From: a virus
Direction: 5' to 3' (one strand)
DNA length: 40,391 nt
IMG/VR virus record: IMGVR_UViG_3300036817_000094
Span: 1 to 40,391 of that record
Made by a program: the position numbers and the translations under genes
Part shown: positions 1 through 40,391 of the stretch, one piece after another
How the letters are laid out: every line of letters starts with the position of its first letter
Numbering within the stretch: position 1 is the first letter of the stretch
The notes under the pieces: model-generated
Seen by the model: only the letters and a program-made list of their open reading frames with translations
Databases searched by the model: none
What the model was told of the DNA's origin: nothing

Positions 1-2
1 AA

Positions 3-31
3 ATTTAACATTTTCGTGGTAAGCCTGTCAA
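3..31 (-). promoter_or_regulatory. Leftward promoter candidate at the window start
   Basis: On the minus strand a perfect -35 TTGACA (31 to 26) is followed after 17 bases by TTAAAT (8 to 3), which matches four of six -10 positions. If the genome is circular it would transcribe leftward across the junction, antisense to the last gene. Its -10 lies against the -10 of the rightward promoter beginning at 40367, so the two would compete. Confidence 0.4.
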
Positions 32-75
32 GGGGGTACCCTCCCCACCCCTCAACTTTTTTTAGGGGAATCCTA

Positions 76-104
76 TTGACTTTCTACGTGGTGTGTGGTA
101 CAAC
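76..104 (+). promoter_or_regulatory. Promoter candidate in the left leader array
   Basis: TTGACT at 76-81, a 17-base spacer, then TACAAC at 99-104. The -35 matches five of six and the -10 four of six consensus bases. It lies 45 bases upstream of the better promoter at 121, in the same orientation, and points toward the left-arm operon. Confidence 0.4.
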
Positions 105-120
105 TTTTTTGATTATATGT

Positions 121-150
121 TTGACAGTTCTGGGGCGTTGTGATTATACT
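121..150 (+). promoter_or_regulatory. Strong sigma70-type promoter for the left arm
   Basis: A perfect TTGACA at 121-126 and TATACT at 145-150 are separated by 18 bases. It reads rightward through the region antisense to the HNH gene (144-551) toward the DUF932-type gene at 665. The HNH stop codon lies inside this promoter, so the HNH gene appears to have been inserted into, or to have grown up against, the leader. Confidence 0.65.
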
Positions 151-551
151 TTGTCGCTAAGTACATCCCATGCGTTTGACATATCGCACTCACTTGTGCT
201 TATTGATTCATACGGATATACATTCTTTCTGTTGCGATAGCTTGACAAAACCCTGATGTTGCATCTCCTATTGTCAAGCGTATAGCCGTTTCGATGGTCG
301 CCTTTCAACTCCCGCCTACAACTTTCACATGGATGGCCCCTGCGTATCCTGTGATCTACCGCGCCGAGAATTAGTCTCTGCATCGACTCTGGCCCATTGC
401 GGAGCATCGTATAGGCGTATGTTTGCCCGTTTGTTGCTACCCTTGCAGACCATTTGAAGTGCGATAGCCACTCGAAGTCCGAGACATCTACGGCGGTGAA
501 ACCCCTGCTATTACTGAGTTTTATGAGCTTATACATTGGCCCGGTTAGCAT
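144..551 (-). CDS. HNH homing endonuclease
   Basis: A 135-residue HNH protein, likely a free-standing homing endonuclease that nicks or cuts phage DNA. The layout is typical of phage HNH proteins: a KLIKLSNSRGFTAVDVSD start, an FEWLSHFKWSA segment, MQRLILG near residue 57, and the HNH core DHRNGYTLDNRRCNIR at 85-100. Unusually, about 19 residues with a CESC pair and a second DHR separate MQRLILG from the core; most relatives are continuous here. The gene is antisense to the rightward promoter array and its 3' end overlaps the promoter at 121-150. Start choice is weak: Met1 (551) and Met6 both lack a good ribosome-binding site. Such genes are usually selfish insertions. Confidence 0.72.
   Translation of the reverse strand: MLTGPMYKLIKLSNSRGFTAVDVSDFEWLSHFKWSARVATNGQTYAYTMLRNGPESMQRLILGAVDHRIRRGHPCESCRRELKGDHRNGYTLDNRRCNIRVLSSYRNRKNVYPYESISTSECDMSNAWDVLSDKV
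176..204 (+). promoter_or_regulatory. Weaker promoter candidate in the left leader array
   Basis: A perfect TTGACA at 176-181 is followed after 17 bases by CTTATT, a poor -10. Listed because it continues the series of rightward TTGACA boxes (40321, 40367, 76, 121, 176, 242). It may be a decayed promoter or a binding site. Confidence 0.3.
241..278. repeat. Inverted repeat CTTGACAA / TTGTCAAG
   Basis: Perfect 8-base inverted arms at 241-248 and 271-278, 22 bases apart, each containing a TTGACA box. The arms could be two opposed -35 boxes or a dimeric operator. The plus-strand box has only a poor -10 at normal spacing. They lie inside the HNH coding region. Confidence 0.4.
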
Positions 552-630
552 ATTTATTTTCTATCTACTTTGTATCCAAGTTTGCTTAGTGTGTTATAGT
601 TGTATGTAGATTCATGCTTCATCAAACCAT

Positions 631-656
631 GGGCCGCAGGTCCGACACTCGAAAGG
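631..656 (+). promoter_or_regulatory. Leader hairpin plus conserved SD box, copy 1
   Basis: A short hairpin, GGGCC-gca-GGTCC (631-643), is followed by ACACTCGAAAGG (645-656), which contains the ribosome-binding site; the ATG follows 8 bases later. The same arrangement precedes the next two genes (1582-1607 and 1899-1925). The stems differ in sequence but still pair, suggesting a selected RNA structure. Confidence 0.65.
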
Positions 657-664
657 CTATACCG

Positions 665-1537
665 ATGACTCGTTTTAACTCCACATTCGCCAATGCTCTC
701 ACCGTTGATGCTCTTCGCCACTATGTACCCTCCGCATTTGCTACCGCGCCTCACATCTCCCGTTCTGCTCGCTACACCTACATTCCCACATCCGAAGTAA
801 TCGCCGGTTTGACTGCTCAGGGTTTTACCCCGTTCAAGGCGGTACAGTCGCGGTCACGCATCGAGGGGAAGTCTGAGTTTACCAAACACATGATTCGCTT
901 TCGCCACGCGGATGCGGTCGCAAACGCTAACGGCAATATCCCCGAAGTTGTCCTTATCAACTCACACGATGGGACAAGCGCCTATAAGTTGCTCGCAGGC
1001 ATCTTCCGAATGATCTGCACGAACGGACTTATCACCTATGATGAAAAGTTTGGTGAGTTGAGCGTACCCCACAAAGGCAACATTGTTGATCGCGTAATTG
1101 AGGGTAGCTTCGAGATTATCGGGCAGTCACAAAAGGCGCTCGGCACCATCGACGCATGGCAGCAACTACGCCTTAGCGCTGGGGAGCAAGTAGCGTTTGC
1201 AGAGGCAGCGCATACGCTCCGTTTCGCCGATGCGGACGGGAAGACTGACACACCCATAACCGCAGAGATGTTGCTCGCGCCGCGTCGCATGGCGGACCGC
1301 GCAGACGATGGGCGCTCGTGGTCGCGTCCAGCGCCTGACCTTTACCGCACGATGAACGTAGTTCAAGAAAACGTCATACGTGGCGGATTGTCGGCGGTCC
1401 GCATCGAAGACGGGCAGCGTCGCCGCGTGACGACTCGTGAGGTGAAGGGTATCGACCAAGACGTAAAACTTAACCGCGCCTTGTGGCAGTTGGCCGAATC
1501 GATGGCCCGTTTGAAAGGCGCTCGCAACGCAGCATAG
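665..1537 (+). CDS. DUF932 / phage-plasmid-like protein (TIGR03299-type)
   Basis: A 290-residue protein that reads like the DUF932 family, common on phages and plasmids and of unproven function, often near replication or recombination genes. Family-like stretches are the N-terminal YIPTSEVIAGLTAQGFTPFK, the central KHMIRFRH and LINSHDGTSAYKLLAGIFRM (about residues 75-120), CTNGLI near 122, and a basic C-terminus. The ATG at 665 is chosen over the in-frame 614 because GAAAGG lies 8 bases upstream and the repeated leader hairpin ends just before it. It is the first gene of the left-arm operon and is followed by a stem-loop at 1545-1568. It is probably expressed early from the promoter array. 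Confidence 0.8.
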   Translation: MTRFNSTFANALTVDALRHYVPSAFATAPHISRSARYTYIPTSEVIAGLTAQGFTPFKAVQSRSRIEGKSEFTKHMIRFRHADAVANANGNIPEVVLINSHDGTSAYKLLAGIFRMICTNGLITYDEKFGELSVPHKGNIVDRVIEGSFEIIGQSQKALGTIDAWQQLRLSAGEQVAFAEAAHTLRFADADGKTDTPITAEMLLAPRRMADRADDGRSWSRPAPDLYRTMNVVQENVIRGGLSAVRIEDGQRRRVTTREVKGIDQDVKLNRALWQLAESMARLKGARNAA

Positions 1538-1544
1538 GTGCAAC

Positions 1545-1568
1545 GGTGGGAGTGACTACGCTCCCACC
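1545..1568 (+). terminator. Stem-loop after the DUF932-type gene
   Basis: GGTGGGAG (1545-1552) pairs perfectly with CTCCCACC (1561-1568) around an 8-base loop and is followed by AATTTCTT. The U-run is weak, so it is probably a partial terminator or an RNA-processing or stability element that lowers expression of the downstream small genes. Confidence 0.5.
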
Positions 1569-1581
1569 AATTTCTTCCCAT

Positions 1582-1607
1582 GGGGCAGCGCTCCAACACT
1601 CGAAAGG
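1582..1607 (+). promoter_or_regulatory. Leader hairpin plus conserved SD box, copy 2
   Basis: GGGGC-agc-GCTCC (1582-1594), then ACACTCGAAAGG (1596-1607), upstream of the ATG pair at 1613/1616. Compared with copy 1, paired positions of the stem have changed together (C-G to G-C, then C-G kept). The 13 bases from the SD box back are almost identical in both copies. Confidence 0.65.
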
Positions 1608-1615
1608 ACTCTATG

Positions 1616-1894
1616 ATGTCGCACAACTTTATCGACCTAATCAACTCCAAGGATGGCACCTTTCCCGCGTGGGCATGGCCCGGAGGGTATCCGCTGTTTT
1701 ACCTCATGTGTGACGGTGAGGCGCTTTGTCCATGCTGCGTCAACAAGGAAATTTGGCAGGTGCTTGAGGCCACGTTTAGCGATGCGCGTTACGGATGGAC
1801 ACTTGTGGGGGTAGCGGTCAATTGGGAAGACGTTAGCCTGTATTGCTCACAGTGCGGGTCGCGCATCACCTCCGCGTATGGCGAGCTTGACTAA
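1616..1894 (+). CDS. Small zinc-ribbon-like protein, unknown function
   Basis: A 92-residue protein not recognised beyond its cysteine pairs. Residues CPCC near 35 and CSQCGSRI near 79 could bind one zinc ion as a ribbon; the part between is ordinary globular sequence rich in Trp and Val. ATG 1616 gives the same 8-base spacing from AAAGG as the neighbouring genes; ATG 1613, one codon earlier, is equally possible. It sits between two copies of the repeated hairpin leader, so its translation is probably controlled together with genes 665 and 1935. A small early phage protein acting on a host factor would fit, but nothing in the sequence proves this. Confidence 0.6.
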   Translation: MSHNFIDLINSKDGTFPAWAWPGGYPLFYLMCDGEALCPCCVNKEIWQVLEATFSDARYGWTLVGVAVNWEDVSLYCSQCGSRITSAYGELD

Positions 1895-1898
1895 AACC

Positions 1899-1925
1899 GG
1901 GAGCATCGCTCCCACACTCGAAAGG
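1899..1925 (+). promoter_or_regulatory. Leader hairpin plus conserved SD box, copy 3
   Basis: A perfect 6-bp stem, GGGAGC-atc-GCTCCC (1899-1913), runs directly into ACACTCGAAAGG (1914-1925). It is the strongest version of the repeated leader and begins 4 bases after the stop codon of the preceding gene. Confidence 0.7.
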
Positions 1926-1934
1926 ATGACAAAA

Positions 1935-2123
1935 ATGCACCTCTGCTTTTTCCCTGTAAACAATGCTTGGGCGTTCGTCTTCGGCGATGACATCCGCACG
2001 GCTACGCCTATATCGCTCCACATGTTCCCGCTCTTCTACCGCACCAAAGGTCACGCGCTCGAAGCTGCGCGGCATCGTGGCCTCTATGTCGATCTGGCAA
2101 CCAACAAAGTATCCGTTGAATAG
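1935..2123 (+). CDS. Small protein of unknown function
   Basis: A 62-residue protein with no recognised family. It starts MHLCFFPVNNAWAFVFGDD and has a basic, His-rich middle (KGHALEAARHRG). The Met at 1935 is preferred over the one at 1926, which touches the SD box, because 1935 gives 9 bases of spacing from AAAGG and matches the two genes before it. It is the third gene with the repeated hairpin leader. Length and composition suggest a single compact domain, perhaps a host-modulating protein, but this is only a guess from position. Confidence 0.55.
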   Translation: MHLCFFPVNNAWAFVFGDDIRTATPISLHMFPLFYRTKGHALEAARHRGLYVDLATNKVSVE

Positions 2124-2129
2124 CCGCTG

Positions 2130-2148
2130 GCCCGGAGCGCATCCGGGC
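2130..2148 (+). promoter_or_regulatory. Perfect hairpin before gene 2165
   Basis: GCCCGGA-gcgca-TCCGGGC, a perfect 7-bp stem, occupies the gap between genes 1935 and 2165 and is followed by AGAAAGAATTTTT. It takes the place of the hairpin leaders of the three upstream genes but lacks the ACACTCGAAAGG box. The run of T makes it terminator-like as well. Confidence 0.55.
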
Positions 2149-2164
2149 AGAAAGAATTTTTCGA

Positions 2165-2500
2165 ATGGATCTGAAATACACCAATCCGCGCACGGTCGCA
2201 GTCATCACTGACTGGCCGAGCGGCACAAAGCGAGTCACTGCCAAGTTTGAAATTGAGAGCAACGGCAGAGGCGAGCGAGCTATTCGCACCACGTTTGGCG
2301 CACCTAAAAAGCTCACCTATGCGCTCAAGTCGCGCATCGTAGACGGCGACGATGGCCGCACCTACTTCGTCTCCATCATGCGTGGTGACATGCAATTTCA
2401 GCATGAGACCATCCACTCAAATAACCCACGCTACGCGGCAGCAATGGAGTTGTTTGCTGCGGATGTGTCGGAGGTGGCACCACCAAGAAAGGACGGATGA
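2165..2500 (+). CDS. Hypothetical phage protein
   Basis: A 111-residue protein of unknown function. The first half looks like a beta-rich fold (RTVAVITDWPSGTKRVTAKFEIE) and the second half has a short helix (YAAAMELFAADVSEV). There are no membrane segments, signal peptide or cysteine motifs. The ATG at 2165 has only the weak SD-like AGAAAGAA upstream, unlike its strong-SD neighbours. Its stop overlaps the start of the next gene (ATGATG at 2497-2502), so the two are translated as a coupled pair. Confidence 0.6.
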   Translation: MDLKYTNPRTVAVITDWPSGTKRVTAKFEIESNGRGERAIRTTFGAPKKLTYALKSRIVDGDDGRTYFVSIMRGDMQFQHETIHSNNPRYAAAMELFAADVSEVAPPRKDG

Positions 2501-2814
2501 TGGAATATCACCAGGCGATGCAGATACTACGGGCGCATCAGGTTCACGCGCCTGCAATCGTTCACTTCCCCGGCAAGGCCGGTTTTCACATCTTCTCGCG
2601 CACACGGCAGCTTAGTCACGGCGCGACTATCGAAGATGCCATGAGAGCGGGGGGGTTTTTACTTCTCCCTGCTCACCCCCTTCACCCGTTCGCTTACGAG
2701 GGTTTAATGGTCCATTGGCGTAGCAGGCTGGTGTGTACCGCTGAATCAAAGACGCTCGCGCAACGGATCGCAAATGCACTCAACGAATACATACCCGGAA
2801 AGAAGGCAAAATGA
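2497..2814 (+). CDS. Hypothetical phage protein
   Basis: A 105-residue protein with no family I recognise. It has an N-terminal helix (YHQAMQILRAH), a middle that could be strand-rich (AIVHFPGKAGFHIFSR), and a C-terminal helix (LAQRIANALNEYI) with a Lys-rich tail. It starts at a tandem ATGATG overlapping the stop of gene 2165 and ends in an ATGA overlap with gene 2811, so expression is translationally coupled at both ends. A neighbour-based guess is an accessory early protein; no catalytic motif is visible. Confidence 0.6.
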   Translation: MMEYHQAMQILRAHQVHAPAIVHFPGKAGFHIFSRTRQLSHGATIEDAMRAGGFLLLPAHPLHPFAYEGLMVHWRSRLVCTAESKTLAQRIANALNEYIPGKKAK

Positions 2815-3107
2815 CGGAAGAAACTTTAATCCCTACAGGCTTACAAACTCCTGAAGGCATCGAGCGCGTGAACAAAGCGCAGAGTGCCTATCTCGACGTG
2901 ACTGCTCGCCTTGCTGAAGCAACTGACAAATTCTTCGAGCACATCACATGGTGCGGTCCCTCCGAAGTGCGTTTCAACTTTGAAGACGCTCGCGAGGATG
3001 CCGAGGACATAATCCTCCGCATCGAAGAGCGCCGCGAGGCTCAGTACGAACTACGGGCAGCGGTCGCAGGTCGTCCACCCGCTCTCGATGGGCTGGGCGA
3101 ACTATGA
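2811..3107 (+). CDS. Acidic helical hypothetical protein
   Basis: A 98-residue protein, mostly predicted helix and rich in Glu, Asp and Arg, for example FEDAREDAEDIILRIEERREAQ near 65-87, which could form a short coiled coil. There are no membrane or metal-binding motifs. It begins in ATGA overlap with the stop of gene 2497. After its stop the operon changes to very small membrane and zinc proteins. Function unknown; a dimeric adaptor or regulator is a reasonable but untested idea. Confidence 0.6.
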   Translation: MTEETLIPTGLQTPEGIERVNKAQSAYLDVTARLAEATDKFFEHITWCGPSEVRFNFEDAREDAEDIILRIEERREAQYELRAAVAGRPPALDGLGEL

Positions 3108-3122
3108 AGGCTGTCGGGTGAA

Positions 3123-3293
3123 GTGATTTTTCTTTGGAAGTTGTACCTCTACCCCTCTGTTTTTGGCGCTGGCATGTACCTCTTTGTGGTCGCCATCGCC
3201 GCACCTATTCTCCGCTTCATCCACCGAAAAGGAAGTCCGAGTGAGAATCGTAATCATCATCGTTCTGGCGCTCGTCGCGCTAAATCTCAATAG
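3123..3293 (+). CDS. Small membrane protein (GTG start)
   Basis: A 56-residue open frame starting at GTG 3123. It has one clear membrane segment (VFGAGMYLFVVAIAAPILRF, about residues 13-32) between a short N-terminus and a very basic His/Arg-rich tail (NRNHHRSGARRAKSQ). It overlaps the start of gene 3241 by 53 bases in another frame. The start is uncertain: ATG 3174 would cut into the membrane segment, and no strong SD precedes 3123. Small phage membrane proteins in early operons often serve lysis timing or exclusion; here function is unknown. Confidence 0.45.
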   Translation: MIFLWKLYLYPSVFGAGMYLFVVAIAAPILRFIHRKGSPSENRNHHRSGARRAKSQ

Positions 3294-3519
3294 CAAAAAT
3301 CACAAGCTCAACGCGGAGATAGAAGATTTGCAAACCGAAGTCCAGACCGCACAGGACGCCGCAAGCGAAGCGCAGGACCATGCACAAGCCGCCAGCGACG
3401 CCGCTCACGAGGCTGCGGACTACGCAGCGGACGATGATTCAGACTCGGCGCAGGCTGCGGCTGAAGATGCTGCGGATGAAGCCGATAGCGCCAGCGAAGC
3501 AATTGACGACAACAACTAA
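3241..3519 (+). CDS. Membrane-anchored Ala/Asp-rich coiled-coil protein
   Basis: A 92-residue protein starting at GTG 3241, chosen because AAGGA lies at 3229-3233. Residues 2-15 (RIVIIIVLALVALN) are a hydrophobic anchor. From residue 20 onward the chain is a continuous helix of heptad-like Ala/Glu/Asp/Gln repeats ending in an acidic tail. An N-terminal anchor followed by a periplasmic coiled coil is the plan of an inner-membrane spanin, but no lipoprotein partner is nearby and the lysis genes are elsewhere, so spanin is only one option. The low-complexity Asp/Ala composition differs sharply from its neighbours. Confidence 0.6.
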   Translation: MRIVIIIVLALVALNLNSKNHKLNAEIEDLQTEVQTAQDAASEAQDHAQAASDAAHEAADYAADDDSDSAQAAAEDAADEADSASEAIDDNN

Positions 3520-3536
3520 GAAAGTAGGGCTCTGCT

Positions 3537-3665
3537 GTGCTTGTACGATTTTTCTGCTGGTTAAGCCATTTGCTTGTGGAATGGTCGGAACGTGATCGCT
3601 GTACAACCTGTGGTTTCGATAGGCCCAACGTTCAATGTTCGGCCTGCGGTCCGGGGGGAAAATGA
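3537..3665 (+). CDS. 42-residue membrane/zinc micro-protein
   Basis: An open frame from GTG 3537 encoding a hydrophobic start (VLVRFFCWLSHLLVEW) and a four-cysteine zinc-ribbon signature, CTTC followed after 8 residues by CSAC. It ends in an ATGA overlap with gene 3662. The cysteine spacing and the coupled overlap argue that it is real, although the SD is weak. Gene finders would usually miss it. Function unknown; membrane-tethered zinc knuckles can recruit other proteins. Confidence 0.45.
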   Translation: MLVRFFCWLSHLLVEWSERDRCTTCGFDRPNVQCSACGPGGK

Positions 3666-3772
3666 ACCCGGACGGTATGACTCCGGCCCTTATCATCGCG
3701 AGCGTCTTTGGAGTTTACGGCGTGGTGATGCTGATACGGGAGATGAGAAAGGTGGGGAAAAAGCCAAAATAG
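3662..3772 (+). CDS. 36-residue single-pass membrane peptide
   Basis: It starts at ATG 3662, overlapping the stop of gene 3537 by four bases. A short polar N-terminus (MNPDGMTP) leads into a single membrane helix (ALIIASVFGVYGVVMLI) and a strongly basic tail (REMRKVGKKPK), giving an N-out, C-in topology by the positive-inside rule. It is the last gene before the convergent stem-loop at 3789. A holin-like or inhibitor role is possible but unproven. Confidence 0.5.
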   Translation: MNPDGMTPALIIASVFGVYGVVMLIREMRKVGKKPK

Positions 3773-3788
3773 CGGATCGATCGAAATA

Positions 3789-3827
3789 TAGACAAGGCCT
3801 TGGGCGGTAGTGCCAAGGCCTTGTCTA
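3789..3827. terminator. 15-bp perfect stem-loop between convergent operons
   Basis: The arms at 3789-3803 and 3813-3827 are perfectly complementary over 15 bases around a 9-base loop. It separates the rightward operon (last stop 3772) from the leftward block, whose stop codon (3825-3827) is part of the stem. On the minus strand it is followed by TATATTT; neither side has a full U-run. Each arm contains the 10-base palindrome CAAGGCCTTG, so the element is both a direct and an inverted repeat. Confidence 0.7.
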
Positions 3828-4511
3828 GCTCATCGGGCAACCGCTCGGCTCCATTCGCACCACCTTGGCCCTCGGAACGAGCCTCAAGGCTATTTCCACT
3901 TGACGCTGCAACTCCCTTTCACCCTCCGGCCCGTCATAGATTCGGGCAGTGTCACGCAGGGTAGGAAGTCCACTTTCGATGGCTCCCAAAATCTCTTCCC
4001 GCGTCGCCACTCGGCCCCGGCAGTACCACTCCACCCGGAACGGTTTTCCCACCTTGAATAGAACGCCGTTCGGCACCTCAAAGGGATACCCGTTGCGCGA
4101 GTACCAAAGCACGGTCACGCCGGGATTGCGCTCGATCATAATTCCGGCAGGCTTCCCGCGTTCGGCTGGCAGGCCGTCGGTCCTGCGGACCATCTGCGGC
4201 TTACTCAGAAACGGGCAGGCCGTAGCAGCGAACAAGGCGCACTCGCGATGGTTCGGCGGCTCACCCGATACCCTGTTCACGGCGCACATCGGCCCAATGA
4301 CGAAGACGGCTTCGCGGAATAGCGCGTTGCCACACGTCCAACATCGGCGCTCATTGATCGCCTTGACAAACTTGCGTTGGTCCATGGCGCGAAACTCGGG
4401 TTTCCCGTCGATCCACTGCACAAACCACGGAACCGGATAGCCGCGCTCGTCAACCGGCAGGCCTCGCATGAAGTGTGGCAGCGGGGGAAGGTCGGCGCGT
4501 AGTTGGTTCAT
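3825..4511 (-). CDS. Conserved phage hypothetical with a cysteine pair cluster
   Basis: A 228-residue protein of the kind found in many soil-phage genomes, with no assigned function. The N-terminal half has the conserved look of HFMRGLPVDERGYPVPWFV then CWTCG (about 57-61), MCAVNR and HRECALFAATACPF, giving a set of Cys/His residues that could bind zinc or a nucleic acid. The second half is a mixed alpha/beta region. ATG 4511 has AAGGGA upstream and overlaps the stop of the preceding gene (ATGA). It is the last gene of the leftward block and ends in the convergent terminator. Confidence 0.65.
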   Translation of the reverse strand: MNQLRADLPPLPHFMRGLPVDERGYPVPWFVQWIDGKPEFRAMDQRKFVKAINERRCWTCGNALFREAVFVIGPMCAVNRVSGEPPNHRECALFAATACPFLSKPQMVRRTDGLPAERGKPAGIMIERNPGVTVLWYSRNGYPFEVPNGVLFKVGKPFRVEWYCRGRVATREEILGAIESGLPTLRDTARIYDGPEGERELQRQVEIALRLVPRAKVVRMEPSGCPMS

Positions 4512-4852
4512 TGGATGGTTCCCTTGAAAATCTCTTCGATGTCCGGTGGAAAGGCTCTTACGTTTTTAATAAGCTCTTTTTGCTTCCGGCGCAGGCGCAC
4601 AACCTCTCCGACATAGTAGGCCGATTGGCCTATCGCGCAGACGATGACCACGCCCGTAGTCCACCTCACGGCGCGGTTCTGGCCTAGCAGGACGTAACCC
4701 ATGTTCGCGAACGATAGGCCCATGGTCAATCCAACCGAGATGAAGGCGAGGACGTCTCGCCGTCTAAAACTTGGCTGGAATGGCGGTTCAAAGGAGATGT
4801 GTAGCCATGGCCCTCGCACTTCCCGCACTTCGTCTGTTTTTTCTGGTTCCAT
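4508..4852 (-). CDS. Two-helix membrane protein
   Basis: A 114-residue protein with two likely membrane helices: VLAFISVGLTMGLSFANMGYV (about residues 35-55) and TTGVVIVCAIGQSAYYVGEVV (about 67-87). A polar N-terminus with many Glu/Lys and a basic tail flank them. The in-frame 5017 start is rejected because its first 55 residues are the shadow of the zinc-finger gene. ATG 4852 has GAGG about 8 bases upstream. It overlaps gene 4726 by 127 bases in another frame, an unusually long overlap. Two-helix topology would suit a holin-type or superinfection protein, but the lysis genes are elsewhere. Confidence 0.6.
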   Translation of the reverse strand: MEPEKTDEVREVRGPWLHISFEPPFQPSFRRRDVLAFISVGLTMGLSFANMGYVLLGQNRAVRWTTGVVIVCAIGQSAYYVGEVVRLRRKQKELIKNVRAFPPDIEEIFKGTIQ

Positions 4853-5010
4853 CCTGATCCCTCGCAGTCTAGGCAGGCCGTGAGCATCCCGCTCCCGTTG
4901 CACTTCGCACACGTCTTGCTCGGCCTCCGGGTCTTCGTTCCCCGGCTGCAATTGCATTTGCCACGTCCATCCTTGCGAAGAGCGGCGGCGGCGATGTCGC
5001 TGACATCCAT
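4726..5010 (-). CDS. DnaJ-type zinc-finger (CxxCxGxG) protein
   Basis: A 94-residue protein. After an N-terminal helix (MDVSDIAAAALRKDG) it has a series of cysteine pairs resembling the DnaJ cysteine-rich domain: CNC near 19, CAKCNGSG at about 34, CLDCEGSG at about 46 and CGKCEGHG at about 61. This domain binds zinc and, in DnaJ, unfolded protein; J-less versions in phages have unknown partners. The start has AAAGGA eight bases upstream and shares bases with the TAA of the upstream gene (TAATG). The C-terminal 40 residues overlap the membrane-protein gene 4508-4852. It belongs to the zinc-protein cluster between 4.7 and 7.1 kb. Confidence 0.65.
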   Translation of the reverse strand: MDVSDIAAAALRKDGRGKCNCSRGTKTRRPSKTCAKCNGSGMLTACLDCEGSGWNQKKQTKCGKCEGHGYTSPLNRHSSQVLDGETSSPSSRLD

Positions 5011-5150
5011 TAGGCAATCCTTTTGTCCATCACTACGGCTTGTGCGGGTCTCTCATGGAACGCAACAATCGGAACCGTCTCGATCATCTCGGGCAGCGGT
5101 GCAAGCGCACCTACGAGGCTGGCGATGAAGCTACGGCGTGTTAGGGTCAT
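5010..5150 (-). CDS. 46-residue protein with a Tat-like N-terminus
   Basis: A short gene starting at ATG 5150 with GGAG eight bases upstream. The N-terminus TLTRRSFIASLVGALA looks like a twin-arginine signal (T-RR-S-F-I plus a moderately hydrophobic stretch), followed by a small polar remainder ending VVMDKRIA. Its stop overlaps the start of gene 4726 as TAATG, and its start lies inside the end of gene 5131. Good SD and coupling on both sides make it likely real. A phage Tat substrate of this size is unusual; the RR pair may simply be chance in a membrane-active peptide. Confidence 0.5.
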   Translation of the reverse strand: MTLTRRSFIASLVGALAPLPEMIETVPIVAFHERPAQAVVMDKRIA

Positions 5151-5376
5151 CGTGCTCACTCCATGCGCTCACTTTGATGTTGTGACTAGCGTACTCGGCG
5201 AGGCCTAGCGCGTGGGTGTTCACGCAATTGGTTTTCATCCACACGTCGCCGTTGACATCGGTATAAACCACCAGCATCGCCAGCGGTTCGCCATACATCC
5301 CGAAGCGTTCCAGAATCTTTATCAGGATGTCCGTACCCTTGGCGTTGTTCGGCTCTTGCCAACTGTGATCGCTCAT
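5131..5376 (-). CDS. Hypothetical protein
   Basis: An 81-residue protein of unknown function. It begins with a helical stretch (GTDILIKILERFGMYG) followed by probable strands (LAMLVVYTDVNGDVWMKT). No membrane or metal motifs. It starts at ATG 5376 in ATGA overlap with the preceding gene, with GGAGAG upstream, so it is translated as part of the coupled chain in the leftward block. No family recognised. Confidence 0.55.
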   Translation of the reverse strand: MSDHSWQEPNNAKGTDILIKILERFGMYGEPLAMLVVYTDVNGDVWMKTNCVNTHALGLAEYASHNIKVSAWSEHDDPNTP

Positions 5377-5804
5377 TTAACACTCTCTCCGCTGTCAGGG
5401 TCTACAGTCATTTGCTCAACGGGTTCATCATCTAACTCTTGTCTGAAATAACGGAAGTCCATCATGATCGCGGCGGCGGCTCCCGGTGGAAATTCGGAAC
5501 GGTCGAAGAATTTCAACACCATCGCATCGGCCTCCGTTCGCGCTGCGATTTTGATGATGTCGTTCGCTATCTTGTGGGCCTCGGCGATGCTGAGTTGCGC
5601 CTTCTCGCCGTTGACAACTATACGCACGTAGGGCTGTTTGTCTCGGGCTGAAACGATGCCATCGACGAAGACGTGGGTATCTCCTGCGTTCGGGAGATTA
5701 CCGGGTGGGCTGGCGGTGAATTGATGACACACGGCGCAATAGCCGTGACGCTCGTCTTCCGGGTGGTGGCTAGTGGTTCGGCACTTCGGGCAAGTAAAGC
5801 TCAT
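5373..5804 (-). CDS. Protein with an N-terminal zinc ribbon
   Basis: A 143-residue protein. The first 30 residues form a zinc ribbon: CPKC at 5-8 and CAVCH at 23-27. A short Pro-rich linker follows, then a mixed domain with IVSARDKQPYVRIVVNGEKAQLSI and an acidic tail. The ribbon is typical of nucleic-acid or protein-binding modules; the downstream domain is not recognised. It starts in ATGA overlap with the small open frame 5801-5974 and ends in ATGA overlap with gene 5131, giving strict operon coupling. Confidence 0.6.
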   Translation of the reverse strand: MSFTCPKCRTTSHHPEDERHGYCAVCHQFTASPPGNLPNAGDTHVFVDGIVSARDKQPYVRIVVNGEKAQLSIAEAHKIANDIIKIAARTEADAMVLKFFDRSEFPPGAAAAIMMDFRYFRQELDDEPVEQMTVDPDSGESVK

Positions 5805-5974
5805 AGGCCTCCTACTCTATGCCGAGCTAGCTGGTGGAAGTTCATCCAGCGCCAGCGATTCCACGATGGGATGTGTTTGGGTGGACGCTCACCACAAGTT
5901 ACACACTGGCAAGGTACCCCTAAATGATTACCGTACCGTCGCGGCGTATATAAGCCCTGCGAGCCGGGCGGCAA
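5801..5974 (-). CDS. Small cysteine-rich open frame bridging two genes
   Basis: An open frame with a possible TTG start at 5974 and stop at 5801 encodes a 57-residue basic, Trp-rich protein with CQCVTC in the middle. It fills the gap between the C2H2 gene (stop 5928) and gene 5373, and its TGA overlaps the next ATG as the other genes of this chain do. That coupling is the main support; no ATG or good SD is present, and the true start is unknown. The longer ATG-initiated frame to 6277 is mostly a shadow of the C2H2 gene. Confidence 0.33.
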   Translation of the reverse strand: MPPGSQGLYTPRRYGNHLGVPCQCVTCGERPPKHIPSWNRWRWMNFHQLARHRVGGL

Positions 5975-6560
5975 ACATCCTCGGAGGAAGGTCGTGTTCG
6001 AACGCAATGCTGCGGCATAGTTCTTGGAACCGGCCAAGGGCAAGGGCGAGGGTGCCTTCGGGGATACCATCTGTAACAGGGTGGCCTTCTTGGGCGTGGC
6101 TGGCGAGGCCGTTGGCTTGACTGCTGACGATGATGGCGTGGGCTGGCTGGTCAATCTCTCTCCTTGTGTACTTGCGTTTTCCGTTGGTGGGTGCGGGTTC
6201 GGCTGGTGGGGCATCGAGGCGATGTGCTTTCGAAACGTGGAGGGTGAGTCCGCCTTTCCACTTCGCGGTGAAGTCACAGTGCGGACATTTCAGATTCGCA
6301 TGTGGTTGATGCTCGGCGATGCGATGCCACACGAGCGCCTGTTTGGTCTTGGCCCTGAAAGTGCATTGATCGCATTGCAGCGAATCCCCACCTTTGGGTT
6401 TCGGCGCTGCTTTCAGTTTTCTAGCGTAAATGACATTGGGCGTCATAGAGACATAGCCGTGGACTACACGTCGATGGCTGCTCAGGCATTTGCGCGTTGG
6501 GTAAGTTACATCACAGTCCGGGCATTTCACTGATTCAGTTTTTGCTTTCGGTCGAGTCAA
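5928..6560 (-). CDS. Triple C2H2 zinc-finger protein
   Basis: A 210-residue protein with three canonical C2H2 fingers, each C-x2-C-x12-H-x4-H: C13/C16/H29/H34, C63/C66/H79/H84 and C92/C95/H108/H113. The hydrophobic positions between Cys and His are kept. A basic segment (GKRKYTRREID, about 127-137) follows, then a helical C-terminal domain (LALALGRFQELCRSIAFEHD) with no known match. The start is TTG at 6560, supported by a perfect AAGGAG five bases upstream. Tandem fingers of this type are characteristic of eukaryotic DNA-binding proteins and rare in phages; bacterial Ros/MucR has only one. Likely a sequence-specific DNA or RNA binder acting on host or phage transcription. Confidence 0.75.
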   Translation of the reverse strand: MTRPKAKTESVKCPDCDVTYPTRKCLSSHRRVVHGYVSMTPNVIYARKLKAAPKPKGGDSLQCDQCTFRAKTKQALVWHRIAEHQPHANLKCPHCDFTAKWKGGLTLHVSKAHRLDAPPAEPAPTNGKRKYTRREIDQPAHAIIVSSQANGLASHAQEGHPVTDGIPEGTLALALGRFQELCRSIAFEHDLPPRMFAARLAGLIYAATVR

Positions 6561-6864
6561 TCGTTCTCCTTCTCATTTGTTCTCCTAGTTCCATGCCGAG
6601 CCGGAAGGCCTCGGTAGGTGTGGGGTGGGTCCGTCCGAAAACCGGGTGCTCGGTCTCGAACAATTCCATGATTTTGTCAGCGGTCGTGCAATCCAGATAA
6701 CCGGTGTAATAGCCGATGTTGACGAGGGTGATGCGTCGCGCCTCGGCTGGATCGTAGTCGAGCATCTTCACCATCTCGTCTACCTGTGCCTCCACCAAGG
6801 CGCTCGCTCGTTCTTTGGTGCCATCTGCGAGCGCCAGCTTGATAATCTCGGGCATCGTCATCAT
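6535..6864 (-). CDS. Hypothetical helical protein
   Basis: A 109-residue, largely helical, acidic protein (PEIIKLALADGTKERASALVEAQVDEMVKML). No known motifs and no cysteine clusters. ATG 6864 overlaps the stop of gene 6861 by ATGA; a second Met three codons later is possible. It overlaps the start of the C2H2 gene by 26 bases. Placed directly before the finger protein in the operon, it may be a partner, but that is inference from position only. Confidence 0.6.
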   Translation of the reverse strand: MMTMPEIIKLALADGTKERASALVEAQVDEMVKMLDYDPAEARRITLVNIGYYTGYLDCTTADKIMELFETEHPVFGRTHPTPTEAFRLGMELGEQMRRRTIDSTESKN

Positions 6865-7076
6865 GGTTTCTTCTTTCTGAATCGCTCGGCCTGTGGGCAG
6901 CTAGCGTAGTGGCTGACGGCTCTCGAATCCGGGTTCGGCATCGGGTCCATGGGCAGCGTCTTCCCTGCTTTTGACTTCCAAAACTCCATGGGTGCAGAGC
7001 ATCCTTGGCAGCGCGTGTAGGCCTTGCGTGTGAATCCGGCTTCCTCCAATGCTTCGCGTGTTCGTGGGAACGGCAT
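6861..7076 (-). CDS. Small zinc-binding phage protein
   Basis: A 71-residue protein of a type seen in many phages and actinobacterial elements: a helical start, RCQGCSAPMEFWKSKAGKTLP near residues 22-42, a short Pro-rich turn (MDPMPNPDS) and HYASC near 56-60. The two cysteine pairs and histidine probably bind zinc. The start has AAGGAG five bases upstream. It lies just after gene 7086 and in ATGA overlap with gene 6535. Function unknown; small ribbons like this may bind nucleic acid. Confidence 0.65.
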   Translation of the reverse strand: MPFPRTREALEEAGFTRKAYTRCQGCSAPMEFWKSKAGKTLPMDPMPNPDSRAVSHYASCPQAERFRKKKP

Positions 7077-7085
7077 GGCGTCTCC

Positions 7086-7649
7086 TTAGTTGACTGGCAG
7101 CGCATCCCACCAGTCGTCAAGCATCATCACCTTGGTCTCGTATTCCAGCGGTTCATCGAAAACGATGGTATCGCCCACGCTCTCGCGGTACATGGCAGAG
7201 ATGACATGCTCTCTCACAAACGGTCCTTTGATCCCCACTATCAGAGCATCCCCTAATAAGCCTTTCGGAAGGTTCTGCATCTGACCGCCGAATTGCTCAT
7301 GGAGAATCTTGGTATAAATTTTTTCGCACTCCTGATAGTTCGACATCATGTCGAGTGGGATGTTGAAATAGCTCGCGAACTTCTTAAGGTCCACCTGTCG
7401 CGTGTCGCTGACGATGACGACCGCAAAGGCTCTGGCCTCACGCGCTGCGACCGTCAGCACCTTCATCATGGCGTCTTTCTCTTCGCGGCTTTTGTAGGGC
7501 GTCGGCACTAACCCTTGTTCGCCGTGTGGACCTATGACAATCGCGAGCGGCATAAAACTGCCTTTGAATCCCGCTTTCTCTCGATGCTCTTTTGCCTTCT
7601 CCATGGCATGTTGCATCACCTCTTTGATGAATTGCTCCGTTACCTGCAT
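7086..7649 (-). CDS. Hypothetical protein paired with the XRE regulator
   Basis: A 187-residue protein starting at ATG 7649. The longer frame to 7766 only shadows the regulator gene. It has a helical start (QFIKEVMQHAMEKAKEHR), then an alpha/beta core (FMPLAIVIGPHGEQGLVPTPY, FAVVIVSDTRQVDLKKFASY, GDALIVGIKGP). No catalytic motif can be named. Its start overlaps the end of the XRE gene by ten bases. Neighbouring an ATPase and regulators, a role in DNA metabolism or stress response is possible, but the fold is not recognised. Confidence 0.55.
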   Translation of the reverse strand: MQVTEQFIKEVMQHAMEKAKEHREKAGFKGSFMPLAIVIGPHGEQGLVPTPYKSREEKDAMMKVLTVAAREARAFAVVIVSDTRQVDLKKFASYFNIPLDMMSNYQECEKIYTKILHEQFGGQMQNLPKGLLGDALIVGIKGPFVREHVISAMYRESVGDTIVFDEPLEYETKVMMLDDWWDALPVN

Positions 7650-7912
7650 TTTGTTAGTCCCGCCCCTTTCTGCGGCATCCCCGCGAATAACCACGATGCC
7701 GGAGCATCGAATTGTCCCATGTAAGCAAGGATGGTTTGCACGGTGATGTTCTGGCCTGCTTCCCAATTTGAAATTGCCGATTGACTCACTCCGAGACGGG
7801 CAGCAAGGTCTATTTGTATGACTTTCGCCTGATTCCGCGCATAGCGTAGACGCTCGCCCAAGGTGACTAGTTCTGCCGTGTAGTTGTCCATTACGGGTGT
7901 CACTTTGGGCAT
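7640..7912 (-). CDS. XRE-family helix-turn-helix regulator
   Basis: A 90-residue DNA-binding protein of the Cro/CI (XRE) class. The helix-turn-helix occupies about residues 19-70: GERLRYARNQAKVIQIDLAA, then LGVSQSAISNWEAGQNITV, the recognition helix being SQSAISNWEAG. There is no C-terminal peptidase domain, so it resembles Cro or a small repressor rather than a LexA-like CI. ATG 7912 follows the ATPase stop (7913) directly. With no integrase seen, it is more likely a transcription-timing regulator than a lysogeny repressor, though a degenerate temperate origin cannot be excluded. Confidence 0.85.
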   Translation of the reverse strand: MPKVTPVMDNYTAELVTLGERLRYARNQAKVIQIDLAARLGVSQSAISNWEAGQNITVQTILAYMGQFDAPASWLFAGMPQKGAGLTKCR

Positions 7913-9277
7913 TTACACCGTCTCCTTTCGTACCGGCTTTTTACGTGCAGGCCCGAGCGATTTCTTGACTTGCAGAGGTGCGCGAACTTCGCCGTCAATC
8001 GTGGCAATCTCACCGTCCACAAGATACACGCCGAGCTTTCCAGTCACGTCCACAATCTCTACGAACACCTGAAAGTCGTGCTCTACCGCCAAGGCCTCTA
8101 CGACTGCCATAGAGTCATCGTCAAGCAAGCTACCATCCTTGATTCGCATGACGCGCAACTTCGGATTCAGCGCCATCCCCATCGCGATAGATACCTTGAT
8201 TTGTTCGGCGTTTGAGGCCTGCGCGAACCCCAGCCCATTGAACGTCACGCCATCATCGGTAAAGCCGAGGCCTGCAACGGGATACTTCGCCTCTGCGATG
8301 ACGCTTGAGGCCTTCGAGCGTAGCTCTTCAATCGCGGCGTCCAGCTTCGTGATTGTCTTGGCTACTAGGTCTATCTCTTCGTCCATGCGCTCGGCCTGCG
8401 CTCTCCGGTCGATAGCTGCGTTAAGGGTGCGAGCCTCGGCAATCTCTTGGCTGATTGCTGCGGCGTCCTTCGGCTCTGCGAGCGGCTTCCATGACTTCGT
8501 TACGGCCATGGTCTCGTTTATCAGCGTGATGTCCTGTTCGGTCTCAGCTTGCAGCGCGTCAATCTCTTTGCGTAGGTCCGCGATGCGTTCGAGCCGTCTT
8601 TCAACTCGCGCCGCTAGCTCGGCTCTTTGGCGCTCCACTCCCTCGCGCTTCAACCGCTCGCGTTCAATGGCTACGTTGTACTCCGCGACCTGCGCTAGCT
8701 CTTCGGTCATCGCATCGAGGTCACGCTTCTTTGCTGGCAGGTTCTCGGGTACGTGAACGTTGGCGCGTTGGGCTTCGAGCGTCTTGAGCAACTTCGTCTG
8801 TTCGCGGCGTGTGTTGTAGTCGTTCTGTTCGTCGGCGCGGATCGCGGCCAACACGTCATCGAGGTCGAGTAGGTTGCGTAGCTCTTCGGCCTGTTGCTTG
8901 GCGTCCATGCGGATGAACGCGAGCGGATCGAAACTGATTCGGCCCATAAGCTCATCGAGCATCCGCTGGGGTGTGCCGTAGCGTCTGCCATCTGCGGCCT
9001 CTATCCACATCTCGCCTTTGGAGTCCGAGCCTTCGGACCACATGCGCGTCACGCGGATGTCACCGAGGTCGAGCCGCACCACGCCCCGGCCAGCGCCACG
9101 GCGTACCGGCGCTGACGGTCCACCACGCGCCCCGGCCAGCGCGAGCATGATGGCATCCAACACCGAAGACTTGCCCGAGGCGTTGGCTCCGGTGATCTTG
9201 ATGACGTTGCCCTTTGGTTCAAGGTTAAAGACTTTTATCTTCTGGAAGTTCTCTACTGACATCCCAACGATTTTCAA
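7913..9277 (-). CDS. SMC/RecF/SbcC-like ATPase
   Basis: A 454-residue ATPase of the SMC-related class. The N-terminal ATP-binding half has Walker A GANASGKSS at 30-38 and the usual start VENFQKIKVFNLEP. A central region from about 120 to 330 is coiled coil rich in Glu, Arg and Lys. The C-terminal half contains a degenerate ABC signature region (QASNAEQIKVSIAMGMALNP) and a Walker B-like LRVMRIKDGSLLDDD, lacking the standard hydrophobic-DE. Phage members are thought to act in recombination or DNA-end processing; they usually work with a nuclease, which I do not see nearby. ATGA overlap with the coiled-coil gene 9274 suggests a partner. Confidence 0.82.
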   Translation of the reverse strand: MKIVGMSVENFQKIKVFNLEPKGNVIKITGANASGKSSVLDAIMLALAGARGGPSAPVRRGAGRGVVRLDLGDIRVTRMWSEGSDSKGEMWIEAADGRRYGTPQRMLDELMGRISFDPLAFIRMDAKQQAEELRNLLDLDDVLAAIRADEQNDYNTRREQTKLLKTLEAQRANVHVPENLPAKKRDLDAMTEELAQVAEYNVAIERERLKREGVERQRAELAARVERRLERIADLRKEIDALQAETEQDITLINETMAVTKSWKPLAEPKDAAAISQEIAEARTLNAAIDRRAQAERMDEEIDLVAKTITKLDAAIEELRSKASSVIAEAKYPVAGLGFTDDGVTFNGLGFAQASNAEQIKVSIAMGMALNPKLRVMRIKDGSLLDDDSMAVVEALAVEHDFQVFVEIVDVTGKLGVYLVDGEIATIDGEVRAPLQVKKSLGPARKKPVRKETV

Positions 9278-9591
9278 TTCTGATCCTCTTTCCTAGCTGC
9301 GTTAATCTCTGCCTTCAACTTATCCTTCTCTTTCGTGGCTTCTTCCAACTCTGCCAACAGCTTGTTTTTTAGCTCTTCAATTTCGGTCGCCGTGGCCTCC
9401 ATCCGCATCACGACAAGGACGCCGATGGTGTCACGTATCGCGTGGAGTCCATACTTCGCATCCTCGGGATGCAGCGCCTCATACCTTGCGGCCATGGTGT
9501 GCAGAGCGCCCATAAGTTCCGGGTGGCTCATAAACCTTTCGCTCATCTCGGAGGTGGCCTTCTCTAATTCGGTCCGCGCTCTGCGTGGCAT
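9274..9591 (-). CDS. Coiled-coil partner protein
   Basis: A 105-residue protein with a compact N-terminal part (PRRARTELEKATSEM, HPELMGALHTMAARYEALH) and a long C-terminal coiled coil (ATEIEELKNKLLAELEEATK onward) of alternating Glu/Lys. It overlaps the ATPase start by ATGA and begins directly where the ribbon-helix-helix gene ends. This makes it a good candidate for an accessory subunit of the ATPase, comparable to small coiled-coil partners of SMC proteins. That pairing is inferred only from coupling and coil content. Confidence 0.6.
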   Translation of the reverse strand: MPRRARTELEKATSEMSERFMSHPELMGALHTMAARYEALHPEDAKYGLHAIRDTIGVLVVMRMEATATEIEELKNKLLAELEEATKEKDKLKAEINAARKEDQN

Positions 9592-9776
9592 TAACGTGAC
9601 CCTGCTTTCTTTTTGACAGTGGTTGTGGTGACTGTGGGTTTGCCGTTCTCGTAGTGCTTCTCGACAATTTCAAGAATGATGGACGCTTTTGACCTGCGAA
9701 GTGCCTTTGCATCGCCGTCTATGCGGTCGTAAATCTCATTCGGAAATCTGACTGGGAGTGGTGTGGATTTGCTCAT
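9591..9776 (-). CDS. Ribbon-helix-helix DNA-binding protein
   Basis: A 61-residue protein with the Arc/MetJ/CopG plan: strand PLPVRFPNEI, helix YDRIDGDAKAL, a turn at RRSK, helix SIILEIVEKHY, and a basic Thr/Lys-rich tail. Dimers bind palindromic DNA through the strand. Met at 9776 is chosen because the longer frame crosses the terminator. No good SD is present, but a TACAGT -10-like box ends seven bases before the ATG, suggesting a leaderless message. It is the first gene of the leftward block, directly next to the palindrome at 9781-9791, so autoregulation is likely. Confidence 0.75.
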   Translation of the reverse strand: MSKSTPLPVRFPNEIYDRIDGDAKALRRSKASIILEIVEKHYENGKPTVTTTTVKKKAGSR

Positions 9777-9780
9777 GCCT

Positions 9781-9800
9781 GATACTGTATCACAGCGATA
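9781..9800 (-). promoter_or_regulatory. Operator/promoter of the leftward block
   Basis: GATACtGTATC (9781-9791) is a perfect inverted repeat with a central base, overlapping a second TATC-acagc-GATA repeat (9788-9800). On the minus strand the first contains TACAGT, seven bases from the regulator ATG, with a weak GTGTCA -35 sixteen bases farther upstream. An RHH dimer bound here would cover the -10. The GATACAG half recurs at the divergent promoter 37552-37558. Confidence 0.5.
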
Positions 9801-9827
9801 GCAGGTGACACTTTTAGACACAAGAAA

Positions 9828-9851
9828 ACCCTCCGGTGACTGCCGGAGGGT
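9828..9851 (-). terminator. Intrinsic terminator (second, downstream)
   Basis: ACCCTCCGG (9828-9836) pairs with CCGGAGGGT (9843-9851), nine perfect base pairs around six bases, followed on the minus strand by TTTTCTTG. It lies 118 bases beyond the fibre gene, after a stronger terminator, and insulates the regulator promoter from late readthrough. Confidence 0.75.
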
Positions 9852-9911
9852 AGCTCCCATACTTGTAGGTCTCAACTATTAGGTGTGCCGATTCTACACC
9901 CACAAAAAAGC

Positions 9912-9936
9912 CCCCGGAGCTTGGTGGTCTCCGGGG
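9912..9936 (-). terminator. Strong intrinsic terminator of the late operon
   Basis: CCCCGGAG (9912-9919) and CTCCGGGG (9929-9936) form a perfect 8-bp stem around nine bases; on the minus strand the stem is followed by GCTTTTTTG. It ends the leftward structural operon just after the fibre gene (stop 9969). Together with the one at 9828 it forms a double terminator. Confidence 0.88.
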
Positions 9937-9968
9937 TGCCAGAAAGATTCGGTAAATAGGTAACGCGA

Positions 9969-12194
9969 CTACTTTACACCCTTTTTCGCCGTCGAGTTGA
10001 CAGTGAGTGCTTCGGGCGTGAGCGGCGCGATACGTTCCGTCTCTACCTCAAGCTCGTCCTTATCGGCGCGGACGGCCTTCACCTCCCAGTAGAACCGTTG
10101 CGAGGGGTTGTCGGATCGAACGCGAAACATGCCATCAGCCACGCGCCCCGCTGCGACCATGCCAAACGATTCATCGTCATCTTCGAAGAGCGCTGTGATT
10201 TGTACGGTGCGCTTCTCTGGCCGCGTCAGCGCCTCAAAGTAATCAGGCAGGGTGATGATGGTGAATCCGTTCTGTGTCCGTCCCTCGCCACGGTAGAAGA
10301 CTGCCAACTCCGGGCCTTCCACGCAGGAGTGAACGAGGTCTTTCGTGTCGTCTAAAGGGTGAGGGATTTTAAAGTTCTTGGCGGTTCCGGTGATAACGCC
10401 ATGTTGATCTATCGACGCGACGGATGCCCCGCTGCCGTTTCCGAAATACGTCGTCCCCTGTATATCCCAACCGAGATAGATACCTGATGCATTAAAAATG
10501 AGGCTCGTCCCGTCGCTGTTGATGTTCGGTGTATTAAATCCGGCTTCGCCGGACCTTGGGAGAATTGTTAAATTTGCAACATCCAGACGGCCTGAAAATT
10601 GTGCGTTCCCACCTCCGTCAACATGGCCGACTGGAACACTGCCCCCATTCCCGAATGTTGTCCCTCCGGTCGCTCCGCTGTTCCAATTCAGTAGCACCTG
10701 CCCGGTGGTGGATGGCCCTGCGTTGAGGAGAATATTGTTTCCTCCCCCGGCGAGATTACCGCTGCTCGGAAGTTCATAGATATTCGCGGTGACGCCTGTA
10801 CCTGTTACGTCTATCCCCCCGGATGAAAAAATGTCGCCACAATGAATGGTTCCGTTTGCCGTGAAATTCCCAGCGGCGTCGATGCTGGCAACACCTCCTG
10901 CATGACCGTTACCGAAGATGGTTCCCGTTCCGCTATCCCAGCATTGCAGAATCGCGGCTCCCCCCGGATTGATGTGCATGTTCCCATCGGACCCAGCTAG
11001 GACGGTGGCACCCGCGCCTCCACCAGCCGGATTCAGAATAAGGTTGCCGCTGCTCGATTGAAGATTGCCTTGCACCGTTAAATTGGCTGCGTTGTTGAGC
11101 ATCATAACGGGCGTCGATGCTGGCGTGAAAACGGCTTCCGGTCCTCCGTTGTACCAGCTAAATCCACCTCCTCCGCCTCCACTGGCATTGAAAAAGTCGG
11201 TTTCACCATCCCCCGTTTTTAGATTCCACCCAATACTTAACCCGCTGGCCGGGTTGGTTATGGAGGATGAGGTAGCCGTCTGCATACTGACAGACTCGCG
11301 GCTGATCGTGAAAATTACCGGGGTGTTGCCAAGGTCCGGCGCGTAATGGGTGAGAGAGAGAGTTTGTAACGGTGAGGCTGTCGTTGGGTTAGAAGTGTTG
11401 AACGTGAACTGACCCGGATACTTCGTCCCTTCTGTACCCGCAACGGCCATCGCTATGCGCGGGACCAACACCGTCGAGTCTGCAAGCTGCGAGTTAGGAT
11501 CACCGATTTGGACGGAGTTGGGAAGGTTTAAAACTCCTTCGCTGTCTAATAGTGGCACTGTATCGGGATCGATTGAAACGTTCTCCCATGCTGTACCAGT
11601 CGAGATGCCGATGCCCGCCGGTGGATAGGTTGGTGCGGCGGGAGCGTCCGGTGTATTGGCGAAGGTGCGAACCGGGGAACCGGCTGCAAGAACATCATTC
11701 GCCGATACGTCTCCTACTATCGTGGCGTCGCCAGCGAGTTGCAGATTATCTGCCGAGATGTCGCCCCCAATCGTGGCATCGCCTGAGAGTTGCAGGGTCG
11801 GTGCTGATAGGTTGCCGGATGGATCGATCTCGGTAGCCTCCGGGCCTGTGCCGAATACGAGGCTGTGACCGTTGAGGTCTATAGCGCAATCGTTAATCAG
11901 TAACCCGTCTAGCTGTATGGTTGGGCCTGCATATTTGGTTCCGTCCCACACGTAATACTGTGTATTGCTGAAACGCTCGTCCGCGATGTAGGCCGCTGAC
12001 GCGCCCCGCACGAGCGAGGCTATCGTATCGGTTCCGGGGTAGCCTGTCGGAATCACGATCCTGTGGTAGCCCCCGTTGATTACGGCGAAGTCTACGGCGT
12101 TCTGCATCGTCAGCAAATAGCCTTCACCCACATAGAGAGAGGTGTTGATTTGCTGTGTTGCGGTCGGCCCTACAAGTGTCGGCGTTGTGCTCAT
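9969..12194 (-). CDS. Tail fibre / receptor-binding protein
   Basis: A 741-residue protein. The N-terminus (about 1-110) binds ligand- or virion-type sequence (INTSLYVGEGYLLTMQNAVDF). The centre (120-590) is a Gly/Asn/Ser-rich repetitive beta region, including the tandem pair LSGDATIGGDISADN and LAGDATIVGDVSAND and many NGSG-type turns. The C-terminus has FKIPHPLDDTKDLVHSCVEG (about 616-635) and LPDYFEAL (about 660), a motif found at the ends of many bacterial and phage surface proteins. It is the last gene of the late operon and is followed by two terminators. The variable repetitive centre is typical of trimeric fibres. Receptor unknown. Confidence 0.8.
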   Translation of the reverse strand: MSTTPTLVGPTATQQINTSLYVGEGYLLTMQNAVDFAVINGGYHRIVIPTGYPGTDTIASLVRGASAAYIADERFSNTQYYVWDGTKYAGPTIQLDGLLINDCAIDLNGHSLVFGTGPEATEIDPSGNLSAPTLQLSGDATIGGDISADNLQLAGDATIVGDVSANDVLAAGSPVRTFANTPDAPAAPTYPPAGIGISTGTAWENVSIDPDTVPLLDSEGVLNLPNSVQIGDPNSQLADSTVLVPRIAMAVAGTEGTKYPGQFTFNTSNPTTASPLQTLSLTHYAPDLGNTPVIFTISRESVSMQTATSSSITNPASGLSIGWNLKTGDGETDFFNASGGGGGGFSWYNGGPEAVFTPASTPVMMLNNAANLTVQGNLQSSSGNLILNPAGGGAGATVLAGSDGNMHINPGGAAILQCWDSGTGTIFGNGHAGGVASIDAAGNFTANGTIHCGDIFSSGGIDVTGTGVTANIYELPSSGNLAGGGNNILLNAGPSTTGQVLLNWNSGATGGTTFGNGGSVPVGHVDGGGNAQFSGRLDVANLTILPRSGEAGFNTPNINSDGTSLIFNASGIYLGWDIQGTTYFGNGSGASVASIDQHGVITGTAKNFKIPHPLDDTKDLVHSCVEGPELAVFYRGEGRTQNGFTIITLPDYFEALTRPEKRTVQITALFEDDDESFGMVAAGRVADGMFRVRSDNPSQRFYWEVKAVRADKDELEVETERIAPLTPEALTVNSTAKKGVK

Positions 12195-12197
12195 TGT

Positions 12198-12314
12198 TCA
12201 CCCCTTGATGAATAGCGAAAACAGATACCCCACTACCAACAGACAGATGATAAAAGCGACGATCATCTCCGCGAGTCCTAACCCTCCATGCTCTTTTGGT
12301 GGCTCGTATCGCAT
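12198..12314 (-). CDS. 38-residue single-pass membrane peptide
   Basis: ATG 12314 has a perfect AGGAG seven bases upstream; the longer frame is shadow. A polar N-terminus (MRYEPPKEHGGLGL) is followed by one membrane helix (IVAFIICLLVVGYLFSLFI) and a short KG tail. It lies between the two paralogous fibre-domain genes and the main fibre. A holin, antiholin or release protein is possible; the nearby lysis cassette has another small membrane protein at 13793-13921. Confidence 0.6.
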   Translation of the reverse strand: MRYEPPKEHGGLGLAEMIVAFIICLLVVGYLFSLFIKG

Positions 12315-12327
12315 CGCTCTTCTCCTG

Positions 12328-12633
12328 CTAGAAGTAGGCTGCTGGTGTGTTGGCGTCCATGAGGTTGTTCGGTAGTCCGATGAAGCACTGCACAGTGCGA
12401 CCGTTCGGTTTCTTATTGACCGGCATCCCATTCAGACAGTTGAACGGCCATGTGAAGTTTTTCCCACCTACGGCATCCTGAACGATGATGAAGACATAGA
12501 GGACGCCGGGGATGACGTTGCGGACTCGCGCCCCAGTCACGTTGGTCTGCATATCGACGCGCCACGTCATTACGTGCAGCGCATCGAAGAGCGGCGGCGG
12601 CGAAGATGGGACGGATAGAAAAGGTCTTCTCAT
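12328..12633 (-). CDS. Fibre-type domain protein, short paralogue
   Basis: A 101-residue protein consisting almost only of the domain that ends gene 12630. The core IPGVLYVFIIVQDAVGGKNF-WP matches LPGNLYTFIIRQDTVGGHFF-WP of its neighbour, 15 of 23 positions identical without gaps. This QDxxGGxxxxWP pattern is common at the receptor-facing ends of phage fibres. ATG 12633 overlaps the stop of gene 12630 by ATGA. A tandem duplication with loss of the N-terminal portion is likely; the copy may decorate or trimerise with its longer relative. Confidence 0.65.
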   Translation of the reverse strand: MRRPFLSVPSSPPPLFDALHVMTWRVDMQTNVTGARVRNVIPGVLYVFIIVQDAVGGKNFTWPFNCLNGMPVNKKPNGRTVQCFIGLPNNLMDANTPAAYF

Positions 12634-13349
12634 AGCGAGTAGTAAGTTGCGGGGCCGATGGCATACAGCATGGTCGTATCGTCGGCGACGAAGGTTTGCA
12701 CAGTGAGTGCGTTGGGAGTTTGGTCGATGGGTGAACCGTTTTTGACGCCGGACGGAGCAGCGCCGGTAGGCCATGCGAAGAAGTGTCCGCCAACTGTGTC
12801 CTGTCGGATGATGAAGGTGTAGAGGTTGCCGGGGAGGATGTTGCTTACAGATGGACCCGGCGCATCGCCTGTCAGCGTCATTTGAAAGGCTGTGAAGTTG
12901 GTCCCATCGAATACCGCATCAGGATTGAAGGGAACGATGTCCAGTTGCGGGATGATGAGCGGTGGGAGGGGCGGTGGTTGCTGGCCGGGGTCGTAGGGCT
13001 GCATGTTCGCCAAGTTCCAAGCGCCGGGTAAAAAGATGTAGGCCTCGGTCTGTACGGCATCCCCGTTGGAGTCGCGAAAGGTGATGGTGTAGTAGGTTCC
13101 GGCTGGTTCGATGAGTTGATTGCTGTAGAGCCATACATTGAAGTCGCCTTCGGAATCGACTACGACGCTGGCCGACACGCTTACTCGTGCGAAGATTGCC
13201 TCGCCTCCTACGCGGGGGGTCATCGATCCATAGTTGCAGAGAGCAACGTCGAGGCCTCCGATTTCAGGAAAGGACGCCGAGGGAACAGACGTTGACATGC
13301 CTATCATGCCGAGTTTTCCGTATATGCTCACGTCCGGCGCAGTGGCCAT
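12630..13349 (-). CDS. Tail/fibre protein with C-terminal receptor-type domain
   Basis: A 239-residue protein. The N-terminal half (1-115) is beta-rich and resembles a virion-attachment domain (VVVDSEGDFNVWLYSNQLIE, then TYYTITFRDSNG). A Pro-rich linker (QQPPPLPPLIIPQ) leads to the C-terminal domain with LPGNLYTFIIRQDTVGG and TVQTFV, shared with gene 12328. The start has GAGGT upstream. It sits between the lysis genes and the main fibre, so it is probably an adaptor or short fibre. No enzymatic motif. Confidence 0.65.
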   Translation of the reverse strand: MATAPDVSIYGKLGMIGMSTSVPSASFPEIGGLDVALCNYGSMTPRVGGEAIFARVSVSASVVVDSEGDFNVWLYSNQLIEPAGTYYTITFRDSNGDAVQTEAYIFLPGAWNLANMQPYDPGQQPPPLPPLIIPQLDIVPFNPDAVFDGTNFTAFQMTLTGDAPGPSVSNILPGNLYTFIIRQDTVGGHFFAWPTGAAPSGVKNGSPIDQTPNALTVQTFVADDTTMLYAIGPATYYSL

Positions 13350-13358
13350 ATTTCTACC

Positions 13359-13796
13359 TCACCCGAAAAAAGTTAGCTGGCCCACGGTGGCGATGCGCGG
13401 GTGGTGTTTGATGTCGCCGAGAATATGCGCTCGGAACCACTCGCTTGTGACGTTGTGGAGCACACAATAGTAGAGCGCCGAGACTTCTTTGTTGTCCTGC
13501 ATCCCAACGATTCCCGAGCCGTCCGCGATGCCGTGATAGATGTCGTCAATTTGGTTGATGATCTGGCGGAAGGCGGCTTCTCTGGTGTCGTATTCGAACG
13601 GCTTTTCGTAGGTGGTGCCACGCACGTATGGAGCCTCGGCAATGACCTTGCGCCAGTCTCCCCCGTTCCACCCTGCCTCTACCCGGTTGGCGATGACCTG
13701 AGCCACGGCAAGAGCGCAGTCTGTCCCACCATAGCGGTAGCCTTCCTCTACGGCGAAGTCTGCGAGCTTGGCCTTGATGTAGTTCTCATACGTCAT
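13359..13796 (-). CDS. Cell-wall hydrolase-like protein (SleB type)
   Basis: A 145-residue protein resembling SleB-type cell-wall hydrolases, which cleave peptidoglycan glycan strands. The visible resemblance is the helix ALAVAQVIANRVEAGWNGG (about 29-47) followed by WRKVIAEAP, and the end HPRIATVGQLTFFG. The usual catalytic Glu is not obvious, so this is tentative. It overlaps the small membrane gene 13793-13921 by ATGA and lies directly after the muramidase, consistent with a lysis or entry role. Confidence 0.5.
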   Translation of the reverse strand: MTYENYIKAKLADFAVEEGYRYGGTDCALAVAQVIANRVEAGWNGGDWRKVIAEAPYVRGTTYEKPFEYDTREAAFRQIINQIDDIYHGIADGSGIVGMQDNKEVSALYYCVLHNVTSEWFRAHILGDIKHHPRIATVGQLTFFG

Positions 13797-13921
13797 GCTT
13801 TGTTGTCCTTCATCGCCTTGTAAATCTGGTACAGCTTTCGCAGCACGAAGACGAGGATAACGGTCGTCTCCGCTCCGAAAATATCTATCAGTGTGTCGGT
13901 GATAAAGGCGTCATGGGTCAT
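13793..13921 (-). CDS. Small holin-like membrane protein
   Basis: A 42-residue protein from ATG 13921 to stop 13793, with one membrane segment (TVILVFVLRKLYQIY, preceded by TLIDIFGAETT) and a basic tail (KAMKDNKA). It overlaps the muramidase stop at its start and gene 13359 at its end by ATGA, so it is embedded in the lysis cassette. One helix with a charged tail fits class III-like or pinholin-type holins, but the hydrophobic stretch is short. It is too short for most gene callers. Confidence 0.55.
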   Translation of the reverse strand: MTHDAFITDTLIDIFGAETTVILVFVLRKLYQIYKAMKDNKA

Positions 13922-14499
13922 ACACTGCTCCATTTCTTCCACGCATTTTCTAGCTTGGTGTCATACTGATTTGCGGCGAAGCCGGGTCCGTTGTAGCCTC
14001 TGGCGAACGCCTTCCAATCATGCGCCCTGAGTGCCCTGTCGAGCCGGTTGGTTTTGACAAAGCTAACAAAGGCGTCGAGGTGCGCTCCCGCGCCTGAGCG
14101 CATGGCATCCACGAAGCTCTGGATATCGTCGTGTCCGGCTGCGGCGTGGTTGGTTCCGAGGATTTGGAACATTCCCCACGATGCCGATTTGTGGGCTGCA
14201 TCTGAATCATGCTCCGCTGCATCGTCCAGCCGGTCGTACTGTGCCGCGCCAGCTTTACCGTAGAGCGCTCGGTTCCACTTTGGAGATGAGAGCGCTACGC
14301 CGTTGCGGTCCATCTTGGTCGCATGTTCGCCCTTGGTCAGACGATGGAAGATGTGAGCCTCATAGAGAATCTGCGGCCTGCCATCGGCTAAAAATCCTCG
14401 GCCTGTGGCTTCCACCTCGGCCACGGCTCGCACGGTCGCAACGTCACATCCGAGCGCTTCGGCTGCGCGAGCAAAATCCTCTGGTGAAAGTTCGCTCAT
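13918..14499 (-). CDS. N-acetylmuramidase endolysin (DUF3380 family)
   Basis: A 193-residue endolysin of the N-acetylmuramidase (DUF3380) family, which cuts MurNAc-GlcNAc bonds of peptidoglycan at lysis. Family marks are AVAEVEATGRGFL, with the likely catalytic Glu at 30; ILYEAHIFHRLT (44-55); SASWGMFQILGTNH (about 105-118), the region typical of this fold; and FVKTNRLDRALRAHDW near 147. There is no separate wall-binding domain and no signal peptide, so it needs a holin. It overlaps gene 14496 and the holin-like gene by ATGA. Confidence 0.88.
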   Translation of the reverse strand: MSELSPEDFARAAEALGCDVATVRAVAEVEATGRGFLADGRPQILYEAHIFHRLTKGEHATKMDRNGVALSSPKWNRALYGKAGAAQYDRLDDAAEHDSDAAHKSASWGMFQILGTNHAAAGHDDIQSFVDAMRSGAGAHLDAFVSFVKTNRLDRALRAHDWKAFARGYNGPGFAANQYDTKLENAWKKWSSV

Positions 14500-15221
14500 T
14501 CCAGAAACCTCCGCTCTCTGTGGTTATGGATCGCCTTGCGATAAAGTTCACTGACCGGCCCGAGGGTCACAGGCCCGAAGGCCTTGTCTACCTCTTGCTC
14601 GGTGAGGACGTTGTTGAGTATCAGCATCATCAGCGCCGTGCGCCATCCTCGGTAGCGCTCGCGAATCGGCACATCAAATTCATCAAAGTACAGCAAGCTC
14701 CACTCCGGCCCAACCGGATATTGGAGGGTGGTGATTTGCTTCCTCTTGCGTTCTAACGTGTGCTTGTCCCACACCCATGCGCTCACTCCCACGCGGCCTC
14801 GCACGGCTACGCTGTGAAGCCACAAGCGCCCATCGGATAGGTCTCGTTTGGTCATCGTGAGGCGTCCGGTTTTGTCATCCGGCTCCCACACCGTATAGCT
14901 CTGCGTCTCGATTCTGGCGTCTACTCCGATGGCCTGTAGTTTGCCCATGACATCGTGAGCGTGAAGAATGTTGACGAGGCGCTGTTTCTCGTTCTCTTTG
15001 CCCATGAACTTCTGTTGATCGCGCCAGCGTTGACCGGCTGCGGCGGCGTAGCTGCGCTCGTAGTTGACGTAGATGGCTTCCTCGGTCTCGGCTGAGGGTT
15101 TGCGCGTGAGGACGGGGAGGGAGTTGTAGTGGTCGAGCATGGCCTGTGGGATAGCAAGCTCTTCATCGTAGCTCTGCGTGGATCGCCGCAAATTCGAATA
15201 GATGTTACCGGCCAGTGGCAT
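14496..15221 (-). CDS. Conserved phage protein of unknown function
   Basis: A 241-residue protein from ATG 15221, chosen for AGGAG nine bases upstream; it overlaps the previous gene by 17 bases. A basic helical N-terminal half (RWRDQQKFMGKENEKQRLVN) is followed by a strand-rich middle (IETQSYTVWEPDDKTGRLTM, RVGVSAWVWDKHTLERKRKQ) and a helical end. No catalytic motif recognised. Its place between internal virion genes and the endolysin suggests a virion or assembly protein, perhaps ejected. Confidence 0.55.
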   Translation of the reverse strand: MPLAGNIYSNLRRSTQSYDEELAIPQAMLDHYNSLPVLTRKPSAETEEAIYVNYERSYAAAAGQRWRDQQKFMGKENEKQRLVNILHAHDVMGKLQAIGVDARIETQSYTVWEPDDKTGRLTMTKRDLSDGRLWLHSVAVRGRVGVSAWVWDKHTLERKRKQITTLQYPVGPEWSLLYFDEFDVPIRERYRGWRTALMMLILNNVLTEQEVDKAFGPVTLGPVSELYRKAIHNHRERRFLE

Positions 15222-17517
15222 TGTTGTTATCTCCTGTCGGGGTTGGTGGGATGGGCTGTCTTGGCCCGTTGATCCAGTTGAGCATCGAAGCTGCGAGCAG
15301 AGGCGCTGCGTGACGGGTGGGAACATTCTTCGCGCCGAACAAAAAGCGGTTGGCGAACGCAGGCTCCGCACTCAGCCGGTCTCGAATCATCCGGGCGTAG
15401 ACGGGATCGGTCGCGAGCCTGAATCGCGTTCGCGCTGCCTGCGCTTCCCCGGCGAGGCCTGCGAGTCCAACCACGCCAGCCGTACCCACCCCAGCGAGGT
15501 GTCCAGCTACGTGCGCCAGATACGCAGCGCCAGCGGTCGCGGGATACATCGCCAAGCCACGCATCCCCATGTAGTGCCTGCGTAGGACCATGGCCATGTT
15601 TCCTAACAGGCTTTGAACGCGGTCTCTACCCTCCGGCATCTGCATGTAGTGGCCTAGCTCCATGATGTGATCTAGACCGTTTTCGCCGATGACTGGGTTC
15701 AGCACGTCACCGTACTTGTCTTTAATCGCTTGGAGGTCGTTGGCGAGGCTCGGGAGATTGGTAGCTTCGCTCGGGATGTTGAGCGCTGCGGCGGTGTCAG
15801 TGGGGATGCTGACGTGCTTGCTCATGGTGTTGTGGATCGCGCTAAACGCATCCGATAGCCGCTTATCCGTGAGCGCCTGTTCTGCCTTGACGCCGGAGAT
15901 TCTGTCGGCTACTTGAGGATCGTTAAGGATGTCATTCATGCGGTCGTTGACCTTCTCGATTTCGCGCATGATGGGAGTCTGTAGGCGTGGCACTCCGGCG
16001 TTGCTGTCGAAGTCGTCTTGCAGCTTGGCCCGGTTCTCGGCGAGGTTCTGATAGTTGTCGCGGAAGGTCTGCGGCATCTCTGCAATGGCTCGGTCGCCCA
16101 CGATACGCATGTGGTTCGCAGCATCGGCAAAGTTAGTAGTGTTGGCAACCGCGTCGGCCACGTTGTAAATCGGGCTTGCCGGTTGGGTGCCTCCGCTCGT
16201 GTCGTAGCGGTCGATTTGGTCTTTGAGGTCGTTGTAACGGTTCTGAATCTGCTGCTCTTCCTGTGGCGACCAATCCTGTGAGAGCCAATGTTCGCGTATT
16301 CCTTGAAGTGTTGCGCGAGCCTCGCCGGGAGATAACGGGTTACCTTCGGGTGAAAGGTAGCTCCATGGCACTTGCCCACCTTCGCCTCCAACTCCGGCGC
16401 GAATGTTCTGTAGCTGCTGACTCAAGCGCTGCTCTAGGTCCGGGTCTTCGGTATCCCTGAGACGTGCGCGGAGGTCTGCTACAGAGGCATCGTTCGAAGT
16501 ATTGAGCGCGGCTTCCAATCCTCTTTGTGCAAGGTTGGTTTGCACCTGTGGGAAGGCTGTCTGGCGCTCCGCTCTGGTGGCCGAACTTTCGCCAATGGTC
16601 GCGGCCTCCCGCTGGAGTGGTGTCGCGGTCGTCTGCCCCTGCGGTCCTGTCACCTCGGACCGGAGGACGGTGTACGGCACACCCTCCGCTTCCCTTTCAA
16701 TCGGCGCTAGCTCTTCGGCGGTTGCGGCTCGACTCGCTACGCGAGCCTCGGGTAATTCGGACAGGCCTCCCAATACACCCGAGGCGATGCCTTGGCCTAC
16801 TGCCTCGCCGGGGGTCGCGCCCTGCGTGGTTGATTGCACGGTGCCGGTCACACCTTGCTCTATCAGTTGACGTATGACCTTGGCTGCGTTCGGCGCGGCC
16901 TTGAGCGCCTTCTGAATCGGCGCGAGCGTTGAAACCATGTCCATCGTCGGGAGAGCTTTTATGATGCCTTCGCCTCCCATATATTGCAGGACGTTCGTAG
17001 CATCGTCGCCTATGTCAACGTTGCTCTGTCTGGTGGGATCGGTCGATTGCTTCGCAGCTTCACGCGCCATGGTTGCTTTGGCGTTGGCTATGTCGGCGTC
17101 GAGCGGGTGGCCGTTGGGATAGATGCCGTGCGCCACGTCGATGTCTCGGGCAAGCTGTTCGATGGTGAGCGCGGCTCGGCTGACATTTCGATTCGCGCCA
17201 GCGGCTAGGTCTGAGAGCCTGCCTACAACGTTCGCGCCAAACTCGCTCGGGCTTGCGCCTACGCGCTGCCTCACTCCCTGTATATAGCCGTGAATCGCAT
17301 CGCTGATTGATGGAAGGATACCGGAGTTGTCGGGGGGCTGTGCCGGTTGCGTGGGCTGTTGGATAGGCGAGCCTACAACGTCATCGGGTACGCCTTGAAC
17401 CGAGGCTGCGCTCGGCGGCGTCTGCTGGATCGGTGAACCAACCACGTCAGACGGCACCCCTTGAATGGGGCTTCCTACTACGTCATCGGGTACGCCTTGG
17501 ACAGTCTCCGGTGTCAT
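15205..17517 (-). CDS. Internal virion-type protein with N-terminal repeats
   Basis: A 770-residue protein starting at ATG 17517 (GAGG five bases upstream). Residues 1-55 hold three copies of GVP[D/S]DVVGSPIQ separated by Gln/Pro/Ser linkers. The rest is mostly helical, with long Glu/Gln/Arg-rich stretches around 320-560, and near the C-terminus a Gly/Ala-rich hydrophobic stretch (AGHLAGVGTAGVVGLAGLAG) that could enter a membrane. This layout resembles large ejected proteins of podoviruses that line or extend the tail channel. Many such proteins begin with short repeats of unknown purpose. No lytic transglycosylase motif seen. Confidence 0.6.
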   Translation of the reverse strand: MTPETVQGVPDDVVGSPIQGVPSDVVGSPIQQTPPSAASVQGVPDDVVGSPIQQPTQPAQPPDNSGILPSISDAIHGYIQGVRQRVGASPSEFGANVVGRLSDLAAGANRNVSRAALTIEQLARDIDVAHGIYPNGHPLDADIANAKATMAREAAKQSTDPTRQSNVDIGDDATNVLQYMGGEGIIKALPTMDMVSTLAPIQKALKAAPNAAKVIRQLIEQGVTGTVQSTTQGATPGEAVGQGIASGVLGGLSELPEARVASRAATAEELAPIEREAEGVPYTVLRSEVTGPQGQTTATPLQREAATIGESSATRAERQTAFPQVQTNLAQRGLEAALNTSNDASVADLRARLRDTEDPDLEQRLSQQLQNIRAGVGGEGGQVPWSYLSPEGNPLSPGEARATLQGIREHWLSQDWSPQEEQQIQNRYNDLKDQIDRYDTSGGTQPASPIYNVADAVANTTNFADAANHMRIVGDRAIAEMPQTFRDNYQNLAENRAKLQDDFDSNAGVPRLQTPIMREIEKVNDRMNDILNDPQVADRISGVKAEQALTDKRLSDAFSAIHNTMSKHVSIPTDTAAALNIPSEATNLPSLANDLQAIKDKYGDVLNPVIGENGLDHIMELGHYMQMPEGRDRVQSLLGNMAMVLRRHYMGMRGLAMYPATAGAAYLAHVAGHLAGVGTAGVVGLAGLAGEAQAARTRFRLATDPVYARMIRDRLSAEPAFANRFLFGAKNVPTRHAAPLLAASMLNWINGPRQPIPPTPTGDNNNATGR

Positions 17518-19232
17518 TGTGTCCTCGGGGTTACTGGTACATATTGGCCGTTCACTGCCCACCCTCTTACCGCGCCTGTCGTCTTATCCCTGAATACCTG
17601 CGTTGCGCCGGTTGGTGCGGGTGGTGCGGGTGGTTCGGGCTGTGCGGCGGGTCGCGGTGAGGCCGCTGGCGTTGGTAGTCCCTGCGTTCCGGTCGGGTTA
17701 TCGATCCAATCGGTTTGTGCTGGCGTCTGCGCTGTTATCGGCTTGAGCGAGACTCTTCCGGTTTGATCCATAGTTAGGCCCGGATGCGATGCGGCGAGGC
17801 TTCGCATCGTGTTAACGATGTCCTGCCGCAGCTTGGTGCTAAACCATGGAGCGTTAGGCGTGAAGGCGTGTTGCGCCTTGGCCGTGATTGAGTTAATTGC
17901 ATCCTGAGAATTTTGCAACATGTCCTGTTGCGGCTTCGTCATCTTGAAACCACTCGACGGTTTAGCTAGCTCGAAGAATTTTTCCTGTAGAGCTTCGTCC
18001 GATGCTCCGGTATAGACGCCACGATTCAGATAGTCGTTCGCGAAGTTCATGGCATCGCGAGCCGGTCCTAGTTGCTTCTCCTGTGCGGCCTCAAGTTTCC
18101 CTGTCTGCGCCTCGGATCGTGCGGCTGTGCCGCTGCGTTGCACTCCTGCCGGGATCGGTGCAGCGGTAGGATTTCGTGGATCGTAGAAGGCTGGGTTTCC
18201 TTGCTTATCCTCACCTAATACATAATTCGGTGGCTTCACGGCGTTGGCTTTTGCTGTCTCGGCTTTACCTTGTATCCCCACCTTGATCGCGTTGAGTAGT
18301 TCGTTATTCTCGTTCGCGATTCTGAAAGCTGTGTGCTGGCCGTCTTCGGTGTTGGGCGCGATGTCATAGGCGGTTTTCGTAACCGCATTGGTAGTTGGGT
18401 CGAGGTTGTAGTGATAGCCTTTCTGATCTTCGGGGTTTAGCTTCGACATCTGATCTTCGGGAATAATCCAAGCGTGAGGTGGGCCGGTCGCCGAATGGTG
18501 GATAACGAGTTGGCCGCTCTGCCCGGTCATGGCTTGTTGTACGGCGGTGTTAGTGTTGTAAGTTTTCGCGGCCTCTTCTACGTCTGTCGCTGGCCCAACG
18601 TCGATCATGTGTAGCTGTTTGACGGCGGAATTAAATTGCATATCCCTGTCTTCGTCATGCTCGGATGCCATCTTCTTATCCTCGCCAAGCTGCCATGACT
18701 GCTGGAGGTTGCGTTGATTCAGATAAGCGATGTTCGCATTGAATAGTTGCTTCTGCCGGTTTTGATCGTTCTCGCGGTCGGCGAGCGCTAGGGTTTGATC
18801 CTGTTGCGCCTGTGGGAGCGCCATGCCGGTCTGTATGCCTGCGGCTGCGGCTCGCTGTGCGCCTCCCGGTCCTTGTCCAACGGCGAAGCCCTTGGCTGCA
18901 CCTGCGAGCGCGGCCTGCGCTACGCGCCCCCACTTCTGTCCCGGCGTCGCATCGACCTGTGTGACGCTCACGCTGCCATCTGGATTCTGCTGGAGGTGCA
19001 GCGTCTTGTTTCCGCCAAGGATGTCGCCCACTGCATTAATCGCGTTGGCGATACGCGAATGGTGAACGGCTGCGGCCTGCAAAACGGGATCGGTTCCGGC
19101 TTGCTGTGGTGCCTGCACGGTCGGCTGTGTATACGTTGGCGTCGGCTGCGTGGGGATGGTCGAGTTGTCCGGGGGCGGTGGTGTCGGCTGCGTGGGGTCC
19201 GCGCCTGATAGTACATCCTCTGCATCTCCCAT
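17514..19232 (-). CDS. Internal virion-type protein, Gln/Ala rich
   Basis: A 572-residue protein with a Thr/Pro/Gln-rich unstructured start (PTQPTPPPPDNSTIPTQPTP), then a largely helical body. Parts such as AGAAKGFAVGQGPGGAQRAA and QQDQTLALADRENDQNRQKQ are typical of phage internal or ejection proteins. The end is again Pro/Thr-rich. It overlaps gene 15205 by ATGA and is preceded by a similar Gln/Ala-rich protein. Likely packaged and ejected with DNA; not an enzyme as far as visible. Confidence 0.55.
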   Translation of the reverse strand: MGDAEDVLSGADPTQPTPPPPDNSTIPTQPTPTYTQPTVQAPQQAGTDPVLQAAAVHHSRIANAINAVGDILGGNKTLHLQQNPDGSVSVTQVDATPGQKWGRVAQAALAGAAKGFAVGQGPGGAQRAAAAGIQTGMALPQAQQDQTLALADRENDQNRQKQLFNANIAYLNQRNLQQSWQLGEDKKMASEHDEDRDMQFNSAVKQLHMIDVGPATDVEEAAKTYNTNTAVQQAMTGQSGQLVIHHSATGPPHAWIIPEDQMSKLNPEDQKGYHYNLDPTTNAVTKTAYDIAPNTEDGQHTAFRIANENNELLNAIKVGIQGKAETAKANAVKPPNYVLGEDKQGNPAFYDPRNPTAAPIPAGVQRSGTAARSEAQTGKLEAAQEKQLGPARDAMNFANDYLNRGVYTGASDEALQEKFFELAKPSSGFKMTKPQQDMLQNSQDAINSITAKAQHAFTPNAPWFSTKLRQDIVNTMRSLAASHPGLTMDQTGRVSLKPITAQTPAQTDWIDNPTGTQGLPTPAASPRPAAQPEPPAPPAPTGATQVFRDKTTGAVRGWAVNGQYVPVTPRTQ

Positions 19233-19240
19233 AATTCACC

Positions 19241-19990
19241 TCAAAAAGTCGGCGTGACGCTGGCCATGCTTCCCGCGCTGCTCGGCATAAACGGAGCGGG
19301 TAGATTTTGCAGGGACGTATAGCCCTGAATGAGCGGATTTGAGGACGCAATCTGCGGCGTTGTGGTCCTGTTTGCGCCTAGCATATTGAGGCCTCCGGTG
19401 ACGGCTGCACCACCAAGCGAGCCGAGTGCGCCTATAGCTGCGTTCCAGACGGAGTTGTTCTGTTGCGCGATTTGGTTTGCGGTCGTGGCTGCGGCTGTGC
19501 CTGCGTTGGTCGCGCTCGACGCATAGCCTAGCGGGTTGATAAGGCTTGCGGTCTGGCCGAGCACGTTGGCTGCGGTCTGCCAATTCTGATAGCCCTGCGC
19601 GTAGTTGGCCTGATTGATGGTGTTCTGTGCCTGTGATCGCTGCTGGGCGGCTTCATTGGTGTTCTGCGCTAGCAGATTCGCATTGACGCTCGACGGTAGC
19701 AGGGTGTTACCACCACCTCGGGATGCGAGCACCTGCGCGGTGGCCTTCTGTGCGGCGGCATAATTCTGCGCGATATTTTCAGAGGCCGAGGTGTTGAGCG
19801 AGGTATTCTCGCCGGTTGAAAATCCGGTCTGACTTGGACCCGCTGCCAAGATGGGTTGAAACTGTGCCGTGAGCGCCGATGTGATCGCCTGATCCTGCCC
19901 GAAGGCGGTGTTGTAGTTGTTGGTCAGGGTGGTGTACATCTGCTGCTGGGCGTCCGAAATTTGCTGCTGCTGTCCTGTTGACCCGCACAT
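19241..19990 (-). CDS. Gln/Asn/Ala-rich internal or tail protein
   Basis: A 249-residue protein starting at ATG 19990 with MCGSTGQQQQ. It is very rich in Gln, Asn, Ala and Ser, mostly helical, with a Gly-rich hydrophobic stretch near the C-terminus (AAIGALGSLGGAAVTGGLNMLG). Such proteins typically lie between tail nozzle and large internal proteins in podoviruses and are packaged as core or ejection proteins. The early Cys at residue 2 is not in a lipobox, since no signal precedes it. Confidence 0.5.
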   Translation of the reverse strand: MCGSTGQQQQISDAQQQMYTTLTNNYNTAFGQDQAITSALTAQFQPILAAGPSQTGFSTGENTSLNTSASENIAQNYAAAQKATAQVLASRGGGNTLLPSSVNANLLAQNTNEAAQQRSQAQNTINQANYAQGYQNWQTAANVLGQTASLINPLGYASSATNAGTAAATTANQIAQQNNSVWNAAIGALGSLGGAAVTGGLNMLGANRTTTPQIASSNPLIQGYTSLQNLPAPFMPSSAGSMASVTPTF

Positions 19991-19995
19991 AAGCC

Positions 19996-20487
19996 TCACC
20001 CTTCCTTTTCTGCCCCTGTTGGACGGTGGTGCCAAGCCTCCACCAAGCCCATCACCCCCCTCGGGGCGGGTAATGACCTAGAGAGGTCTTCCGGCGACTC
20101 TTTAAAGCCAAGTCTCCGTTTTGCCATGAGCCTCAATTCCCGCCCCTTGGTGTCGAACAGCATCTCCCGAAAATGGTTCTGGATTAACATGCCTTCGAGC
20201 CACGCCATTCCCTTCGTCAAAAGGTCTCGATTTAGCTCTCTGTCCTCTACCACAAACTGCATGTGTATCCGGGCTGCGGCCTGCGTCTTGAAGTAGAGGA
20301 CAACGTTGCCTTGTTCGTCCTCCACGGCCCATGCATCCTCGCCGGGTAGAAGCTGGAGAAAAAAATCGGCGTTCATGCTCTCGCGGTGGTGATCGTCCTC
20401 GCTCGTCAGCTTGTCGAGGAAGGCTCGTTCGCGCTCTTCCACCCGCCGCACGATGTATTGATCGAAGCGAAAGAATAGCTGGCTCAC
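19996..20487 (-). CDS. GNAT-like / T7 gp13-like small virion-assembly protein
   Basis: A 163-residue protein with GTG start at 20487, overlapping the stop of gene 20484 (GTGA) and with GGAGG upstream. The core, with EDEQGNVVLYFKTQAAARIH in the middle and WLEGMLIQNHFREMLFDTKG near the end followed by RLGFKESP, has the look of an acetyltransferase-like (GNAT) fold. Phage proteins of this sort, including T7 gp13, occur beside internal-virion genes and are needed for assembly rather than known acetylation. The match is by pattern only. Confidence 0.4.
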   Translation of the reverse strand: MSQLFFRFDQYIVRRVEERERAFLDKLTSEDDHHRESMNADFFLQLLPGEDAWAVEDEQGNVVLYFKTQAAARIHMQFVVEDRELNRDLLTKGMAWLEGMLIQNHFREMLFDTKGRELRLMAKRRLGFKESPEDLSRSLPAPRGVMGLVEAWHHRPTGAEKEG

Positions 20488-20735
20488 GATCCACCTCCAC
20501 GCTTGACGGGAAGGATGCGGAAGGTTGGTACGTTCGCCCCTCCATAGAACTGTCTCGTCAGCGAATCCGATGACGTAGCCATCAGTGGCATCGAGGCCAG
20601 CATTTTTGGATCGCGCAAGGTGCGCGGATCGGTGGGCGGCGAGGATGGCGTTGTGGTCGGCTTGGCCGCGACCGGCGTGGCTACAGGTCGCCAGCCTGCC
20701 ATGTTGACGCTCGCCGATTTATTGATTGTCGTCAT
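20484..20735 (-). CDS. Small Pro/Thr-rich virion-associated protein
   Basis: An 83-residue protein starting at ATG 20735, in ATGA overlap with the large tail protein. It is low in structure: Thr/Pro/Ser-rich (VAAKPTTTPSSPPTDPRTLR), then a short segment (PLMATSSDSLTRQFYGG) and a basic end. There are no motifs for catalysis or binding. Likely a disordered tail or internal component; its coupling to the large tail protein suggests matched expression. Confidence 0.5.
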   Translation of the reverse strand: MTTINKSASVNMAGWRPVATPVAAKPTTTPSSPPTDPRTLRDPKMLASMPLMATSSDSLTRQFYGGANVPTFRILPVKRGGGS

Positions 20736-23692
20736 TGACTTCTCATCTCCTGCCACGTCTGTCCAAAAATAGTGAAGGTTAGTAGCTCGTTGGGTTCATC
20801 TTCGGCTGGCCAGTCAATCGTGAATTGGAAGTGTCGGCACCAGACCGGCATCTGGTTTTGGAGGAATGAGTGTCGGTTGCTGTAGAGCGATTGACTCGGG
20901 GGAAGGTTGGGAGGGTCTTGCCGGGTGCGCGGCACATCTTCAAACTCGCCTTCGAACTCGCTCAACAGAACCGAGAGAGCCGGGGCGGTTCCATAGGCCT
21001 CGGCTTCGAGCGTCATCCACACGAGCGCGGCAAGCTCCCCCGGCTGCGCTACAACGATGGACCCGAATCGCGTACTCACTTCGAACGGTGTGCCGTTGTC
21101 CGTGTTCGAATCGAGGTCGCGGAACAGGATCGGTCCTCCGCTGGCCGGTGGACCTAGCAGCATCCGATATTCGCCCGGTTCAATCTCTACCGATTGAACG
21201 GCGCTCATACCTCCGGTGATTTGCGCCTGCGTACTCCAATTCGAACCGGTCTCCGGCGCGGATGTTGCCGCGAGCCGATACCACATCGTTGCCCCATCAG
21301 ATATATAGAGAGCGTTTTCGGCGCTCGATTCTGAGTGGAACGTGACATAGGACGAACGCGGGTTCATGGTCTCGACTAAATCCGCGATGGGCTGCGAGGT
21401 CTCGACAATTCCCGCAGACGGGTCGAGCATCATCACCATTTTTTTGCCGGTCATCATATAGGCCGAGGTGAGGAAGACGCTGAAGGCGTCGTAGTTCATC
21501 AGCGGAATGTTTTCAATCCACCTCAACATATAGAGAGGGTCTGTGCTCGTAGCCGAGCCGAGGATGATGTAGGAGTCGCGCACGGTGAAGACGGCGATGC
21601 CGAGCGAGTTAACCCAAAATCGCGTGATCTTCGATTGACAGGTGAACGTTGTATCGAATCCCGAGTTGCCGCTCGATCCACTCACAACCGCATCTGGCCC
21701 ACTCGATACATAGACAACGTTGCCCACGGCGACGAAGTTGCGGCCAACGTGATACTCCATGCAGGTCGCGCCTCGGGGTAGCGGTGTACCTTCTCCGTTA
21801 ACCTGTGCCTGCAAAGAGATGTTGAGTCCGCTGTCCGGCGTGGTATCTATGAAGGTCCACGTTTGTCCTGCCGGTGGAGCGGCGATAGTTGCAAGCTGTA
21901 AAAACGTCGAGCCGTCCTGCAAGGTCCGATAGAGAACGATGGTATCCACCTGTGGGTCACTGGAGCCTTGGCCCTGCACGACAACCTGATTGCCTTCGAG
22001 CAAAAGAATTTGTGCGCTTGCCGGTGACATATTAGAAATGTCGCCTGTCACGCTGTTCATAAAGGCATAGCCGTACTGTGCTGGAAAATCCGAAGCAACC
22101 GCGAACGCGCCCACATTCACCCATACTGCGGTGTTGTCAACGGTGAGGCCTCCCGAGCTTGTGTTCCATGTCGGCGCTGTAGCTCCGGTCTTTCCGCTTT
22201 GCGCGATGTTCTGGAGATAGCCGCTTGAATCGAGGACGGTGATTTGGGACGGGATGCAGAGGGTTCCCGGTCCGAGGTCTGTCCACACATGAACCACACC
22301 CACGTTGGTCCATTGCATCGAACCATCGGCGCTGTCATGGGTGATGCTGCCCACGCCTGCAATCCATCCCGGTTGGCTCGCTGCGCTGTTGCCTGTGGTG
22401 CCTTCGTTGGTGAGCGCGAAGACGTTGGCCGTTCCGCCTGAGACTGTGCCTGTCACTGCATCGCCGTAGGCGTAAGCGTGGTTCGCCTGCCACGCCAAAG
22501 GCCCGATGCAGCGCCACGCAGTTGAGCCGTCCGCTACACCATAGCCGGGGCGATTGTCAAAGGCCGGGGCTGCGGCTCCGGTGTTTCCCTGCACCGAGCA
22601 ATCCTGTAGGGTGCCGGTTACAGGGTCGCTGATTATCAGCGCCCCATCCCATATCCCTCCAAAGGCCGTGTTTGCCAACCACGATTGAAAGGTCGAAGGC
22701 CTCACGCTCTGCGTGATCGTGGGTGCCGCTAGAGGCGCGTTGATGCCCCAGTTGTTGACTTGAGGGCCAATGTTGATCCATAGCACCTGATTGTCGCCAG
22801 TGGCCTTATTCCCCCATGCCGGTGTTGTCGGACCGCTTAATCCCCCTGAGCTTCGAGCGCTGGCCACATAGCAGTAGACCGGCATGGATGTGTTCGGCAT
22901 GAGGGGAACGTTGGGCGGGAGTGGGGAGATGACAAGCTGATTTTGGGAGGCGGTTTGATTGCCTTGGAGAAGGGTGATTCCGTTGAGTCCGGGGATGCTG
23001 CTGCCGATGACCCGGACAGGATCGCCAACAGGGAATTGCGGAGGACCGGCGAGGGAGAGTGTTGCGATGTTTCCCCCCGGCGCTGCCGTGACCATGATCG
23101 CGTATATGACAACCCACGCGAACCCGGCACAGGTCTCCACATTGCCGTCAGTATCGAGCACTCTGTCATCGACAAAAAAGGTCGTGTTAGGTTCCCACAA
23201 CGTACCCGGCACGTTCCACTGTTTGTTGTCTATGCCGTTGGTGAAGTAGAGATTGTTTCCCACGCCGAGGAAGTAAGTCGGACCCGCCCCGGCCGATTTT
23301 TGCCAGATGGCATTTTTTGTGTTAGGCGAGGTCGAGTTGCTTGTCGCGTCATAGACCGTCGATTGCGTATCGGCTAGAACGCGGATCGACTCATCGGTGA
23401 GGGTGAAGGTGTTGAACGCATAGAAGCGTTTGATGGCCGGAAAAATCTGCTCGTTGTAGACGGAGTTGCCGAAGCGTCGGCGCAACGTGAGCTTCGCGCT
23501 TATCTCGCTGTTGTATCCGCCGAGGATGGAGTCCTGTCGAGCGCCGTAGTATTTCTCTTCATTGGCCGAGGTCGAGGCGTCGCGCATCGGGTTGCGGTTG
23601 GTCCACAATCCGGTGAAGATTCTGTCAGTGTTGAGCGGCGCAAAGTTACTCGGCTCGCCGGTCGCCCCTGCCATCTGGAGTGCATTCGCCAT
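20732..23692 (-). CDS. Large tail protein, probable tail nozzle
   Basis: A 986-residue protein, the largest encoded here. The start FAPLNTDRIFTGLWTNRNPM (about 17-36) and LTLRRRFGNSVYN (about 68-80) read like the start of podovirus tail nozzle or tubular proteins. A long beta-rich middle has repeated GATAPTWNT/GAAAPAFDN-type units between 290 and 520, probably insertion domains; a conserved C-terminal part follows (IDWPAEDEPNELLTFTIFGQ). It begins at TGATG overlapping gene 23692-23985. In podoviruses this protein forms the distal tail tube below the adaptor and carries fibres. Confidence 0.65.
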   Translation of the reverse strand: MANALQMAGATGEPSNFAPLNTDRIFTGLWTNRNPMRDASTSANEEKYYGARQDSILGGYNSEISAKLTLRRRFGNSVYNEQIFPAIKRFYAFNTFTLTDESIRVLADTQSTVYDATSNSTSPNTKNAIWQKSAGAGPTYFLGVGNNLYFTNGIDNKQWNVPGTLWEPNTTFFVDDRVLDTDGNVETCAGFAWVVIYAIMVTAAPGGNIATLSLAGPPQFPVGDPVRVIGSSIPGLNGITLLQGNQTASQNQLVISPLPPNVPLMPNTSMPVYCYVASARSSGGLSGPTTPAWGNKATGDNQVLWINIGPQVNNWGINAPLAAPTITQSVRPSTFQSWLANTAFGGIWDGALIISDPVTGTLQDCSVQGNTGAAAPAFDNRPGYGVADGSTAWRCIGPLAWQANHAYAYGDAVTGTVSGGTANVFALTNEGTTGNSAASQPGWIAGVGSITHDSADGSMQWTNVGVVHVWTDLGPGTLCIPSQITVLDSSGYLQNIAQSGKTGATAPTWNTSSGGLTVDNTAVWVNVGAFAVASDFPAQYGYAFMNSVTGDISNMSPASAQILLLEGNQVVVQGQGSSDPQVDTIVLYRTLQDGSTFLQLATIAAPPAGQTWTFIDTTPDSGLNISLQAQVNGEGTPLPRGATCMEYHVGRNFVAVGNVVYVSSGPDAVVSGSSGNSGFDTTFTCQSKITRFWVNSLGIAVFTVRDSYIILGSATSTDPLYMLRWIENIPLMNYDAFSVFLTSAYMMTGKKMVMMLDPSAGIVETSQPIADLVETMNPRSSYVTFHSESSAENALYISDGATMWYRLAATSAPETGSNWSTQAQITGGMSAVQSVEIEPGEYRMLLGPPASGGPILFRDLDSNTDNGTPFEVSTRFGSIVVAQPGELAALVWMTLEAEAYGTAPALSVLLSEFEGEFEDVPRTRQDPPNLPPSQSLYSNRHSFLQNQMPVWCRHFQFTIDWPAEDEPNELLTFTIFGQTWQEMRSQ

Positions 23693-23985
23693 CAGCGCCC
23701 CTCCATGTAAACTAGAGAGGCCTTCTCGTAGGGCTGCACGTCATCGACGGTACTCGCCGGGACGATTTTTCGTCGGGAGACGAAAACAACCGATAGCCCC
23801 TTCGGACTACCGGTTGATTTCACTACGAGGAGGTGCTTTGTGGAAGTAGACTTGCGAATCCGGCTCGATAGAAGAGTCGTGTTACTAGTCGCAATCGCGT
23901 TACTACGATTGCTCCTATAAAGCTGTACAACCCCTCGGCATGGTTGCAGCCATGCTGAGGCTTTTATTGTAGCAAACCCGCTCAT
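23692..23985 (-). CDS. Small basic protein containing multiple RNA hairpins
   Basis: A 97-residue basic Ser/Arg-rich protein linking the adaptor and nozzle genes. ATG 23985 overlaps the previous stop (ATGA) and its TGA overlaps the next start (TGATG), which argues for translation. It has no recognised motif; the C-terminus is VDDVQPYEKASLVYMEGR. What is odd is the DNA: four strong hairpins fall within 23767-23960, and the codons there give a low-complexity Ser/Thr/Arg sequence. The protein may be a by-product of keeping the frame open across an RNA element. Confidence 0.45.
   Translation of the reverse strand: MSGFATIKASAWLQPCRGVVQLYRSNRSNAIATSNTTLLSSRIRKSTSTKHLLVVKSTGSPKGLSVVFVSRRKIVPASTVDDVQPYEKASLVYMEGR
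23767..23968. ncRNA. Cluster of four hairpins within a late gene
   Basis: Four hairpins: TTTTCGTC-ggga-GACGAAAA (23767-23786), 8 bp perfect; AACCG.TAG with CTA.CGGTT (23788-23815); GCAATCG with CGATTGC (23891-23912), 7 bp perfect; and an 11-bp stem with one wobble (23933-23960). The last is followed on the plus strand by CTTTTATT, an intrinsic-terminator shape. The second pairs completely only as minus-strand RNA (G-U) and is followed there by GTTTTCG. It could be a regulatory RNA, attenuator or antisense terminator. Confidence 0.45.
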
Positions 23986-24686
23986 ACCTGCCTCGCTGCG
24001 ATGCCTTGTTGGTTGACAAGCTGCGTTGTCTGCGCTGCGGCCATCACTTCCAGCCAATTGCCGAGGAAGATGTTGCGCTCCATGGCCGTCAGACCACTCT
24101 GAGCGCCGAGTAAATGCGAGGTGAATTTTTGCGAGAAAATGGGGAACCGTGCGTCTTTCGTGAGCATCGCTACAACCGAAAGAAAACCCCAGTCATAAAT
24201 GTATCCAAGATAGTCGGGGATGGGTGCCCAACTCGCCGCGAGCGAGGTCATCAGAATAGGCGCTTGCTGATAGAAGCCTTCGGCGGTGTAGCTCTGATCG
24301 GGGATCGCGTTCAAGCGGAAACGTACCGTACCGTCATCATCGAGGTTCTGCACCGATACCGATTGCGGTCTTTGGACGTGGCTCTCTGCGGCGAGCGATA
24401 GCCGCACCACGGTCTCCATCACGTTGCCGAGCGAATCTGTTAACCACACCTTCTCCGCGAAGCCGTAGGTGGGAAGGTCAACGTCATAGTCTTGACTGTC
24501 GCCATCAGCTTCAAACTGAAAAGTTGAGCGGTTCCATGCCCACTTGAACGGAGGTCCGAGGATGGTTTGCTTGGTGATGTTGGCGGCGGTGAGAGCCGGT
24601 TCACCGTTCGATACATTGACCGGCTGATAGCCGAGGAAGGGAAGAGAGAAGAGAGCGCTCGACATGATGTTGCGCGTGGCTGGCAT
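23982..24686 (-). CDS. Tail adaptor protein, second paralogue
   Basis: A 234-residue protein that resembles the preceding gene product (24687): both have GEPALTxAN, a P-x-F-x-W-x-WNR segment and a QDY turn in the first 80 residues. The C-terminal half is helical (FFxW-type LSVVAMLTKDARFPIFSQKF). In podoviruses such head-to-tail adaptor proteins connect portal and nozzle. ATG 24686 follows the stop of gene 24687 directly, with GGAGG upstream. A duplicated adaptor pair may build a two-layer connector. Confidence 0.6.
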   Translation of the reverse strand: MPATRNIMSSALFSLPFLGYQPVNVSNGEPALTAANITKQTILGPPFKWAWNRSTFQFEADGDSQDYDVDLPTYGFAEKVWLTDSLGNVMETVVRLSLAAESHVQRPQSVSVQNLDDDGTVRFRLNAIPDQSYTAEGFYQQAPILMTSLAASWAPIPDYLGYIYDWGFLSVVAMLTKDARFPIFSQKFTSHLLGAQSGLTAMERNIFLGNWLEVMAAAQTTQLVNQQGIAARQV

Positions 24687-25724
24687 CTATCGGCCTCCCC
24701 ACTGTCGCCAGTACGGGTTTCCGGGTCCGGGGTCCGAAAAATACTCCGGCGAAAGGATGCCGATGGCGGGATATTGCGCGTAATATTCTTCTTCGTTCGC
24801 GCCCTGTGCGAGATTCCCGGCGAGGTCTTTCAACCACTCTTCTTTCATCTGTAAATGCCGGTTTTTAACAACCTGATTCGCAGAGTATTTGTGGGCGTAG
24901 GCGATGAAGCCTTGACGGAAATACTTCGCGTCATCGTTCGGGATCGGGTCGAGCGTGTCCTGTAGGGTCTCGAAGTAGGGTCCGGGTGACTGCGCGAAGA
25001 CGCGGATGAGCCATGTGTTTCCGCTGCTGTCGGGTGGTGGTGGTGCGAGCCGGAACCCCTGCGCTTTGGGATGCGCTACGGTCCACTGACAGGTGCCGTC
25101 TTGGATGACCGCGCCTATCGGCCAAGGCGCGTTCCAATCTTCGGGAGGGTTGTCCGGGTCCGGCTCTGTGGGTGCAATCGGGGGAGTAGTGCCGGTGGTT
25201 CCCCATTGCGTCAGAACGAGGATGTTGCCGTTGGCATCGGTGATGTTGATGGATGAGTTTGAAGGCGTCTGCGGGATGAGTCCAACCGGGTTTTTGTAGG
25301 TGACGTTTGGACCCGGCCAAGCCCATTGCTCAAGCTGGTCGTTTGGCAACCAGCACAGGATTTGTGGCCAGCCTGCCGCTATGCCCATCACAGGTATATC
25401 GCGCACTACACGGATAGGCCATGTGAGCGGCGGGATGACTGTCGAGTTGGCATCCATACGGTAGGCGTTTTCGAGCCATCCGATGTTGTGGATATTGAGG
25501 CTCGCATAGTCCTGCTGCCGGGTGATCGTGGGGAAGGGAGCAATCTTGATTCGGTTCCACTTCCACGGAAAGCGCGGCGAGAACATGTCGGCGGCGACAT
25601 CGTTGGCAATCGTGAGGGCGGGTTCGGATGAGAACCCACCCGTATTCACGAGAACAGGATTTAGGTCTCCGATGGTGGCTGCGCTGTCAACCACCATCTG
25701 CAATGTGATGCTGGAGTTTCCCAT
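24687..25724 (-). CDS. Tail adaptor protein, first paralogue
   Basis: A 345-residue protein. The N-terminal part (SSEPALTIANDVAADMFSPR then FPWKWNR, about 32-58; RQQDYASLNI, about 69-78) is shared with gene 23982. The middle, about 170-245, contains an extra Pro/Asn-rich segment (PPIAPTEPDPDNPPEDWNA) and a QDGTCQWTV beta unit like those in the nozzle protein, suggesting an inserted decoration domain. The C-terminus is helical and acidic. It probably forms part of the head-tail connector. Start at 25724 has AGGAG upstream. Confidence 0.6.
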   Translation of the reverse strand: MGNSSITLQMVVDSAATIGDLNPVLVNTGGFSSEPALTIANDVAADMFSPRFPWKWNRIKIAPFPTITRQQDYASLNIHNIGWLENAYRMDANSTVIPPLTWPIRVVRDIPVMGIAAGWPQILCWLPNDQLEQWAWPGPNVTYKNPVGLIPQTPSNSSINITDANGNILVLTQWGTTGTTPPIAPTEPDPDNPPEDWNAPWPIGAVIQDGTCQWTVAHPKAQGFRLAPPPPDSSGNTWLIRVFAQSPGPYFETLQDTLDPIPNDDAKYFRQGFIAYAHKYSANQVVKNRHLQMKEEWLKDLAGNLAQGANEEEYYAQYPAIGILSPEYFSDPGPGNPYWRQWGGR

Positions 25725-25757
25725 CGCTCACGCTCCTACCTTCTAGGTCTGGTGGAG

Positions 25758-26342
25758 CTACTTCTTTGCTGCGTCGCGGTGGGATGCTGTCTCCGTCGCG
25801 GCTGGAGGGCCTGCTATGAAGTGGTCTTCCGGGGTGAATCCCTGACCGCGCAGGGCATTGGCCCGTAGAACTTCCTGCCTGTGCGCTCGGGCTTTGTCGG
25901 CATACTCCTGTGTGTGCATGTCGATTTCAGCGAGCGAGTTTTCCATCGACTCATCGCGCATCCGGTCCGGGTCGAGAACTTGAACCATCGTGTCAGCGAT
26001 GCGCTTGTTAGCCTCAACCTCGCGAGCGTTGATTTCATCGTTGGCCGATTCGTTCTTAACCGCTTGGTCGATGAGGTAGGCTCGCCGGTCGCGAATCGGG
26101 ATCGTCTGCCCACCCCGCATGATGGTGGCTTGGTCCTCGGGGTCGAGCTTGCCCTTGGCCGGGTCGCCTTCCTCATACTGCGGACCCTCTTCGTAAGGTT
26201 CTTCCTTGGTCTTTTTCTTATCCTTGGAGTCCTTCCGTTCGTGGTCCTTGGCATCCCGGTCCTTCTCGGGCTGGTCCTTCTCGGAGGGCTTGGTTGTGCC
26301 TCCCTGTGGGTGCTGTTTCTGGTCTACCGTGTCTGCCGTCAT
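25758..26342 (-). CDS. Highly charged virion-assembly protein
   Basis: A 194-residue protein. Residues 10-75 are almost wholly charged or polar (KDQPEKDRDAKDHERKDSKD and continuing), with no hydrophobic core, followed by helices rich in Arg/Glu (about 95-165) and a Pro/Ala tail. ATG 26342 has GGGAG upstream. Long charged linkers between capsid and tail genes may be assembly chaperones or packaged proteins. A scaffold role was considered, but gene 28954 is in the better position for that. Confidence 0.5.
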   Translation of the reverse strand: MTADTVDQKQHPQGGTTKPSEKDQPEKDRDAKDHERKDSKDKKKTKEEPYEEGPQYEEGDPAKGKLDPEDQATIMRGGQTIPIRDRRAYLIDQAVKNESANDEINAREVEANKRIADTMVQVLDPDRMRDESMENSLAEIDMHTQEYADKARAHRQEVLRANALRGQGFTPEDHFIAGPPAATETASHRDAAKK

Positions 26343-26401
26343 GTTCGTTCTCCCTTTCTGCGGAGGTTTTTTCTGCGGTTGCCATCTCAGGTTGGGTTGC
26401 C

Positions 26402-26884
26402 TCAAACGGTCGCCTCAAGGGTTTGGATCGCGTCGCCTCGCGTCACCATGAAAAGCTGTGACCCGGAGGTTTCGTTATCGGTCGGGAAGTTGGCGGCTTC
26501 CTGATATTCCTTGTACTGACGGGCATAGAGACGGCGGTTTTCGACGCCTGCCCCGCGCTGGTTAAGTGCCGGGTCCGGTGGCTCCCAGCATCTTCCGCAG
26601 CGCTGACAGAAAATCTTCAGGATGCCGGTGGGGAAGATGTGTTTGATGACGGCGTAGAGGGCATCGCTTCCGCGATAAATCATGTCCACGCCCTTGCCGC
26701 CTTTTTTGTGCCAGCACGAGGCCTGAATCGAGGTCTCGCGTACCATGTCGGCCTTGAGCGATCGTTCGATACTCGCACGGCGTTTGGCTCGCATGAGGAC
26801 CGCGCTTCGCATCTTGCCAACGTTGAACTGCATCTCTTCGAGTTGCAGCGCTTCAAACTGTTCTTTGACGTTAGGTGGTGCCAT
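26402..26884 (-). CDS. Conserved phage protein with a CxxC pair
   Basis: A 160-residue protein starting at ATG 26884 (GGGAG nine bases upstream). It begins with a helical basic region (QFEALQLEEMQFNVGKMRSA) and has a central domain with FCQRCGRCWEPPDP (about 91-104), a probable zinc knuckle, and an end with DNETSGSQLFMV. It lies between the HNH insertion and the charged protein. Function unknown; it could bind nucleic acid or organise the capsid-tail junction. Confidence 0.55.
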   Translation of the reverse strand: MAPPNVKEQFEALQLEEMQFNVGKMRSAVLMRAKRRASIERSLKADMVRETSIQASCWHKKGGKGVDMIYRGSDALYAVIKHIFPTGILKIFCQRCGRCWEPPDPALNQRGAGVENRRLYARQYKEYQEAANFPTDNETSGSQLFMVTRGDAIQTLEATV

Positions 26885-26941
26885 GATTCGTTTCTCCCTT
26901 TCCCTTGCAAGATGCAATAAAATAGGCGGTACACATTCCAA

Positions 26942-26959
26942 TTAGCCGTGGAGGGCTAA
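26942..26959 (+). promoter_or_regulatory. Hairpin covering the HNH ribosome-binding site
   Basis: TTAGCC (26942-26947) pairs perfectly with GGCTAA (26954-26959), which ends at the ATG at 26960. The SD GGAGG lies in the loop and the 3' arm of the stem, so the ribosome-binding site is partly sequestered. T4 homing-endonuclease genes use comparable structures to silence translation from read-through messages. Confidence 0.65.
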
Positions 26960-27628
26960 ATGAAAAACCTGTCGCAACAGGTAGGCGTGTACCGCCGTCC
27001 TAAGACTACCAATAGCCACCTGAAACTTAGAACCAATCCACTCATTCCTATCGGAACGGAATTTGGCAGATGGATCGTCCTTGAAAACGATCTTTATAAG
27101 CGCTTCAAAACTCAGATTCATCGAGCGTGTAAAGTTCGCTGTAAATGCAGCAAAGAAGCTATCCGCACCTACGGAGAATTGCGTTGCGGTCGTAGTCCAT
27201 CCTGCGGCTGTAAGTCGCGGGAGCGCAGTATCGAAACGGTGTGGCGAGAACTCTTCGCAAAAATGAACCGGCGCGGATGGGATTTTCATCTCACACTCCC
27301 TCAGATGAAACTTGTGGCACAGATGCCTTGTATTTACTGCGGGAAAGAGCCTTCTGGCCTATACCGAGTGACCTACAAAATCGACGGAAAATATCAGCGA
27401 GGCTGTGTGCCGGAGATGGAGATTCGCTACTCAGGGCTTGATAGGGTTGATTCGTCGCGGGGGTACATTCCGGGCAACGTCGTTCCATGCTGCGGCGACT
27501 GCAACGGGATGAATAGCGACCGCTCCCTTGTAGATTTTTTTGCCATGATAGAAAAGATTCGAGCGCACAAGTCCTCGCCTTCGTCTGTCCTTCAATTGGC
27601 CGCGATGATCTCTGGTTTGCCTGCATAA
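26960..27628 (+). CDS. HNH homing endonuclease with an N-terminal CxCG-type domain
   Basis: A 222-residue homing endonuclease inserted, in the opposite direction, between the major capsid gene and gene 26402. The N-terminal part has the common GTEFGRWIVLEN, then CKVRCKCSK and LRCGRSPSCGC (about 76-84), a small zinc-binding DNA-recognition module. The HNH nuclease core begins at CIYCG (124-127) and continues SGLDRVDSSRGY then NVVPCCGDCNGMN (173-185). GGAGG lies upstream. It would be selfish DNA making double-strand breaks in related capsid regions. Its lone rightward orientation in a leftward operon supports recent insertion. Confidence 0.85.
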   Translation: MKNLSQQVGVYRRPKTTNSHLKLRTNPLIPIGTEFGRWIVLENDLYKRFKTQIHRACKVRCKCSKEAIRTYGELRCGRSPSCGCKSRERSIETVWRELFAKMNRRGWDFHLTLPQMKLVAQMPCIYCGKEPSGLYRVTYKIDGKYQRGCVPEMEIRYSGLDRVDSSRGYIPGNVVPCCGDCNGMNSDRSLVDFFAMIEKIRAHKSSPSSVLQLAAMISGLPA

Positions 27629-27629
27629 T

Positions 27630-27667
27630 CCCGCCTTATAGCGGCGGGGGAAAATGCTTCCCCCGCC
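27630..27667. terminator. Alternative stem-loops between convergent HNH and capsid genes
   Basis: GGCGGGGGAA (27643-27652) pairs perfectly with TTCCCCCGCC (27658-27667), a 10-bp stem. CCCGCC (27630-27635) can instead pair with GGCGGG (27643-27648), so two structures exclude each other. Neither side has a strong U-run. It lies between the two stop codons and likely reduces readthrough in both directions. Confidence 0.6.
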
Positions 27668-27676
27668 TCGCCGTTT

Positions 27677-28840
27677 TCAGGCAATTGCAGAGACAGCATC
27701 TATGTAGCGGATACGGGCGACGGGGTCCGGTGGGAGGGTGCAAACGTACATGGCATTGTAGCTCGCGAACCCCCCAATCATTCTACTCGGATCATAGCCC
27801 GTTGGCTCTGTCAAGCGGCGAATCCAGACCTGCAAATTGCGCCAGTCACCGTTACCTATTTCGGTGTGATCCTTCGCGCCGAAGCTGACGCCAATGATTC
27901 CGTCACGCCCTACGACATAGGTTCGTAGTGCGGTGCCGGTGCCGCCGTCATAGTCCGGGGTTTTGTGGACGAAGGTGGATTGAAAGAAGGTGACTCCGCC
28001 CCAATCCAAAACCGTTAATGCGTCGCCATCCGGGGCAGGTAGCTCGCGCAACTGCTCTTGGCCCTGAGCCGAACGCTTGAGCACATCCACCATGGAGTTG
28101 TTGGTTTTGTCCGTGAGGATGTCGCCAGCCGTGAACGGATGCATGACGCCGAAGTAACGGCCATCCTGCAAGGGCAGAGCGTTGACGCCAGCGAGCGACT
28201 GCGCGGCGGCGGTAACGTCTGTCACTTCTAGCGGGGTGGTTGCATCCTTCGACAACACGTTTACCAGCGGATCAACCAACGAAGCTGCATCCGCTGTATT
28301 CTGGATGAGCATGTTGATTATCTGTGCCAGCCTGTAGGACATCTGGACGCCGAGGGCTTCCAACGTTGGGTCGATGGCCGTCCCAAGAGCGTAATCGGAG
28401 ATGTTCATGTAGTCGGCATACTGGCCCATCGTGGCGCTGTTCTGGACCACGTTGACAGTCAATCCAGTTTGGATCGTGCCTTCTGGAGCGGTCGTCAGCG
28501 GAGGGGCTGCGAGGTTCTGATACATGAACAGCGCGAGCTTGTTACCTGCGCTCTCATCGAGCATCCGGCGCGAGGTGAGCCGAACCCAAGGAGTGTTCCC
28601 CTTAAGGTTCTCGATGAACACCTTATCGTAGGACGTGATGGTTGACTGCGGGAGGTTTGTCGTTAGGTTTGAGGCCGGTGATACGCCAATCCCTAACACG
28701 CCGTAGGCATGGACTCTGCCAACGTTCCCGGTGTAGATGAAGAACTGCCCACCGAAGGCGCAGATGAACTCTATCGCCGGAACGATATACCTGTGAAAGA
28801 ACGCTCTGCCGCGAGACGCGGCGACCGATGCGGAACGCAT
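27677..28840 (-). CDS. Major capsid protein (N4-gp56-like)
   Basis: A 387-residue protein that reads as the N4-gp56 family of major capsid proteins, which form the icosahedral shell. The typical part starts about residue 65: PQSTITSYDKVFIENLKGNT then GNTPWVRLTSRR. QYADYMNISDYALGTAIDPT (about 139-158) and GDILTDKTNNSMVDVLKR (about 242) are also characteristic. About 60 residues at the N-terminus (including FICAFGGQFFIYTG) precede the usual start and have no counterpart I recognise. ATG 28840 has the SD-like AGGGGG upstream; GTG 28699 is an alternative. It follows the scaffold gene, as expected. Confidence 0.8.
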   Translation of the reverse strand: MRSASVAASRGRAFFHRYIVPAIEFICAFGGQFFIYTGNVGRVHAYGVLGIGVSPASNLTTNLPQSTITSYDKVFIENLKGNTPWVRLTSRRMLDESAGNKLALFMYQNLAAPPLTTAPEGTIQTGLTVNVVQNSATMGQYADYMNISDYALGTAIDPTLEALGVQMSYRLAQIINMLIQNTADAASLVDPLVNVLSKDATTPLEVTDVTAAAQSLAGVNALPLQDGRYFGVMHPFTAGDILTDKTNNSMVDVLKRSAQGQEQLRELPAPDGDALTVLDWGGVTFFQSTFVHKTPDYDGGTGTALRTYVVGRDGIIGVSFGAKDHTEIGNGDWRNLQVWIRRLTEPTGYDPSRMIGGFASYNAMYVCTLPPDPVARIRYIDAVSAIA

Positions 28841-28953
28841 AGGAGTTTCCCCCTGACGGGTGAATTTTGTTCAATCAGGTTTGGAGGATTAGGCTCCGTG
28901 CGGGTCTTGGCCGCGTCTCGTGGCTCCGATTAGGGGAGCGTTATTTTGCCACT
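28841..28953 (-). other. Non-coding gap between scaffold and capsid genes
   Basis: A gap of 113 bases holding GCTCC-ccctaatc-GGAGC-type short stems on the minus strand and no good promoter. It may include the capsid leader or a processing site; nothing else is visible. Confidence 0.35.
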
Positions 28954-29763
28954 TTAAGCTAGGGCGTCAACGGCCCGTCTGAAGACGGGATCGCGTAGCC
29001 GTTCGTTATACTCTGCTCGGGACATTCGTTCTAGGTCTGCCCTTGTAATCAAGGGTGTCCGGGGCCGGGGGGCTGGCTTGCTCCCGTTGGCATCGGAGTT
29101 ACGCAGGCCGGTTGATACGCTGCGTGGGGCCGGTTGGGACGGTGGTGCCGGGGGCTGTACAAACGCGACGGGGGTAGCTGGAGGCTCTTCACTCCCACCA
29201 TCGACTCTAGGGTACTGGATTAGCTGCCCGTTCTCTAAAAGGTTGGTATACACGATGGCCAGATTGTTGCGTGTGAGGTCGTAGCCACTGGCGCGGAGAG
29301 CGTTCATTAGCTTTTCGCTGTTCTCCTGCACTGGATAGTATTCCGGGTAATCCTTCACGAAGGCCTCGGCCTCTTCCCGGTAGAAGTTGTCGGCGGCTTC
29401 CTTGTCGAACTCGGCGAACTTCTGTCCCACCATCGACGGGGCCGCGCCTTGTTTCGCCGTCACAATCTCATCGACTACTTCCACGATGCGGTTGGGGTCC
29501 GTAATCTCGGCTGTGTAGCGGAGCCGGTCCGCCGAGGTAATCTCGCGGGGCTGGACGTTCATGGGCTGGCGTCCTCTGTCGGGCCGCAGCACCTTTCCGA
29601 GTTGCCGGTTGGCGTGGACCTGTGCATCGGCCAAGGCCTCTGTGACTTCATCGATTGACTTGCCTTTGAAGGTAGAAACGCGATGCCCGGCGCTGTTCTC
29701 TATGACAAGGATGTAATCGCCGTTTTCATCAGGTTGTTTGTCGTTCAACCATAGTTTTCGCAT
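28954..29763 (-). CDS. Scaffold-like capsid assembly protein
   Basis: A 269-residue acidic protein in the position of a scaffold, just before the major capsid gene. The N-terminus is an alpha/beta domain (GHRVSTFKGKSIDEVTEAL). Residues 131-182 (AFVKDYPEYYPVQEN then LTRNNLAIVYTNLLENG) form a compact helical domain common in phage capsid-assembly proteins. A Pro/Ala linker follows (FVQPPAPPSQPAPRS), then a helical C-terminus (RADLERMSRAEYNERLRD) that resembles scaffold coat-binding ends. A strong AGGAG precedes ATG 29763. The 131-182 domain also exists alone as gene 40121. Confidence 0.65.
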   Translation of the reverse strand: MRKLWLNDKQPDENGDYILVIENSAGHRVSTFKGKSIDEVTEALADAQVHANRQLGKVLRPDRGRQPMNVQPREITSADRLRYTAEITDPNRIVEVVDEIVTAKQGAAPSMVGQKFAEFDKEAADNFYREEAEAFVKDYPEYYPVQENSEKLMNALRASGYDLTRNNLAIVYTNLLENGQLIQYPRVDGGSEEPPATPVAFVQPPAPPSQPAPRSVSTGLRNSDANGSKPAPRPRTPLITRADLERMSRAEYNERLRDPVFRRAVDALA

Positions 29764-29775
29764 GATTCACTTCTC

Positions 29776-30180
29776 CTAGTAAGGGCCGAATCCGTCTTCC
29801 ACTTCTGCGAGCGGCATGTAGTTGGTGGGGTTGAGAATGTTCTCTCTCTCCATCTCTTCCGCTGTGATCGGTGGAACGAATAAGGGTTTTTCAACACTCG
29901 CCGTGTAGGAGGAAACAACATCATTCAGTTTTTCTTGCAGGTGGGTGAAAATCATCCACGCAGCTTTAGCCATCTTGTGATTCGCCAGCACCTCGGCCTC
30001 TTTGTCGGCGTCAGTGTTTATGAGTACGGTTTCCACTTCGATGCAGCACTGCTCCATCACGTCCAATAAATCCGGCCAGGTTTCGCTGTTTCTGAGCGCG
30101 AACAGGTTACGAACTTGAGACGGGGTTAACTTCCCGGTTACGCCGAATCGCCGTTCTGTGCGGATAACGTCTTGCATCAT
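29776..30180 (-). CDS. Small head-completion-type or portal-associated protein
   Basis: A 134-residue mainly helical protein (SQVRNLFALRNSETWPDLLD, ANHKMAKAAWMIFTHLQEKL) with an acidic end. It lies between portal and scaffold, and its ATGATG start overlaps the portal stop. No specific family recognised; in phages with this gene order such proteins may assist portal or scaffold assembly. Confidence 0.5.
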   Translation of the reverse strand: MMQDVIRTERRFGVTGKLTPSQVRNLFALRNSETWPDLLDVMEQCCIEVETVLINTDADKEAEVLANHKMAKAAWMIFTHLQEKLNDVVSSYTASVEKPLFVPPITAEEMERENILNPTNYMPLAEVEDGFGPY

Positions 30181-32306
30181 CCACCCCCTACCGGCGAGAA
30201 GAATCCGCTACCCTGCATGGTCCGTTCGTCCGCTGTGCGTTCGGCAAATGCAGAGGCCCGGTCGAGCGGAGATTCTACTATGTGATCGTGTTGAGTTTTA
30301 ACCGCGTTCGCCGCGATGCGTCCCTGAATCTTCATGTCCTCCAACTGCACGGCGTTCTGTTGCTTTTGCTGTAGCTGTTGAGACTCGGCCTGCGCTTGCT
30401 GCATAGCGGGGTTGTTCTGTGCCATGGTTGCTTTTTCTTGGTCCGTCATCGGAACGATGAGGTCTCGTTTGTTCTTCCACTCGCTGACATCCATGACCAT
30501 GTTGGCAAGTTCGAGCACGTTGACCTTCCAGCCAATGTTGCTCATCTGCGATACGAGCGCCTGATTACCGAAGACTTCGAGTAGGAAGGGGAGGGCCTGA
30601 GCCATGCGACCGCGAGCCGCCAGCCGCGTACCGGCCAGCGTGTCAAACTTAAGGTCTGCGTTCATAAAGTCGTAGAAGTCCACCATCAGCGCCTCCGTCA
30701 GAGTTTGCCCGAGCAGAGCGCGAATTTCTGCGACCGTCATACGTTGCTTCACGTTGTACCAAACGAAATTGAGGAAGGGTATGAGAACGCCGTCGATGAT
30801 GCGTTCAACCGGCGCTTGTAGTCTGCCCTGCGCTGCACCCTGTAGCGCGGCGGCTCCGGTGCCGGATCGTGCGATGCTGCTGCCGCGTCCGGGGAGCGAG
30901 CCTTGAATCATGGCTTGGTCGGCTCCGGTAGTCGAGTCGGCTGTCTGGTTTGAGACTTGCAGCGCTCGCCATGCGTCGGCGGGTACTTGAGGCTGGGGCA
31001 CCAGCATGACCGCCTTGGTCGCGTCGTTGCCATCCACCAGCCGGATACCGCCGAGCCTCCGTCTCAAGTCCTGCGTGGGAACGTTGGCACCTCTGGCAAC
31101 GATGGTCTCGGGCTGGACGGCGAAGGCGATGATGTCCAAGGCCGCGTTGGTGATGCCCTGATCTATGCGCTGATCGCTTCCCGCGATGCGGCCCACCCCC
31201 ATGCCCCAGCCTGCATTTTCGATATTCCAGAAGTTCGATTCGAAGTAGGGGATGCACCCGAGCGTGTGAGCGCCGTTGCGGATGACAACCTTCTGTTGCA
31301 GCACCACCCGCACAGTGTCCTCGCTCCACCATTCGAGTACCTGCATCGGCTTTTCTAATGGGTCTTCGGACCACTCAACTTGGTCCTCCGGGGCTGCGTG
31401 GAAGATGGCCGCATTGGTGCCGCTCATGGTGCGCGTGGCCTGACTGATACTCTTCGTCTGCTCAACATCGAACATAAAAATTCCCCGAAGCGTTTCATCG
31501 TCGGGGATGTCATAGTCTGGATTCTGCCGCAGCTTGGTGAGGTCATCGTAGTTGAGATACAACTCCTGCACCACCCAACCGGCCTTCCAGATTTGATTAG
31601 GCTTGTTCCACTTCGGATTTGGGTAGACGGTTCCAAGTTCGCACTTCTCGAAAGTGGGGCGCTTTTTTACTACCTGTTTTGTGACTTTTTTGAACTCATC
31701 GGACTCCTTCGTAAAGACGAGCGAAGGTGGACCGCCAAGGGGCATGGGGAGCTTGATGGGTGCGCTCTTGCGCTCGTAGGTGGTGACGTTCTCTGTGAAC
31801 TCTTCCCACCCGCCTTTGAAGATGACGGAGCCTTGGTTACACATTCCTTCAATCCCGTAGCTCATCTCGGGTTTGAAGTCGCACATGTCGAGCAGGATGG
31901 ATATAAGTTCTTTCCACGCTCGGGCTGAGTTGGAATGGACGTTAGGCCGGGGCCGGATTTCAAACGGCGTCGTATCCGAAAAAACCGCCCCGGTCATAGC
32001 CGGGGCGAGTGAGTTGACCTGCTTGGCAACGTTGAATCGGGATACGTTGGAACGCGCCACGCTACTGCCTTCGAAGGTCGCTTGTGTACGTGGCGATTGA
32101 TAGAGAGTGTCGGATTCTCTCCAATGGAGAACCCACATTCGATCTGTGAGCCAAGCGCTAGCGCGTTGGTAGTCCTGTACGACGATGGAGAGAACGGCTT
32201 GATCGGTATATTTCGGGTCGGGTGCGAAGCCCGAGGTTGCAGTGACATCCTGCGGAACTACCGGCGAACTCCATACACCATCTGCAATGAGCGCTGACGA
32301 ACCCAT
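30177..32306 (-). CDS. Portal protein
   Basis: A 709-residue protein fitting podovirus portal proteins, the dodecameric ring through which DNA is packaged. Size, position directly after the terminase region and before scaffold and capsid, and the sequence features QVNSLAPAMTGAVFSDTTPF (about 92-111), WGMGVGRIAGSDQRIDQGIT (about 370-389) and a Gln-rich helical C-terminus (AQAESQQLQQKQQNAVQLED) all fit. The C-terminal helix probably forms the barrel. GAGGG lies eight bases before ATG 32306. Identity rests on context and length rather than one decisive motif. Confidence 0.75.
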   Translation of the reverse strand: MGSSALIADGVWSSPVVPQDVTATSGFAPDPKYTDQAVLSIVVQDYQRASAWLTDRMWVLHWRESDTLYQSPRTQATFEGSSVARSNVSRFNVAKQVNSLAPAMTGAVFSDTTPFEIRPRPNVHSNSARAWKELISILLDMCDFKPEMSYGIEGMCNQGSVIFKGGWEEFTENVTTYERKSAPIKLPMPLGGPPSLVFTKESDEFKKVTKQVVKKRPTFEKCELGTVYPNPKWNKPNQIWKAGWVVQELYLNYDDLTKLRQNPDYDIPDDETLRGIFMFDVEQTKSISQATRTMSGTNAAIFHAAPEDQVEWSEDPLEKPMQVLEWWSEDTVRVVLQQKVVIRNGAHTLGCIPYFESNFWNIENAGWGMGVGRIAGSDQRIDQGITNAALDIIAFAVQPETIVARGANVPTQDLRRRLGGIRLVDGNDATKAVMLVPQPQVPADAWRALQVSNQTADSTTGADQAMIQGSLPGRGSSIARSGTGAAALQGAAQGRLQAPVERIIDGVLIPFLNFVWYNVKQRMTVAEIRALLGQTLTEALMVDFYDFMNADLKFDTLAGTRLAARGRMAQALPFLLEVFGNQALVSQMSNIGWKVNVLELANMVMDVSEWKNKRDLIVPMTDQEKATMAQNNPAMQQAQAESQQLQQKQQNAVQLEDMKIQGRIAANAVKTQHDHIVESPLDRASAFAERTADERTMQGSGFFSPVGGG

Positions 32307-32484
32307 GACATACCCTCGCCGATAAACTCCGGCGGGTTTCGGATGGGGTTAGTCCATCGCTTCCGCGCACACCGTAAGCGCCTAGCCATGAGCGCTGTTG
32401 AATGGGCCTAAACTACACCTGTTGCAGATAGATTTCAAACCACCTTCGCCAGACTTTCGCTTAAATCTTCTGTATGCTCCATCC
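32307..32484. promoter_or_regulatory. Divergent intergenic region, portal / gene 32485
   Basis: A stretch of 178 bases between the leftward portal and rightward gene 32485. It contains AGCGC-ctagccatga-GCGCT and an extended -10-like TGTATGCT at 32471-32478. If transcription starts near 32485, that message would be leaderless. No convincing -35 is present. Confidence 0.35.
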
Positions 32485-33033
32485 ATGGAAGTCGATAGCC
32501 TGCTGTCTGATAGCGTTCTCGAAGCCTCCCGGCCTCGCTACTATAGCCGTGACGGAACGCCGATTTTTGATGATGCCCTTGGCCCTGCGTGTTTGAAGTG
32601 GGCGGCGCTGTATGAGGAGCAAAAGTATCGCATCGTCCAACAGAACCGAACTCTTTACGGTGAGCGCCTGTCTACGGTGTGGCTCGGTCTCGATCATAGT
32701 TTCGGGTTCGGTGCGATGCGAGCGCCGGTGATCTTCGAAACCATGTTGTTCGCGCCACGCGACCGGGAAGAACAGCGGCGAGGCCTCCGCAGTTTGATGG
32801 ACCCGAGCGCCGAGACATCGGAGCAAAAAGAGCGACGCAAAAAGAACGAGGCATACCGGGTGAAACACTACCCGCATGACCAACTGCAACTTCGCTATAC
32901 CAACGAAGATGAGGCTTGGGCTACTCACAAGCGGCTCTGGTGGGCCTGCATCATCCCGCCGCGCTGGAGAGCCTTTCTACTCGGTACGGTCCTAGATATT
33001 TCGATCTGGAGACCGTACCGAGAACAGGGCTAG
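32485..33033 (+). CDS. Conserved phage hypothetical protein, antisense to the late operon
   Basis: A 182-residue protein with a widely conserved but uncharacterised phage sequence: RYYSRDGTPIFDDALG near 18-33, STVWLGLDHSFGFGAMR (about 62-78), VIFETMLFAP and TNEDEAWATHKRL. Relatives occur in many siphoviruses, podoviruses and prophages; function unknown. The rightward orientation within a leftward operon is odd and may reflect an independent promoter or gene transfer. ATG 32485 is chosen because the conserved part starts soon after; there is no SD, so leaderless initiation is possible. A 12-bp inverted repeat lies at its 3' end, and its stop shares CTAG with the opposing gene. Confidence 0.65.
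   Translation: MEVDSLLSDSVLEASRPRYYSRDGTPIFDDALGPACLKWAALYEEQKYRIVQQNRTLYGERLSTVWLGLDHSFGFGAMRAPVIFETMLFAPRDREEQRRGLRSLMDPSAETSEQKERRKKNEAYRVKHYPHDQLQLRYTNEDEAWATHKRLWWACIIPPRWRAFLLGTVLDISIWRPYREQG
32980..33022. repeat. 12-bp inverted repeat at the end of gene 32485
   Basis: CTCGGTACGGTC (32980-32991) and GACCGTACCGAG (33011-33022) are perfectly complementary around a 19-base loop, inside the last codons of the rightward gene. No U-run follows. A mutual transcription barrier between the convergent genes, or a protein-binding site, could explain it. Confidence 0.6.
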
Positions 33034-33218
33034 CGCGGGTAGCCTTTGATCTTGCTCCGTTTGTTCGGCTGGACGCCGTGAGTTTCGAGCTTGTCACCGC
33101 TGATAGCTCCGCTGACGGTCTTCGAACGGTTGGGCATCTTTCCGCCCTGTATGCCCTTGCTGGCGGCGGCGACGGGGCGACGATCTACGTGGCCTCGGGT
33201 GATCTTCGTGTGAGCCAT
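33030..33218 (-). CDS. Small basic protein
   Basis: A 62-residue basic protein (HTKITRGHVDRRPVAAASKG, KMPNRSKTVSGAISG, NKRSKIKGYPR). A perfect GGAGG lies eight bases before ATG 33218. An in-frame extension to ATG 33302 adds 28 basic/polar residues and overlaps a ten-codon micro-frame (33299-33328) by ATGA, so a longer form is possible. Charge suggests DNA or RNA binding. It ends convergently with gene 32485, both stops sharing CTAG. Confidence 0.5.
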   Translation of the reverse strand: MAHTKITRGHVDRRPVAAASKGIQGGKMPNRSKTVSGAISGDKLETHGVQPNKRSKIKGYPR

Positions 33219-33346
33219 TTTTGTATCCTCCGGTGGCCGGGTGGCTTGTCTCATCCGCTCGGCGGTAGGTCCATCGTTGTACTGCGTTGGCCTTCGTTTC
33301 ATGGCCACATTGGCCTCTGTTGATACATCGTTATTTCCTCTTTCCG

Positions 33347-33679
33347 TTAGCTGTCCGCTTCCGCCGAGGGAGCGCCTTGTCCTGTGTTTGCTCGATGGCT
33401 CTCCCCGGACTCGGCGTCCGATGCTTCGGCATGTGCGGGTACTTCCCTTTCGATGCTGCCATGGATTCCCCCTTTGACTGTGATACATTGCAGCGCGAGC
33501 TTATCGTAAGTCCTGAGTAGGTTGGTCAGCCAATTGCGAAACAAGAGGATGCTGTGCTCACCTCTGAGGTCGATTTCCGTTTGGTTGGAAAGGCTCTCTA
33601 GCGCAAGGTTTATCGTCCTGTCGAGCGGCGACTCCATGTTTGCACACACAACCCTGTCAATTGCCATCGCTGTCCTCAT
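33347..33679 (-). CDS. Hypothetical protein with an acidic disordered tail
   Basis: A 110-residue protein. The first 70 residues could form a helical domain (MESPLDRTINLALESLSNQT, RNWLTNLLRTYDKLALQ); the last 35 are disordered and rich in Glu, Ser and Ala. It overlaps the stop of the Lys-rich gene 33676 by ATGA. Position near terminase would allow a small terminase subunit, but there is no helix-turn-helix, so that is not claimed. Confidence 0.5.
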   Translation of the reverse strand: MRTAMAIDRVVCANMESPLDRTINLALESLSNQTEIDLRGEHSILLFRNWLTNLLRTYDKLALQCITVKGGIHGSIEREVPAHAEASDAESGESHRANTGQGAPSAEADS

Positions 33680-33870
33680 CGCTTGCTGCGTCTTTTCTTC
33701 CGTGCAGCCCTAGCTACATTTTGCGCGAAGATGGCTTTTTTAGCTGCCTTGCCGCCCTTCTTTTTCGCGGCTGCAATCTTCTTTTTGGTGGCTTTGCCGA
33801 AGCTGCCGAGGGTGCCACGCTTTTTCATTTTTTTTACTGCTGATTGTATCCACTTCTTTTTGGTCGCCAT
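33676..33870 (-). CDS. Lysine-rich histone-H1-like DNA-binding protein
   Basis: A 64-residue protein, mostly Lys, Ala and Arg, beginning ATKKKWIQSAVKKMKKRGTL and continuing with KKKIAAAKKKGGKAAKKA-type repeats to RKKRRSKR. Its WIQ-AV-K-GTL start matches short basic proteins found in many phages that probably coat DNA or join the capsid interior. AAGGAGG lies six bases before ATG 33870. It overlaps gene 33740 out of frame by 131 bases. Confidence 0.6.
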   Translation of the reverse strand: MATKKKWIQSAVKKMKKRGTLGSFGKATKKKIAAAKKKGGKAAKKAIFAQNVARAARKKRRSKR

Positions 33871-33970
33871 GCTGAACCTCCTTACAATATCCGGTTCCCG
33901 CGCCTCGGTCCTCATCTCGGCGTATGTGTTCGTAGGGCACTTCGTCCATGCAGTCCCAGCACCAAGCCAT
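33740..33970 (-). CDS. Small protein with a CWDC pair, overlapping the Lys-rich gene
   Basis: A 76-residue open frame starting at ATG 33970, three bases after the terminase stop, with GGAG eight bases upstream. The unique N-terminal part MAWCWDCMDEVPYEHIRRDE has two cysteines and later a third (GTGYCKEV). Residues from about 33 are encoded by the same bases as the Lys-rich gene 33676-33870 in another frame. The good SD and position argue for at least the first 30 residues being made; the rest may be tolerated overlap. Confidence 0.45.
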   Translation of the reverse strand: MAWCWDCMDEVPYEHIRRDEDRGAGTGYCKEVQHGDQKEVDTISSKKNEKAWHPRQLRQSHQKEDCSREKEGRQGS

Positions 33971-33972
33971 TG

Positions 33973-35703
33973 TCAATACTCCAATCCGGGTATCAGGATT
34001 TCGAGGCCGTGTTCTCCAATCTTTTGATCTTCGATCCATGGTTCGGGAGCTTCCACCTCCTCCGGCTCCGGCTCTGGTGGGGCGTAGGGGCCGCGCCCAT
34101 AGACCATATTGAAGTGGTCGCGCTGGCGCAACATCTCCCACGCATCCTCTGAGTCTTGCTCTTCGTTAGCGATGCTGACAGGCAGGTTATCGGCAAGCCG
34201 CGAGATGACATCGGGAAGGCCTGTCTCTGGCGTCATGCCGTACTCTACGAAGCCGGTCATCAGTGGCTTCGTCTTCACGCCGGAAGAGAACAGGAGTCGC
34301 GACGTTGCAATCAGCGCTTCCATGGATCGGATGCGGATGTCGCGCTCGCCTTCGTCTTCGGTGAACTCGGTCCAGTCGATGCGGATAGGCCAGCCGGTTG
34401 AAAGCGAGTAGTTGTCGATGGAGGGCTGGAAGATGCGAGCGCCGGGAGAGTCCTCTATGGCTACTCTGTGGAGTCCGTGCTTGCGAGCGAGGTCATGGAT
34501 CATCCGGGCCATCACCGAGGGCTTGTAGTGGCCCTGTACGATGTCCACGATGTACATGCGGTTTCGATGCATGAGGCCTACAGCCCCCGAAACCTTCTCC
34601 CACCTCTGCGAACGACACGGTAACCTAAGCGACATAAAGGTTTCACCTTCCAGCGGTATGTCGGTTTCGTCCACCATCGCCCCCAGCGTCTCGCGTTCGC
34701 CGAACACAATCTCCGATGCACCATAACTGTCAAGCATGTATTGGCTCTGAAAACTGGCATAGTCGGCCTCGTACTCTTCTCTCAAAAATTCGTAGCTCAG
34801 GATCGTCGGAAACAGAAGCTCTACCTCATCCTCGGCAGGGAACCCGTTGGGGTCCAAGCGTTCGCCGGAGAGCAGTTTCATAGCCGGTTTGAATACCCGG
34901 TCATAAGAGCCGGGGCGAGCGGTTAGCAGTTGATCGTTGAACAGGTCGCCGGGTCCGTAGGGCGTACCGATGAGCATTTCGATACCGGTAGGCTTGAGGA
35001 TTTTGCGGCTGAGTTTATAGGCCTTGGTGACGCGGACGCGAGCGGAGAAGCTGTTCGAATTTCTGTTGTTGTTCACGTCATCGAGAATCAACACATCCGG
35101 GTGCCATCCGGTTGTGGCTGAGTCGATGGAGTTGCCCCACACCAGCGGCTCGATTATCTGCGGCTCGTTCTGACGCAGGGCCGCAGTGAACTCGCCGGAG
35201 TTTTTTTGTCGGGTGATGCATAGCTCAGGGAAGAGAGCTTGGAATAGTGTCACTGGCCGGTTGCCGGATCGCACAAAGAAGCTGGCCACTTGATCCACGA
35301 AGGCGAAGGCTAGTTCTTTGGACCCGGACAGGATGAGGATTGCGATGGTGAGGTAGTAGTTGAGGATGAGCCGGACCACGTTCGCGATGTCCATGGTCGA
35401 TTTGTAGGTGTTGCGGGGATACATCAGCGAGCGTCTGCGCTTTACACCCACGCTCAACTCTTCCACGGTGGCATTGCTGTCAATCTCGGGGAAGTAGTTG
35501 AGCGCTTCGTGGTGAACGTCGTCCGTGATGAGGCAGTAGCCGAGCACGTAGCAGAGCGCCAGAAGGTTCGTCTTACAGATGCGCCTACCGTCCTCCCTGC
35601 ACTCTTCGTCTTCGAGCACCAGCGCAGTCAGGTGCGAGCGCCATGTTTTGTTGTCGGCTCGCTCTTGGTGCGGATCGCGTAGCTTGCGCCAGTTGAAATG
35701 CAT
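33973..35703 (-). CDS. Terminase large subunit
   Basis: A 576-residue DNA-packaging motor. The ATPase half has a deviant Walker A YPRNTYKST (95-103), as usual for phage terminases, and Walker B VLILDD (204-209), followed by NNNRN. The C-terminal nuclease half has AIEDSPGARIF and LPDVISRLADN, matching later acidic residues, but where most families have a first catalytic Asp this one reads SLRLPCRSQRW. Together with portal and capsid it pumps genomic DNA into the head. No small subunit was identified. SD AGGA lies ten bases before ATG 35703. Confidence 0.85.
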   Translation of the reverse strand: MHFNWRKLRDPHQERADNKTWRSHLTALVLEDEECREDGRRICKTNLLALCYVLGYCLITDDVHHEALNYFPEIDSNATVEELSVGVKRRRSLMYPRNTYKSTMDIANVVRLILNYYLTIAILILSGSKELAFAFVDQVASFFVRSGNRPVTLFQALFPELCITRQKNSGEFTAALRQNEPQIIEPLVWGNSIDSATTGWHPDVLILDDVNNNRNSNSFSARVRVTKAYKLSRKILKPTGIEMLIGTPYGPGDLFNDQLLTARPGSYDRVFKPAMKLLSGERLDPNGFPAEDEVELLFPTILSYEFLREEYEADYASFQSQYMLDSYGASEIVFGERETLGAMVDETDIPLEGETFMSLRLPCRSQRWEKVSGAVGLMHRNRMYIVDIVQGHYKPSVMARMIHDLARKHGLHRVAIEDSPGARIFQPSIDNYSLSTGWPIRIDWTEFTEDEGERDIRIRSMEALIATSRLLFSSGVKTKPLMTGFVEYGMTPETGLPDVISRLADNLPVSIANEEQDSEDAWEMLRQRDHFNMVYGRGPYAPPEPEPEEVEAPEPWIEDQKIGEHGLEILIPGLEY

Positions 35704-35709
35704 CGCAGG

Positions 35710-35988
35710 TTATTCCTGCTCTCCGGCGTCTTGGTCGTCTGGCGGCTCCGGGGGTGGGGGTCCGTCTGGCGGCTCTGGCGGATTGTCGGCAATGTGTTGA
35801 GCTAGCTCTTTGACGTTATCCACGCTATGCTCGCGCCGGTCGCGCTGGCCGTCCATGGGTGGATGACCGTGCTTATTGCGAAGGTCATGGGTCACGAGAA
35901 ACTTGCCATCGGCGATGCCCCGGATGTGGGTCTCGTGGATGTGAAGTTTGTCACCCTTGCTGCTGAGTACACGCGCTGCTGAGTCCAT
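35710..35988 (-). CDS. Small protein with a Pro-rich tail
   Basis: A 92-residue protein with an N-terminal domain (GDKLHIHETHIRGIADGKFL, HSVDNVKELAQHIADN) and a Pro/Asp/Glu-rich disordered tail. GGAGG lies seven bases before ATG 35988. It sits immediately before the large terminase, a place often used for the small terminase subunit, but it lacks a visible DNA-binding motif. Function therefore left open. Confidence 0.5.
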   Translation of the reverse strand: MDSAARVLSSKGDKLHIHETHIRGIADGKFLVTHDLRNKHGHPPMDGQRDRREHSVDNVKELAQHIADNPPEPPDGPPPPEPPDDQDAGEQE

Positions 35989-36003
35989 GGACGCACCTCC
36001 GGG

Positions 36004-36165
36004 TTATATCGCGCCCTTCGCGACGAGGATGACGTAAAATTCCCACAAAAAAACCACCGCGTAGACGATGGCTTTTAGGAAGAATTTGATTCTGTCGGCG
36101 GTAATCAGGTCGATGAGTGGGGTGACGATGAAGGCGACGAGCAGAATGACGATGATGAGCAACAT
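36004..36165 (-). CDS. 53-residue double-helix membrane protein
   Basis: A small gene from ATG 36165, preceded by AGGGGG, to stop 36004. It is mostly hydrophobic: LLIIVILLVAFIVTPLIDLI as a first membrane helix, a polar turn (TADRIKFF), and AIVYAVVFLWEFYVILVA as a second. It overlaps the 3' end of gene 36105 by 61 bases. A two-helix protein of this size could be a holin, but it lies far from the endolysin; an envelope-acting early protein is an alternative. Confidence 0.5.
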   Translation of the reverse strand: MLLIIVILLVAFIVTPLIDLITADRIKFFLKAIVYAVVFLWEFYVILVAKGAI

Positions 36166-36359
36166 TTTGCCCCCTGTCTTTGTCTGACAACGTACTTTGG
36201 CACCTCGGCTGTGGTGCCGTCCGCAAAGCGAATCTTGACTCTGGTTTGGTTGTGGCCCTTAAAGACTTCGCAGGGCTGGCCCTTGCGGCCTACGAGGGTG
36301 AGGCCTCGGTAGACATACGGCAGGGGCGTTAGCTCGGGATTAGGCCGAGACGGATTCAC
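36105..36359 (-). CDS. Hypothetical protein
   Basis: An 84-residue protein. The first 60 residues look like a small beta domain (LPYVYRGLTLVGRKGQPCEV, TRVKIRFADGTTAEVPK), similar to SH3-like nucleic-acid or protein-binding barrels. The tail KCCSSSSFCSSPSSSPHSS is low-complexity because it overlaps the membrane gene 36004-36165 in another frame. Its start overlaps the stop of gene 36356 by ATGA. Confidence 0.5.
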   Translation of the reverse strand: MNPSRPNPELTPLPYVYRGLTLVGRKGQPCEVFKGHNQTRVKIRFADGTTAEVPKYVVRQRQGAKCCSSSSFCSSPSSSPHSST

Positions 36360-36610
36360 TGTATCACCTTTTCTGTCGGATTCGCTTGTTGTTTTAGGGA
36401 CTTATACCACTGTTTGAAGAGCCTCCGCTCTTCCGGGGTAGAGGGTTGGTTGCAATATTTACATTTGCGAGACTCAGCCTTGGCCCGTAGGTAGGCGTTT
36501 CGCTGTTTGGCGCATAAATCCCTGCACGTGATCGAACGGCGACGCTTACGGTCATCTGGCACCACCGTCCCACACACCACGCAGAAGACGTCGATGTTAT
36601 CTAGGCTCAT
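36356..36610 (-). CDS. Zinc-binding protein with three cysteine pairs
   Basis: An 84-residue basic protein. CVVCG (10-14), TCRDLC (28-33) and CKYC (50-53) provide six cysteines, a pattern suited to one or two zinc ions; the N-terminal part resembles phage ribbons of the form DxxCxxCGxxxP-RRxxCxxxC. A helical Lys-rich tail follows. GAGG lies six bases before ATG 36610. Likely nucleic-acid binding. It overlaps gene 36597 by 14 bases. Confidence 0.55.
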   Translation of the reverse strand: MSLDNIDVFCVVCGTVVPDDRKRRRSITCRDLCAKQRNAYLRAKAESRKCKYCNQPSTPEERRLFKQWYKSLKQQANPTEKVIQ

Positions 36611-36785
36611 TGGATTCCTCTTTGCTGAATGTGATTTTGTTCTCGATGACCTGAGCAGCTATGTCGTCCGTCACATCGAACTTTTGGCCGGTTATCTCGA
36701 CTACTCCCGGCTTCACTTCCTTATAGGCTCTGCTAGCGTAAAAACGATGACTGAAAGGCGACCAGAAAACTCTAATTCTCTTCAT
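36597..36785 (-). CDS. Small hypothetical protein
   Basis: A 62-residue protein, partly beta (RIRVFWSPFSHRFYASRAYK, GVVEITGQKFDVTDD) with an acidic helical end. The sequence is well formed and has AAGG upstream. It overlaps the preceding gene by 14 bases and gene 36356 by the same length. No family recognised. It is part of the first genes transcribed in the leftward operon after RusA. Confidence 0.5.
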   Translation of the reverse strand: MKRIRVFWSPFSHRFYASRAYKEVKPGVVEITGQKFDVTDDIAAQVIENKITFSKEESNEPR

Positions 36786-37113
36786 CTGGCACCTTCACCT
36801 TCTCAGAGTGGATGATGAAGGAGTTTTTGGTGCCGTCTGTAGCGGGATCGAACCGGCGACCGCGTTCCAACCACTTCAAAGCCTTGTAGCCATCTTCTTT
36901 GACCATCTCTTGCAGCTTTTCGGTGTCCTCTTCGTAGGCGATGAGCACGGAGAAGTTCATAGGGAACAGCGGGGGCAACAGGATGCCTCCGGCTGGCCGG
37001 GATTCGAGGGTTACGGGGTCTGCCTGTCGCATCCGTTCGAGGTTGGTAGGTTCGATGACTACTACGAGAATCGACCGCGCTGCTTTCGCGTCGTTCACCA
37101 TGGCTGCAATCAT
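36772..37113 (-). CDS. Hypothetical protein
   Basis: A 113-residue alpha/beta protein (RSILVVVIEPTNLERMRQAD, MNFSVLIAYEEDTEKLQEMV). It begins at ATG 37113 overlapping the RusA stop by ATGA and may instead start at Met5. No motif identifies it. Coupling to RusA suggests expression at the same time and perhaps a role in recombination. Confidence 0.5.
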   Translation of the reverse strand: MIAAMVNDAKAARSILVVVIEPTNLERMRQADPVTLESRPAGGILLPPLFPMNFSVLIAYEEDTEKLQEMVKEDGYKALKWLERGRRFDPATDGTKNSFIIHSEKVKVPDEEN

Positions 37114-37550
37114 TGTGGCTCCAATCGGGTTACTTGAAATTCGGTTCGGGGGTTGCGCGGATCGTCGCGCTCGTCCTTGTGGGGTGTAGCGATGAACGGG
37201 GCAACGTAGGCGTCTGAGTGGATGACTCCGGCATCTTCCAAAGCGTCACAGCACAGCTTACCGATGTTGTCCGCGTCGAGGCGCTGGCCTTTGCCGAGGT
37301 AGAAGTCTACGCGCACCTCATATCGGACCTTGCGGCGCTCTGCGTTGGTGAGTGGGGCGACGGTGCGGCCTCTGGCGAGGATCGCGACTGCGGTTTTGAA
37401 GGCGAGCGCTTCGGGTGTTAGTTTCTTACCGCGATGCGCTGCACCATCCTTGCCCTTGTAATAGCACGTCCGGGTGTAGTGATTCACCGATGGCGGAATC
37501 AACGGCACCGAGAACGAGACGGTTTGCTCGATAATGATGTCTGACAACAT
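37110..37550 (-). CDS. rusA: RusA-family Holliday-junction resolvase
   Basis: A 146-residue endonuclease of the RusA family, which cuts four-way DNA junctions during recombination and before packaging. Marks: SVPLIPPSVNHYTR near the N-terminus, and the catalytic region LDADNIGKLCCDALEDAGVI (91-110) with acids D92, D94, D102 and D113, plus N95 and K98. It is the first gene of the leftward operon. Its ATG is only six bases from a TATTCT -10-like box, so a leaderless message is possible. It faces gene 37580 divergently. Confidence 0.85.
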   Translation of the reverse strand: MLSDIIIEQTVSFSVPLIPPSVNHYTRTCYYKGKDGAAHRGKKLTPEALAFKTAVAILARGRTVAPLTNAERRKVRYEVRVDFYLGKGQRLDADNIGKLCCDALEDAGVIHSDAYVAPFIATPHKDERDDPRNPRTEFQVTRLEPQ

Positions 37551-37582
37551 AGATACAGAATATGCTATAAACTGTGACTATG
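37541..37582. promoter_or_regulatory. Divergent promoter region, RusA operon and RHH gene
   Basis: Rightward: CTGACA (37541-37546) and TATAAA (37566-37571), 19 bases apart, with the ATG eight bases farther. Leftward: a TTGGCA -35 on the minus strand and TATTCT (37562-37557), 18 bases apart, with the ATG six bases farther. Both starts would be leaderless or nearly so. GATACAG (37552-37558) matches the half-site at 9781-9791, and ACAG/CTGT inverted halves flank both -10 boxes. Confidence 0.5.
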
Positions 37583-37840
37583 CCAAAAAGAATTATTCAA
37601 CGGATCAACGCGCCTCGCGCACCACGCGGAACAGTGTACAAGTCTTACAGCATCCGCCTGCTGAAGCGCGAGCTAGTTCAACTACAGCGGATGGCTCGCA
37701 AGAGCGGTCTGTCTTTCAACTCGTGGGTGGTTCAAACCCTTGTCGATGAAGCCAACCGCATCAAGGCGCTCGAAGAGAGCAGGGAGGTGGACAATGAACG
37801 ATCTGGAGTGGAGGGAGCGGCTACGCAAGCTAGTGCATGA
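37580..37840 (+). CDS. Ribbon-helix-helix-type regulator (Arc-like)
   Basis: An 86-residue protein with a basic, flexible start (PKRIIQRINAPRAPRGTVYK), then SYSIRLLKRELVQLQRMARK and GLSFNSWVVQTLVDEANRIK, the strand-helix-helix order of Arc/CopG repressors, and an acidic tail. It probably binds its own divergent promoter as a dimer. ATG 37580 has no SD. The tail overlaps gene 37794 by 47 bases. It is likely a switch between early rightward and leftward transcription. Confidence 0.7.
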   Translation: MPKRIIQRINAPRAPRGTVYKSYSIRLLKRELVQLQRMARKSGLSFNSWVVQTLVDEANRIKALEESREVDNERSGVEGAATQASA

Positions 37841-38129
37841 AGAGAGGTCTGAGAATCTTCTGCCGGGGTGGTGGTATCTGTCATTTGCCGAGCCGGGGAA
37901 GTGGAACGGAGGATGCGTGGTGATGGGCCATGGATTCGTGACGGCGCTACTCGAAGCCAAGCGCATCGGGATCAATACCCATGGTGAAGTGGCAGGCCAT
38001 CCGGTTCCCACGGACAAGATACCGCCCCCGCACTTCCGCAACCGGCTACTCACCAAAGAAGAGTTTGAATCCTTTTGGGGTCCGATGGTCAAACAGAGCG
38101 AATTAGATGGAGAAGAGAAAGGGCATTAA
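37794..38129 (+). CDS. Conserved phage hypothetical protein
   Basis: A 111-residue protein with sequence shared by many phage and prophage genes: LLPGWWYLSFAEPGKWNGGC, then VTALLEAKRIGINTHGEV, and NRLLTKEEFESFWG near the end. Function unknown. AGGGAGG lies seven bases before ATG 37794, inside the end of the RHH gene. Its stop overlaps the next start as TAATG. Confidence 0.6.
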   Translation: MNDLEWRERLRKLVHEERSENLLPGWWYLSFAEPGKWNGGCVVMGHGFVTALLEAKRIGINTHGEVAGHPVPTDKIPPPHFRNRLLTKEEFESFWGPMVKQSELDGEEKGH

Positions 38130-38425
38130 TGGCGACATTTTTGAGGACTGACGGCACGACTGAACAACTGAAACCAGCGAACGGCGTTCACTGGAGCCTT
38201 GTGGAGCTACAGACGCTCGTAGGCGGCTACATCGAGGTTGTGAGGACCAAAGACCGCAAATGGCTGGTGATCGATGAGGACGGCAAGAACAAAAACAAAA
38301 TGCCGAACTATGCGGCGACGCAGCTTTTTCTTTATGGTGAATTTGACATCATTTTGGGCGATGCTCTGCTGGTGAATACGAAGTTGGAGTTGGATGGACC
38401 GGAGGACGGAAAGGAAGAGTGCTGA
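38129..38425 (+). CDS. DUF3846-type protein
   Basis: A 98-residue protein matching the DUF3846 pattern: LVELQTLVGGYIEVVRTKDR (about 25-44), VIDEDGKNKNKMPNYAATQL (about 47-66) and DIILGDALLVN. DUF3846 members occur in phages and mobile elements with no known function. ATG 38129 shares bases with the previous TAA (TAATG). Followed closely by the acidic gene 38427. Confidence 0.75.
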   Translation: MATFLRTDGTTEQLKPANGVHWSLVELQTLVGGYIEVVRTKDRKWLVIDEDGKNKNKMPNYAATQLFLYGEFDIILGDALLVNTKLELDGPEDGKEEC

Positions 38426-38426
38426 A

Positions 38427-38597
38427 ATGCCGAAATTTCAGGTCACAATATGCAGCGGGATTTTCGAGATTGACGCAGCGGACGAGGACGAGGCCATAGA
38501 CAGTGCTCGTGAACAGGCTGACTACGAAGTGGAAGAGATTGATGACGACGACGAGGATGACGAGGATGACGAGGATGAGAGTGATAGCGGGACGTGA
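38427..38597 (+). CDS. Very acidic small protein
   Basis: A 56-residue protein: PKFQVTICSGIFEIDAADED forms a small strand-rich start; the rest, about residues 20-53, is almost entirely Asp and Glu. GGAAG lies about nine bases before the ATG. Such charge is typical of DNA-mimic inhibitors (anti-restriction, anti-gyrase), though simple acidic tails on unrelated proteins also occur. The DNA of the tail is a GAC/GAT/GAG repeat, so slippage may vary its length. Confidence 0.55.
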   Translation: MPKFQVTICSGIFEIDAADEDEAIDSAREQADYEVEEIDDDDEDDEDDEDESDSGT

Positions 38598-39086
38598 TGG
38601 TATAGTTGTCACAACCGCGCCCTCAACGGTTAATCAACATTCATAGGTTGCGGGGGGTTGCCTAACCCAACCCCCGGCCCTATGTACCAACCTTGCAAAC
38701 ATTAAAGTATCTCTTGAACTCTTTAATTTGTTAGAGTTGAACCATCCACTTTAACGCGAGGGCGATAAAGGGAAAAGGCAAAACGCCGATTGATCATCGG
38801 CGCATGGTTGGGGGAGTCCCTGAACCTCCCCCATCTAGCCTTATCAGGGAAAGGCGCTATGTCACTCATTGGACTTAATTTCTCTTCGGGTTTATCTTCA
38901 ACAACGCAGCTTTACTTTGGTCGGGTGAGGTTAGCCCCTAACAGCGCCGCCAGCGCTCATTGTTCACGAATCCAAAGAAACAGCCGAACCAGTTTCCCGG
39001 CTCGGCTATATCTCTAAACCTAGCTCTAAAGGTTTTGCCAAACCGTTAGGGCCACTACTTATGGGCACTCCGCCCGGAGCACTACC
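38598..39086 (+). other. 489-bp hairpin-rich non-coding region
   Basis: No convincing gene. It holds a palindrome GTTGTcACAAC (38605-38615); GGGGGTTG with CAACCCCC (38653-38675); an AT-rich stretch with ATTAAAG/CTTTAAT (38701-38727) and AACTCT/AGAGTT (38717-38738); CGCCGAT/ATCGGCG (38784-38802); and GGGGGAG/CTCCCCC (38810-38832). It lies directly upstream of the probable replication protein, so an origin, a structured leader RNA, or both, is possible. A 52-residue frame at 38859-39017 is not convincing. Confidence 0.5.
38606..38634 (+). promoter_or_regulatory. Promoter candidate with operator-like palindrome
   Basis: TTGTCA (38606-38611), 17 bases, then GTTAAT (38629-38634). The -35 lies inside the palindrome GTTGTcACAAC, so a regulator could block it. 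It would transcribe the hairpin region and the replication-type gene. Confidence 0.4.
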
Positions 39087-40124
39087 ATGCCCCTCAGTAT
39101 AATTACGTCTCCACAAAAACGCAACACCCATTCGCCAGATTTTCACCAGCCTGTAAAGCGACAGCATAGGTTAGGGCGGCTCCCATGGACCAAGCGGCCA
39201 GCGGAATTGTCCGACATCCTGACGCCGGGGGAAGAGCGGACCTACCATGCTCTGCAAGAGCGGACCCACCAGCACACCCGGCTGTGCTTCCCATCGCATC
39301 AGGAGCTTGCCGAGCAACAAGACCTTCACCGGGATACAGTGCGCCGTCATATTCGATCTATCCGGGCGAAGGGATTGGTGCGCTCACAGGAGCGAAAGAA
39401 CGGCAAATACAACCACACAAACGCCTGTTTTTTGCCGGAGCTAACACCTGAGTTTCTAATGACATTGCTGCACCGGGGGGGGTGCATGGATGCACCGGTA
39501 GTACTTAAAGCAGAGAATAAAAACATACAAAGACAACTACTCCCCCCTACCCCCCTAGCGGGGGGTGGTGAGGCCATTGCCGAGGTTGTGAGGATCGAAC
39601 CCGAACGACCAACCCCGGATGCAGAGGTACACGCCGCGTTGCAGGCTGCGAGGGAGCTACGGACGCAGCGCAAGGCCGAGCGCAGGCAACGACGCTACGC
39701 CGGGGCAAGAGAGCGCAGGGTGAGGCGCTGTGAAGAGCCTACGCCGGTCAAGAGGGCTGTGACGACCATCATGGCCGTACTGCGCGTATGCCCGTCGCTG
39801 TGGGGTACCAGAAGGGCGATACAGACCTCCGTAGAGCGGTTGATGGAGGTGGAGAAGGTACCGGCTGAGAGGACGCCGGGGATGCTCATGGGGGCGTGGA
39901 AAGACTACTGCGAGTGGACCCGATCATCCGAGTATGCCTGTGGGTTGATGACATGGTTCGGCCAGTGTCGATGGCAGGATGGAGGCCTTCCTAAAGACGT
40001 TCTCCGGGCGATGAAACGCGCTCAGGATGCTTCGGTTGGCAGGTATGAGCCACCGAACCAACCTAGAATCATTGACCTGAAAGCAGTGCGTGAGAAAATG
40101 AAGTTGTTAGGGGTCGAAGTATGA
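39087..40124 (+). CDS. Winged-helix protein, probable replication initiator
   Basis: A 345-residue protein. Residues 40-115 form a helix-turn-helix/winged helix of the replication-protein type: LSDILTPGEERTYHALQERT, LCFPSHQELAEQQDLHRDTV and RRHIRSIRAKGLV then a wing NGKYNHTN. The middle (140-225) is a Pro/Arg-rich linker with basic repeats. The C-terminal domain (230-345) is helical (TIMAVLRVCPSLWGTRRAIQ, MLMGAWKDYCEWTRSSEYA). It is probably an origin-binding initiator or helicase loader for the upstream repeat region. GGAG precedes ATG 39087. No ATPase motif. Confidence 0.6.
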   Translation: MPLSIITSPQKRNTHSPDFHQPVKRQHRLGRLPWTKRPAELSDILTPGEERTYHALQERTHQHTRLCFPSHQELAEQQDLHRDTVRRHIRSIRAKGLVRSQERKNGKYNHTNACFLPELTPEFLMTLLHRGGCMDAPVVLKAENKNIQRQLLPPTPLAGGGEAIAEVVRIEPERPTPDAEVHAALQAARELRTQRKAERRQRRYAGARERRVRRCEEPTPVKRAVTTIMAVLRVCPSLWGTRRAIQTSVERLMEVEKVPAERTPGMLMGAWKDYCEWTRSSEYACGLMTWFGQCRWQDGGLPKDVLRAMKRAQDASVGRYEPPNQPRIIDLKAVREKMKLLGVEV

Positions 40125-40324
40125 AACGGACCGCAGAGGAATACAAGGCCGAGGCCATAGCCTTCGTTGAAGCCCATTCCGATTACCATCCATCGGACGA
40201 GAACCATAGGGCGATTTTCGCGAGGCTCAATGAGCGTGGGTTCGATCTGGGCCGGGACACGTTGGCAACGGTGTACGCGGAATTGAAAAAAGAAAATAAG
40301 TTGGCACCACCGTCCAAGTCTTGA
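40121..40324 (+). CDS. Free-standing scaffold-domain protein
   Basis: A 67-residue helical protein, ATGA-coupled to the replication-type gene. Residues 11-61 align without gaps to residues 131-182 of the scaffold-like protein (gene 28954), with 20 of 52 positions identical, including AFV, the Y-x-P turn, the G-x-DL-x-R motif and LAxVYxxL. The domain is known from capsid-assembly proteins; here it is separated from any structural gene and likely expressed early. It might compete with or regulate scaffold assembly, or bind the same partner. Confidence 0.65.
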   Translation: MKRTAEEYKAEAIAFVEAHSDYHPSDENHRAIFARLNERGFDLGRDTLATVYAELKKENKLAPPSKS

Positions 40325-40349
40325 CATAAACCTCTAACTAGAGTAGTAT
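40321..40349 (+). promoter_or_regulatory. Strong promoter at the right end
   Basis: A perfect TTGACA (40321-40326), a 17-base spacer and TAGTAT (40344-40349), five of six matching. It overlaps the stop codon of gene 40121 and points off the right end of the window. It can only serve a purpose if the ends are joined, when it reads into the left-arm operon. Confidence 0.75.
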
Positions 40350-40366
40350 TCCTGCACTAAAACAAC

Positions 40367-40391
40367 TTGACAAAACTAAAAAAGTAGCGTA
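40367..40391 (+). promoter_or_regulatory. Promoter cut by the window boundary
   Basis: TTGACA at 40367-40372 followed by 17 bases to 40389. The -10 would then be TA from 40390-40391 plus AAAT from bases 1-4, giving TAAAAT. Correct spacing and a good -10 only on circular joining is direct evidence that base 40391 continues into base 1. Confidence 0.6.

Follow-up and report, generated by a model that had tools for sequence, protein, structure and literature searches.

In this phage and eight relatives, almost all early genes with a start of their own are headed by a short RNA hairpin whose sequence changes from phage to phage while its pairing is kept, and the best explanation of the sequences compared here is that selection maintains a stable hairpin at this position rather than any particular sequence. 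Taken jointly with that statement, we give a probability of about one half to the hairpin being a generic structural leader, one that would protect or set up separately translated early mRNAs and would not act as a switch for chosen genes. They offer a clear-cut natural example in which RNA leaders are repeated and their pairing is conserved but their sequence is not, unlike known start-associated repeats.

The window analyzed is a whole IMG/VR record of 40,391 bases; its minus strand carries genes for a terminase, an SU10-like portal and further structural proteins, and its left end holds a short plus-strand early operon. Gene 1 (665..1537) encodes a DUF932 protein (PF06067; Pfam 5.6e-42), with a start at 665 that is consistent with the starts of its homologues; gene 2 (1613..1894) encodes a 93-aa protein (PHROG 18452, 1.1e-19), gene 3 (1935..2123) a 62-aa protein with leader-bearing homologues in L167, L168, and L171, and gene 4 (2165..2500) a 111-aa protein, all four on the plus strand. 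The best bacterial match of the DUF932 protein lies in an Acidobacteriales metagenome-assembled genome (56%), yet among 15 window proteins tested it is the only one to match that 14.8-kb locus, and the match was not taken to identify the host.

Genes 1 to 3 are each headed by a hairpin, the 12-mer ACACTCGAAAGG (hereafter the box), and a start codon, as the original prediction held. The three stems and their three-base loops could be confirmed by reading the plus strand directly: GGGCC-GCA-GGTCC at 631..643, where the same position is paired in relatives; GGGGC-AGC-GCTCC at 1582..1594; and GGGAGC-ATC-GCTCCC at 1899..1913, starting 4 bases past the gene 2 stop. Stems 1 and 2 contain one G.U pair each. 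Exact copies of the box follow on the same strand at 645-656, 1596-1607, and 1914-1925, and the remainder of the 40,391-base record holds no further copy. A distance of 8 to 9 bases from box to ATG had been proposed; it applies to genes 1 and 3 (8 and 9) but not to gene 2, where the distance is 5, or 8 if the second of two ATGs is used. GAAAGG, which makes up the 3' half of the box on the side facing the ATG, reads as an ordinary Shine-Dalgarno sequence.

The window alone is suggestive only, because two of its three hairpins fold like shuffled sequence (RNAfold z scores of 0.34 and -0.85 for hairpins 1 and 2, which are no more stable than shuffles, and -2.74 for hairpin 3) and because 7 of 100 Markov windows contain some 12-mer in three or more copies on a single strand. 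Support for an RNA element therefore comes from relatives. A search of Rfam with window positions 1-4000 (E up to 5) gave no match to the leader hairpins, and a scan of the collection for box plus ATG returned at least 119 stretches, with one copy in each of the 80 matches listed, matches that are mostly at chance level and uninformative.

Searching with the DUF932 protein recovered eight phages with the same layout as the window and DUF932 proteins 71-77% identical to it; six of these contigs were handled as both shorter and longer cuts (L004 = L167, L005 = L168, L006 = L169, L007 = L171, L008 = L172, and L009 = L173). Each of the eight carries four to nine leaders, confined to the same early operon and in a single orientation, which bears out the expectation of an RNA element shared by several early-gene starts. 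All eight keep the DUF932 gene and all eight keep a hairpin before it, though with only three pairs in L167; the refuting condition set in the original prediction, retention of the genes with loss of stem pairing, was thus not borne out. The hairpin sequence is phage specific and is repeated ahead of several early genes within each relative: GGCCCATAGCGGCCC in L168, GGGTGCAAACCC in L169 and L183, GGAGCGACGCTCC in L170, GGGCGAAAGCCC in L171, GGGCTCCGGCCC in L172, GGGC(CTCG or TTTG)GCCC in L173, and, weakly, GGGCTAGTCCC in L167. Whole-genome pattern searches found 28 copies in five genomes and a further 7 in L170, only in the terminal operon and with none in the opposite orientation. Within most relatives the copies are near-identical, differing between phages; the three copies in the window genome differ from one another in both stem and loop. 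A further type of leader, in which stems of variable sequence enclose a CACCAA/ACCAA-like loop right before the Shine-Dalgarno sequence, occurs in L174 (8867) and L176 (6916 and 8601), and also ahead of DUF932 in L175 and L023-L026.

The comparison supports the claim that sequence changes while pairing is kept. In the eight distinct hairpins, pairing is intact at 31 of 32 stem positions, and permuting right arms among the eight gives a mean of 25 (p = 0.0012). Stem pair 3 appears as G.U, G-C, C-G, or A-U and stem pair 4 as C-G, G-C, A-U, or U-A. A MAFFT-based pair count was discarded, since stem and loop length vary and the alignment fell in the wrong register. Loops of the GNRA or UNCG type were found in L169, L183, L171, L172, and L010. 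Five phages or phage pairs have loops of four bases, and in four of these the loop is GNRA or UNCG (chance about 2e-5, in a test picked after inspection of the data). A hairpin precedes the Shine-Dalgarno sequence at 49 of 65 early starts versus 14 of 47 late starts (Fisher p = 2e-6; about a third in shuffles). These pairing and enrichment p-values are optimistic because leaders from the same phage are not independent observations.

The distribution of leaders follows gene arrangement. With early proteins grouped by similarity, the leader is present at 51 of 54 first or spaced starts, unrelated genes included, and at 1 of 14 overlapping or abutting genes. The contrast is partly geometric, because a leader needs room; what is informative is the presence of a leader at almost every spaced start regardless of gene. 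An AAA ATPase gene is preceded by the leader in five phages but not in the two where the gene abuts its upstream neighbor. Many leader-bearing genes have no orthologue in other phages. Gene 4 is preceded in the window by a different element (2120-2154, discussed below) versus the hairpin leader on its orthologues in L167 and L171. The presence of leaders at spaced starts regardless of gene, together with this swap of type at gene 4, points to a general start cassette and speaks against control of a selected gene set.

In the distant relative L010, nine early promoters of the TTGACA-17-TACAAT type (2126-7340) are each followed by a hairpin at about +1, a common tail, and a ribosome site; at least four different, unrelated stems occupy this same position directly after the promoter. 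Across the distant relatives L010, L020, L022, L023, and L175, the stem is predicted to start 7-10 bases past the -10 box, at about +1 to +4. Predicted promoters in the window family, which are weak, place the hairpin inside the transcript at about +13 to +24. Leaders within operons come after stop codons; for window copies 2 and 3, neither a clear promoter nor a known ribozyme is seen.

Ribozymes were predicted beside leaders in several relatives. Matches to Rfam RF02684 above the gathering score place a twister-P5 at 2224-2285 in L004, 2087-2151 in L005, 2153-2213 in L006, 1830-1893 in L007, and 2324-2387 and 3082-3144 in L009; another follows DUF932 in L183, and in these six relatives the predicted ribozyme lies between DUF932 and the next leader. 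More distant relatives have one at 6824-6886 (L018) and 6830-6882 (L024), while in L011 a predicted type II hammerhead (6881-6948) takes the twister-P5 place. Nearly all of the predicted ribozymes stand directly 3' of the DUF932 stop codon, upstream of the next leader. Among records searched whole, twister-P5 was found in 8 of 48, versus none of 14 control genomes; the window gave no twister-P5 match, and its positions 1-4000 matched no Rfam ribozyme. Plain hairpins occupy the ribozyme place in the window, L170, and L172. The one in the window (1545-1568, plus strand, between genes 1 and 2) is very stable, at -19.6 kcal/mol with z = -4.55.

We envision a single modular start cassette ahead of each separately translated early gene, in which a short C/A-rich linker connects the hairpin to the Shine-Dalgarno sequence. 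The hairpin would shield from decay the mRNA segment that starts there, whether by transcription initiation or by internal cleavage, and segments shielded in this way would allow the early genes to be translated independently of one another. In the six relatives with a predicted self-cleaving twister just upstream, the ribozyme would create the new 5' end. The element, its pairing, position, and generality, and the ribozyme matches are seen in the sequences themselves; the cleavage, the stabilization, and any effect on translation are what we infer. A role in exposing the ribosome-binding site was not supported by folding: scrambling the hairpin in silico left Shine-Dalgarno access unchanged (0.51 versus 0.50, p = 0.14), and this lack of folding support moves weight to protection from decay. 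Several observations count against a structural leader that protects 5' ends, namely the L167 hairpin with its three pairs; the strong similarity of the copies that one phage carries, which goes beyond what pure structure needs; the predicted deep position of the hairpin in the window family, about 13-24 bases inside transcripts from weak promoters; and window copies 2 and 3, with neither promoter nor known ribozyme in evidence.

That same similarity would be compatible with a binding factor private to each phage. The original prediction envisioned several genes regulated together through one protein or small RNA that recognizes the element, and the corresponding alternative is that the phage encodes such a reader, either a small RNA or an RNA-binding protein, which co-regulates all early genes through the leader, with a private version in each phage. 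A co-evolving binder would be expected to yield copies that are alike within a phage and different between phages, and the confinement of the leader set to the early operon fits as well. The regulon does not, however, sit well with window stems and loops that differ while the constant part is largely Shine-Dalgarno, with one position served by at least four stems in L010, with loops that are generic tetraloops, or with leader presence that tracks gene spacing and not gene identity. Nor has a candidate binder been found. The DUF932 protein (665-1537) was considered for this role and set aside, as its fairly confident AlphaFold model (pLDDT 83) has no informative structural match: no solved structure in the PDB matched at E <= 0.001, and the top fold matches are other phage DUF932/DUF945 proteins. 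Overall, we regard such a binder as a doubtful, minority possibility. Less probable is a related version in which the hairpin would be a phage-private tag on early mRNAs, read by a phage factor, with ribozymes in some phages giving each gene its own tagged 5' end; if true, private hairpin tags would mark phage mRNAs so that they could be used selectively.

Other explanations place the hairpins at the DNA level or at the ends of upstream messages. It is unlikely that the leaders are repeated boundary cassettes spread by recombination, which would enable gain and shuffling of early genes and would account for identity within a phage by copying. The many leader-bearing genes that lack orthologues and the homogeneity of copies speak for this idea, and T4-like PeSLs are reported to mediate gene shuffling (PMC4503421); a DNA recombination site, however, would have no need of compensating stem changes, and the elements are only about 25-40 bases long and hold a fixed distance from the start. 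Most of the hairpins come after stop codons and the extra hairpin at 1545-1568 is strong, as would suit intrinsic terminators or mRNA ends of the upstream genes, but no U run follows the stems, which lead instead into ACACTCG or CAACC, a Shine-Dalgarno sequence, and a start codon, and the first gene of the operon also has a hairpin. We consider this very unlikely. DNA operators, that is, palindromes bound by a repressor, have been proposed for the extended start-associated sequences (ESAS) of cluster K phages, and would agree with repeats near starts that have inverted symmetry and with the DicA-like HTH protein encoded at 7640-7912 in the window; given stem sequences that vary within a genome and include G.U pairs, and arms of 4-6 bp that share no fixed half-site, operators are highly improbable here.

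The closest described counterpart is found in the cluster K mycobacteriophages. In these phages, 13-bp start-associated sequences (SAS), GGGATAGGAGCCC, repeat at the start codons of many non-structural genes, and about half have inverted repeats (ESAS) just upstream, with a consensus that differs by subcluster; departures from the inverted repeat were judged generally not supportive of RNA pairing, and DNA-binding sites were favored (PMC3203893). Both systems share short repeats at translation starts with upstream inverted repeats. In the window family, however, arm changes preserve pairing, whereas those in ESAS do not; the arms are 4-6 bp versus 17 bp; the repeat is ACACTCGAAAGG or a phage-specific variant and not GGGATAGGAGCCC; and the phages are different.

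A second comparison concerns RiboJ, a synthetic element whose post-cleavage hairpin is thought to stabilize mRNA or help expose the ribosome site (PMC6206723). The order of predicted twister-P5, hairpin, Shine-Dalgarno sequence, and gene in six relatives resembles it and may represent a natural counterpart, or look-alike, of an engineered insulator, although RiboJ is man-made, derives from a satellite-RNA ribozyme, and is placed after a promoter, and the window has no recognizable ribozyme. This order makes the role of small ribozymes in phage operons directly testable. According to the available text of PMC3088659, prophage hammerheads flank single genes or short blocks and were suggested to cut long transcripts into gene-length mRNAs; most relatives here have another ribozyme class, and that text mentions no paired hairpin leader for the hammerheads. 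Stabilization by 5' hairpins is established in Escherichia coli and Bacillus subtilis, from ompA, appended 5' hairpins, and B. subtilis leaders (PMC3997798); those cases were tested, whereas here the effect would have to follow from sequence and the hairpin recurs ahead of almost all early genes. In T4-like phages, PeSL cassettes repeat a promoter and a stem-loop between genes (cited in PMC4503421) and are similar to L010 in having promoter plus stem-loop. One original title cited there speaks of promoter-terminator motifs, however, whereas here the hairpin belongs to the leader of the next gene and is followed by Shine-Dalgarno.

The fourth hairpin of the original prediction (2130-2148) is present, but it is a different kind of element from the leaders. 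It lies within a second element at 2120..2154 (plus strand) that appears to be a covarying candidate pseudoknot before the ribosome-binding site: a stem pairs 2130-2135 with 2143-2148, CGCT at 2125-2128 may pair with AGCG at 2136-2139, and AGAAAG follows. The general layout is CCGCn, stem, a loop opening with AGCG or CGCG, ATCC, closing arm, and Shine-Dalgarno. In the family alignment, 94% of cells pair versus 31-45% when slid, the 4-base pseudoknot helix covaries in one pair, and 64 of 66 pairs form over 11 distinct stems, exceeding all of 20,000 permutations. A covariance model from which L018 was left out matches the window at 42 bits and finds one or two elements per genome in seven of nine family phages, with two in L018. 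Searching Rfam with window positions 1-4000 (E up to 5) gave no match to 2120-2154; a match to the element in a Stenotrophomonas phage (E = 3, beside a tRNA) was judged to be chance.

When four closing-arm letters were left free, the pattern occurred in 26 IMG/VR stretches, and pairing is complete at 18 of its 28 sites. Ten of 11 sites examined start 1-18 bases past the upstream stop codon, and the genes downstream are varied, including a co-chaperonin-like (GroES-like) gene and an HTH protein. The second element is a candidate structured RNA, seen again in intergenic positions on unrelated viral contigs (L306, L308, L310, L312, L319, L322, L324, and L328).
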